Origin: a virus
DNA: 40,102 nucleotides
Direction: 5' to 3' (one strand)
IMG/VR virus record: IMGVR_UViG_3300037516_000789
Location: 1 to 40,102 of that record
Shown here: positions 1 to 40,102 of the stretch, piece after piece
Layout of the letters: each line of letters starts with the position of its first letter
Position numbering within the stretch: the stretch's first letter is position 1
The notes under the pieces: generated by a model
What the model was told of the DNA's origin: nothing
Seen by the model: the letters and a program-made list of their open reading frames with translations, nothing else
The model's database searches: none
Made by a program: the position numbers and the translations under genes

Positions 1-113
1 CGTATTGGGAAGATCCAAAAGGCAACAAAATTGGAGTTAGTTGTGGAATGAGATGCCCAGACTACCTCAACGACCTCAACGCGATGCACGAGGCTGTGAA
101 AAGTTTACCACAA
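1..113. repeat. Terminal overlap, left copy
   Basis: The first 113 bases are identical to the last 113 (39990-40102). Joining the copies restores one uninterrupted reading frame, which shows that the molecule closes into a circle of 39,989 bp. This could be an assembly overlap of a circular or circularly permuted genome. A true 113-bp direct terminal repeat is less likely, because the copy starts and ends inside a coding sequence with no sign of a packaging site. Confidence 0.97.
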
Positions 114-260
114 AACATCAAGCCTCGTTACTTTGCGTGTCTTTGCACTATCGTAAGCGGGGCAATATCCTTGCATGGATATTCGGAGGCAACCGAAGCG
201 ACCGCCGCCCAACGCGCCGAAGCCTTCTTGCGCACCATCGGAAAGTGGGTATCCGAATGA
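1..260 (+). CDS. Phage ABA-sandwich-like protein, 3' part
   Basis: Continuation of the gene that starts at 39911; the reading frame enters with the codon starting at base 3 and ends with TGA at 258-260. The ATG at 48 is internal and is not the real start. The C-terminal half carries the motif QRAEAFLRTIGKW, which supports the ABA-sandwich assignment. The stop overlaps the ATG of the next gene (257-259). The role is unknown; it belongs to the rightward early operon. Confidence 0.85.
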   Translation, partial: YWEDPKGNKIGVSCGMRCPDYLNDLNAMHEAVKSLPQNIKPRYFACLCTIVSGAISLHGYSEATEATAAQRAEAFLRTIGKWVSE

Positions 261-520
261 AGCCATACTACTACATTTTCCGCGTTGATGGCGGTCATCC
301 GCGAATCAAACATGCCAGTCTGGAAGACGCGCACGCCGAGTCAATACGCCTAGCAACTCAACACCCCGGCGATAGTTTCGAGATCCTGCAATGCATCGGC
401 ACGACGCTGACGACCACGCCGCAGACGTTTTGGATCGATGGAGTGATTCCCCCGCATGCGTGCAGGATGAATCTCGACATGACCGGCAAATGCTTTGTGT
501 GCGGGGAGGTGGAGTCATGA
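257..520 (+). CDS. Small hypothetical protein (87 aa)
   Basis: The start is the ATG at 257, chosen because it overlaps the upstream stop (ATGA) and because everything upstream in this frame is the shadow of the ABA-sandwich gene. The product begins MKPYYYIFRVDGGHPRIKH and ends with a CxxC pair (GKCFVCGEVES) that could be half of a metal site or a redox pair. The region 'HASLEDAHAESIRLATQHPG' looks like a short amphipathic helix. I do not recognise the family. It sits directly before the RuvC-like resolvase and overlaps it by four bases. Confidence 0.75.
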   Translation: MKPYYYIFRVDGGHPRIKHASLEDAHAESIRLATQHPGDSFEILQCIGTTLTTTPQTFWIDGVIPPHACRMNLDMTGKCFVCGEVES

Positions 521-1005
521 TCTACATCGGCGTGGATAATGGACTCACAGGTGGCCTAGTCGCGCTCTCCGATCACCCTGGCCCGCCGATTGCCTGCATG
601 CCGATGCCGACGCGCAACAAATCCAAAGGCAACGAGATCAACGCATGGACTGTCTGGGATTTCATCTGCACCCACCGAGGCAATGACTGCACTGTCATCC
701 TCGAAACCCCCGGCAAACACTCCCCCGGTGTGCAAGCGTTGTGCTCCATGTGGGACAGTTACGGCGCCATCCGCGGAGTTCTGGAATCTCGCGGGATTCG
801 TCATCACCGGATCACACCGCAGATGTGGCAGAAGGTCATGCTGCCGGGATGTGCGAAGGGCGACACCAAACCCGCCGCGCTGGCACGGGCAAGGCAGTTG
901 TGGCCGGCGGAAAGCTGGCTTGCGTCGCCGCGATGCAGCAAACCGCATGATGGGATGATTGATGCGGCTCTAATCGCGGAATACGGGCGAATCAAAAACC
1001 TCTAG
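517..1005 (+). CDS. RuvC-like Holliday-junction resolvase
   Basis: A 162-aa protein with the RuvC/RNase H-fold pattern. The first acidic residue is in the opening strand (IGVDNGLTGG, D7), the second in VILETPG (E63), and a final acidic pair is in KPHDGMIDAAL (D145, D149). The central PQMWQKVM segment is also typical of phage RuvC-like proteins. The family cleaves four-way DNA junctions, which would resolve recombination or replication intermediates before packaging. It closes the rightward arm, in the same operon as RecT and the YqaJ-type nuclease, so it fits a recombination module. The start at 517 overlaps the upstream stop; the earlier ATG at 391 lies inside the upstream gene. Confidence 0.88.
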   Translation: MIYIGVDNGLTGGLVALSDHPGPPIACMPMPTRNKSKGNEINAWTVWDFICTHRGNDCTVILETPGKHSPGVQALCSMWDSYGAIRGVLESRGIRHHRITPQMWQKVMLPGCAKGDTKPAALARARQLWPAESWLASPRCSKPHDGMIDAALIAEYGRIKNL

Positions 1006-1214
1006 CAAAAGTGAAGGCCCGTTGACTCCGCTCGGATTTGGATTCCTGACGGTTTCGACGCGAAGAGGGCGAATCCAGACGGGCCAAGCCGGATGCCTCG
1101 CGGCGGAAAGTTGGACGGGAGAGACTATTCCTAGGCCCCAGCTAGCAGAGGCGATCAACCCGCCGCAGTCTGTTTTATCCCGAAGCCCGAAACCTAGCGA
1201 TCCGGCGGGATGCG
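1006..1214. other. Convergent intergenic region with a nested hairpin
   Basis: This gap of about 209 bases separates the ends of the two arms (resolvase rightward, amidase leftward). Positions 1016-1085 can fold as nested stems: GGCCCGT (1016-1022) with ACGGGCC (1079-1085), TGGATTC (1039-1045) with GAATCCA (1071-1077), and TTCG (1054-1057) with CGAA (1061-1064). No U-tract follows on either strand, so a classical terminator is not shown. A reading frame across it (1022-1303) is proline-rich, has no recognisable features and runs antisense into the amidase, so I do not call it. Confidence 0.5.
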
Positions 1215-1757
1215 TCAAGCCAGCACCCGCGCAATCGCATTGCAAGCCAGCTTCCGCAAAACCGGATCCAGCATTTTCGCCCGGTCGCCTGCGTGATCGA
1301 TGAAGCCAAGCTCGATCAAAAAACACGGTTGAAACGCCATCACGGCGAGTGTCGCGTGCTGGCTGTCGCTCTCGAGCTTGGTGCCACGGTTGCGGGTGCC
1401 GAGGGCAGCGACGACGGCCTTGTTGATGGCCTCCGCTTGCTCGCGGTTAGCCTCGCCGCGGTAGAACGTCTCCGTGCCGCTGGCGGATCCGTTGGCGGCG
1501 TTGCAATGGATCGACAACATGATCTCCCCGCCGAAGTGGCGAGCAATGCCAGCACGTTTGCCGACTGGTGCCGGGTCTGTGTGGTCGATCCTGGTCCGAA
1601 TGACGCGATGCCCAGCGGCCATGAGGATGCCTCGCAACTCGTTTGCCCATGCCAAGGCAATGTCAGACTCGCGGAAGCCGCCAGAGCATGCTCCAGGGTC
1701 GAATACGCCAGCGCGGCGGTTGCCCATGCCATGGCCGGGGTCCAAAATTGCGGTCAC
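1215..1757 (-). CDS. N-acetylmuramoyl-L-alanine amidase (Amidase_3), endolysin
   Basis: A 180-aa single-domain amidase that would cut the amide bond between MurNAc and L-Ala in peptidoglycan during lysis. The zinc site is visible: DPGHG near the N-terminus (H9), RESD (E30), SIHCNA (H84), and IELGFID with the catalytic glutamate (E149). There is no signal peptide or extra cell-wall-binding domain, so release would depend on a holin. It is the last gene of the leftward arm, coupled to its upstream neighbour by an ATGA overlap. The probable holin and spanin-like genes lie about 2 kb upstream, at 3562-4167, so the lysis cassette is split by fibre genes. Confidence 0.93.
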   Translation of the reverse strand: MTAILDPGHGMGNRRAGVFDPGACSGGFRESDIALAWANELRGILMAAGHRVIRTRIDHTDPAPVGKRAGIARHFGGEIMLSIHCNAANGSASGTETFYRGEANREQAEAINKAVVAALGTRNRGTKLESDSQHATLAVMAFQPCFLIELGFIDHAGDRAKMLDPVLRKLACNAIARVLA

Positions 1758-2176
1758 GGCTCTGGCTCAGGCTCAGGCTCAGGCTCAGGCTCCACCTCAG
1801 CCGGAAAATCAACCACCGCAAACACGCCATCGGTCAGGACGATCTCGCGGCGTTGCTCCGCGAGTTTGTCGGACAGCGGGCGGGTATCGACGGACGCACT
1901 GACAGGAGGGATGCCAGACGCGGCCAACACGGCGTTGATGCCGTCGAGCAGTGCGTTCAAGCCATCGCCCTGCGCGGCGTGCGAAGTGGTGAGTGCCGCC
2001 ATTTCGAGCGGGCCGAGGGCGTTGCCGAACTCCGCGAGCTGGTCGTTCGGCATGCCGAGGATCGTCCGATTGATCGCGTTGAGCTGTGAGGCGGCGGCGG
2101 CGTAGTGGCTGCGGGCATTGACGGCGGCTTCGGCCATCTGCGCGGCGGCGAGGGTGGTGGGGGTTTGGAGTGGCAT
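1754..2176 (-). CDS. Small tail-associated protein with a Pro-Glu repeat tail
   Basis: A 140-aa protein. The first 110 or so residues are alanine-rich and probably helical (LAAAQMAEAAVNARSHYAAA). The C-terminus is an acidic EPEPEPEPEP run encoded by a hexanucleotide repeat at 1758-1793. Its place between a fibre gene and the endolysin suggests a tail accessory or fibre-chaperone role, but nothing in the sequence proves this. It is coupled to the amidase start by ATGA. I do not recognise a family. Confidence 0.75.
   Translation of the reverse strand: MPLQTPTTLAAAQMAEAAVNARSHYAAAASQLNAINRTILGMPNDQLAEFGNALGPLEMAALTTSHAAQGDGLNALLDGINAVLAASGIPPVSASVDTRPLSDKLAEQRREIVLTDGVFAVVDFPAEVEPEPEPEPEPEP
1758..1793. 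repeat. Hexanucleotide repeat (GGCTCA-type)
   Basis: About six tandem copies of a GGCTCA/GGCTCT/GGCTCC unit, read on the minus strand as alternating Pro-Glu codons at the end of the preceding gene. The unit is six bases long, so gain or loss changes the tail length without shifting the frame. Confidence 0.85.
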
Positions 2177-2180
2177 GGTG

Positions 2181-3218
2181 TTAGAATTGCTTAATGACTT
2201 TAATCACGGAACCCGCAAAAATTCTTGTTGCTGCGGTGTTGCTTGAGCTTTGCGCCCATTGGAAATTCAACGTTCCCGCAACCGTTGTCCTGAATTCGAT
2301 GTAACCAACAATTGCAGCGATGGTGCCTGTGCCGCTGGTGGCCGATGTTCGGCTGCCCGACGTAATGGCTGTTGAGTTCAGTACCAGCGCGGCGGCGGCG
2401 GTGCCGTTCATCGAATAGTGTCCAATATTTCCGCCATGAATGTAATCGTGAGACGGCGTGGTGAACTGTGTTTTAATCCCCCCGGCCCCGCAATCATACA
2501 GGATGGAATACTCGATGCGGTATGAGGTGTTAGCCGCTAGAGTCCATCCATTTAGCGTCGGGTCATCCGTGAATGTTGAGCCTGTCCCATTCGAATCGCG
2601 GGAAACTGTCCCGGTGGTGCGTTTTTTGAGGGTCCCTAAAATTACGTCCGCCTCCGCGACCGTCCCAGCCGCCACCAAAGCCGCGCCGGTGGTGCCGGTG
2701 GCGCTGATCGCCGTGCCGCCGCCGATGGCGAGGCTGGTAAATGCAGGACTCGCAATCGTCCCGCCGCCGCCGAGTCCGGTCCATGCCGCAGGTTGTGAAG
2801 ACCCACCCGTGCCGCCGCTGCTGATCGGCAGGGGGGTGGTGAGGAGTGCCAAAGAATCGGCGATGATCGGCCCGTTGCATGTGATCCCTGCTCCCGTCGG
2901 GTCATCAAGCCTAAGATCACCGTTTGGAATAGTCACATTGCCTTGGATATCTAGCGAACTCTCAACAATTAGGGCACCGCCATCGCCTGTAATAGACTGC
3001 GCGGTGATTGGCCCAGTGAACGTTGCGCCCGTCAGCTTGGCATACCGCGCATCCCCCCGCGTATTGTTCAGGTATTGCGTGTGGTCGTCATCCCCCAGCC
3101 CGGTCAATGCGCCGTGGTCACCTGTGCCGCCGCCTGTGCCAGATGCCCCGCGCCGGATGATGACGGTGGACGCGGTGCCGGAACGCGTCGCCTTGATGAT
3201 GATAGTGCGGAGTGGCAT
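2181..3218 (-). CDS. Tail fibre-type protein
   Basis: A 345-aa, glycine-, threonine- and serine-rich protein. The N-terminus has a glycine-rich linker (GASGTGGGTGDHGALTG) followed by DDDHTQYLNNTRGDARYAK, a segment seen in many phage tail fibres just after the virion-attachment part. The middle alternates short beta-prone repeats, as in a trimeric fibre shaft. The C-terminal 130 residues, richer in aromatic residues, may form the distal domain. It would sit at the tail tip or as a side fibre and help bind host surface structures. Receptor specificity cannot be read from the sequence. Confidence 0.8.
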   Translation of the reverse strand: MPLRTIIIKATRSGTASTVIIRRGASGTGGGTGDHGALTGLGDDDHTQYLNNTRGDARYAKLTGATFTGPITAQSITGDGGALIVESSLDIQGNVTIPNGDLRLDDPTGAGITCNGPIIADSLALLTTPLPISSGGTGGSSQPAAWTGLGGGGTIASPAFTSLAIGGGTAISATGTTGAALVAAGTVAEADVILGTLKKRTTGTVSRDSNGTGSTFTDDPTLNGWTLAANTSYRIEYSILYDCGAGGIKTQFTTPSHDYIHGGNIGHYSMNGTAAAALVLNSTAITSGSRTSATSGTGTIAAIVGYIEFRTTVAGTLNFQWAQSSSNTAATRIFAGSVIKVIKQF

Positions 3219-3221
3219 GGG

Positions 3222-3545
3222 TCAGGTGTTGGGGGTGTTGCGGTCCTCAAGCGTCAACCTAACCGGTTCGCTCCATTGGTCGTTGCCGTCCGGGTCGGTT
3301 AGCCGGATGTCATACCAGAAAACGCCGACAAACCATGGCGCCTCTCCGGTGTCGATGGTGCAGGTCGCTTTGCCGCCCGCGATGGTCATGGCCGGTTCGA
3401 CGAGAGTAGCCCCGCCGACCGTGCGTTTAGTGACACGGATGGCGGCTTGCCATGTCGAATCCATCACGATGGCCACGCCGTCAACGTCCTGCGCCGTCGC
3501 TTCGATGTCGTAGGTTTCGCCCCATTTGATATTGTCGGTTTCCAT
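3222..3545 (-). CDS. Small beta-sandwich baseplate/fibre-like protein
   Basis: A 107-aa protein starting METDNIKWGETYDIEA; an upstream extension in frame would overlap the lipoprotein gene and is less likely. The pattern (GETYDI..AQDVDG, later FWYDIRLTDPDG and PVRLTLED) suggests a small immunoglobulin-like or BppU-N-terminus-like sandwich of the kind that attaches fibres to baseplates. A second protein of similar size and style lies at 5851-6216. The assignment is by pattern only. Confidence 0.7.
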   Translation of the reverse strand: METDNIKWGETYDIEATAQDVDGVAIVMDSTWQAAIRVTKRTVGGATLVEPAMTIAGGKATCTIDTGEAPWFVGVFWYDIRLTDPDGNDQWSEPVRLTLEDRNTPNT

Positions 3546-3561
3546 GATTAGAGTGTTGCGG

Positions 3562-3735
3562 TCATTTCGCCGGGACGATGCTGCGGCTGATCTCGGTAGC
3601 AGCCGCGACGCTGGCAGCATCAACCCCGCGTTGTTCGATCACGGTCACGGTGCCATCCGGTGAGGTGGTGGTGGTGGTCGTCGAAACGCAGGAGGCTAGG
3701 CTAATTGCAGCGGCGATGGAGAGGAGTGTTTTCAT
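3562..3735 (-). CDS. Small lipoprotein, spanin-like candidate
   Basis: A 57-aa protein. A charged start (MK) is followed by a hydrophobic stretch and a lipobox LASC with Cys at residue 16, then six threonines encoded by a GGT-rich run. It looks like an exported, lipidated protein of the outer membrane. Its position next to two small membrane proteins, in the region between tail genes and endolysin, suggests an outer-membrane spanin (Rz1-like), which fuses the membranes in the last step of lysis. A plain phage lipoprotein is possible. The start overlaps the upstream stop as ATGA. It implies a diderm host. Confidence 0.7.
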   Translation of the reverse strand: MKTLLSIAAAISLASCVSTTTTTTSPDGTVTVIEQRGVDAASVAAATEISRSIVPAK

Positions 3736-3893
3736 GGCTTGGAGGTGGTGGAGTCATTGGCGAGGTATCCCAACGCGGCGAGCGCGGCGGGGAGTATCCA
3801 GGTTTTCCAGTCGGTGAGCATGTGGCCTTGTTGCAAGGTCGATTGAATGGTGGCGGCGACGGCTGCGAGCAGTCCGAGGATGGTGGTGTTCAT
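3732..3893 (-). CDS. Holin-like small membrane protein
   Basis: A 53-aa protein starting MNTTILGLLAAVAATIQ, with two hydrophobic segments (residues about 4-17 and 32-46, WILPAALAALGYLA) separated by a polar loop and ending in a polar tail. Two membrane segments and very small size fit a holin, which makes the inner-membrane lesion that lets the endolysin through. It overlaps the lipoprotein start and the upstream gene stop, each as ATGA. The start at 3893 is preferred to an upstream ATG at 3929 that lies inside the neighbour. Confidence 0.68.
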   Translation of the reverse strand: MNTTILGLLAAVAATIQSTLQQGHMLTDWKTWILPAALAALGYLANDSTTSKP

Positions 3894-4090
3894 TGGCGGT
3901 TTTTGTAGAGGCATTGCCCAAGCCCGCAACCTTTGCTTAAACGATCAACATCGTTCTGGAGCTTGCCGACGATGCTACGGAGTGTGGCGATCTCGGTAGC
4001 GAGTGAGCGGTAGATGATCGCGGCCAGCGTCGAAATGACGGTGGCGAGGGCGAGCAGGACCATTAAAATCCATTCGGTGGGTATGGTCAT
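3890..4090 (-). CDS. Small membrane protein with a coiled coil (holin or inner-membrane spanin candidate)
   Basis: A 66-aa protein with one N-terminal membrane segment (residues about 7-27, WILMVLLALATVISTLAAII), then a heptad-like helix (TEIATLRSIVGKLQNDVDRL) and a cysteine-containing end (GCGLGQC). An N-in anchor with a periplasmic coiled coil is the layout of an i-spanin (Rz-like), shorter than usual, and it would pair with the lipoprotein two genes downstream. An antiholin or membrane regulator is also possible. It is coupled by ATGA on both sides. Confidence 0.65.
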   Translation of the reverse strand: MTIPTEWILMVLLALATVISTLAAIIYRSLATEIATLRSIVGKLQNDVDRLSKGCGLGQCLYKNRQ

Positions 4091-4167
4091 TGGGTGGTGG
4101 GTGGGGTGGGGATTGTTAGCTCGATCAATTCGCGGGCGATCCAGAGGGCGAGGGTTAGGTGTTTCAT
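4087..4167 (-). CDS. 26-aa micro-gene, translationally coupled
   Basis: A very small frame, MKHLTLALWIARELIEL, followed by a Pro/Thr tail. Its start (4165-4167) overlaps the stop of the large fibre gene and its stop (4087-4089) overlaps the start of the membrane-coiled-coil gene, both as ATGA. Two perfect four-base overlaps are hard to explain by chance and argue that it is translated, if only to carry ribosomes to the lysis genes. The N-terminal 17 residues could form a short amphipathic helix. No family is recognised. Confidence 0.55.
   Translation of the reverse strand: MKHLTLALWIARELIELTIPTPPTTQ
4092..4111 (+). other. G-quadruplex-type motif
   Basis: On the plus strand there are four runs of three or four guanines separated by loops of 4, 1 and 1 bases, which meets the usual G-quadruplex pattern. 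The plus strand is the template for the leftward transcript, and the motif lies within the end of the 26-aa micro-gene, immediately upstream of the first lysis-type gene. Confidence 0.5.
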
Positions 4168-5849
4168 GGTTCCGAGTCGTTGATAATATCCCGAATCAAC
4201 TCGGCCCACAGCACCGATCCGGCGGTAGTGGTGTGGACTCCTGATACCAAATCATCGAGCGCCCCTGTGTAGTCGTCAAATGCACGCGTCACATCAATCA
4301 TAGTATAAGACTCGGCGGCGGCAAATTGAGCGATTGAGAACGTCCTGCGGTGGTGCGAGTCCCTCAGTGGGATTGTGCTGCCTTCAGGATTTTGCGTTAG
4401 CATGACCCACGCCGGATCGCTCGGCGCATACGAATTGACGGCCGCAATCAGCTCCGCAATGTTTACCCACCAACCAGCGCCCTGCTGATTGTCATTGTGC
4501 GATAGCGATAAAAACCAAAAATGGCGGTCCCGGTTAAAAAACGCCTGCGGGTGGTAGGGTGCTAGTGTCGAGAGGAACGTGCCAACTCCATACCCCGAAC
4601 ACGCCACGTTATCGACGTAGAGCACGGGTGCTCCAGACAACGTGCCTATTACGGACTCGCTGCCCGAAAGCCCCCATGAGTCGATCCGTTCAGGCAATAT
4701 GGGTTGCCCACCGATACCTCGGTAAATCTGAGCAAAGTAAAATTTACACTTGCGGCCGATTGCGTTTCCATCAATCCCGCCTAACGCAAACGTTAGGTTC
4801 GCATCATGCACAACAGTGGTGCTGGGGCCAGTCACGGGGCTTCCGAATTGAGTCCACGTGACGCCGGCATTTAGCGAATACGAAAACGTCACGACGTATG
4901 CCCCTGAGCCATTATTGACATCCAGCGCCGCTTTGATTCGGTATTTTGTGTCGGCCGAAAAACCACTCGGTAGCTGGGCGGTCATGGTTACTCCCGCCTC
5001 TTTTAGTGTGGCTCCTGATGCGTCCTCAGACCATCTCAGTGAAAGATACCCGTTAGAGACTTCTATCCACCCCCGACCATTTGTGTTCCCGAATACCAGC
5101 AACCTCTGCGCCGCAGATGGCCAGCCGCTTACCAACGCGGCGGAATCCCATGATGCCTCCACCTGCATTTCAAGGTCGCTACCTCCAAAATTCGCAATAT
5201 TTTTGGCGCTGGACGACATGGTTGCAGGGCGCGAATTAGACTCGTAGGAGATATGCCGATCACCGCCTACGCCGGATTGAATCACTGTGGGAGCATCATA
5301 TTTTTGCGTGCCGATATTCCACGGCTGAAAAATCACCCGGTGGTTTGGGTGGCTCGTCCCCAGCATGGCCGCGAGTCGATAGACCCAATTTGGACTATTA
5401 GCGCCGGTGCTGTCAGAAATGATTCCGATAGAGGCATCGCGACCTAAAGTCATAGCACGCTTGAGGCTCTGCAATGGGGCGGATGGGCCACGCAGATATT
5501 TACTGCCGAATGCTTTTCCGTCTAGCGAGGTTTGAAGCCCGCTGGTTTTCGCGATGGTGAGGGCGGCGTCGGCAATACGCGCCGCCGCCAAGGTGCCGGT
5601 AAGGTTCGCGGCATCCGTGCTGGTTGCGGTGGTAGCAAGTCCGGTGATTTTCGCAACCGGGATGCCAGTGGCAAGCATCGTCGGGGTGATCTGGTCAGCC
5701 GCAATGCTGGATGTTCCGGCGGCGCTGCGGACTGGGCCGGAGGTTAGCTCCAGAGATGCGCCCACATCCCCCTTCGGTCCCCTCCCGCCAGTGGTGAGAG
5801 TGTAAGCGGTCGTGCCGTTGCGTGTGATAACTGAGACTTGCGTTGCCAT
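4164..5849 (-). CDS. Tail fibre with a probable SGNH-hydrolase domain
   Basis: A 561-aa protein. Residues 1-115 are fibre-like: a collagen-type GGRGPKGDVG near the start, then alanine/threonine-rich repeats ending in LQTSLDGKAFGSKYLRG. From about 140 a globular domain begins with IGIISDSTGANSPNWVYRL, which looks like block I of SGNH/GDSL hydrolases (nucleophile S147 in SDS). LSLSHNDNQ resembles block III, and GVHTTTAGSVLWAEL near the end supplies a plausible catalytic histidine (H539). The exact D-x-x-H spacing is not present. Between them lies a lectin- or concanavalin-like insert. Such enzymes remove acetyl groups from surface glycans, so it could trim the host polysaccharide during adsorption. 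Confidence 0.75.
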   Translation of the reverse strand: MATQVSVITRNGTTAYTLTTGGRGPKGDVGASLELTSGPVRSAAGTSSIAADQITPTMLATGIPVAKITGLATTATSTDAANLTGTLAAARIADAALTIAKTSGLQTSLDGKAFGSKYLRGPSAPLQSLKRAMTLGRDASIGIISDSTGANSPNWVYRLAAMLGTSHPNHRVIFQPWNIGTQKYDAPTVIQSGVGGDRHISYESNSRPATMSSSAKNIANFGGSDLEMQVEASWDSAALVSGWPSAAQRLLVFGNTNGRGWIEVSNGYLSLRWSEDASGATLKEAGVTMTAQLPSGFSADTKYRIKAALDVNNGSGAYVVTFSYSLNAGVTWTQFGSPVTGPSTTVVHDANLTFALGGIDGNAIGRKCKFYFAQIYRGIGGQPILPERIDSWGLSGSESVIGTLSGAPVLYVDNVACSGYGVGTFLSTLAPYHPQAFFNRDRHFWFLSLSHNDNQQGAGWWVNIAELIAAVNSYAPSDPAWVMLTQNPEGSTIPLRDSHHRRTFSIAQFAAAESYTMIDVTRAFDDYTGALDDLVSGVHTTTAGSVLWAELIRDIINDSEP

Positions 5850-5850
5850 G

Positions 5851-6216
5851 TTAGGAGAGAGGGGAAGGGTGAATACGGAGCGTGCCTTGCATCAGTGGGA
5901 GTTTGAAGCCGCCCGCGTCAGTGGTGATGATCGCGAAGGAATAGGTTCCGGCTGTGAGATTAACGATTCTTGGCTCTACGGTTATGCTCCATGCGTTTGA
6001 CGCTGTGGATTCCAGAGTAATCTCTCCCGCGTTTGCGCTGCTAAGTGTCAACTCGTCGCCGCTCACTGAGTCCTTGAGTCGGAAAACGGCCAATGATAGC
6101 TCATCCGCAAACTCCGTGTCTTCAGCATCGGAGGTGAGCGAAACGGTAAACCCGGAAAACGTGCATCCTTCGAACGTATCCTCCAGGTGGTAAATGATTT
6201 GATCGGGGCAGGACAT
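5851..6216 (-). CDS. Small beta-sandwich tail protein
   Basis: A 121-aa protein starting MSCPDQIIYHLEDTFEGCTF; the start overlaps the upstream stop (TAATG). It has beta-prone features such as SGFTVSLTSDAED, AVFRLKDSV and AGTYSFAIITTDAGG, resembling the N-terminal sandwich of baseplate upper proteins and the neighbour at 3222-3545. It lies between two fibre-type genes, so an adaptor role is the likely reading. No enzymatic motif is seen. Confidence 0.7.
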   Translation of the reverse strand: MSCPDQIIYHLEDTFEGCTFSGFTVSLTSDAEDTEFADELSLAVFRLKDSVSGDELTLSSANAGEITLESTASNAWSITVEPRIVNLTAGTYSFAIITTDAGGFKLPLMQGTLRIHPSPLS

Positions 6217-7112
6217 TATGCGTATGTTCCGATGACTGTGATGGTTAGGTCGCATGGCATGACCCCGTTTGTAAACGTGAGAGTTTGATCAACGCCGACC
6301 TCCGTATTGTTGTTCGCAATTAGTGCAAACCCGCCGCCGGCGAGTTGTAAATCTGTTGATGTTCCCGCCATCACAACCCCACCGCTTGTATTAGTGCTAG
6401 ACACGAGAATCCCGTTGATCGTATCAATCGACGCGAGCGTCTCCCCCTCGAAATCCTTCCCGTCACCGTCGTAGATTTTGACGCCGTCGCTGATTACTCC
6501 CAGCGTAGTGTTTGCGGATGCTACGGCGAGTGTAACTCCGAGTCCCGCAGGAATCGCAAGATTAAGCGTGGGATCGTTTGCAGCGTAGAGGTTGAGGGTT
6601 CCGGTCGGGACCGTGTGGGTCGAAGTTGGCAGGCGAGTTAGAACGATATCCGCCCCGGTTCCGCCGATGGAAAAGCGGGCGATGACAGCGGCGTTTGCAA
6701 GTAGGGCGTTGCGTGCTGCGGTCGCGATGAAAGCGGCGGTGGTATGCGTTCCGGTGACCAGCGGGACGGCGATATTCAGCGGGCTTCCGGTCAGTCCTGC
6801 TGCGGTCAAAACCATGGTCATGGTCCCGCTTGATGTCGCGCCGGATGCTGCGGTGATCGTTGCGGTTTCAATCTGCGCGTTGCCGGCCACGAACGCCGTG
6901 CTTCCGGTGGTATTGCAATTTGTGAGGTTGATGGCCAGAACGTCGCCATTGCCCGCGAAGATTGCGCGGAGGGAATAGGCAACGTCGGCGGTCGGAAATC
7001 TAACTTGGGTTTGCGCGGTGCCGATTTGGACGGAGCCGGAGACGTTGGTGGAGGTATGCGCCCCGGTAGCTTGTAGCCCATAGATAGCGCGGGCGTCTGA
7101 AATCGTAGCCAT
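6216..7112 (-). CDS. Tail/baseplate structural protein
   Basis: A 298-aa protein, rich in Ala, Thr, Gly and Val with few charged residues and many short beta-prone stretches (TGTLNLYAANDPTLNL, GGGFALIANNNTEVGVDQ). This composition is common in phage fibre or tail-surface proteins. It starts with MATISDARAIYGL and lies in the run of leftward tail genes. I do not recognise a specific family. It could be a second fibre or a receptor-binding accessory. Confidence 0.75.
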   Translation of the reverse strand: MATISDARAIYGLQATGAHTSTNVSGSVQIGTAQTQVRFPTADVAYSLRAIFAGNGDVLAINLTNCNTTGSTAFVAGNAQIETATITAASGATSSGTMTMVLTAAGLTGSPLNIAVPLVTGTHTTAAFIATAARNALLANAAVIARFSIGGTGADIVLTRLPTSTHTVPTGTLNLYAANDPTLNLAIPAGLGVTLAVASANTTLGVISDGVKIYDGDGKDFEGETLASIDTINGILVSSTNTSGGVVMAGTSTDLQLAGGGFALIANNNTEVGVDQTLTFTNGVMPCDLTITVIGTYA

Positions 7113-7142
7113 GCGCAGTGTGTCGCAACCCTCCCGCGAATG

Positions 7143-7307
7143 TCAAAGCGGCTTAGGCTTAGGCGGCCCGCAGGTCTTGCACCGCGCCACCGTGGCGGCT
7201 CCGGCGGCAGGTTTGGCGACCATCACGCCAACGGGCTTCTCAGGCGTGCCTAGCGCGTAGCCAGACCGTTTGCGCGGGCGTGGCCATGGATTGGGTTCAG
7301 AGTTCAT
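7143..7307 (-). CDS. Small protein with one CxxC pair (54 aa)
   Basis: Starts MNSEPNPWPRPRKRSGYALG and ends CKTCGPPKPKPL. It overlaps the 3' end of the upstream gene by 11 bases. It is basic and proline-rich, with a single CxxC knuckle that could bind a metal only as a dimer or with a partner. It is small but fits exactly between two tail genes with the same strand and tight spacing, so I call it. Function unknown. Confidence 0.6.
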   Translation of the reverse strand: MNSEPNPWPRPRKRSGYALGTPEKPVGVMVAKPAAGAATVARCKTCGPPKPKPL

Positions 7308-8877
7308 ACACCTCCCCGTGGGCGGTGGGTTTCTGGCCTAACGCTGCCGAGCGATAGCAGATGACGAGCATGTTTACCACCCGGGTTTCGCCTGGCTCAG
7401 TTGGCACCGCGATTTCAAACCAGCCAGACCATTCATCGGCGGCATAGACCCATGAGCGGGATGCGACCAGCGAAGGCGCCGTCGGTTCCGCGCCGGGATC
7501 CTCGGGAATGACAGGTTCGTCACCGCAGTCTTCCTCGCATTCGGTCCAGATTTCATGCGCGGCGGTGGCGGCGTCGAAGGCGTCCTTGAGTGCTTTCCAT
7601 GCTTCCCACTCCTCCGGGAAAAACACCTCATCCCACTGGAGTTCGTAAGTGCTGCGCGGGGTCGGCTCCAGCGGCTCCTCTCCGCGTTCGTCGGGATCGG
7701 CGGCGGTCCATGCGGCGTGGGCAATCACCCAGGCGGCATGCGCGGCGTCGAAGGTGGTTTGCGGTGGCTCGTCGCCTCTGGTTTCGATGTCTGCCGCGTC
7801 CCATGCCAACCATTCGGCGGTCGTCGCTTCCCATCGTGCGCCGGCGGGGATGCCCATGCGGTAACGGGCTTTGGTGACGGTCGCGGATCCAGTCGCCGAG
7901 ATTGGCAATTCCTCGGAACTGCACGGTGGCCAGCTTGCCGCAACTGGTGGTTCAGCTTCGGGGTCTGCGCCTGATAGTAAATCCCCGATCTTTGGCCACA
8001 CCGTGACGATGGAAGCTGTGCAAGCATCGCCATCAGGATCGTCCCACCCGGCTGGCATTTTCGCGGTCGCCCTGGCGATAACAGCGTCTTTGTCCACGCC
8101 CTCACCTAGCTCTGCCGAGTCCTGCGTTTTCTCGGTTAGGTTTGACCACTGCCAGTCGTCCGCTGCATCCCATCCGGCAGGGGTATCGTCTGCCTCTGGG
8201 TCTTCGGTGATCGCCAGTGTTGGCACATCCACCGCGCTTCCTGCGTCCTCTGCGGAGCGGTCCAGCGTGACAACGATCTTGAGCGTTGCCGTGCATGGCG
8301 GGGATTCCGGTGGGTCGGTTTCAACCCACGCGAATGGCGCGGGGATTGAGGGGAATCCCTCGGTTCCCTCATCTTCGGCTATAATTCTAACCGCCCATCC
8401 GCCATCTGCTCCAATATCGACCCCGTAATCGTATTGCCGTGAAATCGCCGTGTAGTCGAAGCTCGTTCCATTTGCCGTCCACTCTACAAACTGGTTTGAA
8501 GATGGGATGTAAAAAGACCCGTAAGATGTGCCGGGGACGGCATAATAAAACTTGATGTCACCCGTGTAGACCACCTCTCCGGTCACGCTGGCAAGCTCAC
8601 GGTAAAGCGTGGGGACATCATCGGTTAGCTCGCCCATCGGCTGCGTGAATGATGCCCAACTGCCATGGGTCACATCGCTGTATCCTTCCGGCTCCGGTGG
8701 AGGATCGCCAACCTCGCCGCCAGCCTCCCATTCCGCGAGCGCATCGATATAATCGTCATCCGCGCTGGACGCCGAAACACTGATAGACTGACACTCCTTC
8801 CTCGGGGCCTCGCACTCATCCGGTTGGCACGGGCAGCAGCCAATCAAGGCCACGTCTTGCGAGGTGATTACGTTCAT
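7297..8877 (-). CDS. Large acidic, Trp-rich tail protein
   Basis: A 526-aa protein of unusual composition: very acidic, many Trp, Pro and Ala, and cysteine clusters at the N-terminus (GCCPCQPDECEAPRKEC). The middle has beta-prone, Gly- and Tyr-rich parts (GTSYGSFYIPSSNQF). Two helical stretches resemble each other, EWLAWDAADIETRGDEPP and AAWVIAHAAWTAADPDERGEEP, which suggests an internal repeat. It lies in the tail-tip region and is coupled to its upstream neighbour by ATGA, so it is probably a baseplate or tail-tip component. I do not recognise a family. Confidence 0.75.
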   Translation of the reverse strand: MNVITSQDVALIGCCPCQPDECEAPRKECQSISVSASSADDDYIDALAEWEAGGEVGDPPPEPEGYSDVTHGSWASFTQPMGELTDDVPTLYRELASVTGEVVYTGDIKFYYAVPGTSYGSFYIPSSNQFVEWTANGTSFDYTAISRQYDYGVDIGADGGWAVRIIAEDEGTEGFPSIPAPFAWVETDPPESPPCTATLKIVVTLDRSAEDAGSAVDVPTLAITEDPEADDTPAGWDAADDWQWSNLTEKTQDSAELGEGVDKDAVIARATAKMPAGWDDPDGDACTASIVTVWPKIGDLLSGADPEAEPPVAASWPPCSSEELPISATGSATVTKARYRMGIPAGARWEATTAEWLAWDAADIETRGDEPPQTTFDAAHAAWVIAHAAWTAADPDERGEEPLEPTPRSTYELQWDEVFFPEEWEAWKALKDAFDAATAAHEIWTECEEDCGDEPVIPEDPGAEPTAPSLVASRSWVYAADEWSGWFEIAVPTEPGETRVVNMLVICYRSAALGQKPTAHGEVYEL

Positions 8878-9485
8878 CCTCGCGCTGCCGTTAGGGTTCC
8901 ACCGCAGTGGTTGATGGTGATGTTGCCACAGCCGACCGCTTCAAGCGTGGCCGCGCCGTCCGCGATGGTCAACTTGCCGATTGGCACGATGATTTTGCCG
9001 ACGCCGGTTGTGACCAGGGGGCGGTTGTTGTTGGGGTATTGGGTCACAGGTTCCGCCGTCCATGGGTCAGATTTCCAGAATCCCGAGGGTGTGGTTTCGG
9101 TGCTGGTCTCGATGCCGGGCAGCAGGATTTCACCGTCGTCGTCGTTGTTCGCGGTGACGGAAATTTCCAGATAGATCAGGGTCACGCCAGTGGATGCAAG
9201 GTTGAGTTCCTTGTTGGGGACGTTGAAATTCTTGTTGCCGCAGGCGATGGTGCCGCCACGGATTCCGGTCTTTGTGGTTTCGCCGACCAGGTAGGTGATT
9301 ACCTCGCCGAAGTAGCAGGTGGAATCAACCGCGCCACCGCGTCCACCGCGCCGGGGGTCGATATTTATTCCTCGGTCGCGGAGTTGTTGCAATGCGGCGT
9401 CCACCTCCCGGCACCATGGCAAAAGGTCCAGGCCCGGTCTTGAACGGCGTGGCAATACTACGGTTCCGCGTGGCTTGATAATCAT
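8874..9485 (-). CDS. Tail-tip/baseplate protein (203 aa)
   Basis: The N-terminal 50 residues are basic and helical (MIIKPRGTVVLPRRSRPGL, VDAALQQLRDRGINI), followed by a beta-rich part with several cysteines (STCYFGEV, GGTIACGNKN, VGCGNITINHCGG). It lies in the series of leftward tail genes after the tape measure. The layout of a short helix plus a beta domain would suit a hub or fibre-attachment protein, but no family was recognised. Confidence 0.72.
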   Translation of the reverse strand: MIIKPRGTVVLPRRSRPGLDLLPWCREVDAALQQLRDRGINIDPRRGGRGGAVDSTCYFGEVITYLVGETTKTGIRGGTIACGNKNFNVPNKELNLASTGVTLIYLEISVTANNDDDGEILLPGIETSTETTPSGFWKSDPWTAEPVTQYPNNNRPLVTTGVGKIIVPIGKLTIADGAATLEAVGCGNITINHCGGTLTAARG

Positions 9486-9488
9486 CGG

Positions 9489-10343
9489 TCAGGATTGCAG
9501 GAATTCATCGTGTCCACCCTCGTCGGAGAGTAGATAGGAAAGCACGTTATCATAGAGAAAATCACCGCTTCCGTTCTGCTCTTCGTCCACACCGACAAGC
9601 AGCCAGTCGCGCCCGGCGCCGGGTGTTGGAGGGCTTCCGGTAGGGGTGGCGATCTTGCCGAGCTTGTTCATTTGCGCGGCGGTCACGCCCTTGTTACTCT
9701 GCCAGCGGTGGTGATACTCGTAGGTCGCCATCTTATATGTCATCTTTCCTTGCGCGATTCGCTTGATGAACTCTTGGGCTGCCACAGAAAACGTGATGGG
9801 CGAACTGTCGTTATCAATGGCGGTGGCGAAGGTGCGGCGATAGTCGTATTCTTCATACGTCCCGACCGCTGTCATTGCGCTGTTCGCCGCCATGTCGCCC
9901 TTCATAAAAAGACCAAGCGCCCACTTTTCGCTATCCTCAAGCGTCTTCCATTTTGGATGCTCATCTAGCGGAGCATCAACTAGCGTCCCTCGTTTTGAGA
10001 ATGTGGCTTGTGCTACGGTTGTTGGTTCCGAGTCGAAATCACCGCCTCCGGTGGTCGTGAAACCGACGAACTTGAGCGTGATTTTCTGCCAGCCTCCGGG
10101 GACGTTGTGGATTCCCGTCATTTTCGACAGGCGCATTCCTGTGAATATCTCATCACAATTCGGGTCGTATTCACTCAGCCTCGTTCCTACGACAAAAATT
10201 GAGTAAACGCTCTGGTTGCTGATGTCCCCTTTCCGAATGTTGAACGACTGCGTGCATTCCCATCCGCCGTTTTCGTTTTGATAGGCGTGAAAATCGTCTT
10301 GCGGGACGAGTTTGTTTGGTGCGTGTCCGTAGAGTTTTGCCAT
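9489..10343 (-). CDS. Distal tail-type protein after the tape measure
   Basis: A 284-aa protein starting MAKLYGHAPNKLVPQDDF. The start overlaps the tape-measure stop (TGATG); a GTG one codon upstream is the alternative. It is mostly beta-prone with aromatic residues (WECTQSFNIRKG, YSIFVVGTRLSEYDP), later a helical segment ending near its C-terminus. The first gene after the tape measure usually encodes the distal tail or hub protein that begins the baseplate, and I infer this from position. Confidence 0.72.
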   Translation of the reverse strand: MAKLYGHAPNKLVPQDDFHAYQNENGGWECTQSFNIRKGDISNQSVYSIFVVGTRLSEYDPNCDEIFTGMRLSKMTGIHNVPGGWQKITLKFVGFTTTGGGDFDSEPTTVAQATFSKRGTLVDAPLDEHPKWKTLEDSEKWALGLFMKGDMAANSAMTAVGTYEEYDYRRTFATAIDNDSSPITFSVAAQEFIKRIAQGKMTYKMATYEYHHRWQSNKGVTAAQMNKLGKIATPTGSPPTPGAGRDWLLVGVDEEQNGSGDFLYDNVLSYLLSDEGGHDEFLQS

Positions 10344-11605
10344 CACATTTTTGCGCCTGACGCGGTGTTTTTTTCGATGTTGCTGAGAACCTCAATGACT
10401 CGGTTTCCGTTGCCATCGGTTAAGGGCGAATCGCTTCCGGGGGGCGCGAATTGGAATCGGTTGTTGGTGCCGGGGACGAAGCCCTGGGTTCCTTGCGACA
10501 CATTCTGCGCTTGTTGCTTGATCCCTCGGTTGATCATATGAGCCTCTAAAAGCTCTCCAAAACTTGGAGTTTCCCACTGACTACCCCTAGCCCCTTCATA
10601 ACCCACAGCTTCTGACATGCGCCGAATAGGATTAATATCTTCTAGCGTTTTCATTATCCCTTTGTGGAGATTCATAATCCCTGCTTGATAAGACGCCTCT
10701 GTGGCTGCTGACAATATGTCCCCGATGAGTTTTCCGGCGGTAATGAACTTGTCATAATTCCCGCTGATGGAGTCCGCTATGGCGTTGCCGAACATACCCC
10801 CGAACTTTTCAGCCATGGCGACAAGGCCGGAAAACACCCCCTCAACTTGGCCGGGTAAAGTGGAGAATCCTTGACTGAATGGTTTCGCGAATGCTTCAAC
10901 AAGCTGGCCAAGAGACACGTTGATTTTTTGGCTTGCTGTTGCTGTTGCGGCAGCGGTCCCCCCGATCTGAGTTTCGACGGCTTTGAGGATGATGTTTTGA
11001 GCTTGTGCCGCCTTGCCCATTTCCACCATTCCAGCGATCATCTTTTTCTCTTCAGTGGTAAAAGTAATGCCTGACCGGGTGAGTGAGTTAATGCCTTTGA
11101 TTGGATCGTTGAGCGCCTTGCCCAGTTGGACGGCATTAGTCTCAGCCGTGCCGAATCCAGCCGCCGCCATGTCGATTGCCGCCATGGTGGCACGGTCGAA
11201 CGCCCCACCAGCCACATCAGCGGAAGCAGCAAGATCCTTGAACGTCGAGAGCTTCGCTTGGGTCATGGCAATGATGCCATCATCAATACCGAGCTGCCTT
11301 GCGCTCACGTCTGCGAAGTCCAGTAATCGCTTAGAAACATTGTCGGCCTCGGTGCCGAAAAGCCCCATCTGCTTTACGATGTTCTTAACCCGGTTTTCGG
11401 AAGAGATTGCCGACTCCCCAATTCCATTGAGCTTGACAGCAAGGGCAGTGATTCCGACGGCGGCGGCGGTTGCTCCGACTGCAATTCCCTTGAATGCAGA
11501 CAAACCGATTCCGGCGATGCTAGATAATCCGCTTTTTAGGCCTGCTAGTCCACGTTGAACACTTTTGGCGTCAAAGCTGATTTTTAGAGTTGTTCCAATT
11601 GCCAT
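10343..11605 (-). CDS. Tape measure protein
   Basis: A 420-aa protein. The N-terminus is basic and helical, with a hydrophobic stretch at about 30-60 (GIGLSAFKGIAVGATAAAVG), followed by the segment ALNDPIKGINSLTRSGITF, which is common to many siphophage tape measures. It sets the tail length and goes into the host at injection. 420 residues is short for the family, so a short tail is expected. Its position directly after the chaperone pair is the standard order. The C-terminal 100 residues are less hydrophobic and may meet the tail tip. Confidence 0.92.
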   Translation of the reverse strand: MAIGTTLKISFDAKSVQRGLAGLKSGLSSIAGIGLSAFKGIAVGATAAAVGITALAVKLNGIGESAISSENRVKNIVKQMGLFGTEADNVSKRLLDFADVSARQLGIDDGIIAMTQAKLSTFKDLAASADVAGGAFDRATMAAIDMAAAGFGTAETNAVQLGKALNDPIKGINSLTRSGITFTTEEKKMIAGMVEMGKAAQAQNIILKAVETQIGGTAAATATASQKINVSLGQLVEAFAKPFSQGFSTLPGQVEGVFSGLVAMAEKFGGMFGNAIADSISGNYDKFITAGKLIGDILSAATEASYQAGIMNLHKGIMKTLEDINPIRRMSEAVGYEGARGSQWETPSFGELLEAHMINRGIKQQAQNVSQGTQGFVPGTNNRFQFAPPGSDSPLTDGNGNRVIEVLSNIEKNTASGAKM

Positions 11606-12191
11606 GAGTGTTCGCGGTTAGAAAGTTCGTGGAAGGTTTCGAGGCGGGTTGATGTGTCAGGCGTTGACGGAGATTCAATTTCCAGCCCGAGGGAAAGCCA
11701 GTGGCAGGCCATGAGTTGATGGGCTAACCCGCAAGGGATTTCGTAGAGTGCCTCCCGCCATGGGATGCCGCATTGCCCGAGAATAAAAACGATGGACGCG
11801 GTTGAGCATGGGTCTATCGCTTGACCTTCTGACGGGGTGGCGTCGGCTTTTTTTTTGGCACGGCGGAGGTTTGCCCGAATTTCATCAGCTCATCCTGTGC
11901 GTGCTTTTGGATGCGGTGGAATTCGGATGGCGTGAGTTCGTTAGAGAAGTCAGAAACCAGCTTGGCGACCTTGGCGTTTTGGATTCGGCAGATTTCAGCG
12001 GCGGGGCGAGTGAATGCGTAGCATAGTTCGACGGCGTGCTTCACTTCAGCATCGCCACCGACGATCAGCGGATTTTTGCGGGTGGATTGCAGCCACTCCA
12101 GCAGGCCGAACGTGACCGGATAGAGCGTGAACTTGCCGGATTCTTTCGGGCCATCGATGACGGATTGATGCTTTGCTTTTTCGTGGGTCAT
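11584..12191 (-). CDS. Tail assembly chaperone, -1 frameshift product (GT-like)
   Basis: Built by reading the 125-aa chaperone to the A9 run and shifting -1 at A AAA AAG (11847-11853). The shifted frame runs 87 codons without a stop to TAA at 11584-11586, which overlaps the tape-measure start. It has no suitable independent start: a TGA lies just upstream of the slip site in that frame. The extension includes ILGQCGIPWREALYEIP and GLAHQLMACHWLSLGLE and looks like a folded domain, not noise. In lambda, gpGT recruits the tape measure and the T part binds tail tube protein. The predicted fusion is 202 aa. Confidence 0.85.
11814..12191 (-). CDS. Tail assembly chaperone, unshifted product (G-like)
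   Basis: A 125-aa protein starting MTHEKAKHQSVIDGPKESG, helical in its C-terminal half (FSNELTPSEFHRIQKHAQDEL) and ending in a basic tail after the lysine run (KKKPTPPRQKVKR). It lies between tail tube and tape measure, as lambda G does. The start at 12191 is preferred because the upstream ATG at 12227 is inside the previous gene. The chaperone would coat the tape measure before tube polymerisation. It and the frameshifted product share 115 residues. Confidence 0.85.
   Translation of the reverse strand: MTHEKAKHQSVIDGPKESGKFTLYPVTFGLLEWLQSTRKNPLIVGGDAEVKHAVELCYAFTRPAAEICRIQNAKVAKLVSDFSNELTPSEFHRIQKHAQDELMKFGQTSAVPKKKPTPPRQKVKR
11847..11853 (-). promoter_or_regulatory. Programmed -1 ribosomal frameshift site
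   Basis: On the coding strand a run of nine A is followed by G and ends in the heptamer A AAA AAG, in the correct phase with the zero frame. This is the strongest -1 slippery sequence known from E. coli (dnaX). A shift here joins the chaperone to the downstream frame. No clear stimulatory hairpin was found by eye. Confidence 0.85.
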
Positions 12192-12198
12192 TGTCTTT

Positions 12199-12774
12199 TT
12201 ATCTAACGTGTGAAAGCAGGAAATCACGAATCCGCCGTGGCGCTTTCGCGTTGATCATCGAAACCGATTTGCTTCGATCCTGCATGTTGGTGAACACTCC
12301 ATTTGCCTCGCGCTGCTTCGCTGCTGCCACTAGGTCGGCACGGTTGCGGATAAATGCGCAGACATAAGCCAACGGCGATTCGGGAGCCGCTAGGCACGTC
12401 CTAGCGATAGATCGGTAGGTCTTGCGGATCTCGTCAATCGGCAGTGCCAGGAATCCAGCGGCGTGGTCTTGCCATTCGTCAGCATTGCCGCAGCCATTCG
12501 GGCGGGCGGCGATGAAATCCATCAGCAGCGCGAAAGGATGCGCCGGATTTTCAGCTTTGAATTGGCGCGGATTACTCCACGCGTAGGAAAGTGCGTCGGG
12601 CGTGTAGTCTCCGCAGAATGACACCTCATCGAAATGGAAACGAACGTAGTCCTTGCCGTTGTCGCGGGCTATCAGTTCGATGGGATTGCGGGCGTCGGGG
12701 GGGACTCCCATCGTCAGCATGGCGGCAGAGAGGTTGATGTCCCCGCTGCCGAATGTTTTCTTTTGGCCTGTCAT
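12199..12774 (-). CDS. Hypothetical tail-module protein (191 aa)
   Basis: Starts MTGQKKTFGSGDINLSAAM. It has an aromatic stretch (DYVRFHFDEVSFCGDYTPDAL) and a long helical C-terminal part (LAYVCAFIRNRADLVAAAKQ). It lies between the tail tube candidate and the chaperone gene, where lambda has nothing, so it may be a tail-assembly accessory factor or tube-related protein. I do not recognise the family. Its TAA stop is seven bases before the next ATG. Confidence 0.72.
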   Translation of the reverse strand: MTGQKKTFGSGDINLSAAMLTMGVPPDARNPIELIARDNGKDYVRFHFDEVSFCGDYTPDALSYAWSNPRQFKAENPAHPFALLMDFIAARPNGCGNADEWQDHAAGFLALPIDEIRKTYRSIARTCLAAPESPLAYVCAFIRNRADLVAAAKQREANGVFTNMQDRSKSVSMINAKAPRRIRDFLLSHVR

Positions 12775-12787
12775 GGTTGGGGGTCCG

Positions 12788-13213
12788 TTAGCTCACGATG
12801 CTAGGAGAGCTTGTTGCAATGAGTGGATTGAAGATCGCCTTCAGTTCACCCGTCTCGAAATCGGCGTTCATGCGCTTTAGGCTCGCGCCGGAAATCACGG
12901 TTCCAGCATTCGCCACCGGAGTCGAAAAGAGATTCTGAGAGTTTAGGTTGAGCGAATCCGCGGTCGCATTGGCGAGTGTGAGAGCATCACCCAGATTAAG
13001 CGTGAATCCCGATCCTTTGACAGCGACGACACCGGAAGCGGTGACCTCTGTCATGTCGTTGAGCAACGCCATTGAAACCTTGTCGCCAACGTGATTCATG
13101 GCATAGGTGATTTCGACGCTGTAATCGTAGGACAGATCACCAAGCAGAAGCCCGGTGGCGGTTGAGTCGTTGGTGATGCCGAAACGAGAAGCTCCGTGGA
13201 CAGTTGCAGCCAT
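12788..13213 (-). CDS. Major tail (tube) protein candidate
   Basis: A 141-aa protein starting MAATVHGASRFGITNDSTATG. It is beta-rich with few aromatic or cationic residues (SYDYSVEITYAMNHVGDKV, GSGFTLNLGDALTLANATA), ending in MNADFETGELKAIFNPL. The position between the terminator-like gene and the chaperone pair is that of the lambda V-type tube protein, and the size is near the lower limit for tube proteins. The start is taken after the upstream stop rather than at a long in-frame extension. Assignment rests mainly on gene order. Confidence 0.72.
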   Translation of the reverse strand: MAATVHGASRFGITNDSTATGLLLGDLSYDYSVEITYAMNHVGDKVSMALLNDMTEVTASGVVAVKGSGFTLNLGDALTLANATADSLNLNSQNLFSTPVANAGTVISGASLKRMNADFETGELKAIFNPLIATSSPSIVS

Positions 13214-13226
13214 AGTGTTTGGGAAG

Positions 13227-13661
13227 TTAGATAGGACAAGCGACGATTGTGAGGTTCCATCGGGAAATCCTGCGTCCGTCACCTGCTTCTGTCGTCGGGG
13301 CAGCAATGCGAATGTCAAACACCCGCCAGCCGTTGCGGTCCTCCATCCATGCGATTGATGCTTGGTCCCCCAAAACACCATAGATCGCATTGCGAATTGT
13401 GCGTTCGGTTTCCGGTTCGGTTCCTTCCTCTTCCTCGTCAGTCGGTATGGTGTGGAGTTCGACGGTTACCTCGTAGTCAGTCACCCCGCGCATGTTGACC
13501 CCGGCGGTTTCGTGCGTGCTCGACCCACTCTCCATCAACCCAAGAAACGGCGGGGAAAGGTCGCCATCGTCACCCATTTTGACGACTGGCAGAGTGGCGA
13601 TTGATGGGGTGGTCGCTTGCTTGAATGCGAGCCAGTCGGATAGGGAGTGGAGGATGGTCAT
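13227..13661 (-). CDS. Tail terminator-like protein
   Basis: A 144-aa protein starting MTILHSLSDWLAFKQATT; the start overlaps the stop of the upstream gene. The middle has YEVTVELHTIPTDEEEEGT, and the end has DQASIAWMEDRNGWRVFDIR followed by a conserved-looking APTTEAGDGRRISRW block. A helix at the start, then a strand carrying small hydrophobics, then a variable acidic loop, is typical of the U-type/gp17-like proteins that cap the tail tube and join it to the head. The identification is by pattern and position. Confidence 0.7.
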   Translation of the reverse strand: MTILHSLSDWLAFKQATTPSIATLPVVKMGDDGDLSPPFLGLMESGSSTHETAGVNMRGVTDYEVTVELHTIPTDEEEEGTEPETERTIRNAIYGVLGDQASIAWMEDRNGWRVFDIRIAAPTTEAGDGRRISRWNLTIVACPI

Positions 13662-14356
13662 GGTCTTTGCTTTTGGTCTTGGCGGCGAATTGCGGAGCGA
13701 TACCAAGTGATGGTTTTCTTGAGTCCCCAGTTGATGGCTTTATCAATCGCTGCGGGCCTAACGACATGGCTGCTAGCGGAGTGGGATGCGGAGTTAGTGA
13801 TGGACGCGGCTGGTTTCCATCCACTGGCGGGCTTCTTGGCGCTTCCGAACCGGGAGTGTTTCTGCGCGTAGCCGAGAAAGTTCTTGCCGATGTTGATCCG
13901 GTCTTGCCCGGTCTGCGCCGACGCGATGGCTTGGCCTGCGCCTAACCACCCTCCCTTTGCCATACCTGCGCGGGCGTGGCGGATCTTCATCGCGGCGTTG
14001 AAAGTTTGGCGGGAACATCGCTTCTTATCCTCCCAAGATAGATGCGCGGTGCGGCCACGGCGGCGCGTGCGGTTGAGTTCGATCCAGTCATTGACCTCGC
14101 CGGGTGTCTTGAGTGCCTTTACCCCGCGAGGCTCCCGGTCAATCACCTCAACCACATTGTAGGCGTCGGCGATGATCGCGGCTTCCTGCTTCTTCTTGGT
14201 GCCAGTCTTGCCCCACGCCTGCGTTTCAATCGCTAGGTCACGGCATGTTTGAATCGACCACCTAACAACGGCTTGCGCGCTGGTGTCGCCAAATTCCTTC
14301 GCAAAGCGTTTCAGCGAACGCTCTAGTTTTGGCCGGTCAATCTCGCCCTTGATCAC
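13658..14356 (-). CDS. Head-tail connector/minor tail protein, basic
   Basis: A 232-aa, strongly basic protein (KLERSLKRFAKEFG at the start, many Arg/Lys throughout). The layout resembles HK97 gp10-like or lambda Z-like connector proteins, which bind the tail terminator. It includes an HARAGMAKGGWLGAGQAIAS segment that reads like a loop with small residues. Its ATGA overlap with the terminator gene supports a joint role. It could also be a DNA-binding head completion factor. Confidence 0.68.
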   Translation of the reverse strand: MIKGEIDRPKLERSLKRFAKEFGDTSAQAVVRWSIQTCRDLAIETQAWGKTGTKKKQEAAIIADAYNVVEVIDREPRGVKALKTPGEVNDWIELNRTRRRGRTAHLSWEDKKRCSRQTFNAAMKIRHARAGMAKGGWLGAGQAIASAQTGQDRINIGKNFLGYAQKHSRFGSAKKPASGWKPAASITNSASHSASSHVVRPAAIDKAINWGLKKTITWYRSAIRRQDQKQRP

Positions 14357-14392
14357 GCCCCGTCATCAGACGCCCGGCGCGAAAGTCAAAAA

Positions 14393-14929
14393 TCAGCCCT
14401 GCCAGCGGTCGCAATCCTCAACTAACCGTTTCACCTTGATGGTGTCGCCCATGCGACCGGGGCGATACTTGGAGCCGGGGCGGCGGATCACACATCCTTC
14501 GCCGCTAGCGTTGACGATATCGCGCTCCAAGGCATCAAGCTCAGCGTGGCTAGCGAGCGGCAGGTGCGGCACCGCGACAACGTGGAAGGGGAGGCTTGCG
14601 CTCTGCAAGATGCGGTTGCGTGACTCAAACTCGCCAACGTCGGCCAGATCGAAGACCATGAATTTGACTCCCTGCCAGTTGGCGTCTTTCCGCTGGATAA
14701 CGGAAACCAGCGTATCAAAGGTTCCGCGTCCCATCCAAAGTTCGCCATCCAAACGGAGGTTTTTCGGAAGGTTATCGGTGAACCATTTCGGCGCTTTCAG
14801 ATCTTTCCCGTTGCGGGAAAGCAGCTTGCGACCGTTCCATATTGCACGCACGCCGTCATATTTCTCCGATACCCACCAGCCGGAAACGTCGGCGGGGATT
14901 TCAGAGGTGAGGAGCGCGGCGGCGGACAT
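14393..14929 (-). CDS. Minimal ATP-dependent DNA ligase, nucleotidyltransferase domain only
   Basis: A 178-aa protein with all main motifs of the ligase adenylation domain: motif I EKYDGVRA (K23 as the AMP-binding lysine), SRNG (38-41), motif III LDGELW (60-65), IIIa MVFDLA (91-96), motif IV EGCVIRR (144-150) and motif V IKVKR (164-168). It seals nicks using ATP in the family. It is far shorter than typical phage ligases and ends right after motif V, so there is no OB-fold domain or motif VI. It sits between head-tail joining genes, which is an unusual place; its product may act on packaged or nicked ends, or be a cargo gene. Confidence 0.9.
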   Translation of the reverse strand: MSAAALLTSEIPADVSGWWVSEKYDGVRAIWNGRKLLSRNGKDLKAPKWFTDNLPKNLRLDGELWMGRGTFDTLVSVIQRKDANWQGVKFMVFDLADVGEFESRNRILQSASLPFHVVAVPHLPLASHAELDALERDIVNASGEGCVIRRPGSKYRPGRMGDTIKVKRLVEDCDRWQG

Positions 14930-14974
14930 GCGGGAAACCTACCCCCGATCCGTGCCGCATAAAAGGAAAAAGCG

Positions 14975-15286
14975 TCATGCTTTTTCGATTTGTTCCAGCG
15001 TGATGGTGGTGAAATCGCCGCCCTTGCGGATACTTTCCACTCGGAACGATAGACCCCGCGCTGTGGCGGATTTCTTGATGATTGAAGTGGCCGGCATCGA
15101 TGCGGTGCGGCAGACAGCCTGGAGCCGCTGGATGTTCTCAAATCCGCCGCTTGAGAAGTCTTTGCCGTGTTCAACTTCGGACAGAACGCAAGCGAGCGAG
15201 ACTGCGCCGATGGTCACGGTTTCCTCGCCTAACATCGGGAAGGCTTGCTCGGCCATGCTGCGGACGAAATCGGAGACAATCGACAT
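14975..15286 (-). CDS. Head-tail joining/completion protein
   Basis: A 103-aa protein starting MSIVSDFVRSMAEQAFPMLG, with a short helix followed by beta-prone sequence (EETVTIGAVSLACVLSEVE) and a C-terminal RGLSFRVESIRKGGDFTTI. Its size and place after the cement protein resemble head completion proteins (gpFII-like) that bind the portal ring. Alternatively it is a small adaptor of unknown fold. It is about 45 bases from the ligase stop. Confidence 0.65.
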   Translation of the reverse strand: MSIVSDFVRSMAEQAFPMLGEETVTIGAVSLACVLSEVEHGKDFSSGGFENIQRLQAVCRTASMPATSIIKKSATARGLSFRVESIRKGGDFTTITLEQIEKA

Positions 15287-15316
15287 GCCCGGTGGTCACG
15301 CCCACCCCGCGAAAGT

Positions 15317-15350
15317 CAAAACCGCCGCCCCGATTACTCAGGACGGCGGC
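15317..15350 (-). terminator. Rho-independent terminator, leftward
   Basis: On the minus strand a GC-rich hairpin (CCGCCG pairing with CGGCGG, loop about 16 bases) is followed by GTTTTGACTTT. It lies about 25 bases after the stop of the cement-protein gene, so it would reduce transcription from the capsid genes into the connector, ligase and tail genes. Confidence 0.7.
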
Positions 15351-15374
15351 TGCATGAACACATCCAACAGAGAT

Positions 15375-15797
15375 TTAGAAGCGGACGTTGCCGGTCGCGT
15401 TGACAGCGGCGGCAGTGGTTCCGCCTGCGCCACGAGTCGTCTTAAAGCGGACGTAACGCGGACAGTCGCTAGGAATACGGAACCGGGCGGCAGTCGCTGC
15501 AATTCCAACACCACCAGCGCCAGTGACGGTTTCGGTATAGGTGCCGGTGATTGTGGCGAAGTTCGACGCGGTGGAGGTTTCCAGAATCAAGCTTACAACG
15601 GAAGCATCAGGGATGACGCCGGTTGCAAGAGCAGGAATAGAAAGCTCAAACTCGATGTTGCCATCGCGGAAGCTTCCGGTCCCGACTGTTTCAAGGTCGA
15701 TCGCGGTGCTTGTGGTGCTTGCCGAAGCCGCGCCCATTGCGAATGGGACGGGATTGACAGCCTTATCGGTAACGTTCGGTGAGAATTTGTTAGACAT
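15375..15797 (-). CDS. Capsid cement/decoration-like protein
   Basis: A 140-aa protein starting MSNKFSPNVTDKAVNPV. It is beta-rich with many Thr, Ala and Gly (SFRDGNIEFELSIPALATG, SDCPRYVRFKTTRG). Its place right after the major capsid gene is the usual one for decoration proteins that stabilise the expanded shell; the pattern reminds me of Bbp16-like cement proteins. Gene order is the main evidence. The terminator downstream separates it from the connector genes. Confidence 0.7.
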   Translation of the reverse strand: MSNKFSPNVTDKAVNPVPFAMGAASASTTSTAIDLETVGTGSFRDGNIEFELSIPALATGVIPDASVVSLILETSTASNFATITGTYTETVTGAGGVGIAATAARFRIPSDCPRYVRFKTTRGAGGTTAAAVNATGNVRF

Positions 15798-15809
15798 GGT
15801 CGTGGTAGG

Positions 15810-16751
15810 TTAAGCGATTGGCTCGGTGTTAAGAATGCTGTCGGTGGCGATGATCGGGATACCCTCGAAATCCGTTGGCGTCGGGGTGTAAGTGGATCCA
15901 CCGTCGCCCTTGCCAGTGCTGTTAGTTTGGCGGCTGGAACGGTCAGCACGGAGTTGTTGGCGGCTGCGGCGGCTCATGAAGATTGCGTCAGGAGTGAATC
16001 CGGCGGGGAATAGTTCAAGAGCGTTTGCAATCAGAACGTCGGTCAAGCCTTTGCCCGCTTGGGCAGTTAGGTTTTTGATCCGCACAACCGAGTGCTTGGA
16101 TGCTTGCTGCAAACCGATCCACGAGGCGAGGTCCGCAACTTCGCCAGGGCCTTTGTTACCGTCGGCGTCAGCGAGGGATTCCACACGGAATTCGGAAAGC
16201 TCCATTGTGGCATCTTTGCCCATGACGAGAGAAACATCCTTGGGTCCGAACTTCACGAAGTAAACCGAGGAACCAGTATCGGCGGTGCTGCCCGTGGCGT
16301 CGGAAATCATGCCGGAATCTACGAAGGAAACAAGGCCAGGGAAGCCGTTAGCGGAACCGAGGGCGGTCTTACCGTAGAAGATCTGCTTTCCGATTTTGCG
16401 GATGGCGGCTTCCATGACTCCCATTGCTTCGATGGTTTTGATGTCGGCGGGGTTGCCGTTTTCGGGAGCGTCCAGAACGGTTTTCCAGACTTCAATCCGG
16501 CCACCTAGAACCGAGCAATCAAAGTGCTTGTTGTCAAAGGTGGACTTGCTGCCGGGGATACCTTGGGAGGCGGCGATGAAGTCAACCGTTGGGAGGCCGG
16601 TGCGGACCAGGGTCTTGAATCCGGTGCCGCTAACAGTGCGGACGGGAAACAGATTCACCTCCGGCGCGGCGGAAATGGACTCTTCGACGAGTCCAACGAG
16701 GGCATCGTTGCCATTGAGTTTTGCAACGTCGAGTAGTGTGATATTAGGCAT
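15810..16751 (-). CDS. Major capsid protein
   Basis: A 313-aa protein starting MPNITLLDVAKLNGNDALVG. It lies between the protease gene and the cement gene, as is usual for HK97-fold shells. It has the expected mix of a helix rich N-terminus (VEESISAAPEVNLFPVRTV), an extended E-loop-like region (GGRIEVWKTVLDAPENG) and a conserved-looking C-terminal segment (FTPDAIFMSRRSRQQL then DFEGIPIIATDSI). No N-terminal scaffold region is apparent; the scaffold is probably the coiled-coil tail of the protease. Confidence 0.9.
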   Translation of the reverse strand: MPNITLLDVAKLNGNDALVGLVEESISAAPEVNLFPVRTVSGTGFKTLVRTGLPTVDFIAASQGIPGSKSTFDNKHFDCSVLGGRIEVWKTVLDAPENGNPADIKTIEAMGVMEAAIRKIGKQIFYGKTALGSANGFPGLVSFVDSGMISDATGSTADTGSSVYFVKFGPKDVSLVMGKDATMELSEFRVESLADADGNKGPGEVADLASWIGLQQASKHSVVRIKNLTAQAGKGLTDVLIANALELFPAGFTPDAIFMSRRSRQQLRADRSSRQTNSTGKGDGGSTYTPTPTDFEGIPIIATDSILNTEPIA

Positions 16752-16780
16752 GGGATCGGTTAGTTAGAGTGGTTTGGTGA

Positions 16781-17794
16781 TTATTTGGTCTTGGCGAAAA
16801 ATGCGGAGACTTTGGAGAAGCCGGTGAGGCTTTTGATTTCCTCGGTTGGCTTAGATTCAATCGCCAGCGGCTCAGGCTGGCCAATCGCAGCGAGAGCTTC
16901 GGTGATCTTGAGCGGAATCGATGCGGTGACGGATTCAATTTCGGCATCCTTCGCGGCGAGTTCAGCGGAAGCGGTCACAAGTGCGGCGTCCAGATCGGCC
17001 TTAGCGGTGGTGAGTGATGCAACCTCGCCTTGCAGCGATGCGTTAGCTTCTGCCAGTCCAGAAAGCTCGGTGATGCGAGATTCGGCTTTGATCAGGTCTT
17101 CGCGGAGGGAGTCAGCTTCGACAAGTGCGGCTTCGATTTTGGAAATCTCAGCTTCGTTGCCGGGGAAAATCATCTTTAATAGATTCATGCCCACTGATTT
17201 CGGGGCTTCGGCGCGAATGTCAAACACCTCATTTGCGAATCCGGCGGTGACTGCTTCCTTGGCGCTCATCCAGGTTTCCCTCTTCATAAGCTCGCGCATT
17301 TCTTCCAGCGGTTTGCCGGTGCGGTTCGCGTAGATTTGCGCGATGTCGCTTGATAGCCCGTCGAGCAGGTCGGCAGCTTTGCGGAGTTCATCGGCATTAC
17401 CCCGGACGCCTTGCGATGCCTCATGGATCATCATTTTCCCATGCGGCACCATGCGGATGACATTGCAGGCCATGCAGATCACGCTCGCCATGGATGCTGC
17501 CATTCCGGTCACGGTTGCGGTCACGACAACGCCACGCTCACGCAGAGACATGATCTCGTTGTAAATGTTGTAACCGTCGAAAATGCTTCCACCGGGGGAA
17601 TTGATTTCAATCTCCAGCGTGTCCACCGCGTTCTCGGCGAAATTCGTGATCACCCCGAAGTCCGCGCCTTCCGCCGATGCTTTGGCGCCGAAGAGCTTGC
17701 CAATATCCTCGGTGAGTTTCTCGACACTCCATGGCATGATTGCGTCGGTCAGCTTGACCTTGCCGGATTTGTTTTCAATCTGGATGATCTTCAT
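16781..17794 (-). CDS. ClpP-like prohead protease fused to a scaffold-like coiled coil
   Basis: A 337-aa protein. Residues 1-195 form a ClpP/S14-like domain: INSPGGSIFDGYNI, GMAASMAS with S101 as the likely nucleophile, MMIHEAS with H124, and TWMSAKEAVTAGFANEV. The third catalytic residue is not clear (a Glu precedes TWM). Residues 205-300 are a long heptad-type helix (ESRITELSGLAEANASL), which is the usual scaffolding part. It processes capsid and scaffold during maturation and removes itself. It follows the portal and precedes the capsid gene, the standard order. Confidence 0.9.
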   Translation of the reverse strand: MKIIQIENKSGKVKLTDAIMPWSVEKLTEDIGKLFGAKASAEGADFGVITNFAENAVDTLEIEINSPGGSIFDGYNIYNEIMSLRERGVVVTATVTGMAASMASVICMACNVIRMVPHGKMMIHEASQGVRGNADELRKAADLLDGLSSDIAQIYANRTGKPLEEMRELMKRETWMSAKEAVTAGFANEVFDIRAEAPKSVGMNLLKMIFPGNEAEISKIEAALVEADSLREDLIKAESRITELSGLAEANASLQGEVASLTTAKADLDAALVTASAELAAKDAEIESVTASIPLKITEALAAIGQPEPLAIESKPTEEIKSLTGFSKVSAFFAKTK

Positions 17795-17806
17795 GGCTTT
17801 AAGTGA

Positions 17807-19573
17807 TTATTCTTCAATGGGGTCTTCCGTTTTAGGTGGTCCGAAACCGGCAGTTTGTGCCATTTTTTGGAGAAGGGTGATGGGTCGGCGATAGCCCTTG
17901 TCTTCCTTCCATGCGCCGCGAACGGCAGGAGTCATCGGTGGAAGTCCCGCTTCGGCGCGGAAGGTTTCTTCATCGCTGTCTGATGGAGTGATGGCACCTG
18001 CGCGAACGGCGACGCCGTAGGCATCAAACTTGGCCTTGAGGTTGTCGAACTTCATACGTTCGTCATCTTCTTGTGGCAGTGGGTTGCCATCTTCATCGGT
18101 GGAGATAGACGAATCGGAATCAACTTCGCCCATTTCGTTGGCGGTCTGCATGAACATTTCGCGGTCCTCGATGGTGATTTCGACGCCGTGCTTGGCGTTC
18201 ATTTCCTCAGCGACGGTTTGCGCGATGTATTTGCGCTCCCATACCGAGATTGCGCGTTCCTTGAAAAATTCGTCTTTGGTTAGGCCACGCGCCCCGAGCA
18301 CCTCGCTGATATTGCGTGCGCCGGTGCGGAGTTCGTCGAGTTCCATTTTGGACTCCCTGCCATCGTCAACCGTTAGGCGTGGAGGGTAGGAGAATGTCCA
18401 AGCGGTCGGATTGCTGAGTGGTGCGAAGCGTCCAGATACAGCGAAGATTGAGTAAGCCCAAGTAAACGCACGCTTGGCGGCATACCAAAGTTGACCTTGG
18501 CGCTTGGTGATGAAGCGGCGGCACTTGAGGATTTCGCCACGCTCTGCGGTGCCTTGGCCGGAACCTTTCCAAACGGAGTAGGACCATACGGAAATGACAG
18601 CATCGCGGACGATGCGATCTTGAAATGCGTCCCAGATCGGGCCGGGGTTGTCGTGCTTGATTTGCTCAATCCGCTGGTTGCCATCGCTTGGGAGATACAT
18701 AACGCCGCCGGGGAATGCCTTGGACGAGAATCCTGCTGCGCCGTCCGTAGTTGTCCGGTCAAGCGTGGTCATCGGGTCATCCAGGTCAGGCGCTCCGGTG
18801 TCGTTGAATACGGTTAGGTGCAGCCGGGAAATGATTTGTTGGCGGATACGTTCGTCTTCGGTCGAGAACAGCGACATTTTCAGCGACTCAAGCGCATGAG
18901 TGAAGGCCGGCAATCCTCGCCCTTGTTCGGAATGAGACGGGTCGAACAGGTGGATTACATCGGCGGCGGGGACATCGCGGAAATCATCTTGGCCATTGTT
19001 GCCGAGGTTAAACCGATAGGCGGCGGGTCGTCCGCTGCGGTAGTAGATCACGCCATCATTCATCCGGTAGCCCTTGAAGGGTCCATCGCCCACCTGTGCG
19101 GTCCCGACATAGCTGGAATGGCAGCGGTGCGACGGGATGAGTTGGATTCGCGGGAAACCGTCCTCACCTTTGACGAGCAACCAGAAAATCTCCCCGTCCC
19201 GGTCGATTGCCACGCTCGAAAGCTCTAGTATTTTCCACCAATCGAAGATTCCGCCGCGGGTATCACATTGAGGATACCAGACATCGTGCATGAATTTCGA
19301 GATAGCTCGACCCTTGTCAGATTCGGGGCCGATATAGGACGGCAACCAGGCTTCCCCGGTGGCAAAATCAGCCTTTTGGAGGATGCAGGCGCGAGGCACG
19401 CCCATATTCATGAACAGCCGATTTGATAGGCTGCAAAGCGTCCTGCGGTCATGCGACGGAATCAGCTTGTCGATATCGTCATTCCGCACGGTATATTGCG
19501 GGCCGCGCCGGTTGGAACGATCCGCCGCATGGGCGAAGGTGAAGGGTTGCCCGAATTCGTTGAGGATTGCCAT
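17807..19573 (-). CDS. Portal protein, lambda type
   Basis: A 588-aa protein starting MAILNEFGQPFTFAHAADRSN. An in-frame ATG 54 bases upstream lies inside the previous gene and is rejected. It is the size of lambda gpB-type portals and has a recognisable block (RACILQKADFATGEAWLPSY, then FDWWKILELSSVAIDRDG), also IWDAFQDRIVRDAVISVW and the stem region SGQGTAERGEILKCRRF. It forms the dodecameric ring through which DNA enters. The order terminase, gpW-like, portal supports it. The C-terminus has an acidic flexible stretch (EVDSDSSISTDEDG). Confidence 0.93.
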   Translation of the reverse strand: MAILNEFGQPFTFAHAADRSNRRGPQYTVRNDDIDKLIPSHDRRTLCSLSNRLFMNMGVPRACILQKADFATGEAWLPSYIGPESDKGRAISKFMHDVWYPQCDTRGGIFDWWKILELSSVAIDRDGEIFWLLVKGEDGFPRIQLIPSHRCHSSYVGTAQVGDGPFKGYRMNDGVIYYRSGRPAAYRFNLGNNGQDDFRDVPAADVIHLFDPSHSEQGRGLPAFTHALESLKMSLFSTEDERIRQQIISRLHLTVFNDTGAPDLDDPMTTLDRTTTDGAAGFSSKAFPGGVMYLPSDGNQRIEQIKHDNPGPIWDAFQDRIVRDAVISVWSYSVWKGSGQGTAERGEILKCRRFITKRQGQLWYAAKRAFTWAYSIFAVSGRFAPLSNPTAWTFSYPPRLTVDDGRESKMELDELRTGARNISEVLGARGLTKDEFFKERAISVWERKYIAQTVAEEMNAKHGVEITIEDREMFMQTANEMGEVDSDSSISTDEDGNPLPQEDDERMKFDNLKAKFDAYGVAVRAGAITPSDSDEETFRAEAGLPPMTPAVRGAWKEDKGYRRPITLLQKMAQTAGFGPPKTEDPIEE

Positions 19574-19575
19574 GG

Positions 19576-19851
19576 TTAGAACGTGGAAATCTGGGTGGTG
19601 CTGATTGGCCCGCCGTGGTCGAGGCACGCGACAACCCAGCGCAGGAGTTGCAGGCGTTGAGCGTTGGTCATCGACGCCTGCGCGGAGAACGTCTGGCCGT
19701 TGACGGTGGCGCTTGTAATGCGGGCGGATGCGTTGGCATCGGTGGCGATCAGGACAGCCAGAGAACTGAACTCACGCCGGATGCTGGCACACGCGGCTGC
19801 ATCGCACGAAATGGCGCGGTAGATGGTATTCCCGAGGGCAGCGACGTTCAC
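19576..19851 (-). CDS. gpW-like head-tail joining protein
   Basis: A 91-aa protein between the large terminase and the portal genes, exactly where lambda W lies. The end has a beta hairpin then helix pattern (ITSATVNGQTF, MTNAQRLQLLRWVV), similar to gpW, while the N-terminal 35 residues (MNVAALGNTIYRAISCDAA) are an extra helical part. It would stabilise packaged DNA and prepare the portal for tail joining. It stops three bases before the portal ATG. Confidence 0.75.
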   Translation of the reverse strand: MNVAALGNTIYRAISCDAAACASIRREFSSLAVLIATDANASARITSATVNGQTFSAQASMTNAQRLQLLRWVVACLDHGGPISTTQISTF

Positions 19852-19891
19852 GCCCTTGGAATCCGTAACGCGGAGCGAATGTCAAAACGGG

Positions 19892-21682
19892 TCAATCAAC
19901 ATCGTCGAACACCCGGAAAGCCAGCGCCGCCCCGACCGAGTAGCAAAGAGCGTCGAACAAATGGTTCGCCTTGCTGCCGGGTCGGATCCAGACGCTCTTT
20001 TCTTCTCCGGTTTTTGAGTTCTTCTCGACGGTCCTGCGCTCGCACTTCATGTGATTTTCAAACGGTTTTGAAACGTCGGCGGGAATCTCGACCTGATCAC
20101 CTGCGGCGAGCATGCGGGCGAGGATGTCTTTGATTTCGTTTGAGGCAATAAAGATGAACCGGGCGATGCCGCCGGATTTCGCTCTTGCCCGTTTAATCGG
20201 CGAATACAGCTTTTCCAACATCTTGCCGTTCGCGCCTTTGTGGAGGAAATACCGCTTGTTGCCCTCGCCTTTGATACCTGTCCAGCCGTGCTTTACGCAA
20301 ATATCAAGGATGCGGTCTTGCTCATAACCGATATCAATGAATGTCTGCGGAGCCGGGACATTGTAGCTGTCGCATACGGCTTTCAACGGCAGTTCCTCGT
20401 CGCCATCAGATGGGACGTAGCCCTCGTAAAGCACGCGCATCGTGCCGCCCTGACGCCAAGCGGTAATCGCCAGCCAGTAATGATCCCCCCCGGCGTCTGC
20501 GGTTGCGAACCTGCGGACCTCACCGTCTATCAGTAGCCCATCTTCGTGGTCCAGCTTCGTGAAATCGCCACGGGTAACGGCGACCTGTGAGTCCGACATG
20601 TCATCGCTCCAGAACCGGGCGCGGCGTTTTTGGTGCCATTGGCGCAGCTTTTCGGTGACGCCTGCCTTGGCTAACCGTTTCGCTTCTAGGAATTCAATCA
20701 CCTCCTGCGCCCATGGGATCCACCAGATCGCCAGTGAATCGACGTGGAATCCCCGGATGTTTTTCAAGCCCTGCGGATTGGTCGGGATGTAGCCGAGTGT
20801 CCCGTTTTCCATGTTGGATGACGACAAGCGCCGGCGTGTTTGCACTTCGTCGGGGTGCTCCTTGGCGCAGGATCGGCAGACTAACCGGGCGGTTTCTGAG
20901 GTGGCCTGTTCATCCACGCCCTTGGATCCTCGCGTGATGATGTCGTATTTGATCGCCTCAAAAATGAATGGTTGCGCCTCGCCGCACTGGCATTTCCACG
21001 AGAATTCTCCCATGTCGGATTTCTTCCATTCCAGCCAGAACTCGTCGCCGCCGGAGACTTGCCCGTCTTCGTCCTCTGTCCCCGCCGCGCCGCCTTGGCT
21101 AACGAGCATGACCTTTCGGTTCCATCGGTTATGATGGCGGGCGAGGAAGTCACGCATCACGCCGGGTTTCCAGAAAATGCACTCATCTCCCCACAGTCCG
21201 CGCATGGATTTTTCCTGGGTGTTGGATTGGTTCGCCCCGCCGCTCACGAATGGCATGTGAGGGAAGATAATTTCGAGCTTGCGGCTTGAGTGACGATCTT
21301 CCGGCCATAGGTCAGCCACGCTAGGGACGGATTTCAGGGCAGGCTTGAGCCGGGTTTCTACCCAAAATTTAGCGTCCTCGTCGGTCTGGCTGAGATACAT
21401 AAGCGGGCCGGGGTCTTCGGAGACGCTGTAGGGTATGCAGCCTTCCGCCATGGTGGACTTGCCCGCGCCGGTTGGCCATGGGCAGACGATTTGCCGGGTT
21501 GTCGAGTCGCCCCAACATTCCATCGGGGCCTTAACCCATGGAAGCTGTCTAGCATCGTAGCGGGTGGATCGCTCTGAGTTGGCGATTTTCACGAAATGTT
21601 CCGCCCATTCCCACGGGGTCAGCCGGGTCGGTGGTCGCCATCCCATGCAGGCGCCTTTGATGACGGGGTCAACTTTCAGCAT
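19892..21682 (-). CDS. Terminase large subunit (GpA family)
   Basis: A 596-aa protein with ATPase and nuclease domains. Walker A is PWPTGAGKST near residue 70. The Walker B-like segment is LWGDECIFW. A zinc-binding insert (CQCGE with CRSC) follows, and the nuclease domain starts at FATADAGGDHYWLA. GpA-type terminases cut and pump concatemeric DNA into the prohead. Lambda-type relatives usually package from cos sites, but the exact type of ends cannot be read here. It overlaps the small-subunit gene by 14 bases. It heads the virion module after the small terminase. Confidence 0.95.
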   Translation of the reverse strand: MLKVDPVIKGACMGWRPPTRLTPWEWAEHFVKIANSERSTRYDARQLPWVKAPMECWGDSTTRQIVCPWPTGAGKSTMAEGCIPYSVSEDPGPLMYLSQTDEDAKFWVETRLKPALKSVPSVADLWPEDRHSSRKLEIIFPHMPFVSGGANQSNTQEKSMRGLWGDECIFWKPGVMRDFLARHHNRWNRKVMLVSQGGAAGTEDEDGQVSGGDEFWLEWKKSDMGEFSWKCQCGEAQPFIFEAIKYDIITRGSKGVDEQATSETARLVCRSCAKEHPDEVQTRRRLSSSNMENGTLGYIPTNPQGLKNIRGFHVDSLAIWWIPWAQEVIEFLEAKRLAKAGVTEKLRQWHQKRRARFWSDDMSDSQVAVTRGDFTKLDHEDGLLIDGEVRRFATADAGGDHYWLAITAWRQGGTMRVLYEGYVPSDGDEELPLKAVCDSYNVPAPQTFIDIGYEQDRILDICVKHGWTGIKGEGNKRYFLHKGANGKMLEKLYSPIKRARAKSGGIARFIFIASNEIKDILARMLAAGDQVEIPADVSKPFENHMKCERRTVEKNSKTGEEKSVWIRPGSKANHLFDALCYSVGAALAFRVFDDVD

Positions 21683-22181
21683 AGAGGGATGAGGTTTCGT
21701 CGGATAGCCGGGTCAGGATTTCAGTGATCTCCTCGCGGATTATGTTCTGCATTTCTGCCTCGGACAGCCCTGCGAGTTTCGGCGGAACATCCGAGGAGAG
21801 CTTGAGGAGTTGCGAGCGGGCTGCTGAGACGACGCGGGTGATGGACTGGCGGACCTCGCCGACTGGGACTAGCTCGCGGGTTTCTGCGCGAACCTGGACG
21901 GCGATTTTAATGCCGGCCAGTTTCTCTTTGAGGATCTTGACCGCATCGATATCGACCGCCCGTTTGATCGCGTCTTCGATCTCCTCCAGTGATTGCGCCT
22001 TGGCCTCGGGGGATTCCGGCGGGAGGGTTGCACCAGGTTTTAGGCGGTGGCGGCGGCCAGATTGCCAGTCGATCATGGCTTTCTGGTCCCACGGATCGAC
22101 TCCCTGACGCTTGGCTTCGTCCCAATCTTTCCGGTCGATTCCGCGCTTCCGGCAGGCTTCTGCGATGGTGGTTCGTGGCAT
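21669..22181 (-). CDS. Terminase small subunit
   Basis: A 170-aa protein starting MPRTTIAEACRKRGIDRKDW, which looks like a winged or HTH DNA-binding N-terminus, followed by a region rich in helices (EEIEDAIKRAVDIDAVKILKEKLAGIKIAV) suited to oligomerisation. C-terminal helices (EAEMQNIIREEITEILTRL) would contact the large subunit. It lies immediately upstream of, and overlaps, the large subunit. It recognises the packaging site, probably near its own gene. Confidence 0.85.
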   Translation of the reverse strand: MPRTTIAEACRKRGIDRKDWDEAKRQGVDPWDQKAMIDWQSGRRHRLKPGATLPPESPEAKAQSLEEIEDAIKRAVDIDAVKILKEKLAGIKIAVQVRAETRELVPVGEVRQSITRVVSAARSQLLKLSSDVPPKLAGLSEAEMQNIIREEITEILTRLSDETSSLYAES

Positions 22182-22303
22182 GGCTGGCTTGGTTCCTAAG
22201 CGTCAAGGCTTTGCATACGGACATCCCGAGCGACGCACCCCGATCAAGTTTCAGGGGTGGGTAAGAGATTCCTTAGCGGGGGTATTTTTCGCATCATTTC
22301 GGC
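22182..22303. other. Intergenic region before the terminase genes
   Basis: A 122-base gap upstream of the packaging and virion genes. It has an imperfect palindrome CACCCC/GGGGTG spaced by 12 bases and an A/T-rich patch near 22287. It is a natural place for a late promoter or for a cos/pac site, but I see no decisive promoter match or cos sequence. Confidence 0.3.
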
Positions 22304-22996
22304 TTATTGCACAGTAGTGGGCAGGCCACCCAGCCGCCCCCTCAACACCTCCAGCTGAGTCGCCACAGGCTCCAACAACTCGATCACCCTAGCCACCTGC
22401 TCGTCACTCAATGCGTCAACCGCGATGGTCCCGAATGCCCGCACCATCCCCTCGATCTTCCGCAGCCCCGCGCCCGCATCTTCGATGCGTGTTGGCCGCT
22501 GCTTGTGCTCGATGCCTAGCGCAAGCTCAAGCTGGCTCTCCGACTCCATCAGATATTCGACACCCCACTTGTCGGCGGCGAACTTCCGAGACTTGGCTAG
22601 CCATTGGGCGGCTGAGTTGCGGCAGCCCATGATCGCCTTGTGCATCGCCTGCCATTCCCCTTTGCCGATGTTGTCGGGAATCGCAGACTCTGGAATGATG
22701 ATTGCGCCGTGCGATAGAGTCCCCCTGATGGACGCATACAGCGCGTGGATATCCACCGGCAGCGCGTTCGGATCGACCATGTCATGCGCTTTGCACTGAG
22801 ATTCAAACTGCCTCTCCAGCACCGCCTTTGCCGCCGGGTCTTGCTCAAGCCGAATCTGCTCCATCAGCGAGCGGATCGCCTGCATTGGCGACGGCGGCTT
22901 AGGCGCAACCTCTGGCTGAACACCTCGCTTGATCCATTTATTTGGCCGCGTGCTTTTGTCCAGGTCTGCGCTCATTGTTCCAACTGTTGTTTTCAT
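22304..22996 (-). CDS. Hypothetical protein (230 aa) upstream of the terminase
   Basis: Starts MKTTVGTMSADLDKSTRP. The N-terminal third is basic, then helical segments follow (AIRSLMEQIRLEQDPAAK, EWQAMHKAIMGCRNSAAQW), and the C-terminal region (EQVARVIELLEPVATQLEVL) is a long helix that may mediate oligomerisation. Its place just before the small terminase could suggest a packaging-related or DNA-binding role, but no known domain is visible. Confidence 0.75.
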   Translation of the reverse strand: MKTTVGTMSADLDKSTRPNKWIKRGVQPEVAPKPPSPMQAIRSLMEQIRLEQDPAAKAVLERQFESQCKAHDMVDPNALPVDIHALYASIRGTLSHGAIIIPESAIPDNIGKGEWQAMHKAIMGCRNSAAQWLAKSRKFAADKWGVEYLMESESQLELALGIEHKQRPTRIEDAGAGLRKIEGMVRAFGTIAVDALSDEQVARVIELLEPVATQLEVLRGRLGGLPTTVQ

Positions 22997-23150
22997 GTTT
23001 TATTTCGCGTTTTTTGAAAAACTCGTCGCACCCATTCGCCACCTTGCGGGCTGTCCATCGTTCGTGCGCTTCCGCATCCTCCGTGCGGTCGCGCTCTGCG
23101 TTCTTCTGCGTCTCTAGCCCTCGCCGTGCGTAGCTTCCTCGCTTCTCCAT
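22938..23150 (-). CDS. Doubtful ORF (70 aa), possibly a repeat-derived sequence
   Basis: The frame MEKRGSYARRGLETQKNAER is very charged and overlaps the start of the downstream gene by 59 bases. The underlying DNA (CGCAGAAGAACGCAGAG type) looks like a widespread intergenic repeat of bacterial genomes rather than coding sequence. I list it because the gap would otherwise be empty on this strand, but I think it is more likely noncoding or a relic. Confidence 0.25.
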   Translation of the reverse strand: MEKRGSYARRGLETQKNAERDRTEDAEAHERWTARKVANGCDEFFKKREIKHENNSWNNERRPGQKHAAK

Positions 23151-23217
23151 GCGTCAACGGTTATCGGGAAATCCAAGCCCTGCCAAGCCAACTCTTGGAC
23201 AACTTGCGCCCGCGAGT
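22997..23217. other. 221-base gap with repeat-like sequence
   Basis: The gap between two leftward genes has CTCTGCGTTCTTCTGCGTCTCT (22 bases at about 23094-23115; shown here as composition of TGCGT units), a pattern that resembles a common host-genome repeat. No terminator or clear promoter was seen. The only coding candidate is the doubtful 70-aa frame above. Confidence 0.4.
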
Positions 23218-23634
23218 CTATCCCCGCTCGGGTTGTGACGATGCTTCCGGCAGCACCGCAAACAGCCGCTCGGTCGCAATTTGCGTGTGATGTCGGCCTT
23301 GAACGTCGCGGAGGTTGCGGATGGCTGCTCGTAGTTCCGCGTTAGCCGCCCGGAAATCATCCCCGATATCCGCAAGCGTTGCAGACCACGCTTCAGCAGC
23401 AGCTAGTGATGCCCGCGCCTCGTCACGCTCGCGTCGATATTCCATAGCTTCGCAGGCGCTGGAGTGGGCGAGCTTTCCGTTAGCTTCGGCCAGCGCCTGC
23501 ATACGGTCGCGCTCGCGTTCCAGCGTCCGCGCCAGTTCAACAATCCGCCAGTATACGGAAGCGGGGCAGGTTTCATCATCCTCTAGGTGGTGGAGATCGG
23601 TAGCGACCATCTGGTCAGTCTCCGGCGTGTTCAT
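23218..23634 (-). CDS. Coiled-coil protein, paralogue A
   Basis: A 138-aa protein starting MNTPETDQMVATDLHHLED, with a long charged helix (WRIVELARTLERERDRMQAL) and the C-terminal motif DVQGRHHTQIATERLFAVLP. It shares the motif and the order of segments with the gene at 24142-24567, so the two are paralogues with an intervening gene (23631-24137). Function unknown. It overlaps its upstream neighbour as ATGA. Confidence 0.75.
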   Translation of the reverse strand: MNTPETDQMVATDLHHLEDDETCPASVYWRIVELARTLERERDRMQALAEANGKLAHSSACEAMEYRRERDEARASLAAAEAWSATLADIGDDFRAANAELRAAIRNLRDVQGRHHTQIATERLFAVLPEASSQPERG

Positions 23635-24137
23635 GCACTCTCCTTTCCGGCCTTCACCTTCACGCTTTCAAACAGATCCGCGGTAACCCTTGCGAACTTG
23701 CGTTTGAGTGCTTCCGCTTTTTGATAGGCCTTCTGGTTCGCTTTCACGGCGGCATCCACCTGTTTGATCAGCGCGGGATACTCATCGTTTATCAGTCGGA
23801 ATTTGTCCTGGGTATGAGATTCCCCGAAATTGCGGACATGCTCCGAATGTGCCTCCCCGCGTTCGTCGCGGAAAAACACCTTCCCTTCGCGCATGGCGTA
23901 GAACTCAACCGGGATCCATGACACGGGCGAATGGCATTTCCACATGGCCTTGATCGGAGTGTCGAACAGCAGTAACTCCGATTCTGCCTTGCGGATAGCA
24001 TCACAGAGTTCTGGTAGCGATTCCGCAGACACAAAATCCTGGCCTTTTTGGGCGCGGAATGGCGAGTCATTGCTTGGGTAGTGTGCCAGCTTCCAACCGT
24101 TGTAGGTTGGCGGGTCGAATTTGATTTGGATGTTCAT
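23631..24137 (-). CDS. Hypothetical protein (168 aa)
   Basis: Starts MNIQIKFDPPTYNGWKLAHY. The first part has a pattern of an alpha/beta domain (SAESLPELCDAIRKAESELLL), followed by a C-terminal helical region with many Lys/Gln (QVDAAVKANQKAYQKAEAL). It lies between two paralogous coiled-coil genes and is coupled to the downstream one. I do not recognise it. Confidence 0.72.
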   Translation of the reverse strand: MNIQIKFDPPTYNGWKLAHYPSNDSPFRAQKGQDFVSAESLPELCDAIRKAESELLLFDTPIKAMWKCHSPVSWIPVEFYAMREGKVFFRDERGEAHSEHVRNFGESHTQDKFRLINDEYPALIKQVDAAVKANQKAYQKAEALKRKFARVTADLFESVKVKAGKESA

Positions 24138-24141
24138 GGGT

Positions 24142-24567
24142 TTAATTGGTTAGAACGGGCGATGCAGCGGACGGGATACCGCCGCTGATCGGGGCGTTCT
24201 CGGGAAGAAGGGCGAATAGACGTTCACACGCGATTTGGGCGTGATGCCGACCCTGAACGTCGCGCATGTTGCGGATTGCGTCCTGTAGTCGGTCGCGCTC
24301 TTCCGCGCACCGAGCGCCGTTGATTTTTCCCTCCGAATTCCATTTCCGCGCCTCGTCCCGCTCGCGTTCCAGCTTGCGAGCGAAGTCGGCGAGAACGAAA
24401 TCCTGCACACGGTCGCCCGCGTTATTCCAATTGCCGCAGATCCGCTTTTTCTTCCCATCAGTCTCCGGCGTGTCGCTTGTTTGGTGGTTCATGTTTTGAT
24501 TGGCTTTGATAACATCCTCGTAAATGTCTTGATCGGTGCGCCTCGTGTCTGTCGTTTCGTGGTTCAT
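24142..24567 (-). CDS. Coiled-coil protein, paralogue B
   Basis: A 141-aa protein with a duplicated N-terminal pattern: MNHETTDTRRTDQD, then MNHQTSDTPETDGKKKR from residue 26, so the start could also be at 24492. The upstream start is supported by the ATGA overlap with the preceding gene. The C-terminal MRDVQGRHHAQIACERLFAL matches paralogue A. It is probably a small helical oligomer of unknown role. Confidence 0.75.
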   Translation of the reverse strand: MNHETTDTRRTDQDIYEDVIKANQNMNHQTSDTPETDGKKKRICGNWNNAGDRVQDFVLADFARKLERERDEARKWNSEGKINGARCAEERDRLQDAIRNMRDVQGRHHAQIACERLFALLPENAPISGGIPSAASPVLTN

Positions 24568-24812
24568 GGCTTCGTTTTGTTAGTCACGCACCCGCAAAAC
24601 TCACTTCCACGGTGCGGATTCACTTTCTCCATGAATCCGATTTCGGGTTTTTCGGCGCGGGATTGGCGGTATTGCAATTCCACCCGCAGCGAGCCGATGA
24701 CGACCGCGCCAGCGCGACAGATTGCCATCGCCTCCTCCGCGCTTATGCTCTTGTTCTCAAGCGCGGTGACCGTGCTTGCCATTTTCTCTCTTAGTTTTTC
24801 GATTGAGTTCAT
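24564..24812 (-). CDS. Hypothetical protein (82 aa)
   Basis: Starts MNSIEKLREKMASTVTALEN. It has an N-terminal helix and an alanine-rich stretch (SAEEAMAICRAGAVVIGSLR), and the C-terminus has two cysteines (FCGCVTNKTKP). It overlaps the neighbours on both sides as ATGA. No family was recognised; the layout of the DNA suggests a small early accessory protein. Confidence 0.7.
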   Translation of the reverse strand: MNSIEKLREKMASTVTALENKSISAEEAMAICRAGAVVIGSLRVELQYRQSRAEKPEIGFMEKVNPHRGSEFCGCVTNKTKP

Positions 24813-25213
24813 ATTGATTTGATGTTTGTTCCTAGTTTTCTGGTCAGTCGGATGTGTTCGCGTTTGAAGTCGATCAGCTCTTTCGGGCAGTCCTCCACGC
24901 GCATGTGCAGGTATCGGTTAGACACGACGCTATCTGTAAGTCGTTCGGTGTATTCTTTTCGGTATGACTTCACCGTCTCGGGCTTTCCTTGGCGCTTTCG
25001 CTTTTTCCTCGGGTGATCCTTTGGGAGCTTTGCCCATGCTTCTCGCTGTTGCTGACGCTCACGGTCACGGATCTCTTTTTCCTCCCTGCGTTTGCGCTGA
25101 GTCTCCATCCGTTCAGCCCATCGCTTAGGGTCGTTCCTGAGCTTCTTCCACCAGCGATCAGTCGCCGCCTTGCGTGATGCATTAGCGCATGCGGTGGGTT
25201 TTTCGTTGTTCAT
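24809..25213 (-). CDS. Basic hypothetical protein (134 aa)
   Basis: Starts MNNEKPTACANASRKAATD. It has a strongly basic, helical middle (RKRREEKEIRDRERQQQREAW) and a C-terminal part ending in IDFKREHIRLTRKLGT. The end reminds me of small phage proteins of unknown function with 'R.hi.l.R' tails. A nucleic-acid-binding role is likely from the charge, but nothing is proven. It follows the SSB-like gene at short distance. Confidence 0.7.
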   Translation of the reverse strand: MNNEKPTACANASRKAATDRWWKKLRNDPKRWAERMETQRKRREEKEIRDRERQQQREAWAKLPKDHPRKKRKRQGKPETVKSYRKEYTERLTDSVVSNRYLHMRVEDCPKELIDFKREHIRLTRKLGTNIKSI

Positions 25214-25216
25214 AGC

Positions 25217-25513
25217 TCAAAAAGGAATCGTATCGGCTTCATCCTCCTGCGCCTTCACCTCAGGCTTGCCATACTCCGGCGAGCGGATCCCGAGCGGTTG
25301 CCCGACGTGTTTCCAGTTGCCGATGATCGGTCCTTTCTCGCCTGCTTCACGGCGTTCCTTGCCAACATCCTGGACGATGAAGCCATCGTTTCCGTATTGG
25401 TCGGTCCCACCATCCCGATTGTCCATCAGCGTGAGGTCCATGTATTTCCCCTTGGCTCCGATAAAGAGAAGGTCTTTGTTTATTTTGGTTACGTCAATTT
25501 TGAGTCGTTGCAT
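25217..25513 (-). CDS. Possible ssDNA-binding-type protein with an SSB-like C-terminal tail
   Basis: A 98-aa protein starting MQRLKIDVTKINKDLLFIGA and having YMDLTLMDNRDGGTDQYG then a GEKGPIIGNWKHVG segment. The last residues EDEADTIPF closely match the acidic Ile-Pro-Phe tail of bacterial SSB proteins, which binds many replication partners. The rest is short and could be a single OB-like subunit or a mimic that recruits SSB partners. It lies near the helicase and initiator genes. Confidence 0.65.
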   Translation of the reverse strand: MQRLKIDVTKINKDLLFIGAKGKYMDLTLMDNRDGGTDQYGNDGFIVQDVGKERREAGEKGPIIGNWKHVGQPLGIRSPEYGKPEVKAQEDEADTIPF

Positions 25514-25697
25514 TTGGTTTATGTGTTTGCTTTGTGTTGGTATTCCTTTTCCGAGATTTTGGCAACTGTTTCACAAGGTCCTTCGTTGCCGGGTCGATGA
25601 CGTAGAAGTCACCGTTGATTTTGCATCCGCCAAATTCCCTCGCGATACTGAGGTGTGAATTCATCCAAACGGATTTTTTGATGCGGTCAGGGGTCAT
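25494..25697 (-). CDS. Hypothetical protein (67 aa)
   Basis: Starts MTPDRIKKSVWMNSHLSIAR and continues GGCKINGDFYVIDPATKDLV, then a basic, polar tail (KSRKRNTNTKQTHKPNATTQ). Its end overlaps the start of the SSB-tail protein by 20 bases, and its start overlaps the MazG-like gene stop. Function unknown. Confidence 0.65.
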   Translation of the reverse strand: MTPDRIKKSVWMNSHLSIAREFGGCKINGDFYVIDPATKDLVKQLPKSRKRNTNTKQTHKPNATTQN

Positions 25698-26041
25698 GGC
25701 TTGTCCTTCACAAATTGCCCGCCGACCATTTTCCCGGTCCGACCGGCGATTTCATCGTAGGCCGCTTCAAGGCATTCTTGAAAATCAAGGCCGGCCATTT
25801 CAGCGGCGAGGATGAGGGTGACGGCGGTGTCGCCGATGCCGTCTTTGAGTTCGTTGATCTCGACTATCGACACCTGACCCGTCATTCGTCTTGCCGCGTC
25901 GATCCATACCGCAGCGTCCCGCGTCTCGGTGAGTTCTTCTTGGGTTTTGGACAGTTGCGCCAGAAGCGTGCCTTTACCGTTTGGCCCGGTGATTCCGCGG
26001 TCGATTCCCCACTCTTTCACTTTTTCGATCAATTCGTTCAT
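25694..26041 (-). CDS. MazG-like nucleotide pyrophosphohydrolase
   Basis: A 115-aa protein: MNELIEKVKEWGIDRGITG, then QLSKTQEELTETRDA (E-x-x-E-type motif), ELKDGIGDTAVTLILAAEM (D-x-x-x-D-type motif) and CLEAAYDEIAGRTGKMVGG at the end. These are the parts of the all-alpha MazG/NTP-PPase fold, which hydrolyses NTPs to NMP and pyrophosphate with Mg2+. In phages it may clean the nucleotide pool or dampen ppGpp alarmone signalling. The last helix with FVKDKP is typical of the phage forms. Confidence 0.83.
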   Translation of the reverse strand: MNELIEKVKEWGIDRGITGPNGKGTLLAQLSKTQEELTETRDAAVWIDAARRMTGQVSIVEINELKDGIGDTAVTLILAAEMAGLDFQECLEAAYDEIAGRTGKMVGGQFVKDKP

Positions 26042-26059
26042 TTTGGTTGGTTGATAAAA

Positions 26060-26521
26060 TTATAGGCGAGGACGAAAGATGATCACGGCTAAAGGGAATG
26101 GCCACGCTTGCCCGTTGGCGTTCTTCGCTCGCCCTTTCGGGAAGCGGACTTCCCCCTTCACGGCGTAGCGGTGCCACCATTCCGTATCTACGCGGGCAGG
26201 CACGAAAGCCACCACAAGCGCGCCATTGTCGCGGGCTTCCTCATAGGCTTTCTTCATCCACGTTCCAAGCTCCCGACCATAGGGTGGATTCATGAAGACC
26301 CGTTCATCTTGCCAGCTTTGTGCCAGCCCGTCTTCTTGAGGTGTGTAGTGCTTCTTGCACTTGGCTGTTTCATGATGGCAACACGGGTCGAGGGTAAACT
26401 TGAATTCAAGGTCGAGGTAGCTAAACCACTCTCGCGGTGTTGCCCATGTCATATCCACGCTTGATGACATGACGATTCGGGAATGTTTCGATATCGATGT
26501 TTTTTTGGATAGTTCGTTCAT
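26060..26521 (-). CDS. Dam-type DNA N6-adenine methyltransferase
   Basis: A 153-aa protein of the phage Dam family: after a short N-terminal tail (MNELSKKTSISKH), WATPREWFSYLDLEFKFTLD is a conserved opening, followed by DERVFMNPPYGRELGTWMKKA, which holds the catalytic NPPY motif. It uses SAM to methylate adenine, possibly to protect the phage from restriction. It is smaller than E. coli Dam and has no separate recognition domain. It follows the DnaB-type helicase gene. Confidence 0.88.
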   Translation of the reverse strand: MNELSKKTSISKHSRIVMSSSVDMTWATPREWFSYLDLEFKFTLDPCCHHETAKCKKHYTPQEDGLAQSWQDERVFMNPPYGRELGTWMKKAYEEARDNGALVVAFVPARVDTEWWHRYAVKGEVRFPKGRAKNANGQAWPFPLAVIIFRPRL

Positions 26522-26533
26522 TTTGTTGTTTGG

Positions 26534-27904
26534 TTAGTGTCCGCTCTTCTTCTGCGGTGTTGTCGATTTCTTCTTCCGTTGCACGAATCCATTCTTGAAT
26601 CGCACAAGTGAAGAATCGAAAATGAGATTGATGGTTTTCCCGCCGTGGCCGTTGTGCCGGTCCTTGGCGAGCAGGATGTCGTAATGCTGCCCGAAGCTCT
26701 CGGATTGCTTGTCGCGCTCCTGCTGGATGATCAAATATGCATCGCAATCCTCGACCGCCACAATCCCGTGCTTGGTGTCTCCGTTCTCGTTGATCTGGGA
26801 AAGTAGCAGGATTGAAATACTGAGTTCCTGCGCGATTTCCTGGATGCTGTGTGAGATTTCGGAGATTTCGCCTTCGCTGGATACAGCCTTGCACCGGATG
26901 AGTTGGAGGTAGTCGATGGAAACGACCTTCGCGCCGTTTTCCCTCACGCCCTTACGGATCACTGACAGTAGCGTCCGCAGTTGCCGGTTAGCGGGGCGAA
27001 CGAGCTTGATGGGCGCTTCGATCAGCTTTTCCGTGGCTTTGCTCAGGCTTTGGAGAAACCCAGTGTTGGTTTCCGGCACGTCGTTTTCTTCGGCGTAGGT
27101 TTTCGGATCCATGAAAGCGCCGGATGGGACTCGGGAAACCTGGATGAGTTTCCGGTCCATCGAATCCTTCTCCTTCATCTCGTAATTGATTTCGAGGCAT
27201 GAATGACCGGCGAGGGCGCATTCCAGAATGATCTGGGAACCAAGAACTGATTTACCCCCGCCGGAGTATGCGCCGATGATAATGACCCGCCCCGGATGTA
27301 GCCCCCGGAGAAACTGGTCAATCTCAGGAATCGTCGGGATCCCCATCGGGCTTTGTTTGCCGTCCAGACGTGCCTTGTAGGCCGCGAAACACTCGCCGAT
27401 GATACTCCGCGTCGAAATCGGGGGCTTGGAGGCCGTGAGGGCATCGTGGACGGCTGTTATCGGCCCGCTGGCGGCTTCAATCATCTCCTCGATCTCATCC
27501 TCAAATGCCGACCGCACCAATTCCTTGCCGGCGTGGATGGCGAGCCGCTTCGCGAGGTAGTGATTGAGCTTCTCCACATGCGCCGGGAGATGCATCGGCA
27601 GCGATGCCCTTTCCATGATGCCAGCCAGTCCCGAATACCCGCCGATAGAGTCCATCAGTCCCCGGCTGTTGATCTGCTCGACCAGCGTGACGAAGTCAGT
27701 GATTTGGAAATTTGTCTTGGCCCGCATCTCTGCCGCGAACTTGAAAACCGTCCGGGTGTCTGGCAGGTGGAAGTGCTCCTCGGTGACATGCGGGAAATCA
27801 TCGAAGGTTTCCGGGTTGTTCAGGAAACACGAAACGACATCGCGCTCATGCGCCGGAGAGTGCGGCATCGGGTATTCAACGGGGATGTGGATGAAATCGT
27901 TCAT
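26534..27904 (-). CDS. dnaB: DnaB-type replicative helicase
   Basis: A 456-aa protein with the DnaB N-terminal domain (EYPMPHSPAHERDVVSCFLN) and a RecA-like C-terminal motor. Walker A is GAYSGGGKSVLG; Walker B is VVSIDYLQLI; ILLLSQINENGD is motif H3-like and AKDRHNGHGGKTINL the H4 region with the arginine finger. It unwinds DNA ahead of the replication fork. It overlaps the initiator gene as ATGA, so it and its loader are made together. Phage-encoded helicase suggests replication not wholly dependent on host DnaB. Confidence 0.93.
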   Translation of the reverse strand: MNDFIHIPVEYPMPHSPAHERDVVSCFLNNPETFDDFPHVTEEHFHLPDTRTVFKFAAEMRAKTNFQITDFVTLVEQINSRGLMDSIGGYSGLAGIMERASLPMHLPAHVEKLNHYLAKRLAIHAGKELVRSAFEDEIEEMIEAASGPITAVHDALTASKPPISTRSIIGECFAAYKARLDGKQSPMGIPTIPEIDQFLRGLHPGRVIIIGAYSGGGKSVLGSQIILECALAGHSCLEINYEMKEKDSMDRKLIQVSRVPSGAFMDPKTYAEENDVPETNTGFLQSLSKATEKLIEAPIKLVRPANRQLRTLLSVIRKGVRENGAKVVSIDYLQLIRCKAVSSEGEISEISHSIQEIAQELSISILLLSQINENGDTKHGIVAVEDCDAYLIIQQERDKQSESFGQHYDILLAKDRHNGHGGKTINLIFDSSLVRFKNGFVQRKKKSTTPQKKSGH

Positions 27905-28677
27905 GCGCTGCGGAGTTCAGGGTTTTCCTCGAAATAGCGGACGGCCTTTGCGCGGGCTTTGCTCCAGTTGTTGAGGAGTGTTGAAATCGTCGTCATGCGG
28001 TAGCCGTTCTCTGGGATTTCGTAGGAGTAGTGTTCGCCGATGAGGTCCATGTCCTCCGGGGATGGGTCCACCTGGGTGAGCGCGATGTATTCGGAGACGG
28101 TCCAGAGGGTTGCTTCGCGCTGCCCGAACCATTTGCCGATTCGGATCATCTCGGGAGTGTTGCGAGTGACCTTGACGCGGCCTTGTTCGGTTTTGGTGAG
28201 TCGGTTCCATCCTTGGGGGAGGATTTCTTGAACGAAGGGAAATCCCCCTTGGGGGTTGGGGGGTGCTCCTTTCCCTTCCCTGTTCCCCTCCTTTCCCTTC
28301 CTTTCCAGACGTTCCTCGTCCGGTATCAATACCGTATCAATACCGTATTCGTGCAACTCCTTAAGTTTGCTGCGCTTAGGCTTGTTGATCACTTGATGTT
28401 CCAAGAAGGAAACCACTTTCCCGATGTCCCCATGGGTGGGGTGTTTTCTAATCGAAATATACCCTATTTCGGACAGCTCCCGTATTGATACCGTAGTGAT
28501 ACCGGATTCGTCATCGAACGGGCGGATGGCATTTCGGATCAGTTTGGCGTCGGCGTAGAAATAGCCCTCGTCATCCGCGACGTTCAAAAGCCCGATAGCA
28601 AGCAGCTTGGTCGCGTCGGATTTGCGGCCCATCACGGGGTGCTCCCAAAACTCCGGTTTGATGGTGCGGATTCTCAT
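27901..28677 (-). CDS. Replication initiator/helicase-loader-like protein
   Basis: A 258-aa protein starting MRIRTIKPEFWEHPVMGR, a common N-terminus of phage replisome organisers. The first 110 residues look like a winged-helix domain (LLAIGLLNVADDEGYFYADA). A polar linker with GKGAPPNPQGG leads to a C-terminal helical part with EEQ/NWSKARAKAVRYFEE. It would bind the origin and load the phage DnaB-type helicase, encoded right after it. Two iteron-like clusters lie inside its coding sequence (28322-28503), like the lambda O gene. Confidence 0.8.
   Translation of the reverse strand: MRIRTIKPEFWEHPVMGRKSDATKLLAIGLLNVADDEGYFYADAKLIRNAIRPFDDESGITTVSIRELSEIGYISIRKHPTHGDIGKVVSFLEHQVINKPKRSKLKELHEYGIDTVLIPDEERLERKGKEGNREGKGAPPNPQGGFPFVQEILPQGWNRLTKTEQGRVKVTRNTPEMIRIGKWFGQREATLWTVSEYIALTQVDPSPEDMDLIGEHYSYEIPENGYRMTTISTLLNNWSKARAKAVRYFEENPELRSA
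28322..28503. repeat. Iteron-like clusters, candidate replication origin
   Basis: Left cluster: two perfect tandem copies of an 11-base unit, GTATCAATACC, at 28323-28333 and 28334-28344. Right cluster: GTATTGATACC (28482-28492) and GTAGTGATACC (28493-28503), the same period; GTATTGATAC is the exact reverse complement of GTATCAATAC. Between them is an A/T-richer stretch with a palindrome CGAAATA/TATTTCG (28453-28459 and 28465-28471). The layout resembles an origin placed in the initiator gene. Confidence 0.65.
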
Positions 28678-28796
28678 AGCTTTTCCCTCCTAGCTTCCGC
28701 CACCGCCTCAAGCGCCTTCGTAAGCTCAAGCTGAAGTTTCAGGTTCATCGCCATCAACGCGGCAATCTGGGTTTCGTGTTCTTCGGGGGTGGTCAT
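28674..28796 (-). CDS. Small coiled-coil protein (40 aa)
   Basis: Starts MTTPEEHETQIAALMAMNLK and continues as a single amphipathic helix (LELTKALEAVAEARREKL). The stop overlaps the start of the initiator gene as ATGA, which supports that it is translated. It may simply couple translation or form a dimer. Nothing else can be said. Confidence 0.6.
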   Translation of the reverse strand: MTTPEEHETQIAALMAMNLKLQLELTKALEAVAEARREKL

Positions 28797-28842
28797 GAGA
28801 TCAAATCAGGTTGGCTGTGAACCGGGGCGGTCGGCCATGGCA

Positions 28843-31035
28843 TCAAAACAGACTGAGTTGCGCTTTTGCGTTTTTGAGGTTTTGAATCGACTGGCCGAAA
28901 TAGGAGTCTTTCAATTCGCTCCCGATGAATCTCCGGTTCAGCTCCAGCGACTTCACGCCCTCGCTCCCGATGCCCATGAACGGCGAGTAAACCAAATCAC
29001 CCTCATTGGTCCACAGCTCAACGGCACGCTCGACCACATCAAGCTGGAGAGGGCAAATATGGCGCTCGTCGGCATGGTCACGCGCTCCATTTTTATTCAG
29101 GACGTTGCCCTGGTCCACCGTCATCCATACCGGCGATGCCACTTCCTGCCACCAGTCCACCGGATATTTGTCTGGATCCTTCGTGACCGGGTTTGGATTC
29201 TCGCCGGGTTTGCGGAAAACAATCAGGTAGTCCGCGCAACCGACGCGGGAGTCGCATGAATCGGCCTTGAGCGTTTTGTATAGCAAGCCGTGCGCCTTTG
29301 TCCGTTGCATCTCGGTTACGGGCGATTTCCAGATGCAAATCCGCGAATGGAACAGGAAACCGTGTTTCCAAAACATGCGGATGATTTCACCGCTGAAGTC
29401 TTGGAACTCGATTTTCCCGTGCTTCCACTTCGTCGATAGCAGGTCAACGCAATGCACGGCGACCTCGCGCCCCGGTTTCATGATCCGCGCCATTTCCTCG
29501 ATGAGGATTTCAAAATGCGCCTTGAACTCTTCCATGTCCGAGCAGTTGCCCATGTCCTGGAGGTCGTCGGAGTAGGTGAAGAGATCGGCGAATGGCGGGG
29601 AGAAAATAGAGAAGTCGATTGACTCGTCCTCGATCTGTTTTGCGACCCTGACGCAATCGCCGTGGTGGATTTCCCATCCGTCGCCGGTGGCTGTGTTGAT
29701 GTCTGTTTTCATGCGGTGTTGTTTTTTTTCGTTTTCGACAAATGCGGCTGCTGCCAGTTTCATGCGCTCCTGCATTTCTTTATGCTGAGCAATCTTGCGG
29801 TTGATGGATCGGACGATTGCGCCCTCGGTGCTTGCTTGGACGATGTAGGCGTTGACCTCGCGTGTTTGGCCGAATCGGTATGATCTGCGGAGTGACTGGT
29901 AGAAGTCCTCGAAAGAATAGCTGAGTCCGACGAATGCGACGTTCCGGCAGTTTTGAAAGTTCAAGCCATAGCCAAAAATCCCGGCCTTGCTGATGAGAAC
30001 GCGGATTGATCCGTCAACGAAACCGTCCGCGGAATCCTCCTTTTTCTTGCCCGTGTCGCTACCGCGCACTTCGACGGCGTCGGGAATCGCGGCTTTGAGT
30101 TGGCTGGATTCGTCATTGGTGTTGCACCATACAATCCACTGCTCGTCCGACCCATTGACCAACTCGGCGACCTTGGCAACGCGAGCAGGCGAGGTCATCC
30201 GCATTTCCTTATGCATCGTGGTTGCACTCATGGTAGCGTGGCGGAATAGCTCCTCATCACCTGCGCCTGTCACCTCATCCACATCAACCGTGATGCTGTG
30301 GAGTGATAGCTCCGGCAGGATGTATCCTGCGTCATCATAGCCAATGTCGGACGGCTTAGAAACGCATGCCGCCCACGATGCAACCCATGCCCAGAAGTGG
30401 GATTCAGCGTGTTTTTTCAAGCGCCAGTCGCCAGTATTGAACGTATCGTTGATGAAGAACGTCGCGAGCATCTGCGCCGGCGTGGATACCCCTAGGAAGT
30501 CGGCGTGTTGACCGAACTCCGTGTAATCATTTGGAGACGGTGTGGCCGTGCAACAAAGCCGATAGGGAGTTTGCGCGAATGAATCCGTGAGTTTCCGGCG
30601 AAGTTTTCCGGTGAAGTTTTTCAGGATGCTGGATTCGTCGAGAACGACCCCGACAAATTGCGAGCAGTCGAAATGATCGATCTTCTCGTAGTTGGTTATG
30701 TAGATTCCGGTCGTCTGGCATTCGGCTTGCGATGCTACGACCTTGGCTGCAATCCCGAATTTCCGCGCCTCGTTCTCGGTTTGATGAGCGACGGCGAGCG
30801 GGGTCAGGATAATAACCGATTCCCCGGTTTCCATTACGACCTGATGCGCCCACTCAAGTTGCTGGAGAGTTTTCCCCAGTCCGCAGTCCTCAAATAGAGC
30901 CGCCTTGCCGGTGCGGCATGCCCATTGCACGACGTGGGCCTGCCAGTCAAACAGCGGGGCTGTGATGGGCCGGGGGTCGAAACCGGCGGCAACGTGTGAG
31001 CGGTTTTTTGCGAGGATAAATTGGTCGTAGTTCAT
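28843..31035 (-). CDS. SNF2-like helicase fused to a beta-class DNA methyltransferase
   Basis: A 730-aa protein starting MNYDQFILAKNRSHVAAGFD; a start at 31134 would be in frame but lies in noncoding-like sequence. Residues 1-460 are an SF2/SNF2-like ATPase: Walker A DCGLGKT (50-56), LDESS as motif II (132-136), CTATPSPND as motif III, and SLRRSYRFGQTREV as motif VI. After a helical linker, residues from about 480 form a beta-class methyltransferase: IFSPPF is motif IV, and YSPFMGIGSEG near the end is motif I. The last five residues QLSLF match the bacterial beta-clamp binding consensus. It probably methylates DNA while translocating on it, in step with replication. Confidence 0.88.
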   Translation of the reverse strand: MNYDQFILAKNRSHVAAGFDPRPITAPLFDWQAHVVQWACRTGKAALFEDCGLGKTLQQLEWAHQVVMETGESVIILTPLAVAHQTENEARKFGIAAKVVASQAECQTTGIYITNYEKIDHFDCSQFVGVVLDESSILKNFTGKLRRKLTDSFAQTPYRLCCTATPSPNDYTEFGQHADFLGVSTPAQMLATFFINDTFNTGDWRLKKHAESHFWAWVASWAACVSKPSDIGYDDAGYILPELSLHSITVDVDEVTGAGDEELFRHATMSATTMHKEMRMTSPARVAKVAELVNGSDEQWIVWCNTNDESSQLKAAIPDAVEVRGSDTGKKKEDSADGFVDGSIRVLISKAGIFGYGLNFQNCRNVAFVGLSYSFEDFYQSLRRSYRFGQTREVNAYIVQASTEGAIVRSINRKIAQHKEMQERMKLAAAAFVENEKKQHRMKTDINTATGDGWEIHHGDCVRVAKQIEDESIDFSIFSPPFADLFTYSDDLQDMGNCSDMEEFKAHFEILIEEMARIMKPGREVAVHCVDLLSTKWKHGKIEFQDFSGEIIRMFWKHGFLFHSRICIWKSPVTEMQRTKAHGLLYKTLKADSCDSRVGCADYLIVFRKPGENPNPVTKDPDKYPVDWWQEVASPVWMTVDQGNVLNKNGARDHADERHICPLQLDVVERAVELWTNEGDLVYSPFMGIGSEGVKSLELNRRFIGSELKDSYFGQSIQNLKNAKAQLSLF

Positions 31036-31050
31036 GGGTAGAAAAAGGTT

Positions 31051-31113
31051 CGCCCCTGAAGCCAAGCGAGAGATACCCACCCCAGCGGGGCGGCACGCTT
31101 GCCCACAGGGGCG
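31051..31113. other. Nested hairpin upstream of the helicase-methyltransferase
   Basis: Three stacked stems: CGCCCCTG (31051-31058) with CAGGGGCG (31106-31113), AAGCG (31064-31068) with CGCTT (31096-31100), and CCCC (31080-31083) with GGGG (31087-31090). The symmetry holds in DNA and RNA. It lies 16 bases from the start codon of the downstream gene, so it may control translation, or bind a protein as DNA. Confidence 0.5.
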
Positions 31114-31340
31114 CATTGATTGGGTGAGATTCATTCCGGTATCTGCGGACGGCTGCGGACTCGCAACGCCCCACCGCTAGCGCAAAATTCCTAACCGCCA
31201 AGAGGAAAAGTTGCCCGGGAGTTGAGCGGTTTTCGTGATTCGCACGATCCCGCCAGATATTCTGGAGTCGTCAGAACTCCCTAGGAATCAAGCGTTTGAA
31301 ATCGTGGGATATCGTGAGGAGTTTCAGAATCTATCTAAAA

Positions 31341-31370
31341 GGTGGATTCGATACCCACCGGACAGGCCCA
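31341..31370 (+). other. attP candidate, tRNA T-arm-like sequence
   Basis: GGTGGATTCGATACCCACC followed by GGACAGGCCCA reads like the T arm and 3' acceptor end of a tRNA, with one mismatch in the stem and no exact CCA end. Tyrosine integrases often recombine at such segments. It lies about 140 bases from the integrase stop, a usual distance. Nothing else of a tRNA is present, so it is not a tRNA gene. Confidence 0.45.
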
Positions 31371-31401
31371 TAAGTCGCTGAAAATCAAGGGCATTTTCCA
31401 G

Positions 31402-31421
31402 AGTTGACCGGCAGTTGACCG
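31402..31421. repeat. Tandem AGTTGACCG repeats (integrase arm-site candidates)
   Basis: Two exact copies, at 31402-31410 and 31413-31421, 11 bases apart and thus on the same face of the helix. A variant occurs at 31220-31228 on the other side of the T-arm-like segment. Such flanking repeats are typical of arm-binding sites of phage integrases. Confidence 0.4.
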
Positions 31422-31507
31422 CTTGAATCCCCCCCTTGCAAACGCAGGGTTTCCGCCCGCGAGCGGATGATTCCAGACGCGGACGAAATCACCACGCGAA
31501 ATTATTT

Positions 31508-32638
31508 TTATTCCGCCCCCGGCATCACCCCGAACCAAGCCTTGCTTTCCGAAATCGCCTTGGAGTCGTTATACGATTTCCGCGCCTCACTCTCCGAGTT
31601 TCCGCACTCCATCGAGGTGACGGCCAGCCCCACCTCGGCGGCGCGATACGAAATGTAGGAATGCCGCAGTGCGTTCGCTTTCCACCCGCCGATGAGCTTC
31701 CCGATCCGAACCGTCTCCGAATGCCGGCCACCGGATGGCGCGGCGTCGAGCAACGGGCCGGACTTTTTCCTGGCCGGGTAGAGCCATGCCCGAAGCGCGG
31801 GATGGATCGGGACGATCCGCCGATGACCGTTTTTGTCCGTTTCCGGGCGAACACGAATGATCTTGGCGGGCCAGTCGAAGTCCGACCAATCCAGCGGTGA
31901 TTTTTCGCCCCCGCGAAGGGGGAATAACTCGTCCGTCCTGGTCCCCGCGAATGCCCCGCAGGCGAGCCACGGCAGGAACGCGGGATTGACAGCACCGAGC
32001 AGGACGCGAAGTTCCGCGGGCGTATACGTCGCGGGAACTTTGCGCCGGGCAATCGGTTTCCCCAGTCTTTCCGGTGCTGTTTTCTCGCCGTGCGGCAGAT
32101 ATTCCATCTCCGCGCACCATTTAAAAAATGTGACCCACGCGCCCCGCTGGTTTTTCCGCGTCCGTGGCTCGCCTGTGAGGTCCGGGAGGTCATTGACGGT
32201 CACATTGCCCAACGGCATGCCCCGGAGCGGCTCCAGAGGCTTGAGGAGCGCCCTCAGCGTCTTTATATGCTGGGCGCTCCGTCCTTGATTGGCCAATTTC
32301 GCCGCCAGGAACTCATCCAGCGCGTCCCCCAGGTTTTTCCGCGGTGCTCGCCGGGAATGCCAGAGCAAGAACTCATCGACCATCCGAAGGTCCGGGTCTG
32401 CCTCGATCATCCGTTTTATTGCGCGGATCTGGTCCGGGGTCAGGTCGTCAATCTCCAGCCCGCCCTTGTAGAGCGTCTGAGCGTCCCGCAGCGCCTGCGC
32501 CTTGATCTTCTCGAGAGTCGCCCGCGTGACCCGGCTCCCATCCCGCCGTTTGAACTGCCAGTAGGTCCCGCCGTCTGCCCGCGTGATGGGGTAAACGGTG
32601 ATCGATACGGAGCGGTATTTGACGGGCTGGGCGGTCAT
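31508..32638 (-). CDS. int: Tyrosine recombinase (integrase)
   Basis: A 376-aa protein with an N-terminal DNA-binding region, a core-binding SAM-like domain around 100-180, and the catalytic domain. AGTRTDEL gives the first arginine (R234), DKNGHRR the beta-hairpin lysine (near 269), ALRHSYISYR the second arginine (R325) and RKSYND the tyrosine (Y356). Two positions often His are Asn here (N322 before ALRH, N347 in CGNS). I recall this 'GNS' variant from integrases of Verrucomicrobiota-type prophages. It catalyses integration and, with an excisionase, excision. It is coupled to the repressor gene by ATGA. Confidence 0.93.
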   Translation of the reverse strand: MTAQPVKYRSVSITVYPITRADGGTYWQFKRRDGSRVTRATLEKIKAQALRDAQTLYKGGLEIDDLTPDQIRAIKRMIEADPDLRMVDEFLLWHSRRAPRKNLGDALDEFLAAKLANQGRSAQHIKTLRALLKPLEPLRGMPLGNVTVNDLPDLTGEPRTRKNQRGAWVTFFKWCAEMEYLPHGEKTAPERLGKPIARRKVPATYTPAELRVLLGAVNPAFLPWLACGAFAGTRTDELFPLRGGEKSPLDWSDFDWPAKIIRVRPETDKNGHRRIVPIHPALRAWLYPARKKSGPLLDAAPSGGRHSETVRIGKLIGGWKANALRHSYISYRAAEVGLAVTSMECGNSESEARKSYNDSKAISESKAWFGVMPGAE

Positions 32639-33099
32639 GCGAGCAGCTGCAAAATGAGTTTGGCGACTTTTCCGGGTTTATCAGGATTGGCTTGGGTGAT
32701 GGCGAGTATCCGCGATCCAAGCCCCGCCATCTCCTCCGTAGGGACATAGCGAGGCGTGAATGTGGCCCTTGCCCCCGTAATCGTATCCCTGGCGCACAAG
32801 GCGAGCCGCGCAAACAGCGGGTCGTTGTCAACCATCGCCGCGATTTGCGCGGCCAGAGGTGAAATATTTCCTGTTTTAGCGATCTGAAATGAGTCAATTT
32901 CGAGCGCGATTTCTAGTTTTCGGAAAGTAATCGCGTCGATTGATTTCATTTTCCCGGATAAAAGCTTGGAAACCCAAGCCTCGCTTTTCCCTAACTTTTT
33001 CGCCAGATCATTTTGAGAAAAACCCTGATTTCTAAAGGCTTGCACGATGTTGGGAAGCATCGAACCGGCGACTTGCTGCTTTTCATTTTCGGCACTCAT
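32635..33099 (-). CDS. HTH (XRE/Cro-C1-type) repressor
   Basis: A 154-aa protein starting MSAENEKQQVAGSML. The HTH covers GFSQNDLAKKLGKSEAWVSKLLSG (about residues 26-49), with the 'Q..LA..LG.s...VSkll.G' pattern. The C-terminal half is not a LexA/S24-type peptidase, so RecA-stimulated self-cleavage is not expected; induction may depend on an anti-repressor. It is divergent from the rightward arm and cotranscribed with integrase. Two palindromes at 33116-33168 are its likely operators. Confidence 0.85.
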   Translation of the reverse strand: MSAENEKQQVAGSMLPNIVQAFRNQGFSQNDLAKKLGKSEAWVSKLLSGKMKSIDAITFRKLEIALEIDSFQIAKTGNISPLAAQIAAMVDNDPLFARLALCARDTITGARATFTPRYVPTEEMAGLGSRILAITQANPDKPGKVAKLILQLLA

Positions 33100-33115
33100 A
33101 ACCCCTAAATGTAGC

Positions 33116-33139
33116 AAACTTTCTATTTTTAGAAAGTTT
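33116..33139. promoter_or_regulatory. Operator palindrome 1
   Basis: AAACTTTCTA, four T, TAGAAAGTTT: a perfect inverted repeat of 10-base arms (33116-33125 and 33130-33139). It shares the CTTTC-N8-GAAAG core with a second copy 32 bases away. It lies 17 bases upstream of the repressor start, between the divergent promoters, and is probably a repressor or Cro-like binding site. Confidence 0.72.
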
Positions 33140-33150
33140 TTCTTTACTGG

Positions 33151-33168
33151 CTTTCCTTTTTTGGAAAG
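33151..33168. promoter_or_regulatory. Operator palindrome 2
   Basis: CTTTCC, six T, GGAAAG. It has the same core spacing, CTTTC-N8-GAAAG, as the first copy. The centres of the two sites are about 32 bases apart, three helical turns, so proteins bound there would lie on the same face. It ends 9 bases before the rightward start at 33178. Confidence 0.7.
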
Positions 33169-33177
33169 TCTTTCGGC

Positions 33178-33390
33178 ATGCCTAAGCAGAAAAGCAACCC
33201 AACCGGGCGAGTGTGCATCGATCTATTCGCAGAAAAAAAACCACTCGATCAACAAGCCAAATCCGCCGGAACCACCAGCACTAACCTTGCGCGAATACTG
33301 ATTCGTGACGGCCTACTAAAGCTGGCAAGCGGCGAGTTCAGGGTCACAGCCCCGGCACTGGCCGCAACATCTGAGGAGGGCGCACAATGA
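33178..33390 (+). CDS. Ribbon-helix-helix-like regulator, first rightward gene
   Basis: A 70-aa protein starting MPKQKSNPTGRVCIDLFAEK. It has a short strand (GRVCIDL), then helices QQAKSAGTTSTNLARILIRDGLLKL, matching the Arc/CopG ribbon-helix-helix plan (strand, helix, turn with 'GTTST', helix). It occupies the place of Cro in lambdoid phages, opposite the repressor and beside the two operators, so it may repress the leftward or rightward promoter. The identification is by pattern. Confidence 0.68.
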   Translation: MPKQKSNPTGRVCIDLFAEKKPLDQQAKSAGTTSTNLARILIRDGLLKLASGEFRVTAPALAATSEEGAQ

Positions 33391-33485
33391 GCACGCTCGA
33401 CGAAATGATCGAGGAAGCCATGGCCACCGCTGAGCGGCTGAGCGCCATCCTCGACCGGATCGAAGATCGGGAGGTGGGGAAGTGA
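33387..33485 (+). CDS. 32-aa small protein
   Basis: A single helix (MSTLDEMIEEAMATAERLSA) with acidic character. Its start overlaps the upstream stop (ATGA) and its stop overlaps the GTG of the next gene (GTGA), so it is probably translated. Possibly a small partner of the neighbouring regulators. Function unknown. Confidence 0.55.
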   Translation: MSTLDEMIEEAMATAERLSAILDRIEDREVGK

Positions 33486-34201
33486 GCGCGGAACTCATCA
33501 TCGACCCGGAGTTTAAGGCTCTCATCCCGCCGCTCTCCAAGGAGGAATTCTCACTCCTTGAATCCAACATCCTCCGTGACGGATGCCGCGACCCACTAAC
33601 CGTTTGGGATGGCACGCTATTGGATGGCCACAACCGCCACGAGATTTGCACCAAGCACGGTCTTGAATTCAAAATTTTTGAAATCCAGCTCGCTGATCGT
33701 GATGCCGCTGAGGATTGGATGGACGCCAATCAACTTGGACGCCGCAACCTTTCCCGCGAAGCTCACGACCTACTCTTGGGCCGGAGGTATAACCGGACGA
33801 AGCGGACCACTGCGGGAAAACCTGCCGGAACGATATTAGGTCAAAATGACCCAATATCAACCGCCGCGAAGCTCGCCGTCGAGCACGGGGTGAGCGAGGC
33901 GACGGTGAAGCGGGCGGGACAGTTCGCCGAGGCTGTGGAAGCACAGGGGCTGGAAGCTGACGCGATGGCGGGCAAGCTGAAGGGTAAGAAGAAGGAAGTG
34001 GTAGCTGCTCACCGAAGCACCATCTCCCCGCCAAAGGAAGAAATGAAGGATGAACCTGAAACCGTGGTCGTGGATGGAGTTGAGGAAGAAGCGGAAAAGG
34101 ATAGTGAGAAACTTTCAGCACTGAAGTCCGCGTGGACGAAGGCTAGCAAAAAAGACAAGGCCGTATTCGCGGCATGGATCAACAAAAACTGGAAACCATA
34201 A
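33482..34201 (+). CDS. ParB/Srx-domain protein with an HTH-like segment
   Basis: A 239-aa protein, start GTG at 33482 by overlap with the upstream stop. The N-terminal 85 residues are a ParB/sulfiredoxin-like domain: DPLTVWDGTLLDGHNRHEI holds the 'DGH.R' motif, which in this superfamily binds nucleotides or acts as nuclease. A second segment, AAKLAVEHGVSEATVKRAG, is HTH-like. The C-terminus is acidic, then basic. It has no ParA partner nearby, so it is not evidence for plasmid partition; it may regulate transcription or DNA. Confidence 0.82.
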   Translation: MSAELIIDPEFKALIPPLSKEEFSLLESNILRDGCRDPLTVWDGTLLDGHNRHEICTKHGLEFKIFEIQLADRDAAEDWMDANQLGRRNLSREAHDLLLGRRYNRTKRTTAGKPAGTILGQNDPISTAAKLAVEHGVSEATVKRAGQFAEAVEAQGLEADAMAGKLKGKKKEVVAAHRSTISPPKEEMKDEPETVVVDGVEEEAEKDSEKLSALKSAWTKASKKDKAVFAAWINKNWKP

Positions 34202-34202
34202 G

Positions 34203-34781
34203 ATGACAACAACAAAGAACAAGTCGACCAAACAGGCAGGAAAAATCTACTCGCCACCTAAGAATAAAGGCAAATTTGCAAAAACCGTAGAAAGGCTGTG
34301 GGATGGAGTTCCTGTTGCTGATGCGGAAAATGATCTGCGCATCATTATCAAGCCGTGCGATGTGAGCAGCGCGGTGCAAAAAGACCCGGGCCATTGCGTC
34401 TTTGCTCGTGCATGCAAAAGATCATTCGGGACAAAAAAAGTATTGTTTCTTCGGACTATCGCTTACGTCGAACTACCAGATGACAAGGGACAAATGAAGG
34501 TTGAGCGATTTGCTATGTCGCAATCAGTTCAGCAGTTGATAAGTAATTTCGATAAGGGCGACAAAGTAATCCCACAGGGAGGATTTTTACTCTTGGCTCC
34601 CTCTAGCTCATCCCAGCTTGGTTATCAGAGAGAATATAAAGAGGCTTGCAACAAACGAAAGAAAGAGGCGCTTCTTCGTGGTGAGTCCGTAATGCGCGAG
34701 GGTGGTTCAGAAAGCCCACACAAGCCGAGAGTTATTGACTTCGAGGTTCGGAATGGAAGCGGAATGGTTCACTTCTCATAA
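34203..34781 (+). CDS. Hypothetical protein (192 aa), AT-richer gene
   Basis: Starts MTTTKNKSTKQAGKIYSPPK, basic. It has DPGHCVFARACKRSFGTKKV followed by LFLRTIAYVELPDDKGQ, which looks like an alpha/beta domain, and an extended polar C-terminus. Codon use is visibly more A/T-rich than its neighbours, suggesting recent acquisition. It lies in the early rightward arm, where accessory and counter-defence genes are common. No family was recognised. Confidence 0.72.
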   Translation: MTTTKNKSTKQAGKIYSPPKNKGKFAKTVERLWDGVPVADAENDLRIIIKPCDVSSAVQKDPGHCVFARACKRSFGTKKVLFLRTIAYVELPDDKGQMKVERFAMSQSVQQLISNFDKGDKVIPQGGFLLLAPSSSSQLGYQREYKEACNKRKKEALLRGESVMREGGSESPHKPRVIDFEVRNGSGMVHFS

Positions 34782-34834
34782 TTCCAAACGGGGGCCGCGC
34801 ATCCCACACGCGGAACTCAACCCAATATAAACCA

Positions 34835-35077
34835 ATGAATGCAGCAGAAGAACGAGCACTAGAAAAGCGAATCGCTGAGGCTGATCAGCGTCGGAAGTGG
34901 AAAGCCGATTTAGACGCCTCGCATGAGGATAAGAAGTCATGGTCCCACACCGAAGGGCAACGCAGCCGTGACGCTGGCGAAAAACCCTTTTGCGGAACCG
35001 ATGGTGGAACTGCTAGAACGAAAGACGCGGGCGGGATGTTTATGAAAATCCAAATTCAGGAAGGATCCGCCCAATGA
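34835..35077 (+). CDS. Hypothetical protein (80 aa)
   Basis: Starts MNAAEERALEKRIAEADQRR, a charged helix, followed by a polar stretch (SHTEGQRSRDAGEKPFCGTD). It overlaps the next gene as ATGA. Function unknown. It may be a small nucleic-acid-related protein, but this is a guess from the charge only. Confidence 0.6.
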   Translation: MNAAEERALEKRIAEADQRRKWKADLDASHEDKKSWSHTEGQRSRDAGEKPFCGTDGGTARTKDAGGMFMKIQIQEGSAQ

Positions 35078-35256
35078 CACCAACCCGATACTTCCGCTCC
35101 GGTCGCATGCTCTGGAAATTCGCCCCCGGCAAAGCGCCGGTGCAACGGCACCAGTTCGATGATGAATGGGACTCCTCGCTCTTCGTCTCGCTTGAGGAGT
35201 TTCTATCCGAACCCGGCGATGCAATGGAAACCAACGAGGAGGATGCTGAACTATGA
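35074..35256 (+). CDS. Hypothetical protein (60 aa)
   Basis: Starts MTPTRYFRSGRMLWKFAPGK and turns acidic at the end (EPGDAMETNEEDAEL). It overlaps both neighbours as ATGA. Its charged layout, basic then acidic, is common in phage early proteins of unknown role. No family was recognised. Confidence 0.65.
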   Translation: MTPTRYFRSGRMLWKFAPGKAPVQRHQFDDEWDSSLFVSLEEFLSEPGDAMETNEEDAEL

Positions 35257-35516
35257 CCACCTTCACCCCAGCCCAAGAGGCTGAGATATTTGCCCAGGCG
35301 AAAGCAGCGGCGGCTTTCGCTGCCGCTGAGGAGGCCAGGAAGCGCACCCGCGAGCGTGGGGAATGGATGAGTCCTGCCGAGGTCTGCGGGATGCTCGACA
35401 TCGGGAAGAACACTCTCGATGCCCTACCGATCAAGCGGACGGTCATCGTCCCGAAAAAAGTCATCCGGTATCAACTCAGCGAGGTCTTGGACTTCCTCAA
35501 ATCCGTCCGCGAATGA
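35253..35516 (+). CDS. Excisionase-like HTH protein
   Basis: An 87-aa protein. After an alanine-rich helix (AEIFAQAKAAAAFAAAEEAR) comes a MerR/excisionase-type winged-helix segment: EWMSPAEVCGMLDIGKNTLD, then KKVIRYQLSEVLDFL. It is a candidate for an Xis-type directionality factor for the integrase, or a small regulator. Its start and stop overlap its neighbours. Confidence 0.72.
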   Translation: MTTFTPAQEAEIFAQAKAAAAFAAAEEARKRTRERGEWMSPAEVCGMLDIGKNTLDALPIKRTVIVPKKVIRYQLSEVLDFLKSVRE

Positions 35517-35638
35517 ACAATTTCCCCTCAGCGAGTGCCGAGAAGGAAGCTCGGCCCGTGGCGAAGTTGCCAGCGGAAGCGCCAACATCAATTCTAGGTG
35601 GTTGCGGCGTGGAAGCAGCGGGCCGGGTTGCAATCTAA
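35513..35638 (+). CDS. 41-aa small protein
   Basis: MNNFPSASAEKEARPVAKLP with a short Gly/Ala-rich end (GGCGVEAAGRVAI). It is supported mainly by the ATGA overlap with the HTH gene. No features of a known family; possibly just a short reading frame in the operon. Confidence 0.4.
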   Translation: MNNFPSASAEKEARPVAKLPAEAPTSILGGCGVEAAGRVAI

Positions 35639-35650
35639 CCAACAAAAACA

Positions 35651-35911
35651 ATGCTGACACAAACAACACGAACAACCCTCGACCGAAACCCGGATATCAA
35701 CCTCGACAAGGAAGCAATCCCCGCCGGTCTGCATCTCGTAGAAGGGAAAAACCTCATGGGAATTGCTCGCGTTAATCGCATCCCCTACGGAGTCGCCAAC
35801 GCAATGGTCGGAATCCGACGCACGACCATCGGCATCGTGCTACGCCCTGAGCATGTCGATCCGTTCCTCGCCGCACAAGCCGCCCACGAGGCAAAGAAAA
35901 ATGCAAGATGA
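35651..35911 (+). CDS. Hypothetical protein (86 aa)
   Basis: Starts MLTQTTRTTLDRNPDINLDK and includes LMGIARVNRIPYGVANAMVG, which may be an HTH-like helix pair (a small loop between two hydrophobic helices), then RRTTIGIVLRPEHVDPFLAA. A DNA-binding role is possible. The leader before the start is A/C-rich (CCAACAAAAACA), with no Shine-Dalgarno. Confidence 0.65.
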   Translation: MLTQTTRTTLDRNPDINLDKEAIPAGLHLVEGKNLMGIARVNRIPYGVANAMVGIRRTTIGIVLRPEHVDPFLAAQAAHEAKKNAR

Positions 35912-36089
35912 CTATCACGCGTGGGCAGATGCCGAGTTGGTGAAAGACCATGAAGCCGACCCATCGCAATTCCAGAAAATCCAATGGCCAACCTCCTCGT
36001 CACCGAACTATCCGATAACGCCCTCAACGGCGCAATCCGACAGCTTTCCCGAAGCGGAGCATGGCCTATCCGTCTCAGAATGCTCTTGA
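35901..36089 (+). CDS. 62-aa hypothetical protein
   Basis: Starts MQDDYHAWADAELVKDHEAD. The first half has a natural-looking mix of residues, while the second half is Ser/Pro-rich and overlaps the next frame, so part of it may be untranslated background. It overlaps the upstream gene end. Confidence 0.4.
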   Translation: MQDDYHAWADAELVKDHEADPSQFQKIQWPTSSSPNYPITPSTAQSDSFPEAEHGLSVSECS

Positions 36090-36124
36090 ACGAGCGCAAC
36101 CGTAGAAACCTATGCAAACCCTAA
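35984..36124 (+). CDS. 46-aa hypothetical protein
   Basis: Starts MANLLVTELSDNALNGAIRQ and continues as a basic, helical protein (LSRSGAWPIRLRMLLNERNR). It overlaps the preceding frame by about 106 bases and the following TM gene by 13. The hydrophobic pattern looks more like a real protein than the second half of the overlapping frame. Confidence 0.45.
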   Translation: MANLLVTELSDNALNGAIRQLSRSGAWPIRLRMLLNERNRRNLCKP

Positions 36125-36213
36125 TCATCATAGCCGCCGTCTGGGTGGCATCCGCCCTTATCTGCATCGCCCTGCGGCATGCCGCAATCACCTCAGAAAC
36201 TAACGACCAATGA
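36112..36213 (+). CDS. 33-aa single-membrane-segment protein
   Basis: MQTLIIIAAVWVASALICIA is one hydrophobic helix, followed by a short polar tail. Its stop overlaps the next ATG (ATGA), which encodes another membrane protein. It is probably a small inner-membrane protein of the early arm. Superinfection exclusion is a possible role but is not shown. Confidence 0.5.
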   Translation: MQTLIIIAAVWVASALICIALRHAAITSETNDQ

Positions 36214-36470
36214 AACGCTCCGACAAACTATTCCAATCCGGCATGCGTGCCGCCATGCTCTCCGGTATGATGCTCGCCTGGTCCATCTGCACCATCATCT
36301 GGGCAGTCCGCATCATATACGATTCACCCCTCGGCCTGTTCGCCATGTTCGCCGCCCTTGTCGGCTTGGCGCTTGGCCTCATCGAAGCAGGATTTGCTGC
36401 CAGTTATTTCCGGCTGTCCGACCGGGAAATGAAACACGAATACAACCGGGCAATCCGCCCACGCCTTTAA
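36210..36470 (+). CDS. Two-TM membrane protein (86 aa)
   Basis: Starts MKRSDKLFQSGMRAAMLSGM. Hydrophobic segments at about 14-36 and 40-65 (LFAMFAALVGLALGLIEAGF) are joined by a short loop, and the C-terminus is basic (HEYNRAIRPRL). Its function is unknown. It sits next to a second membrane gene, so the pair may act together, for instance at the cell envelope after entry. Confidence 0.72.
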   Translation: MKRSDKLFQSGMRAAMLSGMMLAWSICTIIWAVRIIYDSPLGLFAMFAALVGLALGLIEAGFAASYFRLSDREMKHEYNRAIRPRL

Positions 36471-36489
36471 TCTCTACCAGAAAACACCA

Positions 36490-36783
36490 ATGAACAAAAA
36501 CAACGCCGCAGAATTCCTTCCGCTGGTCCAAGCACTGAGCGAGGGAAAAACCTTACAGTATAGATGGAGCCTCCCCAACGAATGGGAGGACATGAATGAT
36601 GCGTCTTTCGTGAGTGACCCGGAGGACTACCGAATCAAGCCCGATCCAATGGAGTTTGAGGGCATCACGCAAGCAACATCCCGTTGCCACAACGACGACA
36701 GCGGCATGATCCGCCTGACCGTAAACTGGCCATCCGCCCCGCCAAAAATCGGGACCAAATTCCGCCTGATCGAAATCATTTAA
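36490..36783 (+). CDS. Hypothetical protein (97 aa)
   Basis: Starts MNKNNAAEFLPLVQALSEGK. The segment YRWSLPNEWEDMNDASFVSD and the later DPEDYRIKPDPMEFEG look like the common phage small protein with a 'YRIKP' motif (a beta-rich fold of unknown function). The leader TCTACCAGAAAACACCA has no Shine-Dalgarno. Confidence 0.7.
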   Translation: MNKNNAAEFLPLVQALSEGKTLQYRWSLPNEWEDMNDASFVSDPEDYRIKPDPMEFEGITQATSRCHNDDSGMIRLTVNWPSAPPKIGTKFRLIEII

Positions 36784-36803
36784 TCTCCAACAGAAAACAA
36801 CAC

Positions 36804-37493
36804 ATGCAACTATCAATCGTCGAACAAGAAACCGCAGCCTTTGAGCTGGTCCAGCGCCACGCCAAGATGCTGGCAAGCTCCAGCCTCGTCCCGAAAGACT
36901 TTCAGGGGAACATGGCAAACTGCGCCATCGGCCTGAACATCGCAAAACGCCTGGGTGCCGACCCGTTTATGGTGATCCAGAACATCGACATCATCCACGG
37001 TCGCCCATCATTTCGCGCCACGTTCCTCATTGCTATGGTCAACGCCTCGGGGCGATTCACGCCGCTGCAATTCCGCATGGAGGGCAATGGTCAAACCCGG
37101 TCATGCGTTGCCCATTGCCGCACAAAAGCGGATGGCGAAACCATCGAGGGGCCGGAAATCACGATGGCAATGGCCAAGGCTGAGGGTTGGTCAACCAAGG
37201 CCGGCAGCAAGTGGCTTACGATGCCGGAGCTTATGCTGCGCTATCGTGCAGCCGCATTCTTCGCCCGCATCTATGCGCCCGACATCACACTTGGTATGCA
37301 TACCAGCGAAGAGATCCACGACATTCCGCAGGAACCGCGCCAAGCCACAGGCCGCGTAGTCACCGAAAACCCGATGGCGCGATTGGTAAACCCATACGAG
37401 GACATGGAGCCGCAACCCACCGACGATCTACCATTTGAGGCTCCGTTGGAGGTTAGCGCAGAGACGGCGCAGGCGCAGGGAGGTGACAAGTGA
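36804..37493 (+). CDS. recT: RecT-family ssDNA annealing protein
   Basis: A 229-aa protein starting MQLSIVEQETAAFELVQRHA. It has the RecT pattern: SSLVPKDFQGNMANCAIGLN, then RLGADPFMVIQNIDIIHGRP and SFRATFLIAMVNASGRF, followed by MPELMLRYRAAAFFARIYAP. It coats single strands and anneals them; together with the exonuclease at 38523-39206 it forms a Red-like recombination pair. The C-terminal 40 residues are acidic and flexible. The gene start follows an A/C-rich leader. Confidence 0.9.
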   Translation: MQLSIVEQETAAFELVQRHAKMLASSSLVPKDFQGNMANCAIGLNIAKRLGADPFMVIQNIDIIHGRPSFRATFLIAMVNASGRFTPLQFRMEGNGQTRSCVAHCRTKADGETIEGPEITMAMAKAEGWSTKAGSKWLTMPELMLRYRAAAFFARIYAPDITLGMHTSEEIHDIPQEPRQATGRVVTENPMARLVNPYEDMEPQPTDDLPFEAPLEVSAETAQAQGGDK

Positions 37494-37705
37494 GCGACGA
37501 TGGTGGGCCAGCCTTCCCGAACAACGACCAAAACGGTTGCGCGTTCGCGGGAATGACGCTGCGTGATTGGTTCGCTGGGCAGGCGTTGGCCGGCATGCTC
37601 GACCGCGCCTACGGAATCCCCGTGAACGTCATCGCCAAGAGATCGTATGAGATGGCCGATGCCATGCTAGCCGCCCGCGAAGGAAACCAAACTGAAACCA
37701 ACTGA
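37490..37705 (+). CDS. Conserved-type phage protein (71 aa)
   Basis: Starts with GTG overlapping the RecT stop (GTGA). GGPAFPNNDQNGCAFAGMTL followed by RDWFAGQALAGMLDR and a final AYGIPVNVIAKRSYEMADAM is the layout of a widely found phage small protein (GMTLRDWFAGQAL, '..ADAMLAAR'). I know the pattern but not its function. Confidence 0.8.
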   Translation: MSDDGGPAFPNNDQNGCAFAGMTLRDWFAGQALAGMLDRAYGIPVNVIAKRSYEMADAMLAAREGNQTETN

Positions 37706-38040
37706 TGGAATACCTAAACGAAAAAAAAGAGGTGCTCTACACCGAAAACACCGACTCCAGCGGCTTTGTGATCCGCGAAATTCCGAGGACGGAAAACGAA
37801 CACATGCGCTTCCAAGCTGGCTACATCGTCAGCAGACCTGAGCAAGTGCCAGAGTATACCCCGCGCACGGTAACAGATAGCAAGACCGGAAAGCCTGTCC
37901 TGCGGGCAGTGTTCACCCACCACAGCATCGGCGGCAACATCCCGGTCTTTCATCTTCACGGTTCCGGAAGCACGAAGGAAAAGGCCATAACCAACGCATC
38001 CAATAAACTCATCCGGGCGGATATCGCTGCCGGAATCTAA
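37705..38040 (+). CDS. Hypothetical protein (111 aa)
   Basis: Starts MEYLNEKKEVLYTENTDSSG with its ATG overlapping the upstream stop (TGATG). It has a beta-rich core (GFVIREIPRTENEHMRFQAG, VLRAVFTHHSIGGNIPVFHL) and a C-terminal helix. A terminator follows immediately at 38048-38071. No family was recognised. Confidence 0.7.
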   Translation: MEYLNEKKEVLYTENTDSSGFVIREIPRTENEHMRFQAGYIVSRPEQVPEYTPRTVTDSKTGKPVLRAVFTHHSIGGNIPVFHLHGSGSTKEKAITNASNKLIRADIAAGI

Positions 38041-38047
38041 CCCTCAT

Positions 38048-38071
38048 CCGGGGTCCGATCCCCCGGTTTTT
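38048..38071 (+). terminator. Rho-independent terminator, rightward
   Basis: CCGGGG (38048-38053) and CCCCGG (38061-38066) form a stem with a seven-base loop, followed by TTTTT. It ends transcription of the recT group before the HNH gene, so the exonuclease and downstream genes may need readthrough, an antiterminator or a second promoter. Confidence 0.82.
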
Positions 38072-38080
38072 AATACCAAT

Positions 38081-38557
38081 ATGAAAATCTACCACGGATT
38101 ATGCAAAACAAGAGAATATAAAGCATGGAAGTCATTGCGCTCAAGATGCAGATCAAACAATCCAATTACTTATCCTCATTATAAAGCAAAGGGGATCACA
38201 GTTTGCCCCCGATGGGATTCTTTTCTTTCTTTTTTGAGTGACATGGGGCAAGCGCCGTCACCGTCCCATGAAATCGACAGGATCAACAACGATGGGAATT
38301 ATGAACCATCAAATTGCCGATGGGTTACTAGCGTCGAACAATCGGCAAACCGTAGCATTTCCAAAAGGTGGATTATCGGCGGCATAGAATACGAATCTTT
38401 AGCGTTTGCGTCTGAAGCTCACGGGGTCAGCGTCCAAACTATAAAAAACTGGTGTGAAGGCCAGAAATCAAAACGGGGTGGAAAGTTACCACCTAAACAA
38501 AATTGCAGAAGCTACAAACCATATGAAAATATCACCACACCCGCAAGGATCCGCTGA
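38081..38557 (+). CDS. HNH endonuclease, homing-type
   Basis: A 158-aa protein starting MKIYHGLCKTREYKAWKSLR. It has YPHYKAKGITVCPRWDSFLS followed by HEIDRINNDGNYEPSNCRWV (H63 and the DGNY.P.NCRW pattern), which is the HNH core of small free-standing phage endonucleases. The gene is visibly more A/T-rich than its neighbours and lies between recT and the exonuclease, right after a terminator, which suggests insertion as a mobile gene. Its last 35 bases overlap the start of the exonuclease. Confidence 0.88.
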   Translation: MKIYHGLCKTREYKAWKSLRSRCRSNNPITYPHYKAKGITVCPRWDSFLSFLSDMGQAPSPSHEIDRINNDGNYEPSNCRWVTSVEQSANRSISKRWIIGGIEYESLAFASEAHGVSVQTIKNWCEGQKSKRGGKLPPKQNCRSYKPYENITTPARIR

Positions 38558-39206
38558 ATGGCTGGAAGCGCGAAAGGGAATCCCGACCGCAAGCGAGTTT
38601 GCGCCGTTCATGGTCGAGCAGAAAACGGCGGCAGCAAAAAGCGCGTTTAATAAATACCTGTGCGGCAAACTAACCGAGGCGATGCCGAACGATGAGTTTG
38701 AGCAGCAAGCTGAAGATAAAGAGTCGAAGTCCATGGAATACAACCCATGGGTTCAGCGGGGAAAGGCACTGGAACCAGAAGCGCGAAAAGCCCTATCTAA
38801 GAAGCTCGGGAGAGAGATCATTGAAACCGGGCTGGTGTTCCATGACTGCGGCGAGTTCGCAGCATCGCCAGACGGCTTAATTGTCGGAGACGATGGCAAC
38901 GAATGGATCGCTGGTTGCGAGATAAAATGTCACAACCGCAAGCGGCATCTTGCTGACCTACTGGCAAACGTGATACCCGAAGACCACAAGCACCAGGTTC
39001 ATGGTTGCATGATTGTGACGGGTTTGCGTCAATGGCATTATTTCGGTTTCCATCCGATGCAACCGAGTCTGCACATCGTGGTTGACTGGGACGAGTTCAC
39101 CGACCGGCTGGAAGCTGGCTTGAAAACGCTGGTTGCCGAGAAAGCGAAGATCAAAGCCACGCTCGCCGGGATGTGGCGGGCCGAATATGGAAAGGCGGGC
39201 GCATGA
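38523..39206 (+). CDS. YqaJ/lambda-Exo-type exonuclease
   Basis: A 227-aa protein starting MKISPHPQGSAEWLEARKGI. The family pattern is present: an N-terminal SAEWLEARKGIPTASEF, a glutamate in WVQRGKALEPEAR (E84), SPDGL with D117 and CEIKC with E133 and K135, the PD-(D/E)XK active site. It chews 5' ends of double-stranded DNA, giving single strands for RecT to anneal. The start is placed at 38523; an in-frame extension upstream is shadow of the HNH gene. Confidence 0.9.
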   Translation: MKISPHPQGSAEWLEARKGIPTASEFAPFMVEQKTAAAKSAFNKYLCGKLTEAMPNDEFEQQAEDKESKSMEYNPWVQRGKALEPEARKALSKKLGREIIETGLVFHDCGEFAASPDGLIVGDDGNEWIAGCEIKCHNRKRHLADLLANVIPEDHKHQVHGCMIVTGLRQWHYFGFHPMQPSLHIVVDWDEFTDRLEAGLKTLVAEKAKIKATLAGMWRAEYGKAGA

Positions 39207-39409
39207 AAATCATTGACGACGACGATCACGAAATCAAAGCGGGTGACCGAGTATCATTCAGCTATGGCATCCCTCCGGTTTATGTCGAGGGCGAGGTTAT
39301 CAGAAAGAACGGTAGGCTTGTGGTTATGACTCCGGGACATAAGCCCGAGAGTTGCGCCATGGGTCGCCTGCGGGATTGCGTGGGAGGGTTTTACAAGATC
39401 AAGCCATGA
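39203..39409 (+). CDS. Hypothetical protein (68 aa)
   Basis: Starts MKIIDDDDHEIKAGDRVSFS, overlapping the exonuclease stop as ATGA. It looks like an SH3-like beta-barrel (VSFSYGIPPVYVEGEVIRKN, LVVMTPGHKPES). Two cysteines lie near the end. It may bind a nucleic acid or be an adaptor; function unknown. Confidence 0.68.
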   Translation: MKIIDDDDHEIKAGDRVSFSYGIPPVYVEGEVIRKNGRLVVMTPGHKPESCAMGRLRDCVGGFYKIKP

Positions 39410-39702
39410 CATGGGAAAACGATAAACGAGTTGACGCCATCTGGCAGAAGCAGACGGATGAGATGTGCTATTGGCTGAAGGAATTCACCGGAGGACTATG
39501 CGCCAAAAACGTTTCGCTTCACGAAGTCGAGATCGGCGGCGGCGAGTATTTCACCATCATCTACGACCTTGACGACCATTGCGCGGTGCTGATCAAAACC
39601 GACACGACGGCAATGACTGCCGAGGACTCGCACCAATACATGATGATTGACGAAGAGGTCATTGCCAAGCTGGCATCTATTTTCAACCAATCGAAACCAT
39701 GA
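39406..39702 (+). CDS. Hypothetical protein (98 aa)
   Basis: Starts MTWENDKRVDAIWQKQTDEM, ATGA-coupled on both sides. It has an N-terminal helix followed by a beta-hairpin-like part (GGGEYFTIIYDLDDHCAVLI) and a C-terminal helix (DEEVIAKLASIFNQ). No family was recognised. Confidence 0.68.
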   Translation: MTWENDKRVDAIWQKQTDEMCYWLKEFTGGLCAKNVSLHEVEIGGGEYFTIIYDLDDHCAVLIKTDTTAMTAEDSHQYMMIDEEVIAKLASIFNQSKP

Positions 39703-39914
39703 ACGAACTATTTGAAATCCCCGAATCGAAAAGCCCGCGAATCAAATGGATGGAGCGGCATCACCTGACAGCGGCAAACTACACCGACGAAAACAACCAT
39801 TTGCGCATTGCGGTATACCACGGAATGGCACGCATCGCCAACGGAGACACGGCAGACGAGGCACTGACCGCCGCCGCGAAGTCGCTGAATATCCCACTTT
39901 GGAACGAACAATGA
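39699..39914 (+). CDS. Hypothetical protein (71 aa)
   Basis: Starts MNELFEIPESKSPRIKWMER. It has a helix-turn-helix-like end (GDTADEALTAAAKSLNIPLW) that resembles small phage proteins with the 'G.T.deA...A...L.IplW' pattern. It overlaps the next gene as ATGA. Function unknown. Confidence 0.7.
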   Translation: MNELFEIPESKSPRIKWMERHHLTAANYTDENNHLRIAVYHGMARIANGDTADEALTAAAKSLNIPLWNEQ

Positions 39915-40102
39915 CACCGGAAGCACAACGAATCGCGATTGCGCAAGCGTGTTGGTGGGAGTTAGTGATGGATAACCCACTCTACGAACCGTATTGGGAA
40001 GATCCAAAAGGCAACAAAATTGGAGTTAGTTGTGGAATGAGATGCCCAGACTACCTCAACGACCTCAACGCGATGCACGAGGCTGTGAAAAGTTTACCAC
40101 AA
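39911..40102 (+). CDS. Phage ABA-sandwich-like protein, 5' part (crosses the circular junction)
   Basis: This is the N-terminal 64 codons of a 112-aa protein that continues, after the duplicated 113 bases, to the stop at 258-260. The start overlaps the preceding stop as ATGA, which implies translational coupling. The protein starts MTPEAQRIAIAQACWW and has the stretch DYLNDLNAMHEAV, followed in the other half by AAQRAEAFLRTIGKW. From memory this pattern (tryptophan-rich start, 'YLNDLNAM', 'QRAEAFLR..G.W') fits the small phage ABA-sandwich domain proteins, whose function is unknown. The family call is recognition by eye. Confidence 0.85.
   Translation, partial: MTPEAQRIAIAQACWWELVMDNPLYEPYWEDPKGNKIGVSCGMRCPDYLNDLNAMHEAVKSLPQ
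39990..40102. repeat. Terminal overlap, right copy
   Basis: Exact duplicate of 1-113. It should be counted once when the genome is circularised. It lies wholly inside the gene that begins at 39911. Confidence 0.97.

Follow-up and report, generated by a model that had tools for sequence, protein, structure and literature searches.

The stretch of viral DNA analysed here (IMG/VR record IMGVR_UViG_3300037516_000789, 40,102 nucleotides, hereafter the window) encodes a predicted helicase-methyltransferase whose C-terminus, QLSLF, is a peptide of the beta-clamp binding type. We think it probable, with odds of roughly two in three, that this protein is an orphan phage DNA methyltransferase joined to an SNF2 translocase, which uses QLSLF to sit on the host beta clamp and methylates freshly replicated phage DNA. 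According to the mechanism we propose, a methyltransferase that has no nuclease is fused to a motor that would translocate on double-stranded DNA, and the C-terminal peptide would dock in the protein-binding cleft of the host sliding clamp or, elsewhere in the family, on a phage-encoded clamp. The enzyme would gather on newly made phage DNA through the clamps that remain behind the fork, and there the SNF2 motor would carry the methylase along the duplex or remove bound proteins. The phage DNA would be modified as it is made, and the likeliest gain would be protection from host restriction, because the related dyad protein DarB has this effect (PMC5512222). The analysis itself shows domains and motifs that are intact, a tail under selection and conserved through the family, phage clamp genes linked to the gene in several lineages, and a location in the replication module; from these we infer that the protein binds the clamp, that it methylates DNA (as m4C or m6A) in step with replication, and that this serves to evade restriction.

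Domains and genome neighbourhood of the helicase-methyltransferase

The mechanical open reading frame of the helicase-methyltransferase reaches 31134, 33 codons upstream of the ATG at 31035; we placed the start at this ATG because the homologues begin there. The features of the protein and of its neighbourhood are the following:

28843..31035, minus strand: helicase-methyltransferase gene, 730 amino acids (ATG at 31035, stop at 28843; start according to homologues)
29716..31035, minus strand: SNF2-type ATPase part, residues 1-440 (Pfam SNF2-rel_dom and Helicase_C; invariant motifs; model fits PDB SNF2 motors)
30868..30882, minus strand: Walker A motif GLGKT, residues 52-56 (K55 kept in 169/171 relatives)
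28891..29697, minus strand: beta-class amino-methyltransferase part, residues 447-715 (Pfam N6_N4_Mtase; TTHA0409 match)
29590..29601, minus strand: methyltransferase motif IV SPPF, residues 479-482 (conserved in relatives)
28846..28860, minus strand: C-terminal clamp-binding-type peptide QLSLF, residues 726-730 (kept in homologues; low-confidence end of the model)
27901..28677, minus strand: replication initiation protein, next gene downstream (PHROG 1408)
26534..27904, minus strand: DnaB-like replicative helicase (Pfam DnaB_C / DnaB, PHROG 19)
26060-26521: second methylase of the window, Dam (PF05869), following the replication genes

A match to PHROG 16 (E=3e-67) spans nearly the entire protein, and the relatives found by tblastn align over almost the full length with 30-48% identity. 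The preliminary description had recognized an SNF2-type ATPase and a beta-class methyltransferase in one protein ending in QLSLF, and the Pfam domains, the conserved motifs and the translation of the minus-strand frame, which ends ...NAKAQLSLF, all agree with it. Pfam detected SNF2-rel_dom, Helicase_C and N6_N4_Mtase only, and no nuclease domain of the kind expected in a type I / ISP enzyme. The 171 fused relatives hardly vary in the Walker A lysine, in DES[S], in motif VI (QxxRRxxRxGQ), in SPPF or in PFxGIGSE; within motif IV, S479, P481 and F482 are present in all 171 and P480 in 168. From this near-invariance, both the ATPase and the methyltransferase activity should be present. In the AlphaFold2 model (mean pLDDT 82) one part matches SNF2 motors of eukaryotes and another the beta-class methylase TTHA0409, which is the best PDB match of the methyltransferase part by sequence (fold TMt about 0.8). 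An SPPF motif IV usually accompanies an m4C product, and its occurrence here suggests N4-methylcytosine. The nearest solved methylases, however, are a mixture of adenine and cytosine-N4 enzymes, and the methylase of the phage dyad was called adenine-specific in its published description (PMC5512222), so that the product may be m4C or m6A.

The window contains genes for a terminase, a portal, a ClpP-type protease, a GP7-type capsid protein, an integrase, RecT, DnaB and a replication initiator, and judged by this gene content it is a temperate siphophage. The helicase-methyltransferase gene is flanked by the integrase and by replication genes and lies away from the head genes; the replication initiation gene adjoins it in some relatives, too. 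No DnaN clamp gene was found in the window and none of its ORFs searched matched a polymerase, hence it is the host clamp that would be used. An alignment-based scan of bacterial genomes for relatives yielded 80 loci, whereas a scan with the single helicase-methyltransferase sequence returned none. The nearest relatives in the alignment-based scan were in Verrucomicrobiota MAGs (74 and 71%), which suggests that the phylum of the host is probably Verrucomicrobiota.

Conservation and placement of the C-terminal peptide

QLSLF is identical to the clamp motif at the C-terminus of B. subtilis PolC, for which a KD of about 3.8 uM was measured, and which binds the E. coli clamp more tightly, the consensus being QxxLF (PMC12309361); the consensus of bacterial clamp-binding peptides has also been given as QL[SD]LF (PMC9690074). 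The identity with a measured peptide bears out the earlier classification of QLSLF as a beta-clamp binding peptide, with the difference that PolC is a polymerase, while the window protein is a predicted methylating enzyme with putative clamp binding.

A search of the homologues for QLSLF-like ends had been proposed as a test of this idea, and its outcome was favourable. When the tail pentapeptide was scored as Q-x-x-[LMI]-[FLW], it was found in 147 of 247 usable tails of relatives, compared to 11.4 expected from shuffled tails, and in 26 of 52 lineages (<70% identity), compared to 2.1 expected by shuffling; divergent forms recur. The same pentapeptide occurred in the last 20 residues of 28 of the 1346 other ORFs of these loci (2.1%), and QL[SD]LF in none of the 1346 control tails. 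Measured against these controls, the QLSLF tail is not a product of chance. Nor is it peculiar to this phage, a possibility that was rejected because homologues carry the same or similar tails. The preliminary description considered a clamp-tethered form unusual; within the family it is not, the tail being common among helicase-methylase relatives, and this phage is no exception.

The tails of 80 close relatives (QLSLF, QLTLF, QTELF, QLELF, QIDLFA, QTELALV, QTDLALFA) nearly all fit the pentapeptide or hexapeptide form of the clamp motif, and among more distant relatives QASLF, QPTLFDF, QKTLF, QGDLF and QISLW were found. In 42 distinct close sequences the Q and the penultimate L are fixed and the final F is present in 39, but these sequences were picked for ending in QxxL[FL], hence the amino-acid identity is not informative, and what counts is how the synonymous codons vary. 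Q is encoded by CAA or CAG about equally, all six leucine codons are used for the penultimate L, and the positions neighbouring the fixed residues vary freely. The retention of the motif residues with varied synonymous codons indicates that the tail is under selection at the level of its protein sequence.

Q has been lost in a sizeable minority of the lineages (e.g. MPSLF, VPTLF, SGSLL). Many lineages without it keep a degenerate form such as MPSLF, MPDLF, VPTLF, TKDLF or ASSLF, and a few tails (L100, L251, L235) have no recognisable motif. Several clostridial and gut relatives (L232, L238, L204, L247, L253) end in GQMSIEDFL, GEQISFESF or similar sequences, whose spacing differs and resembles the PCNA-type QxxIxxF motif. 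One relative (L083 8055-10283), from a virus attributed to Methanosarcinales, ends in QASLFTFGEEKETA, a tail that fits the bacterial clamp motif and the archaeal PIP-like spacing alike.

The motif is located 12-34 residues beyond the last conserved methylase element, after a linker of variable length, and in relatives up to 54 residues may come after it. As the confidence of the AlphaFold2 model is low over the tail residues, the variable linker and trailing residues suggest that the tail is probably flexible and outside the fold. Two marks of a clamp client are present: an exact motif at an accessible site, and its retention in homologues beyond chance. The helicase and the methyltransferase are separate genes in S-LBS1, Ramsey, EBPR podovirus 1 and others, and in such split-gene relatives the clamp-type peptide is on the methylase. 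The separate helicases often end in a short common peptide, [LV]P-x-[FW]-L or LPxW (L086 1241-2617, L088 2838-4217, L089 1001-2374, L090 1001-2377 and L095 2983-4398 are loci of this kind), with which they may dock to the methylase.

Control phage methylase families carry the motif in part only: it was found in 7/73 tails of a family related to a methylase of Microcystis phage Mae-JY28 and in 4/13 streptococcal tails, where L463 was counted on QNRIL and also ends in the motif-like QMCLF. The stand-alone streptococcal phage methylase L099 515-1210 ends in NAQLSLFDEV, a tail kept in close relatives and mostly lost in distant ones. The Dam methylase of the window ends in FRPRL and lacks the clamp motif.

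Clamp genes beside the relatives

In Arthrobacter phage Seahorse and Paracoccus phage Pthi1 a gene for the DNA polymerase III beta subunit adjoins the helicase-methylase or is one gene off. A search of all fetched helicase-methylase loci detected DnaN-type ORFs in 12 distinct records, representing roughly 8 of the 52 lineages; Pfam found clamp domains in all seven of the DnaN-type ORFs tested, and in five cases (Pthi1, L160, L181, L205, L236) the clamp and helicase-methylase frames abut or overlap. No DnaN-type clamp was found in 111 control loci from 48 lineages that had RecT or Dam at their centre; these loci vary in length, and 12 of them carry the helicase themselves. With the lineage counts being approximate, the enrichment beside the helicase-methylase corresponds to a Fisher P of about 0.006. 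Seahorse-like clamps are present in only 174 of the 50,697 records of the phage collection, and four annotated phages with clamp genes have no helicase-methylase alongside. The linkage is one-sided, an enrichment and not a strict pair.

A helicase-free methylase of a second type in Microcystis phage Mae-JY28 (L366 4947-7676) ends in QIDLFGAVA and lies just downstream of a phage DnaN gene, an arrangement shared by its close relative L369. A clamp gene is nearby in several loci of this family, yet its tails are mostly without the canonical motif, thus adjacency alone is no proof of docking. For the helicase-methylases, the clamp-binding reading of the tail is well supported by sequence comparison, because the motif is kept in homologues, divergent forms recur, and clamp genes adjoin in several lineages.

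Known systems and alternative roles

Helicase-methylase fusions had been described as known in phages, and they are: examples are DarB and the proteins annotated as "DNA helicase/methylase" in actinophages. The window protein, which has an SNF2-type ATPase with intact motifs and an amino-methyltransferase in the same polypeptide, shares domains, domain order and family (PHROG 16) with the phage SNF2 ATPase-methylase dyad. The dyad itself is a known family, and what appears to be new is the tail and the linkage to clamp genes. In a literature search of open-licence full texts, no paper was found to describe a clamp tether for this family, and the word 'clamp' does not occur in the paper on the dyad and DarB (PMC5512222); compared to that description, our results add a clamp-like tail that much of the family retains. 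The DarB protein of phage P1 joins, similarly to the window protein, an SNF2 motor to a DNA methylase, and shields DNA from restriction by type I systems (PMC5512222). It is a component of the virion head and protects the injected DNA in cis. The window protein differs from DarB: in its 730 amino acids no further domain was detected, and its clamp-type tail would suit a role in replication inside the cell. The position of its gene among replication and not head genes leans against a virion-packaged, injected DarB-like protein.

It is possible, though unlikely, that the tail does bind the clamp but the main job of the enzyme is control of replication, recombination or repair (origin use, fork restart, strand discrimination) and not anti-restriction. 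The neighbours in the window and in the relatives, i.e. replication initiator, DnaB, RecT and phage clamp genes, would suit such a role, and replication-coupled plasmid methylases that aid establishment are known (PMC7736820). The action of two such enzymes, M.EcoGIX and M.BceJIII, depends on the replication mode (PMC7736820). They are, like the window protein, beta-class amino-methylases of mobile elements, but they depend on Pol I, act on single strands and have no reported helicase domain. Against replication control as the main job, the catalytic methyltransferase residues are kept throughout, and the published dyad protein DarB guards DNA against type I restriction (PMC5512222).

We consider it very unlikely that the tail serves some other partner as a docking or structural peptide, or is a degradation tag, and that its likeness to clamp motifs is a coincidence. 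The minority of tails without Q would fit this explanation, whereas the clamp-motif pattern at all positions, hexapeptide variants included, and the linkage of clamp genes to the helicase-methylase do not. We rejected the degradation tag, since the motif often lies inside the sequence; with up to 54 residues following it, it is not strictly a terminal tag. It is about as unlikely that the enzyme acts as a clamp inhibitor, its tail competing for the host clamp and slowing host replication or repair. The peptide fits the cleft-binding consensus and such peptides do block the cleft (PMC9690074), but a decoy would not need large, intact and strongly conserved ATPase and methyltransferase domains, and in some phages a clamp of their own is encoded next to the gene. 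A part in a restriction-modification or defence system against competing phages, which the resemblance of an SNF2 motor plus methylase to components of type I/III and BREX-like systems and the PADLOC matches to type II methyltransferases and, weakly, to DpdE might suggest, is hardly tenable in view of the lack of a nuclease domain in the protein (Pfam) and of the flanking integrase and replication genes.

It is interesting to compare the proposed clamp-tethered methylase with DNMT1-PCNA, in which a DNA methylase is tethered to a sliding clamp and new DNA is methylated (PMC9690074). As that system is eukaryotic, produces 5-methylcytosine, and has an unrelated methyltransferase class and clamp motif, the likeness is a functional analogy only. 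We give slightly better than even odds to the wider proposal that the phage helicase-methylases, as a large and diverse family, are anchored through a C-terminal peptide on the bacterial clamp or on a phage clamp of the same operon, and that this would amount to replication-coupled methylation in bacterial viruses, a convergent counterpart of DNMT1-PCNA.

Phage orphan methylases with SNF2 motors are widespread. The clamp tether, if true, could explain the presence of a sliding clamp gene beside the methylase in some phages, and it opens replication-coupled methylation in phages to simple binding and deletion tests. It would also answer how phage methylases find phage DNA amid host DNA and what use a motor is to them, in that they would act where copying happens: judged by its sequences, this family probably marks viral DNA during copying.
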